From NCBI GenBank assembly GCA_002855745.1, contig NDWX01000017.1:1-35107 (forward strand): a DNA stretch of 35,107 nt. The letters run 5' to 3'. A program made the position numbers and the translations under genes. This DNA is from Thermofilum sp. NZ13 (GTDB lineage: Archaea > Thermoproteota > Thermoprotei > Thermofilales > Thermofilaceae). This document shows, piece by piece, positions 1 to 35,107 of the stretch (position 1 is the first letter of the stretch; each line of letters begins with the position of its first letter). The notes beneath the pieces were generated by a model, which was not told where the DNA came from, ran no database searches, and saw only the letters and a list, made by a program, of their open reading frames with translations.

Positions 1-2
1 GG

Positions 3-158
3 GAGGCTGTGGTCGGCGACGTGAGGTACGTCTACCTGACGGGGAGGGCCTGCAGCCTCCTCGCTCTGCTCGGCTATAGCCTCGATGAGGTGGCGTGCGG
101 CGAGGCAGCATTGAGGCTTATTCGACGCGCAGCCGGAGCTGCCTCCGGTACAGCATAA
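3..158 (+). CDS. C-terminal end of an unidentified protein (5' truncated by window edge)
   Basis: An open frame runs from the first bases of the window to a TAA at 156-158, giving about 51 residues that begin EAVVGDVRYVYLTGRA and end RRAAGAASGTA. No family is recognisable from this tail. The frame overlaps the 3' end of the opposite-strand SWIM gene by about 40 bases, so the two would be convergent. It may be the end of a real gene or a chance GC-rich open frame; the part that would decide lies outside the window. Confidence 0.3.
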   Translation, partial: EAVVGDVRYVYLTGRACSLLALLGYSLDEVACGEAALRLIRRAAGAASGTA

Positions 159-522
159 CCGTGGCGATGTGCGTACATATTCTTGCTTTGCGCACGTAGC
201 CGTAGGTCCTGAAGAAGCAGTCGCACCTGTACCTCCCCCGCTCACCCAGACGTTGTACCAGGGGTACGTGTCGCCTAACTCGGGCAAACCCTTTGACGAG
301 CCAGTGCTCCGCCCCAACTTTCTCAACCTTCCCCGCCAGAAGCCTGTACGTGGCCCTGTAAAACCACTCAGCGGGCTTATCCGGGAAAGAGGAATGAAGC
401 TCGCTTAACGCTTCCAAGAGGTCCCCGTGCTCCTCTGTTATCTTATCGCTACAGTAGCTAAAGAGGGCGCACCTCACCAGCGCCAACGCCAGCCTGTTCT
501 CACTGTTCCTTACCTTCCCCAA
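118..522 (-). CDS. SWIM zinc-finger domain protein
   Basis: This 134-residue protein has a CxC-x13-CxH pattern near its C-terminus (Cys100, Cys102, Cys116, His118; RYRCDCFF then RICTHI), which is the signature of a SWIM zinc finger. SWIM domains bind DNA or proteins and are common in small archaeal proteins of unknown role. The N-terminal 90 residues are helical-looking and match nothing I recognise. ATG at 522 is the only plausible start. The gene is convergent with the truncated frame at the window start and stands alone. SWIM assignment is by motif only; the biological role is unknown. Confidence 0.6.
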   Translation of the reverse strand: MGKVRNSENRLALALVRCALFSYCSDKITEEHGDLLEALSELHSSFPDKPAEWFYRATYRLLAGKVEKVGAEHWLVKGFARVRRHVPLVQRLGERGRYRCDCFFRTYGYVRKARICTHIATVMLYRRQLRLRVE

Positions 523-690
523 GTGAGAGCACCCACAGCGCCTTCTAGGTGAGAGAGACCGTCACCCCGGCGTGGTGCGACGATCTTTCAGGTAGCAGTA
601 GTCCAGGAGCCTCAGCTAGCCCCCAGCTCTGTCTCCACTTTCAGCCTACACACCGAAAGAGAGATAAACTCCTTAACCGGATGGAGTAGC

Positions 691-885
691 GGCGGGCCCA
701 GTTCCCACCCCGGTCAGAGGGCCGTGGGTGGGTGCCCCGCGCGGCGCGAGGAGGGGATGTGCCCGCGGCGACGCGGGCTGAAGGCCGCCCAGCCAGGGCG
801 GCCCCCCGAAAGGGGACCCATGACACCCCGCAAGGGGGCCCTCAGATCAGTGAAGGGGGCGGATGTGCCAGGCGCGGCCTTGGGG
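691..885 (+). ncRNA. GC-rich structured intergenic RNA candidate (element A)
   Basis: No credible gene lies between 523 and 962, but 700-880 is a chain of hairpins. They include CCCACC...GGGTGGG (about 703-737), GCCCGCG/CGCGGGC with a GCGA loop, GGCCGCCC/GGGCGGCC with an AGCCA loop, and CCCC-GCAA-GGGG. A weak TATA-like AGATAAAC (662-669) lies about 26 bases upstream of the proposed 5' end. The core 812-879 aligns without gaps to 14896-14963 (about 44 of 68 positions identical by hand count), with compensatory changes in a flanking helix. I saw no RNase P (CR-I, CR-V) or SRP (GGAAG/GCAG loop) signatures. Strand and ends are inferred. Confidence 0.4.
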
Positions 886-905
886 ATCGTAGCCTGAAGA
901 TTGAA

Positions 906-962
906 AGATGATGACCCATTGCAGCTCGGAGGCGTGAAGAAAAGGTTTCCGGTCTGATTTTT
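906..962 (+). ncRNA. C/D box sRNA candidate
   Basis: In order: a perfect C box ATGATGA (908-914), a degenerate D' (CTCG, 925-928), a perfect C' GTGAAGA (934-940) and a D box CTGA (954-957), followed by five Ts (958-962) that could end transcription. The 13-base guide upstream of box D is AAAGGTTTCCGGT. The size (about 52 nt) fits archaeal 2'-O-methylation guides assembled with L7Ae, Nop5 and fibrillarin. It abuts the 3' end of rps11 on the other strand. The weak D' box is the main doubt. Confidence 0.5.
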
Positions 963-1409
963 CTATACTCTTCTTCCTCTGCGCCCCCCGGGCTTCCTAA
1001 TGGAGTCCGTAGGCAACGGTGTAACGTCTTCGATCCTGTCAACCATTAGTCCTGCACGGACGAGCGCCCTGATCGCTGGTCCTGCACCGGGACCAGGCGT
1101 CTTTGCCCCATAGCCTCCTGGAGCCTTCACTTTAACGTGTACAACTCTAATACCCTTATCCAATGCTATCTTCGCAGCTTTAGCCGCGGCTTGCATGGCA
1201 GCCCAAGGAGAAGGTTTGTCCCTGTCCGCCTTAGCAACTTGCCCCCCAGAGGCTATTGCTATAGTTTCTGCACCGGATAAGTCGGTGATGTGTATAATTG
1301 TGTTGTTGTAGCTGGCGTATATCCAAGCTATACCCACATCGCTCCTCTGTTTGGCTTCTTTTTCATCGCGAGGTTTCTGCTCTTTTTGCTCTCTCTCAGC
1401 TTCCGTCAT
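963..1409 (-). CDS. rps11: 30S ribosomal protein S11 (uS11)
   Basis: A 148-residue uS11 of the small-subunit platform. The family core is plain: [18 protein letters not shown] near the N-terminus, [12 protein letters not shown] in the middle, then [19 protein letters not shown] and the basic tail [11 protein letters not shown]. The first 22 residues are a charged extension rich in Lys, Glu and Gln, as in other archaea. It is the last gene of rps13-rps4-rps11 and starts two bases after the rps4 stop. In many archaea rpoD, rpl18e, rpl13 and rps9 follow directly; here that block lies about 16 kb away. Confidence 0.97.
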
Positions 1410-1411
1410 TT

Positions 1412-1930
1412 TTACCCACCCACCCCAATGGGCTGTGAACGCCTAGCATAAGGAGATAACGGGTAAAAGCCTATAAGATCTTCCTCATCCCTCGGTACAA
1501 GATACCCCGGGCTCCTGACTCTTCGACCGCCGATTGCTATATGACCATGTGTTATGAGCTGCCGCGCGTGGTAAATGCTGGACGCCAGTCCCTTCCTGTA
1601 CACGATTGTTTGCAGCCGTCTCTCAAGCACGTGCCTGACGTTTAAGCTTAGGATTTCATCAAGGGTAGAGTCTTCGCTAGGGAGGAGCCCCATCCGATAT
1701 AGACGGGAGACAAGAGGCTTCTCCAAAGGAATTCTCTGGTTTTCGGGTAGAGCAAGCAGCTTCCTGGCTCGCGCTCGTATCTCCCTGAGTAAGGATTTGG
1801 CTATCCATAACTCTCGCTTGTTTCTTAGGCCGTACTCACCCAGCAGTCGCATCTCCTCCTCTAGAACCTCTTTCCTCCACGGGTGCCCTGGACCCTGCCA
1901 CTTTCTCCTGGACTTTTTAGGATCGCCCAT
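1412..1930 (-). CDS. rps4: 30S ribosomal protein S4 (uS4)
   Basis: A 172-residue uS4, an assembly-initiating rRNA-binding protein. The N-terminus [17 protein letters not shown] is the typical archaeal/eukaryotic S9-like start. The S4 RNA-binding domain is visible at [15 protein letters not shown] and [17 protein letters not shown]. It is the middle gene of the operon, with an 11-base gap from rps13 and a two-base gap to rps11, so translation is probably coupled. Confidence 0.97.
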
Positions 1931-1941
1931 CTAACCACCCA

Positions 1942-2412
1942 CTACTTTTTCTGCTCCTGTTGCTTTGCAGCTCCTCTCTTGACTCCTAACGTCATCCCCG
2001 TTCTGCCTGTTGTCCTTGTTCTCTGGCCTCTAACCTTCAGGCCCAGCATGTGTCTGACACCTTTGTAACTCTTTATCTTCTTCATGGTTTCTATGTCACT
2101 CCTAACTGTTAGCAGTAAGTCGGATGTGACTAAGTGTCGGTCAACCCCTGTAACAGGGTCTTTCCTCCTGTTTAGCATCCAGTTTGGCAGTCCGAGTGCT
2201 TCGATGTTTCGTAAAGCGTTGGATAGTTTCTCCACATCCTCATCTGTGAGGGTTCCGAGAAGCCGATGGGGGTCATAGCCCATCTTTCTCAAAACCGCGT
2301 AAGCCGTGTTAACGCCGATTCCTTTAATGTCCGCTATTGCATAGGCTAGGGCTTTATCGCCGGGCAAATCTACTCCCGCAACCCTAACGATGTAGCGAAA
2401 CTCGCTAGCCAT
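1942..2412 (-). CDS. rps13: 30S ribosomal protein S13 (uS13)
   Basis: A 156-residue uS13 from the subunit head that contacts tRNA and the large subunit. Recognisable segments are FRYIVRVAGVDLPGDK, the helix-two-turn-helix DIKGIGVNTAYAVL, and the C-terminal GLKVRGQRTRTTGRTG with a lysine-rich tail. It is the first gene of rps13-rps4-rps11. A strong TATA element lies about 30 bases upstream of ATG 2412, so the mRNA should be nearly leaderless. Confidence 0.97.
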   Translation of the reverse strand: MASEFRYIVRVAGVDLPGDKALAYAIADIKGIGVNTAYAVLRKMGYDPHRLLGTLTDEDVEKLSNALRNIEALGLPNWMLNRRKDPVTGVDRHLVTSDLLLTVRSDIETMKKIKSYKGVRHMLGLKVRGQRTRTTGRTGMTLGVKRGAAKQQEQKK

Positions 2413-2440
2413 ACGACCTGTGGCGTAAAGAAAAGATCCA

Positions 2441-2448
2441 TATAAATA
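2441..2448 (-). promoter_or_regulatory. TATA box of the rps13-rps4-rps11 operon
   Basis: Reading the minus strand, TATTTATA preceded by a purine-rich BRE-like stretch (GAAAAAGA) sits about 33 bases upstream of the rps13 ATG. That spacing puts the transcription start only a few bases before the start codon. Confidence 0.7.
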
Positions 2449-2570
2449 TCTTTTTCGTCCCAGAGTGAAGGCAAAAACAGCATCCCTATCACTGCAAACA
2501 GTCTACGGTTCTCCTCCCAAGATCCCTCTTCCGGGTAACATTCGGGTTTGAGCCCCACAAATCTGGAAAG

Positions 2571-2669
2571 CGCCGGGGCCGGGATTCGAACCCGGGCACC
2601 CTAGAGGGGCAACGGATTTCTTGAAACAGTGCTCAAGTCCGCCGCCTTGGTCCGCTCGGCCACCCCGGC
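2571..2669 (-). tRNA. tRNA-Ser(UGA) with a 14-nt anticodon-loop intron
   Basis: On the minus strand the acceptor GCCGGGG pairs with CCCCGGC, with G as discriminator base. A T-arm (GGGTTCGAATCCC) and a long variable arm identify a class II tRNA. The anticodon stem is GCGGA/TCCGT. The spliced loop would be CTTGAGA, giving anticodon TGA (Ser). The intron (2618-2631, CACTGTTTCAAGAA on the minus strand) lies at the canonical 37/38 position. CTTG pairs with CAAG as a 4-bp central helix flanked by AGC and AAA bulges, a bulge-helix-bulge. A TATA-like CTTTATATCC (2693-2702) lies upstream. tRNA-Leu was rejected because of the anticodon and G73. Confidence 0.92.
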
Positions 2670-2906
2670 TCCAGGTAGAAAACCGCAAGTTAGGATATAA
2701 AGACATCGTCGTGGACAGGAAAGATAGCTTCCTCCCACGTATATCCGTTTAACGCGTCCACTCATCTCACCTGTTCCTTGGTTTTCGTCGATTCTACACT
2801 TTCTTGCACTCGTTCACCTCAACCTAGAGCAAATATCTCATAAAATGTAATGAAAGAATCTTACTATAGCGCAAGTCTTTAATTGCACACGAAGCTTTTT
2901 TCATCG

Positions 2907-3785
2907 ATGGAAGAGGTGCTTTTCGTAACTCCGGATAACTTCGCTCTCCTTAAACAAATCATGGAGGTCATGGTGGATGCCTGGTCCATGCCGGACTACG
3001 CGGAGGCTCTGCCGCCACACATAATGAAAGCCATACTTGACAACGGGGGGTTTATTGAGGCCGCGGTGCACGGCAGGCGTGTTGTCGGTTTTGTCCTCGG
3101 TTTTATTGGCTATGACCCAGAGTTTGGCTACTACCACTACTCTCATATGCTCGGTGTCCGCAAGGAGTACCGCGGTAGGAGTATAGCTCTCAAGTTAAAA
3201 CTTCACCAGAGAGAATGGTGTATAAGTAGAGGCTACAGGCTCGTTGTATGGACGTTTGATCCACACCAAGGCTTGAACGCCAGGTTCAATTTTGGGAAGC
3301 TAGGGGTGGTTTCACGCAAATTCTACGAAAACTATTACGGCGAAATAGCAGATGGTATAAACGTCGGCTTACCCACCGACCGCTTCAAGGTGGAGTGGTG
3401 GATACTGAGCAAAAGAGTGGAAAAACGTGTCAGCGGGAGTGACACCCCACCATCTTACGACGAGGTGAAAGACATTGCCCAGCAACTCATACACACAGAG
3501 AGAAGGGGCAGCGTTAGAATTCCAACTGCAATATCACCGGACATCCCAAGCGAACTGGTTCTCCTCGAGTTCCCGGGTGATATAAACAGCCTAAAAGCCG
3601 TATGCTTTGAATGCGCACTTAGATGGAAGCACGTTTTCCGCGAAGCTATTCAGAGCTTACTTAAGCAGGGGTACATAGTGGTAGAGCATGTGTCCCTCCT
3701 CGAGGGCGAGGAGAGGCGCAACTTCTACCTGCTGACAAAAAGCCCCCTGGATGAAATACTCGAGGGTGAGTACCCGTGGAGATAA
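2907..3785 (+). CDS. GNAT-family N-acyltransferase (COG3375-like)
   Basis: A protein of about 292 residues whose first half is a GNAT domain: FVLGFIGYDPEFGYYHYSHMLGV followed by the acyl-CoA-binding turn RKEYRGRSIALKLKL, then VWTFDPHQGLNARFNFGKLG. This resembles the archaeal/bacterial COG3375 group often encoded beside OSBS/N-succinylamino-acid racemase genes. It overlaps the racemase-like gene downstream by 10 bases, so the two are probably co-translated. By analogy with the Geobacillus pair it may N-succinylate D-amino acids for racemisation; that is inference. I chose ATG 2907 because a TATA-like TTACTATAG (2861-2869) would start transcription near 2891; an upstream in-frame TTG at 2883 is possible. 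Confidence 0.75.
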   Translation: MEEVLFVTPDNFALLKQIMEVMVDAWSMPDYAEALPPHIMKAILDNGGFIEAAVHGRRVVGFVLGFIGYDPEFGYYHYSHMLGVRKEYRGRSIALKLKLHQREWCISRGYRLVVWTFDPHQGLNARFNFGKLGVVSRKFYENYYGEIADGINVGLPTDRFKVEWWILSKRVEKRVSGSDTPPSYDEVKDIAQQLIHTERRGSVRIPTAISPDIPSELVLLEFPGDINSLKAVCFECALRWKHVFREAIQSLLKQGYIVVEHVSLLEGEERRNFYLLTKSPLDEILEGEYPWR

Positions 3786-4900
3786 GGAAGGTCGACATAT
3801 ATCTCCTTGAAATGAAGCTTAAGGAGGAGTTTAGAACCAGTTTCGGAGGCATAAAGGCACGACCAGTCGTTTTAGTTCGAGTGGAGGAGAAGGGCGGAGA
3901 AGAAGGCTGGGGAGAGCTTGTTGCCGAGTGGGGACCGTGGTATAGTTATGAAACCTTCGAAGTATCACTGCTCGTATTGAAGAAATTCATTGTGCCTCTA
4001 CTGATGGAGAGCGATACCCGAGATCCAGAGGAGTTTTTGAGGCTTGCCTCGCGAGTTAGAGGTTATCCTATGGCTAAGACCGCGGTTGAAGAGGCTCTTG
4101 TAGATCTCTCAGCTCGCCTCAGGAAAATCCCGGTGGCCGAGGTTCTCGGGGGCAGACCCAAGGATGTCGAGGCAGGGGTCAGTATAGGCATCAAGCCTAA
4201 CATTAAGGAACTTTTAGACGAGGTGAAGCTGAGACTAGATGAAGGCTACCGGCGAGTTAAAATAAAGATAGAGCCGGGATTCGACGTCAAGCCTGTTTCC
4301 GCTGTAAGGAAGGAGTTTGGCGATATCCCCCTTCAGGTCGACGCTAATGGTGCTTACTCAATTAGGGATCTTCAAATATTCGAAGAACTGGACAAGCAAG
4401 ACTTACTTATGATCGAGCAACCCTTTGCTTGGGACGATCTCCTGGCGCACCGGGTGCTTGCCAGGAAGATCTCGACCCCAATCTGCCTGGATGAAAGCAT
4501 AGCGTCGGTTCAAGACCTAGTGATTGGGTGGATGTTGGGTTCACTTGAGGTTGTAAACGTGAAGCCGGCACGAGTAGGGGGTGTGACTGTTGCGAAGAGA
4601 ATGCTGGACATAGCGCTGGAGCTTGGCATTGGAGCTTGGATCGGTGGGATGCTTGAAACAGGTGTGGGCCGAGCTTTCCTCGTTGCTTTAGCCTCCCACC
4701 CAGCTGTTAGTTACCCTAACGACATCTCGGCGAGCAACAGGTACTGGGATGAAGACATCGTGGAGCCACCGTGGACTTTGACGAGCAGAGGAACAATCGA
4801 GGTACCTAATAAGCCCGGTCTCGGAGAGGAAGTTTTAACAGACAGGATAGAAAAAATGAGTAGAGAGAAATGGAGTGTATCGAGAGGAACTGTAGCTTAA
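3776..4900 (+). CDS. Enolase-superfamily N-acylamino-acid racemase / o-succinylbenzoate synthase-like protein
   Basis: A 374-residue muconate-lactonizing-type enolase-superfamily enzyme. The capping domain is followed by a barrel with the full catalytic set: RRVKIKIEPG (the KxK pair), the metal ligands QVDANGAY (Asp), MIEQPF (Glu) and CLDES (Asp), and the opposite lysine in NVKPARVGG. This arrangement is that of MenC/OSBS and N-acylamino-acid racemases. No other menaquinone gene is nearby and the upstream partner is a GNAT acyltransferase, so racemisation of N-acylated amino acids is more likely than menaquinone synthesis. The start is GTG 3776 inside the end of the GNAT gene. Confidence 0.82.
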   Translation: MEIRKVDIYLLEMKLKEEFRTSFGGIKARPVVLVRVEEKGGEEGWGELVAEWGPWYSYETFEVSLLVLKKFIVPLLMESDTRDPEEFLRLASRVRGYPMAKTAVEEALVDLSARLRKIPVAEVLGGRPKDVEAGVSIGIKPNIKELLDEVKLRLDEGYRRVKIKIEPGFDVKPVSAVRKEFGDIPLQVDANGAYSIRDLQIFEELDKQDLLMIEQPFAWDDLLAHRVLARKISTPICLDESIASVQDLVIGWMLGSLEVVNVKPARVGGVTVAKRMLDIALELGIGAWIGGMLETGVGRAFLVALASHPAVSYPNDISASNRYWDEDIVEPPWTLTSRGTIEVPNKPGLGEEVLTDRIEKMSREKWSVSRGTVA

Positions 4901-5337
4901 TAGTGTCAGTGGTACAGGGACATGAGAGAGCAGTCTCAAGGGATATTCTCGACCTGCTCTTCCCTTACGACAGGAATGTTAACTGCTTCACAGTTAGCGG
5001 AAGTAAGATATGCGTGGAAACCAAACTAGACCAGGAGACGCTTCGAGAGCTTTTTACGAGATTTCCTATAAGGAACATCCTTTCCGTACGCTACATTGTA
5101 CTTAGCGAGGAGTTAAAAACTGACCTGGAAGAGAGTTTGAAAAACCTCTGCATAAGAGCTGCAGCGAATGGATTGAAGTTCAGAAAAGTTTCTGTGAAGC
5201 TCAAGTCCCAAGACGGGTGGAGGCAAGAATACTATGAGCAAGTAAGGAGATATCTGTTAGGGTGCGCTAATGGAGAGGGTGTAGCCTCTATCGAGAAGGT
5301 TTCCTGTAAGCTTGTTTTAACGGTTAGAGTAATTTAG
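4870..5337 (+). CDS. THUMP-like small protein, function unknown
   Basis: This 155-residue protein overlaps the racemase-like gene by 31 bases. LIVSVVQGHERAVSRDILDLLF near the N-terminus, an IRNILSVRYIV segment and an alternating beta/alpha pattern resemble a THUMP RNA-binding fold as in Tan1-like tRNA-modification proteins. The match is by pattern only. No methyltransferase or deaminase domain is attached, so it could be an accessory RNA-binding subunit. GTG 4903, just after the upstream stop, is an alternative start that would keep the THUMP-like part. Confidence 0.45.
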   Translation: MECIERNCSLIVSVVQGHERAVSRDILDLLFPYDRNVNCFTVSGSKICVETKLDQETLRELFTRFPIRNILSVRYIVLSEELKTDLEESLKNLCIRAAANGLKFRKVSVKLKSQDGWRQEYYEQVRRYLLGCANGEGVASIEKVSCKLVLTVRVI

Positions 5338-5411
5338 CGTTTCCCAATCCCATTGAGCTTTCACTCCATCGTTCGCAAATAAGCGGAAATAGACACCTTA
5401 ACTCACAAGCA

Positions 5412-5620
5412 CAGCCGACCGGCGCACTTTCAACCCCCGCGCAGAATCATCTGCAGGTGCCGCGTGCCACACGAACATGGAAGAAAGCCCGTAACGGTGC
5501 GGACTAAAGTTGCTGGAGGGTGAACCGCTGCGAGCGCCCAATGACCCGGTCGCACCGGGTTCTTCGACCGGCGGGAGCAGACAGCCCTGGCGCAGGTTAG
5601 GCCAGAGCAGTGAAGAGGTA
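5412..5620 (+). ncRNA. Structured intergenic RNA candidate (element C) upstream of orc1/cdc6
   Basis: The 339-base gap between the THUMP-like gene and orc1/cdc6 holds no credible gene. It can form ACCCGGT-CGC-ACCGGGT, CTGGC/GCCAG, and a helix CTGC-GAG-CGCC/GGCG-GGA-GCAG with a symmetric purine loop. Its core (5532-5596) shares CCCA(A)TGA, the octamer TCTTCGAC and a GGCGCAG end with element B. A possible TATA-like element (GAAATAGAC, about 5384-5392) lies upstream. A 9-base direct repeat CGACCGGCG occurs at 5416-5424 and 5565-5573. Because the region precedes orc1/cdc6, an origin is an alternative, but I saw no clear origin recognition boxes. Confidence 0.3.
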
Positions 5621-5676
5621 ACGTAACAAATAATATTCGAGGTTGTAGAATACTTTGTTGAAGCTGGAGGGAAGTT

Positions 5677-6960
5677 ATGCTCGAAGACAAGCACTCGCTA
5701 CCACCTCGAATCATACTGGATCACAAGAAGATGAGCAGCGAGTACGTACCTCTTTACCTGCCTCATAGGGAGAGCGAAGTTAAAGAGACACTCAGACACC
5801 TCTACTCGATAGTGAAAGGCGAGAAGGATGTAACCAAGACGGTGATATACACAGGCCCTACTGGTACGGGAAAAACTGCAGTTGCGAAAAGGATACTGTT
5901 GACGCTAGGCGAGCAAGCGTCTTCGGGAAAACTCCCTCCTCTCATGACCAGTTACGTTAACGCTTACGATCTTAGATCAAAATACGCTTTTTTCCGGAAG
6001 ATTGGAGAAGACGTTGGTTTGAGGTTTCCCAGAAAGGGTTTCTCCACCCATGAAGTAATCACTTACATCTTCCAAACCCTCTCTAGAGGGGACTCAAATT
6101 TGGTTCTCGTCATAGATGAGGCGGACTTACTCGTTCGACAAAAGGAGGGTGAAGAGATCCTCTATATACTGATTAGGCTTAGAGAGCTTCTCAGCGATGT
6201 AAACGTTGGATTGGGAATGCTTGCCATCTTCAGAGATTTCCAGTTGAGTATTGAGAGTGTTTCAAACGTGGGTATTAAAAGCTCGCTCTCATCTGCCGTC
6301 ATTCGCTTCAACCCGTACACCTCAAGGCAGTTAAGCGACATTCTCCGATTCAGGATTGAGAAAGAGGGGGCTATAAGACCTGGCGCCGTCAATGACGAAG
6401 TGATCGATATGATCGCAAACACGTTTGGTTATGATCACCAGCGCGGAGGTGCAGGGGATGCCCGTATGGCCTTGAAAGCCCTGTACTATGCTGCAATGAG
6501 AGCTGAAAGTCAAGGACGTAGCCTGGTACTTCCGGAAGACGTGAGGGAAGTTCTAAACCAGGGTCTATTGCCTACGCCGTACGATGAGGAAGAAATTAAA
6601 CGGTTACAACTCCACGAGAAGCTCTTGCTTCTGGCGATAACGAATGTACTGCTAGTTGAAAAAGAGAGAGCTTACGTGAGTATTGGAGATGTAGAGTTCG
6701 AGTACGAGGACCTCTGTAACAGGTTCGGTGTAAAGCCTCTAAGACATACAAGCATTTGGGAGAGGATTCAGTTTCTGAAGCATAAGGGGTTAGTTGACGC
6801 GCGCGTAAGTAGTGTTGAGGGCAAGGGTAGGAGCACGCATATTGCTTTACCACAGACTTCCGAAAATGAATTCTATGGAATAAACCGGGTACCTCTGAAT
6901 CTTCTTCAAAAGGTTCTCGAAGAAATGATTGAAAGAGACCTTAAGGCCTCTTCAGGTTAA
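5677..6960 (+). CDS. cdc6: Orc1/Cdc6-type replication initiator
   Basis: A 427-residue AAA+ ATPase that recognises origins and loads MCM. Walker A GPTGTGKTA is at 60-68 and Walker B NLVLVIDEADLL at 141-152. RGGAGDARMALKAL matches the sensor-2 region, and the last 130 residues contain the winged-helix DNA-binding domain (KPLRHTSIWERIQFLKHKGLV). The ATG at 5677 is supported by GGAGG six bases upstream (5666-5670), and AATAATATT around 5627 may be its TATA element. The gene stands alone and is convergent with rfcL across a 68-base gap. Confidence 0.93.
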   Translation: MLEDKHSLPPRIILDHKKMSSEYVPLYLPHRESEVKETLRHLYSIVKGEKDVTKTVIYTGPTGTGKTAVAKRILLTLGEQASSGKLPPLMTSYVNAYDLRSKYAFFRKIGEDVGLRFPRKGFSTHEVITYIFQTLSRGDSNLVLVIDEADLLVRQKEGEEILYILIRLRELLSDVNVGLGMLAIFRDFQLSIESVSNVGIKSSLSSAVIRFNPYTSRQLSDILRFRIEKEGAIRPGAVNDEVIDMIANTFGYDHQRGGAGDARMALKALYYAAMRAESQGRSLVLPEDVREVLNQGLLPTPYDEEEIKRLQLHEKLLLLAITNVLLVEKERAYVSIGDVEFEYEDLCNRFGVKPLRHTSIWERIQFLKHKGLVDARVSSVEGKGRSTHIALPQTSENEFYGINRVPLNLLQKVLEEMIERDLKASSG

Positions 6961-7028
6961 TTCTCCCTTGTTCACGGTTGTCACAGATAACCTGAGGGGT
7001 CGCTGTTTTACGAGAAATTGCTAAAAGC

Positions 7029-8273
7029 TTAGGCTTCAAGCACGTACCTAACTGCGTCTTCGCTGACGCCTATCGAGCGTAGTATTCGCTGCGCTAGTTC
7101 TTTATTGTAGGAATTTATAACCCTTAGATAGGGGAGAAACTCTGTCGCGAAAGTCGCTGTTGAAACGTGGAGTTTTTTAGCCGCTGCGCGAGCTACCTCG
7201 GTGAATTTCTCACGCTTGGTTTTATAACGAGAGAGAATTCTAAGCTTTTCGGGAAAGCTGTACTTGACGAATTTGAAGGGAGGTCTTTCTCGCGAGCTGG
7301 CCACGCCAGCAGTCATCAGCTCCAGTACGTATGGTAGTAAAGCCCACATCTGCTCTCGCTTCATCCGAGCAAGATAGATATCTGCTAGCGAAAGTGCATC
7401 GTAAGCATCAGCGATGGCAGTGTAGCTGGGTGTATACTGGGCAATTATGTTTTCGCTGAGCCACTGGATTAGCATCTCATAGTCAAGTGACGGCAACCGT
7501 GTTACGGATAGAGCCTGCTCAGGAGTCTTAGCCGTCAAGACGGTCCTGACTATTTCGAACATATTCTCTTGTTCTGCCCTTTCACCTAGAATTTGTAGAT
7601 CAGCTAGGCTTACAGATTTACGTCCCATCGCAATGGTCTGAAGATCGTTGATAGCCGCGCGAAGATCCCCTTTGGCATTATCCGCTATAGCGGATAAGAC
7701 CTCGCGATCACACTGAGTGCCCTCTCGCGAGCATATTTCCTCCAGGACCCTGATTATCTCACGCTTACCGATTTTCTTGAATTCGATGAGCTTGCAAGCC
7801 TCGCGGAGATCTTTAAGCTTGGGATCCCACGGGTCATTTGCCGTAAGAACCACCGGATACCGAGTTTTATTGATCAGATCTAGGATAGCATCCAAACCAC
7901 CCACATCCTCGCGGGTCCACACCCCGTCAACTTCATCGATGAGCACTATTTTACCGGAGTATCCATATAGAGAGCCCGACCCGATTGCCGGGAAAACCCT
8001 GCTCTGAATAGCTTCCCTGGATCTAACGTCGCTGGCGTTTATCTCGATGAGCTCCCACCTGTACTCGGAGGCTGTTGCGTAGACGATGCTTGTTTTACCG
8101 CACCCTGGAGGCCCGTAGAGTAGAGCGGCTTTGTGCGTGGGTTTCCCACGTATCCAAGAATTCAACCATGCTATGTATTCCTTCTTGGCCTCCTCGTTCC
8201 CAACGACATCCTGTATTCTCTTAGGCCTGTATTTTTCAACCCAGGGTACGAACTTCACCGCAGAGCTCATCAC
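7029..8273 (-). CDS. rfcL: Replication factor C large subunit
   Basis: A 414-residue AAA+ clamp-loader subunit that opens PCNA with RfcS. It begins FVPWVEKYRPKRIQDVVGN, has Walker A GPPGCGKT (54-61) and Walker B IVLIDEVDG, and the sensor region LTANDPWDPKLKDLR typical of the large subunit. The expected RFC-L collar domain follows. It is slightly short for the family and lacks an obvious long charged C-terminal tail or PIP-box. Its ATG overlaps the rfcS stop by four bases, so the two subunits are translationally coupled. Confidence 0.95.
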   Translation of the reverse strand: MMSSAVKFVPWVEKYRPKRIQDVVGNEEAKKEYIAWLNSWIRGKPTHKAALLYGPPGCGKTSIVYATASEYRWELIEINASDVRSREAIQSRVFPAIGSGSLYGYSGKIVLIDEVDGVWTREDVGGLDAILDLINKTRYPVVLTANDPWDPKLKDLREACKLIEFKKIGKREIIRVLEEICSREGTQCDREVLSAIADNAKGDLRAAINDLQTIAMGRKSVSLADLQILGERAEQENMFEIVRTVLTAKTPEQALSVTRLPSLDYEMLIQWLSENIIAQYTPSYTAIADAYDALSLADIYLARMKREQMWALLPYVLELMTAGVASSRERPPFKFVKYSFPEKLRILSRYKTKREKFTEVARAAAKKLHVSTATFATEFLPYLRVINSYNKELAQRILRSIGVSEDAVRYVLEA

Positions 8274-9259
8274 TTTCCGCCTACGGGTTGCCTCTGGGCT
8301 GCTAGAGCCAGTTTAGATAGAAGGGCCATAAGCTGGATTTCGTCGTCTGATCCTTCAACAATGCGGTAGTTGGCCTCCGCGACGAGAGAAATTAGTTCTG
8401 CGAGAGTTACGGTGTCGAGCTTAACGGACTTTTTCACCGAAAAGATTTCCCTATGTATGAAGCGCACGATGTCTAGGCCCGAGAGACCGTAGTTATAGAG
8501 CAGTACTCTCAACTTTTCCCGTGCTTTTAAGAGGTCGCCAGCTAAGGCGCTTTGAATCATTTCTTCCACCTCCCGCGGCCTAACTTTTCCTAGGGCCGCA
8601 TACACAACTTCAGCGGTGACGTTTCTCGTTATTGCTGATGCGGCTTGAAGTGTGTTTATAGCCTTCCTCAGATCGCCCTGCGCTTCCTCCCAGATAACAT
8701 CTAATGCTTCGTCGTCGACGTTTACCCCTTCCTGAGAGGCGATCCACTTGAGCCTCTCGATGGCCGCCCCCTTCGGCAACGGCTGGAAGCGGAAGACGGC
8801 GCAGCGTGACTGTATAGGCTCAATTATCTTAGAAACATAGTTTGCAATCAAAATGAACCTGGTATTTCTGCTGAAGAGCTCCATAGTCCTCCTTAAGGCT
8901 TGTTGAGCGTCACCCGTCATGTTATCGGCTTCGTCTAGAATCACTAGCTTAAAGGGGACGTCGCCTATAGGCAAAGTTCTGGCATAGTCCTTTATGCGGC
9001 TTCTTATAACGTCTATCCCACGCTCATCGCTGGCGTTTAACTCGAGAGTGTTGTCTCGCCAATTCTCCCCGTAAAGGTCACGGGCTAGCGCTAGGGCTGC
9101 CGTTGTTTTCCCAGTACCCGGGGGACCCGCAAAGAGAAGGTGGGGGAGGCTCCTGGTCTTCACAAACTCTTTAAGACGTCGCACGATTTCTTCCTGGTCA
9201 ACTATTTCATCGAGAGAGCGTGGCCTGTATTTTTCGACCCAAACTTCAACTTCAGACAT
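8270..9259 (-). CDS. rfcS: Replication factor C small subunit
   Basis: A 329-residue AAA+ clamp-loader subunit with MSEVEVWVEKYRPRSLDEIV at its start, Walker A GPPGTGKT (45-52), Walker B VILDEADNM and the SRC box IQSRCAVFRF that supplies the arginine finger. The frame extends six codons upstream to 9277, but a TATA-like CTTTAATTCC (minus strand, 9292-9301) places the transcription start near 9271, so the ATG at 9259 is preferred. It lies 57 bases after rps7 and overlaps rfcL by four bases. Confidence 0.95.
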   Translation of the reverse strand: MSEVEVWVEKYRPRSLDEIVDQEEIVRRLKEFVKTRSLPHLLFAGPPGTGKTTAALALARDLYGENWRDNTLELNASDERGIDVIRSRIKDYARTLPIGDVPFKLVILDEADNMTGDAQQALRRTMELFSRNTRFILIANYVSKIIEPIQSRCAVFRFQPLPKGAAIERLKWIASQEGVNVDDEALDVIWEEAQGDLRKAINTLQAASAITRNVTAEVVYAALGKVRPREVEEMIQSALAGDLLKAREKLRVLLYNYGLSGLDIVRFIHREIFSVKKSVKLDTVTLAELISLVAEANYRIVEGSDDEIQLMALLSKLALAAQRQPVGGK

Positions 9260-9316
9260 TTCTGAACCCAAAACCATCGAAGGGTATCTGGGAATTAAAG
9301 CTAATGGGTAGAAATA

Positions 9317-9925
9317 CTACCTTGAGGCTAGGGCTATCCTCTCTATCTCCTCCTTCTTTCTTAAAGCGTAACTGTTGGCATCACCGTATGCAGCCGCTAC
9401 AATCTCGTCCGCTAGGCACTCCTCGATCGTCTTGGGGTTGTTAAAGGAGCAGGCGCGCGCACCCTCAGTGATAAACCTGAGCGCAAGGTCTACTCTCCTT
9501 TGAGGCGATACGTCCACAGATACGTGGTAGAGTATACCACCGTAGATTACGCGCGTTGTTTCTTCTCTTGGAGACGCGTTTTCGATAGCCCATACTAAGA
9601 CCTGAACAGGGTTCTTACCTGTTTTGAGCTCTATTATCTCGAATGCCCTTTTAACTATATTTAATGCCAGCATTTTCTTCCCGGCATTCCTACCAGGTCT
9701 CATCAGCTCGTTTGCAAGCCTCTCCACGATGGACACGTTTGCTTTACCAAAACGATGCTTAGCGTGTCTCCCCTCTGAATGGGGGGCGAGTACAGGCTTT
9801 AGCGAAATGTATCTTTGCAGGCTCTGATCTCTAATTTCGACCTCTGAGACGCTCCACTTCCCGAACAGCTTGATTTCCTCACCGCTAAGAGTCTTAAGGA
9901 CTGCTCCTTGAGTCTCCTGAGACAT
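9317..9925 (-). CDS. rps7: 30S ribosomal protein S7 (uS7)
   Basis: A 202-residue uS7 of the small-subunit head. Family blocks are [48 protein letters not shown] and [14 protein letters not shown], ending with [30 protein letters not shown] 9934 is open, but the TATA box at 9953-9960 implies a start near 9931, so ATG 9925 is preferred. In many archaea rps7 follows rps12; here it is separated and heads a unit with rfcS-rfcL. Confidence 0.96.
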
Positions 9926-9952
9926 ACCGCTCAATTTCCCGATCGCAGTAGA

Positions 9953-9960
9953 GTATAAAT
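9953..9960 (-). promoter_or_regulatory. TATA box of rps7
   Basis: On the minus strand, ATTTATAC preceded by AAAAGT lies about 30 bases before the rps7 ATG, overlapping the region just upstream of the rtcB 3' end. Confidence 0.65.
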
Positions 9961-9964
9961 ACTT

Positions 9965-11413
9965 TTAGCCTTTCACCACTGCTATTGGAACCATTCTGAC
10001 AATCTTCTTAGCTATCCCAACCGCGTCGGCTACCATTACTACCCTATCCACGTCTTTGTATGCATCCGGAGCTTCTTCCGCGACAACAGCTAAACTAGCC
10101 GCTCTCACCACGATGCCTCTGCTTTCCAACTCGTTCTTTATCTCCTGACCCCTCACGCTCCGCCTAGCCTCTGCTCTGCTCTGCATTCTCCCTGCTCCAT
10201 GCGGGGAAGACCCGAAGGTAAGCTCCATGGCTTTCTGAGTCCCGACGAGAATATAGCTCGCTGTTCCCATTGAACCCGGGATGAGTACAGGTTGCCCAAT
10301 GCCTCTGTAATCAGCAGGAACGTCGGGATGACCTGGCGGGAAGGCCCGAGTGGCCCCCTTCCTGTGCACGTACACCTTCACACGCTTACCGTCTACCACA
10401 TGTTCTTCGAGTTTCGCTATATTGTGAGCAACGTCGTATATTATCTGTAAGTCCAAGGCATCTGGGTCTTTCTTGAAGACTGTACGGAAGCTCTCCCTAA
10501 CCCAGTGGGTGATGACTTGCCTGTTTGTCCATGCAAAATTCGCAGCTGCTTTCATGGCAGCGAAGTACCGCTGGGCTTCCTCGCTAGTCGCTGGAACCGA
10601 TACGAGCTCACGGTCTGGGAGAGGCATCTTGTACTTGTGAACAAGCCGCTCCATAATTTTCAAGTAGTCGCTGGCAACTTGGTGTCCAAGACCCCTGCTT
10701 CCGGTGTGTATCATAACCGTTACTTGTCCCTCTCTCTCAATACCTAGCACTTTGGCTACTTGAGGATCGTATATTTTGTCGACTTTTTGAACTTCTAGGA
10801 AGTGGTTTCCACTCCCGAGCGTACCAAGCTGATTTCTACCCCTCTGCTTTGCCTCCCTTGACACCGCGCTCGAGTCGGCGCCTTCCATACGCCCGCGCTC
10901 TTCTATGTGATCTGCGTCTTCCTTCCACCCATACCCGTGTGAGATCGCCCACTCTACACCCTCCTCCAGAACCCTGTCTAGCTCGTTAAAGCTTAACTCC
11001 AGTCCACTTGTGCTTCCGAGACCTGAGGGTACCTTTCTGAAAAGCGTCTCGGCGAGCTCCTTCAGCTTTGGCCTAACCTCTGACTCTGTTAGATTCGTCC
11101 TGAGAACCCGTACACCGCAGTTGATGTCGTAGCCAACGCCTCCCGGACTGAGAACACCCTCTTCGGCATCGAAGGCGGCAACCCCTCCTATCGGAAAACC
11201 GTAGCCCTGGTGACCATCAGGGAGCACTATAGAGTACTTGTAGATACCTGGCAGGAAGGCGACGTTTGCTACCTGTTCTAACGTAAGATCGTCTTTCATC
11301 TTAGCAAGCAAAACATCATCCGCAATAACTAATCCTGGAACTCTCATACCTGGTTTGTACTTTTGAGGGATCTCCCACATGTACTCTGTAATTTTTCTCA
11401 GAGGTGGAACCAT
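9965..11413 (-). CDS. rtcB: tRNA-splicing ligase RtcB
   Basis: A 482-residue full-length RtcB, which joins tRNA exons (2',3'-cyclic phosphate to 5'-OH) using GTP and Mn2+. Visible motifs are PDGHQGYGFPIGGVAA, the metal-binding GYDINCGVR (Asp96, Cys99), LGSGNHFLEVQ, MIHTGSRGLGHQV and SSPHGAGRMQSR, whose His (around residue 405) would carry GMP. There is no intein. It is divergent from a small winged-helix regulator, beyond which lies archease, the RtcB activator. The substrates are evident: all five tRNAs in this window contain introns, and the tbp transcript may be another. Confidence 0.96.
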   Translation of the reverse strand: MVPPLRKITEYMWEIPQKYKPGMRVPGLVIADDVLLAKMKDDLTLEQVANVAFLPGIYKYSIVLPDGHQGYGFPIGGVAAFDAEEGVLSPGGVGYDINCGVRVLRTNLTESEVRPKLKELAETLFRKVPSGLGSTSGLELSFNELDRVLEEGVEWAISHGYGWKEDADHIEERGRMEGADSSAVSREAKQRGRNQLGTLGSGNHFLEVQKVDKIYDPQVAKVLGIEREGQVTVMIHTGSRGLGHQVASDYLKIMERLVHKYKMPLPDRELVSVPATSEEAQRYFAAMKAAANFAWTNRQVITHWVRESFRTVFKKDPDALDLQIIYDVAHNIAKLEEHVVDGKRVKVYVHRKGATRAFPPGHPDVPADYRGIGQPVLIPGSMGTASYILVGTQKAMELTFGSSPHGAGRMQSRAEARRSVRGQEIKNELESRGIVVRAASLAVVAEEAPDAYKDVDRVVMVADAVGIAKKIVRMVPIAVVKG

Positions 11414-11474
11414 AGATGCTTATCCCATTAAATTGTCTGCACAACACAGAAAGAAAAACTTTATTATGCTCTAG

Positions 11475-11499
11475 TGATAAGGTTATCATCTCGTGATAA
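11475..11499. promoter_or_regulatory. Operator-like palindrome plus third half-site in the rtcB/regulator intergenic region
   Basis: A perfect inverted repeat TGATAAGGTTATCA (11475-11488) is followed by a third half-site TGATAA (11494-11499) overlapping the GTG start of the winged-helix gene. An AT-rich CTTTATTATG (11459-11468) can be read as a TATA box in both directions. The palindrome therefore sits between the TATA box and start of the regulator gene and just upstream of the rtcB promoter. An autoregulatory site is the natural reading. Confidence 0.6.
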
Positions 11500-11879
11500 G
11501 AATTTTCATTGAGCGTAGCGTGACACCAGATGAGCTCATTCAACCCGGTATTGTCACGTATAAGTTGAGGAAGGCGTACCTAGAGTATGAGGAGGAAGGC
11601 GAAGAGCCCAGTATTTACATACGTGAAGAAATCTCGGCAGAGACCGCAAGAAAGCTATTGAGCAAGAAGATGATAGAGATTTTAAAAACCCTATCTTCAG
11701 AACGCGAGTACAATATTTCAAAGCTTTCAGAGTTGTTACATAGATCTCCGTCTAACGTTCACAGAGACCTTGCATTCCTCAAAAAACACAAACTTCTCAC
11801 ATTCATTGACAGAGGGCGTGAAAAAATACCCATTTTACTTCTAAAAAGAGTGGTCGTTGAAGTCAGGGATGGGAGCTAA
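11493..11879 (+). CDS. Small winged helix-turn-helix transcriptional regulator (ArsR-like)
   Basis: A 128-residue protein. Residues about 60-110 form a winged helix: MIEILKTLSSEREYNISKL, then SELLHRSPSNVHRDLAFLKK (recognition helix) and a wing at LTFIDRGREKIPILL. The N-terminal 55 residues are acidic and beta-rich with no family I recognise. GTG 11493 is chosen because it immediately follows the expected transcription start for the AT-rich box at 11459-11468. It sits between rtcB (divergent) and archease (convergent, four-base overlap), which suggests control of RNA-repair or splicing genes. The effector is unknown. Confidence 0.75.
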   Translation: MIRIFIERSVTPDELIQPGIVTYKLRKAYLEYEEEGEEPSIYIREEISAETARKLLSKKMIEILKTLSSEREYNISKLSELLHRSPSNVHRDLAFLKKHKLLTFIDRGREKIPILLLKRVVVEVRDGS

Positions 11880-12304
11880 ATATCTACTACGTACTGCACA
11901 TACCACTTACCTCCCTCTGTCCAGATTCTCATTAAATGGTATGTCGCAGCCTTAATAAGAACTCGTGACTCGTGCTTCTCCATGTTAAACCTTTCACCAA
12001 CCAGAATAGCCGTAACCCGCAAAGTATCTCCTTCTTGATTGTAGACCACATTTTCGACCTTCGAGGCAATGAATGCCTCTTCATCGAAGAGAATTATTAA
12101 CCTCTCAATGAGGTTGTATAGCATACTTTCCGGATCGAAACCCTCGGCGTTAACCTCCCTTCGCTCTACCTGGGCGATTCTACTCGTATCCGTCATTACC
12201 TCGTAGAAACCTAGTATTGCGTACGCCAAAGCCTCCTCTAACGTGGACCCCCATGCTCTGACCAGCACATCTGCAGTGTGCGGGAGAATCTCAAAGCCCC
12301 CCAT
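11876..12304 (-). CDS. Archease, activator of RtcB
   Basis: A 142-residue archease, the chaperone-like cofactor that speeds guanylation and turnover of RtcB. Characteristic segments are FEILPHTADVLVRAWG at the N-terminus, FDPESMLYNLIERLIILFDEE in the middle and VLIKAATYH near the end, with acidic residues for metal binding. It overlaps idi2 by 14 bases on the same strand and is convergent with the winged-helix gene. Location near rtcB agrees with their shared function, although the two are not in one transcription unit. Confidence 0.93.
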   Translation of the reverse strand: MGGFEILPHTADVLVRAWGSTLEEALAYAILGFYEVMTDTSRIAQVERREVNAEGFDPESMLYNLIERLIILFDEEAFIASKVENVVYNQEGDTLRVTAILVGERFNMEKHESRVLIKAATYHLMRIWTEGGKWYVQYVVDI

Positions 12305-13406
12305 GATCTAAACCCCCGAGCCGCAACTTCCTCTGCTTCATCCACACTAAAAGTTCACCCGAGATAACAACCGGCGCTTCACGTAGCTCGCTTAGGTTGG
12401 TGCTTCCAGTGAGGAAAACCGCTATTTTTAGCTCCTTTATTACCTGCTCTAGGAATTTCTCCGCCCTGGAAATCCCGCCCTCGTATAGCTCCCTAAGCAA
12501 CGGCCTTGCTATCCCCGCGAAGTCTGCTCCAAGCCTAATAGCTTTGGCGACGTCCACGCCACTCCTCACACCTCCAGTCGCTATGAGTAACGCGTCAGGA
12601 AAAACCTCCCTAACCTCCAATATACTAGCAGCTGTCGGTATGCCCCAGTCAGCGAAGGTTTTTGCCACGCGCTCAAGAACGTCTAAACCCCCTAAACGCG
12701 CCCGTAATCCTTCAATTACTGCGAAAGACGTCCCCCCAGCACCTCCAACGTCCAATCCCCTGATCTTTATTCCACGTAGCGCGCTCGCAGACTCCCTGGA
12801 GAGCCCTTCCCCCGTTTGTTTTATGATCACCGGCACAGGCGACTCCTCGACGAACTCTTTAAGCTTGCTCAGGAAACCGCTGAAGTCGGGTTCTCCTTCA
12901 GGTTGTAAAGCTTCCTGAAGCGGGTTTAGGTGTACGGCAACAGCGTCTGCGCGGATCATCTCGACCAAGCGTAGCACGTCTTCCCGCTTAACTCCTCTTG
13001 CGACCTGACTCTGACCTATGTTGGCGATCACCGGTACATCGGGAGCCGCTTCCCTAACAACAGAGAAAGTGTGTGAGACGGCCGGGTCCTCTAATGCTGC
13101 TCTTTGACTTCCCACCCCAATAGGTATTCTAAACTTCTGTGCGAGCTTAGCAAGCGCTTCGTTTATGGTCTTGGCAAGCTCCGTGCCGCCTGTCATGCCG
13201 CTTATGACCAACGGTGCGTTTACCCTGTATCCTAGGAAATCCGATGAAATGTCAACGCTACTCAGCGATGAGCTAAGCACTGATTGGTGGACAAATTTCA
13301 CATACTCAAACCAAGAGCTGGTCCGTGACGACACATCCTCCTTAACAGAAAGTATTATGTGGCTATCCTTGCGCGACGAGGTCCTGAACTCCAAGTAAAC
13401 CCCCAT
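12291..13406 (-). CDS. fni: Type 2 isopentenyl-diphosphate delta-isomerase (FMN-dependent)
   Basis: A 371-residue FMN/NADPH-dependent enzyme that interconverts IPP and DMAPP for archaeal isoprenoid lipids. Segments of the TIM-barrel family are APLVISGMTGGTELAKTIN, GVGSQRAALEDP, VIANIGQSQV, HLNPLQEALQPEGE, DVGGAGGTSFAVIE and the FMN-phosphate loop ATGGVRSGVDVAKAIRLGAD. Length is normal. It is followed by archease with a short overlap. MEMO1 lies 232 bases upstream, an arrangement near rps2 known in several Thermoproteota. Confidence 0.95.
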   Translation of the reverse strand: MGVYLEFRTSSRKDSHIILSVKEDVSSRTSSWFEYVKFVHQSVLSSSLSSVDISSDFLGYRVNAPLVISGMTGGTELAKTINEALAKLAQKFRIPIGVGSQRAALEDPAVSHTFSVVREAAPDVPVIANIGQSQVARGVKREDVLRLVEMIRADAVAVHLNPLQEALQPEGEPDFSGFLSKLKEFVEESPVPVIIKQTGEGLSRESASALRGIKIRGLDVGGAGGTSFAVIEGLRARLGGLDVLERVAKTFADWGIPTAASILEVREVFPDALLIATGGVRSGVDVAKAIRLGADFAGIARPLLRELYEGGISRAEKFLEQVIKELKIAVFLTGSTNLSELREAPVVISGELLVWMKQRKLRLGGLDHGGL

Positions 13407-13445
13407 AACTTGTCACGGTGATAAATTTGAATTTTCCCACTCATA

Positions 13446-13512
13446 TGCTAGATGCGCCCGGTAGTAGCCGACTCGCACTACTAGGCTTCGACCTAGAGGG
13501 GGCGGTCTATGA
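13446..13512 (+). other. Small hairpin-rich intergenic segment (element D)
   Basis: The 232-base gap between idi2 and MEMO1 contains a short foldable stretch: CGCCC near 13456 can pair with GGGCG near 13500, enclosing TAGTAG/CTACTA and a CTAGG-CTTCGA-CCTAG hairpin. CATATG lies just upstream. TCGCAC and CTTCGACC recur in element C, but this is too short to claim homology. A further hairpin AGGCAT/ATGCCT occurs at about 13545-13566. No gene is supported here. Confidence 0.25.
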
Positions 13513-13638
13513 CTGTATCAAGTAGAAAATGTTTGAAGACGAGGCAGGCATTAAGAGTTGATGCCTTTAGCGAGACAAGAGACTGTGAGAAAACACGTAG
13601 GAGCTCTGTTAACTGATCCTAGAGCATGTAGTCGCGAG

Positions 13639-14493
13639 CTATCTGGAAAAAGAGATGGAGGCATAAGCAACGACCTCGCTTTTATCTCCTGTGACGTCGC
13701 CGCTATCAGCGTATTTAAGAAGCCTTACGTTGGTGAACCCCGTTAGTTTAGCAACCTCCATAGCTGTCATGACGGGGCCGTAGCCGCACATGGATATGTC
13801 CTCTTCGATCACTACAGAGTAAAGCCCGTCGAGATCCAGTGACCTTATTTTCTCGATTGCAAGCTTATCCTTTTTCTCAGCAACACTCGCCTCTACGTAG
13901 TGACTCATGTCAGAACTGGCTACGATGTAGAACCGCACCCCGTGTTCCTGCATTACGCTCACGATCGCTCTGGCAACCTTTCTAGCGCCTTCAGGCGTTT
14001 GCAACATCATCGATATCGGTATGATTTTGAATCCGCTCTCAAAGATGAACTGTAGAAACGGGACCTGAACTTCTATTGAATGCTCGTACATGTGCGCGGC
14101 GAGATCAAAGCGTAGAAGGGATTCACGAGAGGCAATCTCTTTTTCCAGTTCAACGTCGATCTCTACGTCGCCTAAAGGAGTAGCCCAAACTTCGTTTTCA
14201 TCGAAAGCTACCGGTGCACCTAATGCGTGGTGGTTTGGACCAATTATTACAACCACATCAGGCTTACCGGCTTCAGCTAAAGCGTAATAACTGTGCGCGG
14301 CTACATGACCGGAGTAAATGTATCCGGCATGTGGAGATACAACTCCGATCAGGCTTCCGGAGTAAGAGCCTGGCCTTGGCGGAAGCTTACCGGGTCCTAA
14401 CCTGTGAAGAAAAGCCTGCTCTATTGCCCTCCGTAGGGAATCAGGGTCCTTTGGGTAAAAGTAACCCGCATGAGCAGGATACCTTTTAGACAT
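13639..14493 (-). CDS. MEMO1 family protein (AmmeMemoRadiSam system protein B)
   Basis: A 284-residue protein of the MEMO1 family, related to class III extradiol dioxygenases. The metal-site-like histidines are in VSPHAGYIYSGHVAAHS, VIIGPNHHALGAP and HMYEHSIEVQVPFLQF, followed by VASSDMSHYV. No AMMECR1 or radical-SAM partner is in view. The substrate of archaeal members is unknown. A TATA-like CTAAAAAGG about 30 bases upstream of ATG 14493 implies a leaderless mRNA. Closeness to rps2 and the IPP isomerase is a recurrent archaeal neighbourhood. Confidence 0.92.
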   Translation of the reverse strand: MSKRYPAHAGYFYPKDPDSLRRAIEQAFLHRLGPGKLPPRPGSYSGSLIGVVSPHAGYIYSGHVAAHSYYALAEAGKPDVVVIIGPNHHALGAPVAFDENEVWATPLGDVEIDVELEKEIASRESLLRFDLAAHMYEHSIEVQVPFLQFIFESGFKIIPISMMLQTPEGARKVARAIVSVMQEHGVRFYIVASSDMSHYVEASVAEKKDKLAIEKIRSLDLDGLYSVVIEEDISMCGYGPVMTAMEVAKLTGFTNVRLLKYADSGDVTGDKSEVVAYASISFSR

Positions 14494-14707
14494 CCTACCT
14501 TAAAGTGTGACAACGATACCTTTTTAGTTTTTCCCTTCCTTCCCGTGTTTGATCCACCTTCCCTTACTCTATATGAACCGAGGGGTGAACGAGAAAAACT
14601 TTGGGGAAAAGTTGCATAGTGTGGAACTAGTACGGGTCGCAGTGATAGGCAACTCTGCTCTATCTCGCTGAGCGGGCTTACGGTCTTCGTACGCTACTCT
14701 GCTACAA

Positions 14708-14740
14708 ACCTGGACACTTCCTGTAAAAAGTGTTCTTAAA
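14708..14740 (-). terminator. Possible terminator hairpin with T-rich tract
   Basis: GGACACTT and AAGTGTTC (about 14708-14732) can form an eight-pair stem. On the minus strand the T-rich CTTTTTAAGAACACTTTTT overlaps it. It could end transcription arriving from rps2 or from an RNA in the 14.8-15.0 kb region. Archaeal termination depends mainly on T tracts, so the hairpin may be incidental. Confidence 0.3.
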
Positions 14741-14814
14741 AAGATCGAGAGCACCAGCACTAGAAACGCAGCTTTTCACTCTAAGCTTATATGCCGAAAA
14801 CAGGAAAAACCGCG

Positions 14815-14970
14815 TAGGCAAGGGGGAGTGGTGGGGAGCCGTGAGTTCCAACTCAGCCTCTATACCCCCGCCGCGTGGGTAGCCTGCTTAATACGGGAGA
14901 CCCATGATAGCCCCTAAGGGGAGTCTTCGACGAGTAGAGGTAGTGGGCACGCTAGGCGCAGACTATCTCA
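14815..14970 (+). ncRNA. Structured intergenic RNA candidate (element B)
   Basis: The 507-base gap between MEMO1 and rps2 has no credible gene. A good TATA box (CTTATATG, 14786-14793) lies about 26 bases before the proposed 5' end. The segment folds into a long hairpin (GGGGG...CCCCC with inner TGAGTT/AACTCA) enclosed by GTAGGC/GCCTGC. Next comes a core helix GGAGAC/GTCTTC holding CCATGATAG and CCCC-TAA-GGGG. The core 14896-14963 aligns without gaps to element A (812-879) with paired substitutions in the helix. It is antisense to the downstream flank of rps2. No known family signature was found. Confidence 0.45.
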
Positions 14971-15000
14971 AACCAAGTAGAGGAGACTAGAGAAGCTTGC

Positions 15001-15654
15001 TCAGACGACTTCTCCAGTTGTGAGTATTTTGGCCTCGAAGTCGGATAATGGTACGGGAAGCTCTCCGTTGGGTGGTAAGTCCCCGCGTGCTCTGAGAACC
15101 TCTCTTGCAAGGAGCCAATAGATGAGAGCTAGAGCCTTCCTTCCACGGTTGTTCGTCGGTATGATCAGGTCGACGTTTGTGATGGGAGAATCGCTATCAC
15201 ACAGTGCTACAACAGGTATTCCCATTTTCCCCGCCTCGACTATTGCTTGCTCATCTACTCGGGGGTCGGTGACGATCATCAGATCGGCTTCGGTGTAATA
15301 GGCTAAAGCTGGGTTTGTGAATGTTCCAGGTAGAACCCTACCTAAAATCGGTTTGCAGCCCACAACCCCGCAGAACTTTCTTACAGGTCTAAAACCATAC
15401 TGGCGTCCTGACACAGCCACGATTCTGCTGGGCTCATACCGAGCGATGAAGCGGGCGGCAATCCTGATTCTCTCATCAGTTTTCTTTACATCTAGGAGAT
15501 ACAGCCCATCGGGTCTAGCAGCGTAGATGTAAGGCTCCATAAACTTGCTCTTCATCCTTGTGCCTATCCTTACACCAGCTGTCAGGTACATTTCCAGTGG
15601 TATCAGTAGCTCTCCCTCAGCTATCTTAAGCTCATCCAAGCTCACGGGCTTCAC
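15001..15654 (-). CDS. rps2: 30S ribosomal protein S2 (uS2)
   Basis: A 217-residue uS2 with [71 protein letters not shown] and [20 protein letters not shown]. The frame stays open to 15786 (261 residues) and an ATG exists at 15708. However, a TATA-like CATTTAAAAACT (minus strand, 15689-15700) lies inside that extension and predicts a start near 15668. GTG 15654 then gives the usual archaeal length. The longer forms cannot be excluded. The usual rpoN-rpoK-eno neighbours are absent. Confidence 0.93.
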
Positions 15655-16027
15655 CTCAGGGAGTGAACTATGACTCAAGGCATCGTGAGTTTTTAAATGT
15701 TTCTCCATTCTAAGATGCACTAAAACTGTGATTGTCGATTTCAGATGCAGCCGGTAAGGATAATCACCGGAGCGGCGAGCAATCACCTGTTCTCGGCACC
15801 GTCACATGGCCGTCAGCCAGGTGTCGTGCTGCATGAAGAGAAGACACTCCCACAACAATGCACACAGCAGGCTGGCTAGCGCAAGGCATCCGCAATAGGA
15901 CCTACGACGCCCCGAAGATAGGGCTTCCGACCAGTAATGGAGTGAAGTTGCTAGCTGCTTCCTAAGGCGTGCATCTGGTTTATAAGCGAAAAGTAAATTA
16001 GACCCAGTGTAAATCCACCTAACGCTA
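15655..16027. other. Intergenic stretch upstream of rps2 without a supported gene
   Basis: If rps2 starts at 15654, about 370 bases lie before tRNA-Val. They include the presumed rps2 promoter (15689-15700) and several small potential hairpins, such as CACC...GGTG near 15797-15827, GTGTC...GACAC, and GCCC-CGAAGATA-GGGC near 15908. I see no complete C/D or H/ACA signature and no convincing similarity to elements A-C. Confidence 0.3.
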
Positions 16028-16127
16028 GGGCCCGTCGTCTAGTGGCTAGAGTGAGCCGGGGTAGGCTCACAGCTATGATGCCACCCTGACACGGTGGTGG
16101 TCCCGGGTTCAAATCCCGGCGGGCCCA
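16028..16127 (+). tRNA. tRNA-Val(GAC) with a 27-nt intron in the D arm
   Basis: The acceptor GGGCCCG/CGGGCCC with A73, the T-arm CCGGGTTCAAATCCCGG and the anticodon arm CCACC-CTGACAC-GGTGG give anticodon GAC (Val). The anticodon loop has no intron. The D arm is interrupted: GGCTAG is followed by 27 extra bases (16050-16076) before GATGCC. Removing them restores GGCTAGGATGCC, the normal Val D arm. The insert contains the perfect hairpin GTGAGCC/GGCTCAC. Non-canonical introns at such positions are known from Thermoproteales-type archaea and are cut by the heterotetrameric splicing endonuclease. The exact boundary could shift by a base or two. Confidence 0.9.
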
Positions 16128-16134
16128 CTTTACT

Positions 16135-16767
16135 CTATAACGATAGGTAGGTATAAGACAGGGGTTGTTTTCCCTTGCCAAGTGTAATAACTTCTCGTGC
16201 TTCAGTGACGAAAATCGGCTTCACGAAAAGCGGCACGCTAACTACTTGCCTAAGAGTGTCTTCACTAACTACTATGCCGCAATCGAACACGGCTACCGCT
16301 CGGGCTTTCCCGTTATGCTCATTGTTTATGGCTTCAATGACTAAAGCAGCGGAAAGCGGGTCAGTGGGACAACCCGGCGAATGAAGACCCTCTTCTGACA
16401 GGAGCTTTTGGGCGAAAAGAAGTGCCTTAAAAGCAGTCTCCGCGACCGGAGAAGGACGCTCCGACCACACCAAAAAGTAATTAGACAGTATTTCTTCTAG
16501 TGTCTTGACACTACCTTTAATGTTGAGGTAGGCATACGGGTCGTATACTTCAAGCAGCTTAATAACCGCCCGATAGACGCTAGCTTCCGTGAGGTTGACG
16601 CTTCGACCAAACTGCTTCGAGAAGATATACAGATAGAGTCCGAGAGAGTCTGCCAGGTGCGTGATTTCACCAATTATGGACTCCTTCAGGAACCCTGGAA
16701 CCCTAAGAACCAAAATCCTAGGTTGTTGAAGTTCCAGTTTTAGAAAACTTATCGTCTCCTTATCCAT
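16135..16767 (-). CDS. Conserved-looking hypothetical protein
   Basis: A 210-residue soluble protein with no transmembrane segment or family motif I recognise. It begins MDKETISFLKLELQQPRILV and includes an acidic-aromatic stretch around VYDPYAYLNIKG and a C-terminal beta-rich part (AVAVFDCGIVVSEDTL, PIFVTEAREVITLGKG). The frame is open to 16938, but AAGTTATTTA (minus strand, 16791-16800) puts transcription start at about 16768, exactly at ATG 16767, so a leaderless mRNA is likely. The gene is divergent from rpoN and ends just downstream of tRNA-Val. Confidence 0.6.
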   Translation of the reverse strand: MDKETISFLKLELQQPRILVLRVPGFLKESIIGEITHLADSLGLYLYIFSKQFGRSVNLTEASVYRAVIKLLEVYDPYAYLNIKGSVKTLEEILSNYFLVWSERPSPVAETAFKALLFAQKLLSEEGLHSPGCPTDPLSAALVIEAINNEHNGKARAVAVFDCGIVVSEDTLRQVVSVPLFVKPIFVTEAREVITLGKGKQPLSYTYLSL

Positions 16768-16860
16768 CACAGCACAAATACAGCAAGGAGTAAATAACTT
16801 TCCGTGGGGCGAAAGCGATTTTAACTTCGAGCATGCGGAAAAGATGCGGGTGCCAGTTGA

Positions 16861-17076
16861 ATGATGTTCCCCGTAAGATGCTTTACCTGTGGTAGCCTGA
16901 TAGGCGACAAGTGGAACGAGTTCGCCACCAGGGTGCATAACGGAGAAGACCCTGAAAAAGTTCTCAACGATCTAGGAGTAAAGCGCTACTGTTGCCGCAG
17001 AATGTTCCTTTCACACGTGGATTTAGTCGACAAGATACTAGAATACGGTACAGTGGAAGAACTTTATCTTCCGTAA
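16861..17076 (+). CDS. rpoN: RNA polymerase subunit N (Rpo10)
   Basis: A 71-residue zinc protein that bridges the D/L platform of RNA polymerase. The zinc site is split between [13 protein letters not shown] and [17 protein letters not shown], as in all archaeal/eukaryotic Rpo10/Rpb10. The first or second ATG (16861 or 16864) may start. A TATA-like TTTTAAC is at 16819-16825. The orientation is unusual: in many archaea rpoN follows rps9 in the same direction, whereas here it is on the opposite strand and convergent with rps9 five bases away. Confidence 0.95.
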
Positions 17077-17081
17077 AGAAC

Positions 17082-17480
17082 CTACCGGTAGCTTTTCTGC
17101 CTCTTTGCACGCGCGGATCTTCCATGCGGTTTCTTGGGTTCAGCTTGCCTGGGATCCTCGACCAAAAGGTGCCGATCGTAAGAAAGGTATATTTTCTTTA
17201 ACTCCTCGTTTCCGCTCCACTCCAAGATAGCTCTGGCAATAGCAGTTCTTATCGCCGATGCTTGACCAATTACGCCTCCTCCTCTTGACTCAACATAGAT
17301 GTCAATGTTTTTAGCTATGTCACCAGCCAGCATTATCGGTTCCATTATTTTCAACCGCACGACTTCCGGCTCCAGCACCTCGAGAGGAGTTCCGTTGATC
17401 AGCACTCTCCCCTTGCCCTCTTTTACTATCACTCTAGCTCTAGCCGTTTTTCTCCGAGCAGATGCTAGCACAACCCTCAC
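17082..17480 (-). CDS. rps9: 30S ribosomal protein S9 (uS9)
   Basis: A 132-residue uS9. It starts VVLASARRKTARARVIVKEG, has the central GGGVIGQASAIRTAIARAIL, and ends with the basic tail GRSARAKRQKSYR that reaches the ribosomal P site. GTG 17480 overlaps the rpl13 stop by four bases. It is the last gene of rps12-rpoD-rpl18e-rpl13-rps9 and is convergent with rpoN. Confidence 0.97.
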   Translation of the reverse strand: MRVVLASARRKTARARVIVKEGKGRVLINGTPLEVLEPEVVRLKIMEPIMLAGDIAKNIDIYVESRGGGVIGQASAIRTAIARAILEWSGNEELKKIYLSYDRHLLVEDPRQAEPKKPHGRSARAKRQKSYR

Positions 17481-17944
17481 GGACTACCACCTTCTAAGAG
17501 CTTGTTCGACAACCTGCTATATATTTCACCGAGCGTTAGGTACTGCACGAAGGGGTTTTTAAGCATAGCCTCATCTATTTTTAACACTTGCGCGTTGCGG
17601 TACTCGTCGGGAACACCGACGTAGACCTCAAGCCTTTTGAGGGCTTCGCGCCCTCTACTTTTATCACGAGGGAGCATTCCACGCACCATTCTCTTAAAAA
17701 GCCTGTCAGGTGTTCTGTGGTACTTTGGTCCGCGCTTCTCGGGGTTGTAGTAGGTTTTCCACTCCAGCCATCTCTTTAAGTGAAGAGCTAAGATGGATTC
17801 AGGCTTGCCTGTGACCACTATCTTTTCAGCATTGACGACTACGATCCTCTCTCCCCTCAGAAGCCTTTTTGCAACGATACTAGCGAGCCGACCGGCGACG
17901 TGACCAGTTCCGTCAATAACTACTTTGCTGCTCAACTTTCTCAC
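17477..17944 (-). CDS. rpl13: 50S ribosomal protein L13 (uL13)
   Basis: A 155-residue uL13. Family blocks are VIDGTGHVAGRLASIVAKRLL, VVNAEKIVVTGKPESILA and the signature FKRMVRGMLPRDKSRGREALKRLEVYVGVP. It lies four bases after rpl18e and overlaps rps9 by four bases, consistent with translational coupling. Confidence 0.97.
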   Translation of the reverse strand: MRKLSSKVVIDGTGHVAGRLASIVAKRLLRGERIVVVNAEKIVVTGKPESILALHLKRWLEWKTYYNPEKRGPKYHRTPDRLFKRMVRGMLPRDKSRGREALKRLEVYVGVPDEYRNAQVLKIDEAMLKNPFVQYLTLGEIYSRLSNKLLEGGSP

Positions 17945-17948
17945 CCTC

Positions 17949-18308
17949 TCAAGTTATTATTTTAACATTCTTCCCAGAAGGATTCCTTCTCAAAAGCTCC
18001 TCAATAGTGATTGCCTCGCCTAAGCTTTTTATCTTTGTGAAAGCCTCTCTGGAAAAGCGCCATGCGGCGACAGTCACTCGATGGGACAAGACGCCACTTC
18101 CGAGAACCTTTCCAGGTACGACCACTACATCACCTTCCTCAGTGTATCTGTTAATCCTGCTGAGATTAACCTCCACGCGCTTCCTAGTAGGTCTCGCCAG
18201 GTACTCAGCTACGTCACGCCATATAGGCGCTTTGAACTCTCTCCCGTACTTCTTAAGGGTGTGGATTAGTCGTCTAAGGTAGATGTTCGTGGACATCGTC
18301 CGCCGCAT
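17949..18308 (-). CDS. rpl18e: 50S ribosomal protein L18e (eL18)
   Basis: A 119-residue eL18, an archaeal/eukaryotic large-subunit protein. It shows LRRLIHTLKKYGREFKAPIW, VNLSRINRYTEEGDVVVVPG and GKVLGSGVLSHRVTVAAWRFS. ATG 18308 gives MRRTMSTN; a second ATG at 18296 is possible. It follows rpoD after 30 bases. Confidence 0.96.
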   Translation of the reverse strand: MRRTMSTNIYLRRLIHTLKKYGREFKAPIWRDVAEYLARPTRKRVEVNLSRINRYTEEGDVVVVPGKVLGSGVLSHRVTVAAWRFSREAFTKIKSLGEAITIEELLRRNPSGKNVKIIT

Positions 18309-18338
18309 ATTCGCACCGGTCTACATTTTGTATTGCAG

Positions 18339-19235
18339 TTAAAAACTTTGCCCGTTAACCTCCACTTTTGGCGCGGGAGCAAGATAGGCATCAACGGCTT
18401 CAAGAATCTTAGAGTAAAAGGCTCTGAGCCTCCTTTCGAGGACGTCTAGAGCCACATCAACTATCTTGCTAGGGGGCAGGCCCCCTAGCGATTCAATAGT
18501 CATGATGATTGCTGAAGAGTCGCCCTCCACATCCACCAAACCCGGGAACTTTTCAGAGCACTCGTGGCATAGGGAGCACGCATCGGCATTTAGAACTGTG
18601 AGCTGGCCATTGTTGTAGCCGAAGACCCTTCGAGGACACGTGTTGATGATCTTTTCTGCTAGATCTTCTGGAACGTCTTTCTTCAAGATCCTCACTACAG
18701 GCTTGTACTTGTACCCCACGGCACTAACGGGTTGCCACTTCGCATGCTCCTTACCCACACCCATTTTAGCGATAGCAGTTAAAGTTATCTTCTGACCCTT
18801 GGCCAGCTTAGCGATCGGTATAAGCTTAGAAACGGGCTCAACACTCATGCCCTCTTTTACGGGAAGTATCCCCTCAATACCCTCAAATCGCAAATGCCCA
18901 CTGACAACGGTTTTAGGCCTCTCTAAGGCTTCCTCTGTCAAGGTGAACACGACCTGACAGTCGTTACCCTTGTTTTCGTAACACTCACGAAGAGCATCAT
19001 AGAGCTCTGGGTCCACCTTCAAGGGAATTAATCCGAGCCTATGCGCGATCATCTCATCCCAGAACACGCTCGTATTCTCCGAGAATATAACTTCGTCAAT
19101 AGCTAGTGTAGGGACTTCTGCTATGATTGCCCTTCTAATACTGTTGACTAGAGGCGGCGTAACTCCCTCGAAAACTAAGGTTAGAGTGTTCCCTCTACTT
19201 TCGCGGACGGTAACACGCGGTGTAGAAGGTTCCAT
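18339..19235 (-). CDS. rpoD: RNA polymerase subunit D (Rpo3), Fe-S cluster type
   Basis: A 298-residue alpha-like subunit that dimerises with subunit L to start polymerase assembly. It carries the alpha motifs PPLVNSIRRAIIAEVPTLAIDEV and DEMIAHRLGLIPLK. The inserted domain has four cysteines, NTCPRRVFG and DACSLCHEC, matching the single Fe-S cluster seen in many crenarchaeal D subunits. The frame extends to 19268 inside rps12; ATG 19235, four bases after the rps12 stop, is more likely. Lying behind rps12 instead of rps11 reflects operon rearrangement. Confidence 0.96.
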   Translation of the reverse strand: MEPSTPRVTVRESRGNTLTLVFEGVTPPLVNSIRRAIIAEVPTLAIDEVIFSENTSVFWDEMIAHRLGLIPLKVDPELYDALRECYENKGNDCQVVFTLTEEALERPKTVVSGHLRFEGIEGILPVKEGMSVEPVSKLIPIAKLAKGQKITLTAIAKMGVGKEHAKWQPVSAVGYKYKPVVRILKKDVPEDLAEKIINTCPRRVFGYNNGQLTVLNADACSLCHECSEKFPGLVDVEGDSSAIIMTIESLGGLPPSKIVDVALDVLERRLRAFYSKILEAVDAYLAPAPKVEVNGQSF

Positions 19236-19239
19236 AAGT

Positions 19240-19683
19240 CTACCTCGTGGGCTTCTGCTTGCGCCCACGGAGTATTTCCTTCAGAGATACCCCGTTCACC
19301 TTGATTACTTTCCACCTTACACCCGGCAGATCCCCGTAGGCCCTCCCTTCAGGGCCCCCTATTCCCTCAATCACAACCTCGTCGTGCTCATTGACAAAGA
19401 GAAGCGCACCGTCACCGGGCAAAAACGCCGTCACCACTTTCCCGTTCTTGATGAGCTGGACCCTCACGCATTTTCTCACGGCACTGTTAGGCTGCCTGCT
19501 CTCAATCCCTACTTTTTCAATTACAATCCCTCTCGCCATCGGAGCGCCTTCTAGTGGATCAACTTTCTTCTTCAACTGCAACATTCTGCGTTTGTACTCT
19601 AGGTCACTCCAGCGGAACTTCTTCCTTTTGAGTTCCAGCTTTCTAGCCGCGAACATTCCCATAGGCGATTTGCTCCCAGGCAT
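19240..19683 (-). CDS. rps12: 30S ribosomal protein S12 (uS12)
   Basis: A 147-residue uS12, a decoding-centre protein. It starts [20 protein letters not shown] and includes [29 protein letters not shown] with the loops near the decoding site, then [27 protein letters not shown] 19683 is preferred over 19704 because the TATA box at 19711-19720 puts transcription start near 19690, and homologues begin at this point. It opens a unit with rpoD, rpl18e, rpl13 and rps9. Confidence 0.96.
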
Positions 19684-19710
19684 ATAATCCCACCCAACAT
19701 TCATGGTGTG

Positions 19711-19720
19711 AATTTAAAAG
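19711..19720 (-). promoter_or_regulatory. TATA box of the rps12-rpoD-rpl18e-rpl13-rps9 unit
   Basis: On the minus strand CTTTTAAATT lies about 30 bases before the preferred rps12 start. It shows that this unit can be transcribed independently of the RNA polymerase operon that ends 115 bases upstream. Confidence 0.6.
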
Positions 19721-19797
19721 GCTTTCTGCTCTCTTAAGCTCCGAGAAAGCATAAAGCGATGTTAGGAATAATCACAAAACTGAGCCCACAGGATAGG

Positions 19798-20256
19798 TTA
19801 TTGTGCTTCGAACTGCACTACTCTCAGATCATGAACCCCGAAATACCGGGAAAGCAGAAGCTTGGCTCTAGACGCGTTTCGGCCATTTCTACCAATAGCG
19901 AGGCCGAGATGGTCGCGCGGAACAGCGGCTATCACCACTTTCCTGTCTCCCTCGCTTTTTATCGTGATGTTCACGACTCGGGCTGGATATAGGGAGTTTT
20001 TCGTCAGCTCCTCGATGCTTTCTCCTTCCTCAACTACTTCAACGTCGCGCTTGAACATCTCCCTCAGCATACGAACCTTTGACCCATTCTTGCCCACAGC
20101 TAGGCCAGCCATTCCTTTCTCTACAACGAATATCAGCCGGTTAAACTGGTGATCCGAAATACAATCTTTGGGAGTAATACCGGTTACCTGCTCAAAAAGG
20201 CTCATCATTTGAAGCTCTTCGTTGCTGAGCCTTCTATTACCCTGCGTAGCGCTCAT
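19798..20256 (-). CDS. nusA: NusA-like KH-domain transcription factor
   Basis: A 152-residue archaeal NusA, which consists only of the two KH RNA-binding domains. The first KH loop is FVVEKGMAGLAVGKNGSKVRML and the second is VPRDHLGLAIGRNGRNASRA. It lacks the bacterial N-terminal polymerase-binding and S1 domains, as expected in archaea. It overlaps rpl30e by four bases and closes the rpoH-rpoB-rpoA1-rpoA2-rpl30e-nusA operon. Confidence 0.95.
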   Translation of the reverse strand: MSATQGNRRLSNEELQMMSLFEQVTGITPKDCISDHQFNRLIFVVEKGMAGLAVGKNGSKVRMLREMFKRDVEVVEEGESIEELTKNSLYPARVVNITIKSEGDRKVVIAAVPRDHLGLAIGRNGRNASRAKLLLSRYFGVHDLRVVQFEAQ

Positions 20257-20567
20257 GCGTTTCCCTGTGCAAGTAACAGAATACTGCTTTCACCGGGATC
20301 GATAACTGCTATGGAAGATACGAGGAAAGGCTTGTTGCAGGCCGCTCCAAGCTCGCGGCTACTACCACTGAATACGTAAACAGGTATCTGCGCAAGAGAG
20401 GCATAATACTTTAGTTCCTCAGCTATGTGCGATGGAGCATTCTTAGCCAGAATGACCAGCTTGGCTTTTCCGTTCACAATTGCCTTTAACGTGCTTCTAT
20501 ACCCTAGCGTGGCTTTACCAGTCTTCAGAACAGTCTGCAGTTCCCTTATGAAGTCAGCACTACTCAT
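20253..20567 (-). CDS. rpl30e: 50S ribosomal protein L30e (eL30)
   Basis: A 104-residue member of the L7Ae/L30e fold. It shows [44 protein letters not shown] and [23 protein letters not shown], all diagnostic of L30e. It has four-base overlaps with rpoA2 upstream and nusA downstream, the conserved archaeal order. Confidence 0.96.
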
Positions 20568-21781
20568 CTCCTTTCACCTTCGCTACCCATAGGTCCTTGA
20601 TACCTAATTTTAAGCTTAACAGCACCTGTGCCGATGGGAATAGGTCTACTCTCAATTATAACGTTTTCGATAACCCCCTTCAGCTCGTCCATCTCCCCTC
20701 TCATGGCGGCTTCAACTAAATTTTTGACTGTGACCTCAAAGCTTGCGCGAGCCAGGATGCTTCCTTTTTCGCCTGCAACTCCGTGGCGCCCTACCTGTCT
20801 GACTTTGCCGGTATACGTCATAGCGTCGGCCACCATGAGTATGTGACGGTAATCAACATCCAAGCCGTGCTCATCGAGAACTCTTTTAATTTCATTGATT
20901 ATCGCCGCGCGGGCGGCCTCTATCCCTAGAACCTCATAGATTTCGATAATGTTATTTGTCTTTGTCCGCTTGGGATCTACTCCCTCGATAGAGAGCACCG
21001 CCTGGAGATTACTACCTTCAGTGAGTATAACGTACTCCTTCAGGTTACTGTGTTCGTCTCTAATGGGCTTAACTATGGCATGTCTTATTCCTTTAATGCC
21101 TTTGACACGTAAGTTTAGGACCCTATCGTACATTCTCCGGAACTTTATGAGGTCTTCAAGCCCTGTGTAGAAAGTTATTTTAAAGCCGTCCTCCGAGACC
21201 TCCACCTTACCCTTTCGGCCTTTTATTTTATTTAGAGCTTTTACGACGTCATCGACAGTCACGTCCCGGTTCTCAAGCATTTCGGGATCGAGCTCGAGGA
21301 TTATGCTTTTCTCGTAATAATCCATAACGACGCTCTTGCAGAGAGTCTCTATTGTCGTCAGCTCTATCTCTTTCGCGAGCCGAAGAGCCTCCTGCTCGTT
21401 GGTGGCAATAGAAGGTTCAAGGTATATTTCCATTAAGGGGGTGGACGGTTCGCGTCGCAGGTCTACTATCTCTATGAGTCTTGGAAGGCCGAGCGTAACG
21501 TTTAATTCTCTAACTCCTGCGAAGTGGAATGTCCTTAGTGTCATCTGGGTAGCTGGTTCTCCGATCGACTGTGCAGCTACCATTCCAACGGCCTCGCCGG
21601 GAGCCACAAGGCTAGAGAGGTACCTTTTTACAGCCTCGTCTATTACGGCTAGAGCTTCTTCTCGCGTCAGACCGTACTGTTTTATTTTTTCAAAAAGTTC
21701 TTGTCGCAGGGACAACGGTAGCATTTCGTGGTACTTTTCGATTTCACTCCATAGTTCGCTATCAGATATAGGCTTTTTCAT
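20564..21781 (-). CDS. rpoA2: RNA polymerase subunit A'' (Rpo1C)
   Basis: A 405-residue C-terminal part of the largest polymerase subunit, split from A' as in all archaea. It carries the bridge-helix/trigger-loop region [30 protein letters not shown] and the C-terminal jaw segment [19 protein letters not shown]. Its ATG overlaps the A' stop codon by one base (TAATG), a coupling that helps keep the two halves equimolar. Confidence 0.98.
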
Positions 21782-24426
21782 TACGCCTCACCTTTTAAGG
21801 CAACTTTCTTAACTATTTTCTCAACATCGACGGGCTTTCCGTGATCACTCCTAGCCGGATCCACTCCGTCCTCACCGTACCTGAACTGGATTATCATTCC
21901 CTCACTGTTGCGCACTGTCCCATCGTAGGCGACGTAGAAGTCCTGAATCGCGCTCTGCAGGCGCCTATACATATACCCGCTCTGAGCCGTACGGACCGCC
22001 GTGTCTACAAGCCCCTCTCTACCGGAGATCGCGTGGAAGAAGAACTCAACTGGTGTTAACCCCCGTCGGAAGCTACTATACACGAAGCCTTTGGAGAGAG
22101 GAGAGAGGTCGCCCTTTTCAAAGTGTGGGAGCGTTCTTTCTGTGTAGCCGCGCTCTATTCTCTTACCTCTCACCGACTGCTGGCCCACTGCTGCGGCCAT
22201 CTGAGTCAGGTTCAGCATGCTACCTCTCGCTCCCGTTTTAGCCATTATCACAGCGTGGTTTTTCAACCCTAGATACATGCCTGCAATTTCTCCCGCTCTG
22301 CTTCTAGCCTCGGCTAGCACGTTCATGATTAGGTCCTCGAGTGTCTCTTTCCTCGTCTTTCCAGGCATCGGTTGCAGCTCACCCTTCATATAGTGCTCTA
22401 TCAGCTCGAAAACTCTCTTTTCCGACTCCTGTAGGATCCTCGCGATTTCCTGCTCGGCTTCAGGAGGTATTTCGATGCTATCGAGCCCCATCGTAAAACC
22501 GTACATATCAAGGTAAGTGATGAACATCTTATACAGCCCGTCCATGAGCTCTTTCGCTTTTCCAACCCCGTACTCGCGGACAATCTCATGCAGCACCGTA
22601 CCGTGCTTTTCAGCTCCAACTGCCTGCTTATCGAAAACCCCTAGCAACAGCTTACCGTTCTTTATTAAGATAAACCCGTCATTTTCACAGTACTCCTGAT
22701 CGCACTTACCCGAAGCTGGGACAACCGCGGCTCTCCCAACATAGTTCATGTCACTGGGCAGGAAAACACTTACTAGCTGCTTACCAGTCCAGTAGGGACC
22801 CGGCTTTAGAATAGCGGGCTCCGGCATCTCACCCCTGTAATTAGCATTGTAGAGTAGGAGCGCTGCCTTGTGCTTATCGAATATAGCATCTTTCCTGGTG
22901 ATCAGGTACGCGCCGGTTATGTAGTCGTGTATAGCGCCTATAATTGGAGCCCCGTACCTTGGAGTCATTATATGCTCCTGCACAAGCATCAGAGTCCTAG
23001 CCTCTGCTTGTGCCTCCTCGTTCTGCGGGACGTGCAGGTTCATTTCGTCGCCGTCGAAGTCGGCGTTATAGGGTATAGTTACTAGGAGGTTAAGCCTGAA
23101 CGTCTTGTAGGGTAGAACTTTAACAACGTGAGCCATTATAGACATTCTGTGAAGAGATGGCTGTCTGTTGAAAAGGACTATGTCCCCATCCTGCAGGTGT
23201 CTTTCCACAATGTAGCCCGGTTTCAGCGTCTGAGCTATTTCCTCCCTGTGCTTAGCATAGCGCAGATCAATCCTTGAGCCGTCTGGACGTATTATGTAGT
23301 TTGCCCCAGGCCATGTATCTGGACCGTTTATAACGAGTTTCCTGAGCTTTTCGAGGTTCCACGGTGTCACCTTCTCGGGAACGGTGAGTACTTTTGCTAC
23401 ATCGATCGGCACACCTACCTCGTTTATACTAAGGTTTGGATCTGGAGAGATGACAGTCCTTGCAGAGAAGTCTACGCGCTTACCAGCTAAGCTACCTCTA
23501 AAACGGCCCTCCTTCCCCTTTAACCTCTGCGCGAGGGTCCTTAACGGTCTCCCAGACCGGTGCTTTGCCGCAGGAACACCCGGGAGCTCGTTATTGAAGT
23601 ATGTCGCTACGTGGTACTGTAGAAGGCCCCAGAGGTCTTCGATTATCAACGGAGGGGACCCTGCCTCAATGCTCTCTTTTAGCCTCTGATTCACCCTAAC
23701 GATGTCTACGAGCTTGTGGGTTAGATCATCCTCGGATCTGTCTCCAGACTCGAGCGTTATTGAGGGTCTGACAGAAGGGGGGACAACAGGTAGAACCCTT
23801 AGAACCATCCACTCCGGTCGCGCTTCCTTGGGGTCTAAACCTAGAAGCTTTAGATCTTCATCAGGAATCCTCTCGAGACGCTCACGCACCTCAAGGGGGG
23901 TGAGTTTGACAAGACCTCCTTCGCGCTCCTCGTAGAAGGTGTAAGGTTTCTCGAGTTTTATCTTGTACTGAACCCTACCGCAGTGAGGGCACTTCTGGAC
24001 TTTCGCAGCCTCTTCCATGATAGAGCGAGCGTACTTGTACTTTAATGAAGGCCAGTGTTTCGCTACGCTCTCCATCCGCCTCTTCCAAGTCTCTATCTTC
24101 TCTTGGGTAAGCTTCACTCTACCGCAGTGCCTGCAGGTTGCTTTCAGAATATTAGCTATGTATGGCGCAAACTCGGGATGTATGACGGGTCTAGCTAGCT
24201 CTATGTAGCCGAAGTGTCCTGGGCAGTTCACAGCCCTGTTGCCGCATGTCTGGCAAACCGTACCTGGTTCAATGGATCCCAGTCTCCTGTCCATAAGGCC
24301 TCCAGGTATTGGAAAACCCTCCTCATCATACAGCTCGGAGGTTTCAATGCGCATTACAGCGATCTTCCTGATCAGGTCTGGAGAAAGGATCCCGAATTTT
24401 ACTCCGCTTATTACCTTGGAGGACAC
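21781..24426 (-). CDS. rpoA1: RNA polymerase subunit A' (Rpo1N)
   Basis: The N-terminal largest subunit, about 881 residues. It contains the zinc sites [16 protein letters not shown] and CRHCG...[39 protein letters not shown] and the catalytic [13 protein letters not shown] whose three Asp bind Mg2+. GTG 24435 is open, but a GAGGTGA ribosome-binding site lies five bases before GTG 24426, which matches the usual start ([15 protein letters not shown]). The gap from rpoB is about ten bases. Confidence 0.98.
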
Positions 24427-24436
24427 AGCTCTCACC

Positions 24437-27400
24437 TCATACGGAAATCTTATCTTTAAGCAGTAGACGTACAGCTATTCCTAAACCTGTCAACTCCTGA
24501 AGCAGAAGTTTAAACGCATAGGAAACTTCCACGGGATGCAGTTTCCCCTTCTCTCCGCATACCGGGCACACGGGCATATTCTTCTTGGCATCATACCATC
24601 CAGTAAACCCACAGTTTTCGCAAACCCATATCGTCGTTTTGTCGGAGCTGTCTAATAGACGTTCGCGTAGCAACAGCGCAGCTCCGTGGCCTACAAGACA
24701 GTCCTTCTCCATTTCACCGAACCTGAGGCCTCCTTCGCGCGCCCTTCCCTCAGTTGGCTGTCTAGTTAGTATCTGTACCCTACCACGAGCGCGCGCGTGC
24801 ATTTTATCTGCGACGAGGTGGTGTAACTTCTCGTAGAACACGACCCCTATGAAAACTTCTGCTTCTAGAATCTCGCCAGTGATCCCATTGTAGAGGACCT
24901 CTTTACCATCGCTTCTAAAGCCGTAGCTTCGCAGAATCTCTCTGATTTCATCTAAGCTTGGCGCTTCGAATGCAGTAGCATCGATACGCCTGCCGGAAAG
25001 AGCTGCAGCTTTACCAGTGATAGCCTCTAATAGCTGCCCAACAGTCATTCTAGACGGAATAGCGTGAGGGTTGATTATGAGGTCGGGGACTATTCCGTCC
25101 TCCGTGAAGGGCATGTCCTCCTGGGGGACGAGTAGACCTACAACTCCCTTCTGGCCATGCCTTGAGGCAAACTTGTCGCCCACCTCTGTTGGCCTTAGAT
25201 CTCTAACCCTGACCTTTACGAGCTTTACACCATCCGGGCTCTCCATAATTAAGACGCGGTCCACGATCCCCCTCTCACCATGCCTTAAGGTGATCGATGT
25301 ATCCTTCCTCTTGGTCAAAACTCTCGGCTCGTAGGTTCCCGTGTAGAAGCGTGGTGGACTTGTTCTGCCAATCACCACCTGCCCTCCCTTGAGCTCGCTC
25401 TCCACGTGTGCAATGCCGTCTACCTCATCTAGGGCATCATACGACTCAAAGGGTTTGAGGTCCAGAAGCTCTTGATCTGGTTTAGGCTTCTCAAACCTAT
25501 CCTCTAAGCCGCCTGGATATCTGCGTTCCTCGGCTTCATATGTGCGGAAAAACACCGAGCGGGTCATACCGCGCTCGACAGCCGCCTTGTTTATTATCAC
25601 GGCGTCTTGGATGTTGTAGCCACCGCCGGTGAGAACGGCCACGATCATGTTTGTCCCGTACGGGAGATTGTCGATCGGTAACAGATCGAAAATCTTGGTT
25701 TTCACCAACGGTTTTTGCGGGTAGTACATTACGTGCATTCTCGGGTCCATCCGTAACCTATAGTTCAGAGTGGGGATCCCGAGAGATTGCTTAGCCATAG
25801 CAGCCTGGTACGAGTTTCTAGGAGACTGATTGTACTCAATAAACGGTATTGTCATCGCTATCACTCCAAGAATAGCCGCGGGGTGTATTTCGAGGTGGGT
25901 ATGCTTAGGGGTCAGCTTGTCAACGGAGTCGGCTATTAGAGCGTTCTCCTCCTCTTCGGCGTCCAAGTACTCGACAATACCGTTTTGTATTAAGTCACTC
26001 CACCCCCACGTCCCCTCGCGGAGCATCTTCACGTGGGCGGGTTTCAGCTTTGGCTCTCCGTTTTCGACTACTATAAGCGGTCTTCTGATTCTCCCTGCAT
26101 CGCAGTTTATGAAAACCTCCTGTAGCTTCCCGAGCTTGTATATCGCGACGTTCACCTCGTGGCTGATCCGGCCCTGCCTCCTAAGGTTTCTCAACGTGGT
26201 TACAAGCAAATCACCGTCCTCAACAAAACCTATGAGCCTGCCGTTTAAGTACACACGGGCACCTTCTACGCTTGCACCTAATACTTTTTCAAGCGGCACC
26301 ACATTAAGCCGTGTAACTAGAAGCTCATAGACTTCCTTTTCGTCGTAACCGTTTGACAGCGTGGCTAGGAGCGCCAGGTTCTTCACAAGTCCACAGTTCT
26401 GCCCTTCTGGAGACTCTACGGGGCACAGCCTACCCCACTGGGTCGGGTGCAACTCACGGGCTTCGAAGTGGGGTTGCGTCCTAGATAGCGGCGAAACAAC
26501 TCTCCGGAGGTGAGAGAGGGTCGAGAGGTAATTAGTCCTGTCTAGTATTTGGCTTACACCCGTTCTTCCACCGACCCAATTCCCAGTGGCTAAGGCGTGC
26601 CTCAACTTATCTGTGATGATGTCGGGTCTGACGATGCTGACTAGGTTGATGTCTCGACCCTTTGTCATGTGGCGTTCAAGAGAATACGTCATCTCACGGA
26701 CTAACTGTTTGAAAGCTGCCCGGAAAACCTGAGCTATGAGCTCACCTGCATGGCGCAGACGTTTATTCGCGAAGTGGTCCTTATCGTCGGGGCCCCGAAG
26801 ACCCATCTTCAGCTCCAGAAGCCTGGAAACCATCTGACCAACGAAATAAGCCTTGGCGAGGCGCGCAGACCTCGTGCGCCCGATGTGCGGCAGGAAACTC
26901 TCATCCAGTATCTGCTCAGCCCGCTCGATCCTCACGTTCTTAGGTTGACCGGTGGCAACTCGGGAGCCGATGTAGTCTAGAGCATCCTCGACTGTCGGCG
27001 CTATTTTGGATTGCTCAAGTATTACAGGGAAAAATTCATGTTGAATTTCCTCATCGTTGCTCACGGCGTAAACGATGTCCCTATCCCTCTGCAGTCCCAG
27101 CGCCCGCATCATTACGACGACAGGAATCTTTTGGGGGACCTGAGGGAAAGAAACATATATCATCCCATCTTTTGTACGCTCCACTGAAACAGGGACCTTG
27201 TAGCCAGCGGCCACCGAGAAAACTTTAGCCGTGTGGGTGACAGAGCTCCCGGCGCCACCGTAGTCCACAAGAACCCTGTTCACCGACAAATCTTCCTGCA
27301 TTACTACAACTCTTTCGGATCCATTTATGATGAAATAACCACCAGGGTCGTGTGGATCCTCGCCGAGCTTGACGAGCTCTTCCTCAGACGTTATTCTCGA

Positions 27401-27793
27401 TAACACGCATCGGCTACTGCGAACCATTATAGGAAGCATTCCGATGAATACCCTCTCAGTCTTCCTCTCCTCACCGTCCACGTAAAGTGTCATGTTTAGG
27501 TATAGGGGGGCAGCGTACGTTATGTTGCGCAACCTAGCAATCATGGGAGTTAGAGTTATTTCAGAGCCATCCGCCTCTTTAAAGACCGGCTCGCCCACCT
27601 CAATTTTTCCGAACTTTATCTCAACTCCGTGAGCCTCTAGTTTTATGCCTCCTATCTCGTCTACGATCTCCTGCAAGCCCTTTTCGAGAAATATGTTGAA
27701 AGAATCCAAGTGCTGGCGTACTAGTCCGAGCTCCTTCACATAAGCCTTCACGAGCTCCCAGCGGTCCTCACTGCTTAGCTCCACTTTCGGCAT
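24437..27793 (-). CDS. rpoB: RNA polymerase subunit B (Rpo2), undivided
   Basis: The second-largest subunit, about 1118 residues in a single chain, as in Thermoproteota and unlike the split B'/B'' of many euryarchaea. It shows [61 protein letters not shown] and the C-terminal zinc site [10 protein letters not shown]...CPVCG. GTG 27802 overlaps the rpoH stop, but GGTGATC (about 27797-27803) looks like the ribosome-binding site for ATG 27793. Confidence 0.98.
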
Positions 27794-27798
27794 GCGGA

Positions 27799-28041
27799 TC
27801 ACCCAGGAACAACCAACCTCAGAGCAACTGCTTCACCAGCGGTGGGGCTCTTCCTAATAACCATTATCACATCTCCTGGCTTGGCGCCAAGAGCCTTGGC
27901 AGCGGGATCTGTGGCATAGATCCAGGGAAGCTCGGATTTTCGAAGCCCCATAAGTTTCAGGATCTTCTTAGCTTCTTCACGCGTAAGCAGTATGTGCTTC
28001 GGCACGAGCTCGTGCTCTAGAACGTTTATCTTGCGAGGCAT
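27799..28041 (-). CDS. rpoH: RNA polymerase subunit H (Rpo5)
   Basis: An 80-residue subunit equivalent to the C-terminal domain of eukaryotic Rpb5. Diagnostic parts are EHELVPKHILLTREEAKKIL, ELPWIYATDPAAKALGAKPGDVIMVIRKS and AVALRLVV. It is the first gene of the polymerase operon. GAGGT lies just upstream of ATG 28041 and a TATA-like element lies near 28084-28091. Confidence 0.97.
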   Translation of the reverse strand: MPRKINVLEHELVPKHILLTREEAKKILKLMGLRKSELPWIYATDPAAKALGAKPGDVIMVIRKSPTAGEAVALRLVVPG

Positions 28042-28081
28042 AATAACCTCACTTTCAGACTATCAAGTAGCGATGCAACCA

Positions 28082-28140
28082 TCTTTTTAAGCATTTCGTT
28101 ATGGACAGTTTTCGCGAGAATCCGGGTAGGCTTATATATC
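28082..28140. promoter_or_regulatory. Divergent promoters of rpoH operon (-) and glycyl-tRNA synthetase (+)
   Basis: On the minus strand GCTTAAAAAGAT (28081-28092) is placed for an rpoH start near 28062. On the plus strand CTTATATATC (28131-28140) would start glycyl-tRNA synthetase transcription near 28161. Forty bases separate the two boxes. Confidence 0.6.
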
Positions 28141-28178
28141 CTCGTGTTTGTCTCCTAAAAGGCTTGGAGGTGAATTTA

Positions 28179-29690
28179 TTGATAGAGGTGGGACGAGCGC
28201 AGAAGATGGTTACGCTCGACGAAATCACCGAGCTATGCACTAGGAGGGGTTTTTTCTACCAGACAGGAAAAATCTACGGAGGCCTTAGCGGTTTCTACGA
28301 TTATGGCCCTCTCGGAGTCGACTTAATGAAAAACATCCTTGATGATTGGTGGTGGTACTTCGTTGAAAGAAGGGACGACATTTATGGTCTCAGCGGTAGT
28401 ATCATCACACATCCAAAGGTGTGGGAGGCCAGCGGCCACGTTGAAAGCTTTATTGATTATATAGTCGTTTGTCAGAAGTGCGGTGCAGAGTATAGAGCTG
28501 ATCACTTACTCGAAGATTTAGGCGTGAAGGTCGAGCAGTACACACTGGAAGGCATTAAAACCCTGCTCCGCTCGCATAACGTTCGTTGTCCAGCCTGCGG
28601 CGGCGAGCTCAGCGAGCCTAGAGCTTTTAACCTAATGTTCTCAACTAACCTTGGCCCGAAAAAGTCTCCTCCGTTCATAGTTTACCTGCGACCTGAGACG
28701 GCACAACTGATATTCGTAAACTTTAAAAATGTCGTTTTCAGTATGGGAGCAACTCTTCCGTTTGGCATAGCCCAGTACGGCAAAGCCTTCAGAAACGAGA
28801 TATCTCCCAGGAATTTTCTATTCAGGCTACGAGAGTTCATACAAATGGAAATAGAGTACTTCGTGAATCCTAAAAAGTTGAACGACTGCCCTTACTTTGA
28901 CGAGATTAGGGGCGTAGAGATAAACCTCCTCTCTGCAGAGGATCAAGAGAAGGGTTTAGAGCAGGCTAGGAAAATAAAAGTGGAGGATGCTGTAACGAGT
29001 GGGCTTATTGGTTCTGAGTGGCATGCTTATTGGATAGCAGAGTCTCTTAGGTGGCTTTGGCGTATCGGTTTATCTCCACAGAATCTTCGAGTGCGAGAAC
29101 ACATCAAGTCAGAGCTGGCCCACTACGCCCAACAGACCTTTGACGTCGAGTACTACTTCCCATACATGGGTTGGAAAGAAATAGAGGGCATTTCGAATAG
29201 AACCGACTTCGATCTTAGGAGGCACCAAGAGCACAGTGGTGAACCTCTGCATATCGTCGACGACGGAGAAAAGGTTATTCCCTACGTCATAGAGCCCTCG
29301 TTCGGGCTCGAGCGGATCATCCTAGCCGTACTTACGGAGGCTTACACTATCGAGGAAAAGCGAACCTACCTTAGACTCAAGCCTAGGATCGCTCCCTTCA
29401 AGGTTGCAGTTTTTCCGCTTGTAAAGCGAGATGGCTTGGATACTTTAGCTCGGAAAATTTACAACGAGCTGAGAGACCGTTTCCGAGCCTACTACGATGA
29501 AGACGGCAGCATCGGTAAACGTTACGCAAAGGCAGATGAGATAGGGGTTCCCTTCTGCGTAACCGTTGATGGACAGACGGCAATAGACGGCACGGTCACC
29601 GTAAGGTACAGAGATACGAGACAACAGGTTCGCGTTCCTCGAGAGCATCTCGCAGAGCTTCTCCACAACGGGATTGAAGAGAAAAGTTAA
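28179..29690 (+). CDS. glyS: Glycyl-tRNA synthetase (eukaryote/archaea type)
   Basis: A class II synthetase of about 503 residues that charges tRNA-Gly. Motifs: GFFYQTGKIYGGLSGFYDYGPLG near the N-terminus, zinc-like pairs CQKCGAEYRADH and CPACGG, YLRPETAQLIFVNF, motif 2 KAFRNEISPRNFLFRLREFIQ, motif 3 IEPSFGLERI, and a C-terminal anticodon-binding domain. The start is a choice: TTG 28179 has an excellent GGAGGTGA five bases upstream (28166-28173), whereas ATG 28206 has none and the open frame reaches 28101. TTG is preferred. Confidence 0.95.
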   Translation: MIEVGRAQKMVTLDEITELCTRRGFFYQTGKIYGGLSGFYDYGPLGVDLMKNILDDWWWYFVERRDDIYGLSGSIITHPKVWEASGHVESFIDYIVVCQKCGAEYRADHLLEDLGVKVEQYTLEGIKTLLRSHNVRCPACGGELSEPRAFNLMFSTNLGPKKSPPFIVYLRPETAQLIFVNFKNVVFSMGATLPFGIAQYGKAFRNEISPRNFLFRLREFIQMEIEYFVNPKKLNDCPYFDEIRGVEINLLSAEDQEKGLEQARKIKVEDAVTSGLIGSEWHAYWIAESLRWLWRIGLSPQNLRVREHIKSELAHYAQQTFDVEYYFPYMGWKEIEGISNRTDFDLRRHQEHSGEPLHIVDDGEKVIPYVIEPSFGLERIILAVLTEAYTIEEKRTYLRLKPRIAPFKVAVFPLVKRDGLDTLARKIYNELRDRFRAYYDEDGSIGKRYAKADEIGVPFCVTVDGQTAIDGTVTVRYRDTRQQVRVPREHLAELLHNGIEEKS

Positions 29691-29726
29691 TATCCGTTCA
29701 ATTGTGTATGCTAGAAACAGCGGACG

Positions 29727-29828
29727 GGGCCGGTAGCTCAGCTAGGAAGAGCGACGGTTTGCCTAGCTCTGCTAGGTGGGTCGAGGCTTTTAACCCGTAG
29801 GTCCCGGGTTCAAATCCCGGCCGGCCCG
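29727..29828 (+). tRNA. tRNA-Lys(UUU) with a 28-nt intron inside the anticodon stem
   Basis: The acceptor GGGCCGG/CCGGCCC with G73 and the T-arm CCGGGTTCAAATCCCGG are clear. The anticodon loop CTTTTAA and 3' stem CCCGT are intact, but the 5' stem strand is broken after ACGG by 28 bases (29758-29785) that fold as CCTAGC-TCT-GCTAGG. Removal restores ACGGG-CTTTTAA-CCCGT. The intron therefore sits around position 30/31, a non-canonical site; the boundary is uncertain by one base. Confidence 0.9.
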
Positions 29829-29848
29829 CTTCGAGCTAGACGATAGTC

Positions 29849-29857
29849 AATATATAG
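29849..29857 (+). promoter_or_regulatory. TATA box of the C/D box sRNA
   Basis: AATATATAG lies about 25 bases upstream of the C box at 29878-29887, the spacing expected for an independently transcribed sRNA. Confidence 0.6.
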
Positions 29858-29875
29858 CGTGACATCGCTTCCTCG

Positions 29876-29938
29876 TTGTGATGATGAGTGACTTGCCGAC
29901 CGAGCTGTAGCTGTGAGGAACGGCAGTCAGCCTGAAAA
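29876..29938 (+). ncRNA. C/D box sRNA
   Basis: Boxes in order: C (GTGATGA/ATGATGA, 29878-29887), D' (CTGT, 29905-29908), C' (GTGAGGA, 29912-29918) and D (CTGA, 29932-29935). The guide before D is about ACGGCAGTCAGC and the guide before D' ends in GCCGACCGAG. With its own TATA box it looks like a standard archaeal 2'-O-methylation guide RNA. Targets are predicted five bases upstream of each D box within rRNA or tRNA; I could not identify them. Confidence 0.7.
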
Positions 29939-29974
29939 AAATTTTAATTCTAGTAGTTTCTATGTTGGTTTTCA

Positions 29975-30072
29975 GGGCCCGTCGTCTAGCGGTTAGGATG
30001 TCGCCCTCACAAGGTAGGAGTGAGCACTCCTGGGAGCGGCGGAGGTCCCGGGTTCGAATCCCGGCGGGCCCA
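29975..30072 (+). tRNA. tRNA-Val(CAC) with a 25-nt anticodon-loop intron
   Basis: The acceptor GGGCCCG/CGGGCCC with A73 is shared with the other tRNA-Val. The D arm GTCTAGCGGTTAGGAT is uninterrupted. The anticodon stem TCGCC/GGCGG encloses CTCACA, a 25-base insert (30012-30036) and C, giving a mature loop CTCACAC with anticodon CAC. The intron is at the canonical 37/38 position and contains AGGAGT/ACTCCT. A TTTTAATT box (29943-29950) lies about 28 bases upstream. Confidence 0.92.
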
Positions 30073-30187
30073 CCTTACTGAATGAGAATGCTTAGCCGGA
30101 CCATAAACCTAGCCGAAGCTAGCTGCAAGTTATATGGGGACACGTCTAGCGAAAAGCTGATAAGATTCCTCTGCATGATGGTGGGCA

Positions 30188-30286
30188 GCCCCGGTAGCTC
30201 AGACTGGTGGAGCGTCGGCCTTGTAAGGCCTTCGAGAAAGGGTTCGAGAAAGCCGAAGGTCCCGGGTTCGAATCCCGGCCGGGGCT
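30188..30286 (+). tRNA. tRNA-Thr(UGU) with a 25-nt anticodon-loop intron
   Basis: The acceptor GCCCCGG/CCGGGGC with T73 and the T-arm CCGGGTTCGAATCCCGG are intact. The anticodon stem TCGGC/GCCGA holds CTTGTA, a 25-base insert (30226-30250) and A, giving the loop CTTGTAA and anticodon TGT. The intron is at the canonical 37/38 position. A T5 run right after the tRNA (30286-30290) may terminate transcription. Confidence 0.92.
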
Positions 30287-30389
30287 TTTTCCCAGAATAC
30301 CACTTGAAGAGAGTTCATGCATAACTGAAATCTGCTGTGAGAGTTCAAAGCTCAGAAGGCTTAATAAGGTGGGGAAACTTTATGTGAGC

Positions 30390-30737
30390 GTGTCTCTGAC
30401 GAGCGTTCGCTTTAAAGCGAAAGTTACGCTCATACAGACCATCGACGCGCCTTTTGGTGAAAAGATGGTGAAGATCGAACTCAGTGAGGAAAGAGAGATG
30501 CCCGAACCTCTATTCGTAAGGTCACCGGATAGCGAGATAGGTAGGGAAATAGCCCCCATAATCACCCAGATAATGAGGATGTTTCCCGGTGCGCCACCGG
30601 GCGCTGTAAGAGTGCCTCGGGTGACCATACTGCTATCTGAGGACGAGTGGGAGAGGTTCGTAACAAAACCGAGTATCGGTGACTTTTTCGAAGTTGTTAT
30701 AACTAATGAAAAGATAGAGCTTAAGAAGGAGAGCTAG
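30390..30737 (+). CDS. Small conserved-looking hypothetical protein (possible arcadin-1-like)
   Basis: About 115 residues: FKAKVTLIQTIDAPFGEKMV, an EIGREIAPIITQIMRMFPGAPP helix, then RVTILLSEDEWERFVTKPSIGDFFEVVI. The overall pattern (beta start, central helix, C-terminal GDxFEV strand) reminded me of arcadin-1 from the crenactin cluster, but no crenactin gene is here, so this is only a suggestion. The frame extends back into tRNA-Thr. GCTTAATAAGG at 30359-30369 predicts a leaderless start at about GTG 30390; GTG 30369 or 30384 are alternatives. It is convergent with rpoK, overlapping by four bases. Confidence 0.6.
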   Translation: MSLTSVRFKAKVTLIQTIDAPFGEKMVKIELSEEREMPEPLFVRSPDSEIGREIAPIITQIMRMFPGAPPGAVRVPRVTILLSEDEWERFVTKPSIGDFFEVVITNEKIELKKES

Positions 30738-31018
30738 GGAGGACTTAACTTTAGGTACTTAAGCGGGATCTCCTGGTACTTGCCGTCGGGGGTCCACCTT
30801 ACTATGATTACTGGTAGTACATGGGCCTCCAGCTCCCTCTCAGCTATTCTCAGTGAGTCCATGTTTTCCAAATCTTCTATAGGAATTAAAACGGGCGCGC
30901 CGAGAGAGATTTGCAGAGCTCTAATGCCTATGATTCGCGCTTTCTCGAAACGTGTCAGCCATGGTGGACCGATCTTTACCTGAAACTGCTTTTGTTGAAG
31001 TTTATTATCATCAGACAT
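30734..31018 (-). CDS. rpoK: RNA polymerase subunit K (Rpo6)
   Basis: A 94-residue omega/Rpb6 homologue that stabilises the largest subunit. The family core is WLTRFEKARIIGIRALQISLGAPVLI followed by SLRIAERELEAHVLPVIIVR. ATG 31018 is preferred over 31042 because TTTAAATATT (minus strand, 31041-31050) puts transcription start near 31020, a leaderless mRNA. In other archaea rpoK usually follows rpoN; here it is alone between an unknown gene and the thermosome. Confidence 0.93.
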   Translation of the reverse strand: MSDDNKLQQKQFQVKIGPPWLTRFEKARIIGIRALQISLGAPVLIPIEDLENMDSLRIAERELEAHVLPVIIVRWTPDGKYQEIPLKYLKLSPP

Positions 31019-31059
31019 AAACGAGTTAAGCAAGAAAAACAATATTTAAATTTTTTTAG

Positions 31060-31075
31060 AAAGAAAAGGGGTCTC
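31060..31075 (-). terminator. Pyrimidine-rich terminator after thermosome
   Basis: Immediately downstream of the thermosome stop the minus strand reads CCCCTTTTCTTTCT, a T-rich tract of the kind that ends archaeal transcription. It leaves about ten bases before the rpoK TATA box. Confidence 0.45.
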
Positions 31076-32722
31076 TTAGTCGAATTCCGACTCTCCCTTA
31101 TGCTCGGATTCTTTCTCTTTGCCCTTCTCTTTGCCCTTAGGAGGCTGTGCGGCAATGATATCGTCGATTCTCAGTATCATTATCGCCGCTTCGGTTGCAG
31201 ATTTAAGCACCTGCTTCTTGACGTTAGCCGGTTCGAGCACTCCGGCATTGAACATGTTTTCTATTTTCCCTGTGTAGGCGTTGATTCCTGCCCACTTCTC
31301 GCCCTTTGCGTGTAGGCGCTTAAGGTCGGCTAACACATCTATCGGCTCCACACCCGAGTTCTGCGCAAGTATCGCCACGAAGTTCTCGAGGGCTTCAGCG
31401 TACTTCAGCACGGCTAGCTGCTCTTTGCTTGGCAGAGTTCTGGCAAAGTCTCTGAGCCTCATGGCGAGCTCGATTTCCACGGCGCCCCCTCCTGCCAGCA
31501 CTTTCGGCTCCTGTATGACGTTCCTCACAACGCTCAGAGCGTCGTGTATTGCCCTCTCAGCCTCGTCCACGATGTGCTCTGCACCGCCTCTGACGAGGAT
31601 TGTGACGCTCTTGGGGTTGGGGCAGCCCTCGACGAAGACCATCTTCTCGTCCGCCACCTTCCTCTCCTCCACGAGCTTCGCGGTGCCCAGGGCCTCGGGC
31701 GTGATGTCCTCAACCCTAGTCAGGATCCTCGCCCCAGTAGCCCTAGCAAGCTTCTCCATATCACTCTTCTTCACACGCCTAACAGCCAGAATCCCAGCCT
31801 TAGCCAAGTAGTACTGCGCAACATCATCAATACCCTTCTGGCAGAAAACCACATTAGCACCACTCTCCTTGATCTTCTCAACCTTCTTTCGAAGTATCTC
31901 GGCTTCCTGATCAAGGAACATCTTCAGCTGCTCGGGTGTGGTGACGTTGATCTTTGCCGTCCACTCGGGCTTCTCGATCTCTAATGGGGCGTCGAGCAGG
32001 GCGATCTTCGCGTTCTCAACCCTCTTAGGCATAGCAGGGTGGACAACCTCCTTGTCTAGCACAATCCCTTTCACGAGCACGGTTTCCGTGATGCTTTCGC
32101 CTCTCTTTTTCTCGACCTTAATGTCGTCAAGACTCAGCTTGTAGCCGCCATCTTTCTTCTCTACAACCTGTAACGCCGCATCGACAATTATCTTAGATAG
32201 GAACTCCTTGAATTCAGCAACAACCTTACTCGATAGAGCGGTTTGAGAGATTTTCTCGAGCACATTTCTATCAAGAGGATCAACTTTCTCAGCTATCTCA
32301 TCAACTATCCGAGTTGCTTCGACGAGAGCTTTCTCAAAGCCCTCGGTGATAACCGTCGGGTGGACGTCTTGATCGATGAGTTCCTCTGCCGCAGTGAGGA
32401 GCTGCCCTGCCAGGACCACGACGCTCGTGGTTCCGTCTCCGACTTCGTCATCCTGAGCCTTAGCTACTTCTACAAGCATTTTAGCAGCTGGATGCTGCAC
32501 CTCCATCTCTTTTAGGATGGTGGCTCCGTCACCGGTAATCGTAGCATTGCCAAATGAGTCGACAAGAAGCTTATCCATGCCTCTTGGTCCTAGAGAGCTA
32601 GCCAGAGCCTCGGCAATTACTCTAGCAGCATATATGTTTGCCTTACGCGCGTCTCTCCCAGTCGTTCTCTGAGTTCCCTCTTTCAGTATTAAAACAGGTA
32701 TTTGACCCGCCGGCTGTGCCAT
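31076..32722 (-). CDS. thsA: Thermosome subunit (group II chaperonin)
   Basis: A 548-residue group II chaperonin subunit that folds proteins in an ATP-driven double ring. Blocks include ASSLGPRGMDKLLVDSFG, ITGDGATILKEMEVQHPAAK, the ATPase motif DDEVGDGTTSVVVLAG, and AGGGAVEIELAMRLRDFA. The C-terminus is a charged Lys/Glu tail, usual for the family. ATG 32722 (MAQPAGQIPVLILKEG) is preferred over 32740: GGTGA lies five bases upstream and the TATA box at 32761-32768 fits. Which paralogue it is cannot be told from one copy. Confidence 0.96.
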   Translation of the reverse strand: MAQPAGQIPVLILKEGTQRTTGRDARKANIYAARVIAEALASSLGPRGMDKLLVDSFGNATITGDGATILKEMEVQHPAAKMLVEVAKAQDDEVGDGTTSVVVLAGQLLTAAEELIDQDVHPTVITEGFEKALVEATRIVDEIAEKVDPLDRNVLEKISQTALSSKVVAEFKEFLSKIIVDAALQVVEKKDGGYKLSLDDIKVEKKRGESITETVLVKGIVLDKEVVHPAMPKRVENAKIALLDAPLEIEKPEWTAKINVTTPEQLKMFLDQEAEILRKKVEKIKESGANVVFCQKGIDDVAQYYLAKAGILAVRRVKKSDMEKLARATGARILTRVEDITPEALGTAKLVEERKVADEKMVFVEGCPNPKSVTILVRGGAEHIVDEAERAIHDALSVVRNVIQEPKVLAGGGAVEIELAMRLRDFARTLPSKEQLAVLKYAEALENFVAILAQNSGVEPIDVLADLKRLHAKGEKWAGINAYTGKIENMFNAGVLEPANVKKQVLKSATEAAIMILRIDDIIAAQPPKGKEKGKEKESEHKGESEFD

Positions 32723-32760
32723 CCCGTTCACCTTCAGCACCTCAAGAAAAACATCGCTTC

Positions 32761-32795
32761 TATAAATACTTTACGCCCAGGAAGAGATAAATATC
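32761..32795. promoter_or_regulatory. Divergent promoters of thermosome (-) and signal peptidase (+)
   Basis: TATTTATA on the minus strand (32761-32768) is placed for thermosome transcription. ATAAATATC on the plus strand (32787-32795) is 26 bases before ATG 32817 of the signal peptidase gene. The boxes are only about 20 bases apart, so occupancy of one could hinder the other. Confidence 0.65.
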
Positions 32796-32816
32796 CTAGA
32801 TGGTTTGTTGATAGCC

Positions 32817-33230
32817 ATGCCCAGTCGCGCCAATGATGGCCACGCGAAAGAAAGCGTTGTTTTTATACTAGTTCTCCTAATCTCTGTACTCTTAATTTTC
32901 TCGCTTAGTTACATTCTGCGAACACAGGTTCCCTTAGCCGTCGTCTCGAGCTGGTCAATGGAGCCAACACTTCACGTAGGAGATATCGTAGTTGTAGTAG
33001 GTTCAGAGTCCTATTCGGTAGGTGACATCGTTGTATACGAGTCTCCTTCTGGTCTAATCGTGCATCGGATCGTGCTGATAGCAGGTAATACGTACGTGAC
33101 AAAGGGCGACGCAAATCCCTACCCTGACAGCCTTCATCCTTCTTTCTCATCAATAAAGGGTAAAGTGGTTCTCGTAATACCTTACATCGGCACGATAAAG
33201 CTTGCCTTCGAGTCTCTCATTAGAGGTTAG
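32817..33230 (+). CDS. Signal peptidase I (archaeal/ER type, S26B)
   Basis: A 137-residue membrane protease that removes signal peptides outside the membrane. One transmembrane segment spans about residues 12-34 (VVFILVLLISVLLIFSLSYI). Catalytic Ser47 is in SSWSMEPTL, His83 in LIVHRIV (His replaces the bacterial Lys) and Asp98 in VTKGDANPYPD. It is short but complete. ATG 32817 is chosen over the upstream TTG codons because the TATA spacing predicts a leaderless start there. Confidence 0.92.
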   Translation: MPSRANDGHAKESVVFILVLLISVLLIFSLSYILRTQVPLAVVSSWSMEPTLHVGDIVVVVGSESYSVGDIVVYESPSGLIVHRIVLIAGNTYVTKGDANPYPDSLHPSFSSIKGKVVLVIPYIGTIKLAFESLIRG

Positions 33231-33282
33231 AGCCTACTAATTTTCTACAAGATTTTTCTCGAGGCAGTTTATAAACTAAGCA

Positions 33283-33290
33283 TTTATATA
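33283..33290 (+). promoter_or_regulatory. TATA box of tbp
   Basis: TTTATATA lies about 26 bases before a predicted transcription start near 33312, giving a short leader that contains GGAGGTG (33320-33326). A second AT-rich TATTTTTAAAG is at 33302-33312. Confidence 0.6.
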
Positions 33291-33323
33291 CCCCTATTAT
33301 GTATTTTTAAAGCGTCACAGGAG

Positions 33324-33922
33324 GTGGTCACAATTACAAAACAGCCGGTTTACGAGATACAAAATGTGGTAGCATCTGTAACTCTAAACCAACGTTTAGA
33401 CCTGGAGAGAATAGCAGAGCGCATACCCCATGCTGAGTATAGCCCGGAACATCCCAGGTCTCCGGACCTGGGATCCGAGAGTTCCCGGGGTTAGTGCTAC
33501 GTCTGAACAGGCCTAAAACCGCCACGCTAATATTCTCTAGCGGGAAGATGGTTTGCACTGGAGCAAAGTCGGAGTCAGAGGTTAAAAAGGCAGTTAACAG
33601 CATAATAAAGCTCCTGAAGCAACACGGTATCGACATAAAGAACGAGCCGATAGTTGAGATCCAAAACATAGTTGCAAGTGCAAACCTGAAGGCGGGAGTT
33701 GATCTCGAGAGAGCTGCGTTCTTGCTTGAAAACGCAATGTATGAGCCAGAGCAGTTTCCGGGGCTGATCTACAGGATGAGAGAGCCAAAAGTAGTTCTAC
33801 TGATTTTCAGTAGCGGAAAAGTCGTGTGCACAGGCGCTAAAAGAGAGGAAGAGGTCAAAGAGGCTGTCGACAAGATATACAATATCCTCAAGGAACACGG
33901 TGTCCTGCTCGAGGAGGAGTAG
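33324..33922 (+). CDS. tbp: TATA-box binding protein, gene interrupted by a 29-nt intron (exons 33324-33450 and 33480-33922)
   Basis: TBP nucleates archaeal transcription by bending TATA DNA. Exon 1 encodes [20 protein letters not shown] through AEYSPE. Exon 2 encodes [20 protein letters not shown] and the whole second repeat ([15 protein letters not shown]... [19 protein letters not shown]), ending in LEEE. Joining 33450 to 33480 gives YSPEQFPGLVLR, which matches the second repeat exactly in form, and a 189-residue TBP of normal size. Unspliced, translation stops at 33492-33494 after 56 codons. The GTG at 33324 overlaps GGAGGTG, so the start is not certain. If splicing does not occur, this would be a broken or split gene. 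Confidence 0.9.
33451..33479 (+). other. Putative pre-mRNA intron in tbp with bulge-helix-bulge-like structure
   Basis: The insert begins ATCCCAGGTC and ends GATCCGAG. A 9-bp perfect helix TCCCAGGTC/GACCTGGGA with loop TCCG is followed by a 3-base bulge ACA (33449-33451), a 4-bp central helix CGGA/TCCG (33445-33448 with 33474-33477) and a 3-base bulge AGA (33478-33480). Cutting each bulge between its second and third base, the usual archaeal endonuclease rule, removes exactly 29 bases in phase 1 and restores GAA-CAG-TTC. The exon-side outer helix is weak, so the motif is a relaxed one, like the non-canonical tRNA introns nearby. Confidence 0.85.
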
Positions 33923-33983
33923 CCTAAACAGCAAAAGTTAAGACTACCTTTTTATCTCTCTGAGCCTGGGTGCACCTACTACG

Positions 33984-34463
33984 GTGGAAAAAGCTTACAT
34001 AGTCAGGGAGGCACGTCGCGAAGACCTTGACGAGGTTATAAGGATCAATAGGGAAGTCTTACCCGAGAATTACCCTGCCTTCTATTTTGAAATGCACTTG
34101 AAAAACTTCGGGAAGGCGTTCCTCGTAGCGGAGATGAATGGAAAGATCGTCGGGTATGTAATGTGCAGAGTTGAGTATGACACTCTGTACACAAACCCCA
34201 ACAAGGTTGGGAAAAGGGGACACATCATTTCGATAGCCGTGATCCCTGAGGCACAAGGAAAGGGTATCGGGACCGAGTTAATGACCAGGGCGTTGGAAAG
34301 CATGAAAAAGTACTACGGAGCAGAAGAGTACTACCTGGAGGTGCGTGTCAGTAACGAGATCGCTATTCGAGTCTACAAAAAACTGGGGTTTAACGTTATT
34401 AAAGTTCTACCCAAATACTACCTTGACGGCGAAGATGCATATTTAATGGCTCGGCCTGCTTAG
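33984..34463 (+). CDS. rimI: N-terminal acetyltransferase of the RimI/Ard1 GNAT family
   Basis: A 159-residue GNAT enzyme that probably acetylates protein N-termini, including ribosomal proteins. It starts YIVREARREDLDEVIRINREVLPENYP, typical of archaeal RimI, has the acetyl-CoA loop IPEAQGKGIGTELM, and ends YYLEVRVSNEIAIRVYKKLGF. GTG 33984 follows a TTTTTATC box (33949-33956). It is separated from tbp by 61 bases and convergent with the solute-binding protein gene, overlapping by four bases. Confidence 0.92.
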   Translation: MEKAYIVREARREDLDEVIRINREVLPENYPAFYFEMHLKNFGKAFLVAEMNGKIVGYVMCRVEYDTLYTNPNKVGKRGHIISIAVIPEAQGKGIGTELMTRALESMKKYYGAEEYYLEVRVSNEIAIRVYKKLGFNVIKVLPKYYLDGEDAYLMARPA

Positions 34464-35107
34464 ACTTTGACAACTGTATCTGCCTGCGAGTTGTAGAGCG
34501 CGATTTGCGTCCAGTTGTACCCGCTTGGCGTCCTGATCACTGCCCAAACTGCGTAGTCTCCCGCTGACCTGTCCCCTGTTTGGTCTAGTGCTGTGTTTCC
34601 TGTTACTCCGTAGTAGTGCTGCGCCACGGTGGGGAGGGCTTTGGCGATGGCTTCCCCGCTGTACTGGCCTGCAGCCATCACCGAGAGGGCCACAAGCCAA
34701 GCAGCATCATAAGCGTTCATTGCATAAGAGTGCGGGTATTCGCCAAACCTACTCCTAAACCTTTCAATAAACTCCTGTTGCTGAGGGTTGCCGGCGGGCT
34801 GGAATATCGTGCACGGAAACCCTCCGAGCATCACCAGTTGTTCGCCAACTTGGTCAGAGAGCTTTGTTGATAAAGCTACACCATCTGTTCCGAACCACTT
34901 GAGCTTTGAGAGTGTGGGGTTTTGGGCGGCTGCCTGGATTACTCTTATGCCGTCGTCCTCGAAGCTGATGAGCACCACCGCGGTGGAGGGGCCGAGCTTG
35001 GAGGCGGCTTCGGCGAGCCTAGCGACCTCGCCCGAGACGTCCTGGGCGTTGGGGTCGAAGGCGACGGCCTCGACGCTGCCGCCGAGCTCCCGGAACCTGG
35101 CGGCGAA
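34460..35107 (-). CDS. ABC-type branched-chain amino-acid solute-binding protein, C-terminal part (5' truncated by window edge)
   Basis: An open frame of 215 residues runs to the window edge. It resembles the C-terminal lobe of Leu/Ile/Val-binding family proteins: VEAVAFDPNAQDVSGEVARL, VVLISFEDDGIRVIQAAAQN, LKWFGTDGVAL, FRSRFGEYPHSYAMNAYDAAWLVAL and TGNTALDQTGDRSAGDYAVW. Such proteins capture amino acids or related small solutes outside the cell for an ABC importer. The signal peptide and transporter genes lie beyond the window. The DNA near the edge is notably richer in GC than its neighbours. Confidence 0.88.
   Translation of the reverse strand, partial: FAARFRELGGSVEAVAFDPNAQDVSGEVARLAEAASKLGPSTAVVLISFEDDGIRVIQAAAQNPTLSKLKWFGTDGVALSTKLSDQVGEQLVMLGGFPCTIFQPAGNPQQQEFIERFRSRFGEYPHSYAMNAYDAAWLVALSVMAAGQYSGEAIAKALPTVAQHYYGVTGNTALDQTGDRSAGDYAVWAVIRTPSGYNWTQIALYNSQADTVVKV

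What the first reader, a model, noticed from the sequence alone, without database searches (positions are those of the whole stretch)
812..879. Intergenic structured elements A and B share a 68-nt core with compensatory changes
812-879 and 14896-14963 align without gaps at about 44 of 68 positions. Conserved parts are the internal loop CCATGAYA, CCCC/AAGGGG and the end AGGCGC; the flanking helix differs in sequence but keeps pairing (GGAGAC/GTCTTC versus GGGGAC/GCCCTC with one mismatch). Both are in gaps downstream of, and antisense to, ribosomal protein genes (rps11, rps2), and both have TATA-like sequences about 26 bases before the proposed 5' ends. I could not assign RNase P, SRP, tRNA, 5S or C/D box identity. 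This could be an undescribed archaeal RNA family.
Basis: partly seen in the sequence, partly recalled or inferred. Interest (0 to 1): 0.65.

Follow-up and report, generated by a model that had tools for sequence, protein, structure and literature searches.

The report
Solo guide RNAs of archaeal TnpB
The two look-alike elements are stray copies of the guide RNA that normally trails the gene for TnpB, the transposon-borne ancestor of the CRISPR enzyme Cas12, and this archaeal genome holds about 38 clear copies, half of them without the TnpB gene.

Summary
The A/B similarity is real (44/68), but it is the 3' third of a larger RNA of a known kind. Window ~697-876 is one of 38 clear copies in this genome of a ~180-190-nt structured RNA. 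Nineteen copies sit 2-256 nt downstream of, and on the same strand as, genes or remnants of one TnpB family (Pfam Cas12f1-like_TNB in 9/9). Each copy ends at ...GCCAGGCGCG followed by unique sequence. That is the anatomy of TnpB omegaRNA/reRNA: transposon right end plus guide. Nineteen copies are solo; about nine carry one promoter block 173-193 nt upstream, and both layouts recur in another genus. A model built without A or B finds A at 79 bits and B at 25.7 bits (E=3e-4), so B is probably a diverged solo copy. No Rfam family matches. Transcription, TnpB binding and guide use are inferred. The genome lacks both usual mobilising enzymes.

The parts
636..668 (+). Promoter block of solo element A: conserved box CACTTTCAG (636-644) and BRE/TATA-like CGAAAGAGAGATAAA (654-668)
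   Evidence: Same box at 0-1 mismatches, 173-193 nt upstream of the core, in about nine of 19 solo copies; similar blocks upstream of RSNS8 solos and of several tnpB genes. Promoter activity inferred.
697..876 (+). Element A: omegaRNA scaffold (solo copy, no tnpB)
   Evidence: 86% identical over 219 nt to the next copy; R1 79.1 bits on its 3' part; class I fold
704..732 (+). 5' hairpin H1 of element A
   Evidence: All four Watson-Crick types at its fourth pair across the family
738..745 (+). 5' strand of the long-range closing helix; its 3' strand is 867-869 plus 872-876, abutting the flank
   Evidence: Predicted in both classes; nearly invariant, so not tested by covariation
809..876 (+).
   Evidence: R1 79.1 bits, E=1.9e-16, model built without A
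877..896 (+). Predicted guide region of element A (first 16-20 nt of flank; exact start uncertain by about 3 nt)
   Evidence: Flanks differ in every copy; no second match within 3 mismatches in the genome. Inferred by analogy with ISDra2.
14777..14793 (+). Promoter-like block upstream of B: CACTCTAAG, TATATG
   Evidence: Two mismatches to the family box; weak, and could be chance
14893..14960 (+). Element B: diverged or decayed solo omegaRNA, 3' core
   Evidence: R1 25.7 bits, E=2.9e-4 in the window, 0.016 in the genome
15893..15959 (+). Possible third, very weak copy
   Evidence: R1 18.9 bits, E=0.01 in the window; within the range of chance hits in other genomes (up to 20.4 bits)

Best explanation
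Elements A and B are solo copies of the omegaRNA (right-end guide RNA) of a TnpB family expanded in this Thermofilales genome. Each unit is an RNA scaffold of about 180-190 nt whose 3' end is the boundary of the element. A transcript that reads on takes the next 16-20 nt of flanking DNA as its guide. In 19 copies the scaffold follows a tnpB gene or remnant. In 19 others, including A, tnpB is absent; about half of these keep a shared promoter block, so the RNA could be made independently and loaded in trans by TnpB from another copy. B is an old or diverged solo copy. Shown here: repeat structure, tnpB linkage, unique 3' flanks, conserved fold, recurrence in a second genus. Inferred: transcription, TnpB binding, guide use, action in trans.
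For: 38 copies of at least 43 bits; 19 of 38 just downstream of TnpB-family genes or remnants, same strand; PF07282 in 9/9 members and a PDB profile search led by TnpB-like, Cas12m and TnpB chains; sharp 3' end with unique flanks; the same RNA directly after the homologous tnpB in isolate RSNS8, plus two solos there; compensatory changes in H1; A and B both found by a model built without them.
Against: No expression or binding data. The left end and the TAM were not resolved. The RuvC-II Glu typical of TnpB is absent, so nuclease activity is open. No Y1 or serine transposase was found in the genome. B scores only 25.7 bits and H1 is not recognisable in it.
Confidence: 0.86

Rival explanations
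1. The solo copies are only deletion remnants (MITE-like DNA) of the tnpB element. They came from functional omegaRNA units but are themselves inert and decaying; A and B are relics at different stages of decay.
For: Graded series of scores from about 90 down to about 20 bits; tnpB pseudogenes such as C8:23738-24361 with stops; B has lost H1.
Against: About nine solos keep a promoter block at nearly constant distance, and a similar block is kept in RSNS8 solos; H1 pairing is kept in solos through compensatory change; A keeps the whole scaffold.
Confidence: 0.35
2. The RNAs guide a TnpB-derived protein that no longer cuts DNA and works as an RNA-guided regulator of host or element genes.
For: The residue aligned with the RuvC-II catalytic Glu is Ala, Val or Ile in all nine members aligned; solo guide RNAs with their own promoter would suit trans regulation.
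Against: The RuvC-I and RuvC-III Asp are invariant, and an invariant Asp lies next to the Glu position and could replace it. The predicted guide of A has no second site in the genome within 3 mismatches.
Confidence: 0.15
3. B is unrelated to A; its similarity to the family is a chance match.
For: Genome-wide E-value of only 0.016; E-values of the model are rough; H1 is missing in B; no match in congeners by DNA.
Against: 44/68 against a shuffled maximum of 38; window E=2.9e-4 with a model that did not use B; no searched genome apart from this one and RSNS8 exceeds 20.4 bits.
Confidence: 0.1

Closest known systems
ISDra2 TnpB reRNA/omegaRNA (Karvelis 2021, PMC8612924)
   Same: Non-coding RNA of similar length (~150 nt there) at the 3' end of tnpB and the element's right end; 3' tail taken from flanking DNA
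   Different: No sequence similarity was sought between the RNAs; half of the copies here have no tnpB; no Y1 TnpA in the genome; the RuvC-II Glu differs
SisTnpB1 omegaRNA of Sulfolobus islandicus (PMC10640517)
   Same: Thermophilic archaeal TnpB with conserved right-end RNA and variable guide; tnpB-only units without tnpA also occur there
   Different: SisTnpB1 has the classical D187/E271/D335 triad; promoter-bearing solo RNAs are not mentioned in the part read
sotRNA families RF02656 and RF02657 (haloarchaeal omegaRNAs, PMC12558985)
   Same: Archaeal omegaRNAs described as structured RNAs overlapping the 3' end of tnpB
   Different: The window does not match these models
TnpB/Fanzor proteins with a repositioned RuvC-II Glu (PMC10711439)
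   Same: The canonical Glu position is not Glu; best PDB profile hit is TnpB-like protein L79
   Different: The alternative Glu six residues before the zinc finger is not met: an E/D sits one residue off in this genome and none is there in RSNS8

Membership tests
TnpB omegaRNA/reRNA | Lies at the 3' end of tnpB on the same strand | tested here: met
   19 of 38 copies; gap 2-256 nt; also in RSNS8. Not met for the A and B copies themselves, which are solo.
TnpB omegaRNA/reRNA | Neighbouring protein is TnpB | tested here: met
   PF07282 above cut-off, 9/9 members; PDB profile hits. The NCBIfam guided_TnpB model scores only 16 of 100 bits, so the family is divergent.
TnpB omegaRNA/reRNA | Scaffold ends at the element's right end and is followed by variable sequence | tested here: met
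   Conserved to ...GCCAGGCGCG(G), then different in each copy
TnpB omegaRNA/reRNA | Conserved RNA fold | tested here: met
   Same frame in two classes; H1 with compensatory changes; the 3' core helices vary too little to test
TnpB omegaRNA/reRNA | Transcribed and bound by TnpB; flank acts as guide | not testable with these tools
   Needs RNA sequencing and RNP assays
TnpB omegaRNA/reRNA | Element left end preceded by a TAM | tested here: inconclusive
   Upstream sequences compared by eye; the left end is not defined
Classical TnpB nuclease | RuvC D-E-D triad | tested here: not met
   Both Asp invariant, canonical Glu replaced by Ala, Val or Ile, with an invariant Asp next to it
IS200/IS605 or IS607 element | Y1 TnpA or serine recombinase available in the genome | tested here: not met
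   No PF01797 or PF00239 match
Rfam families (RNase P, SRP, sotRNA and others) | Gathering-score match over A or B | tested here: not met
   None; relaxed scans gave only weak hits far below cut-off; RNase P candidate is elsewhere

The most novel reading that the evidence does not exclude
A TnpB lineage with a reorganised active site has turned its guide RNA into an independent gene: solo omegaRNAs with their own conserved promoter, kept in two archaeal genera and loaded in trans, that spread or act as guide-directed regulators in a genome that has neither IS605- nor IS607-type transposase.
Probability: 0.2. Interest if true: 0.75.

Novelty: new variant of a known kind. Interest (0 to 1): 0.52.

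Why it matters
It turns an orphan RNA into a testable guide-RNA system in Thermofilales, adds an omegaRNA family that Rfam lacks, and offers a genome with equal numbers of tnpB-linked and solo guide RNAs. That setting suits two open questions: whether TnpB guide RNAs work in trans, and how such elements multiply without a recognisable transposase.

Tried and rejected
Rfam at gathering and relaxed thresholds: no match for A or B; an asR3 hit on the opposite strand of A (18.6 bits, cut-off 46) is chance level. RNase P: candidate located elsewhere. My first alignment mixed strands because these loci are not oriented; redone. DNA search for B in relatives: only chance-level hits. Second target of the predicted guide of A: none. 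Relatives of this TnpB in viral contigs: none. First genome-contig scan with a single protein: nothing; with an alignment, only isolate RSNS8. [quoted passage not shown] Left end and TAM: compared by eye, not resolved. Repositioned-Glu TnpB type: motif not met.

Full report
Observation. Both lie 3' of and opposite to the ribosomal protein ORFs at 963-1409 and 15001-15786.

A is part of a dispersed repeat. Searching the genome of the window (33 contigs, 1.88 Mb, about 99% complete) with window 660-884 gave 43 matches. The aligned copies define a scaffold of about 180-190 nt that starts near CAGTTCCC and ends at GCCAGGCGCG, after which every copy has different sequence. A covariance model (R1, 67 positions) built from 34 copies, leaving out A and B, finds 38 copies of at least 43 bits in the genome.

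The neighbour is TnpB. Many copies follow a long ORF whose end carries CPxCG...CxxC...RDWAAAFNAAK. The protein hits Pfam PF07282 (Cas12f1-like_TNB) above the curated cut-off, and all nine aligned members match. A profile search of the PDB is led by TnpB-like L79, UnCas12m4a and a designed TnpB-like nuclease, with TnpB 8bf8 and 8h1j further down. The NCBIfam guided_TnpB model scores far below its cut-off, so the family is divergent. A genome search gave 13 uninterrupted near-full-length genes of this family, several broken ones, and about ten more distant TnpBs. Nineteen of the 38 RNA copies lie 2-256 nt downstream of such a gene or remnant, on the same strand; nineteen, including A, have none. 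An RNA at the 3' end of tnpB that coincides with the element's right end and runs into variable flank is the published anatomy of reRNA/omegaRNA; in ISDra2 the last ~16 nt come from the flanking DNA (PMC8612924).

Second genus. Among 60 related genomes only one, in another genus of the same family, has clear matches (three, 33-36 bits). It is Thermofilales archaeon isolate RSNS8: the named collection returned a contig of the same length, 19,520 bases, with the same RNA scores. One copy follows a 451-aa TnpB of the same family, 39% identical. The other two are solo.

Promoter block. A has CACTTTCAG at 636-644 and CGAAAGAGAGATAAA at 654-668. About nine of 19 solo copies carry this box at 0-1 mismatches, 173-193 nt upstream of the core. 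RSNS8 solos have ATCACTTTCAGGCTTC...TTTATAAGCC and a weaker version. A related block precedes tnpB in L083, L086, L087, L093 and L095. The simplest reading is that these solos are internal deletions that kept promoter and RNA. Transcription is inferred.

Structure. Aligned by class, twelve class I and fourteen class II copies give the same frame: a 5' hairpin H1, a long-range closing helix whose 3' strand abuts the flank, a central region that differs between the classes, and small 3' helices. H1 has real compensation: its fourth pair occurs as A-U, G-C, U-A and C-G; 54 of 57 cells at pairs 4-6 are paired and none of 20,000 shuffles reached that (hand-aligned distinct hairpins, and the shuffles ignore relatedness). 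The 3' core helices and the closing helix vary too little for covariation to test them.

Element B. R1 finds B as the second-best place in the window, 25.7 bits, E=2.9e-4. In the genome search it scores the same, E=0.016, inside a graded series of weak copies (31.8, 31.5, 28.6, 25.7, 23.8 bits). Apart from this genome and RSNS8 no searched genome exceeded 20.4 bits, though that search used stricter filters. B has a promoter-like block upstream, but H1 is not recognisable and the spacing is shorter. B is best read as an old or diverged solo copy; membership is likely, not certain.

Mechanism. Most likely the RNA is a guide scaffold for the TnpB family of this genome, read through into 16-20 nt of flank. 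In solo copies it would be made from its own promoter and loaded in trans. The predicted guide of A (877-896) has no second match in the genome within 3 mismatches, as expected if guides point to the element's own insertion site. Two things are odd. The residue aligned with the RuvC-II Glu is Ala, Val or Ile here and in RSNS8, while the RuvC-I and RuvC-III Asp and an Asp next to the Glu position are invariant. The repositioned Glu of Fanzor-type enzymes (PMC10711439) is not at its expected place. So nuclease activity is open. And the genome has no recognisable Y1 TnpA or serine recombinase, so the means of spread is unknown.

Verdict. The RNA is a known kind of thing, in a lineage found neither in Rfam nor in the papers searched. 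Many promoter-bearing solo guide RNAs, an unusual TnpB active site and no transposase together make it a new variant of the TnpB-omegaRNA kind. Literature coverage was limited to open-access papers.

Noticed in passing
window 906-958 (+): A C/D box sRNA (ATGATGA ... CGGA ... GTGAAGA ... TCTGA) conserved at 78-94% in about 15 genomes across the order; the best Rfam hit, sR12, is only 23 of 38 bits. In several relatives TATA-like sequence lies upstream; here the end of omegaRNA A lies about 30 nt before the C box, so the promoter of A may also drive this sRNA.
   Followed up: partly
window 118-522 (-), and 1-160 (+): A small ORF with a SWIM-like CxC...CxH ending, and a winged-helix-like gene end, upstream of A. 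Relatives of both occur upstream of several tnpB or solo copies (L050, L056, L086, L087, L093, L095); no Pfam match. They may belong to a larger repeated unit.
   Followed up: partly
window 15893-15959 (+): A third, very weak match to the omegaRNA model (18.9 bits), about 1 kb downstream of B.
   Followed up: no
G000 contigs C14, C19, C1, C2, C12, C29, C10, C22, C28: About ten further, more distant TnpB proteins of at least one other family in the same genome.
   Followed up: no
L097 (G000:C24:1-2300): One full-length tnpB-omegaRNA unit starts shortly after what reads as a tRNA gene, which may show the left boundary of the element.
   Followed up: no
L110 / L136 (RSNS8): One of the solo omegaRNAs in RSNS8 lies directly upstream of a gene that reads as a tyrosine recombinase of the XerA type.
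   Followed up: no
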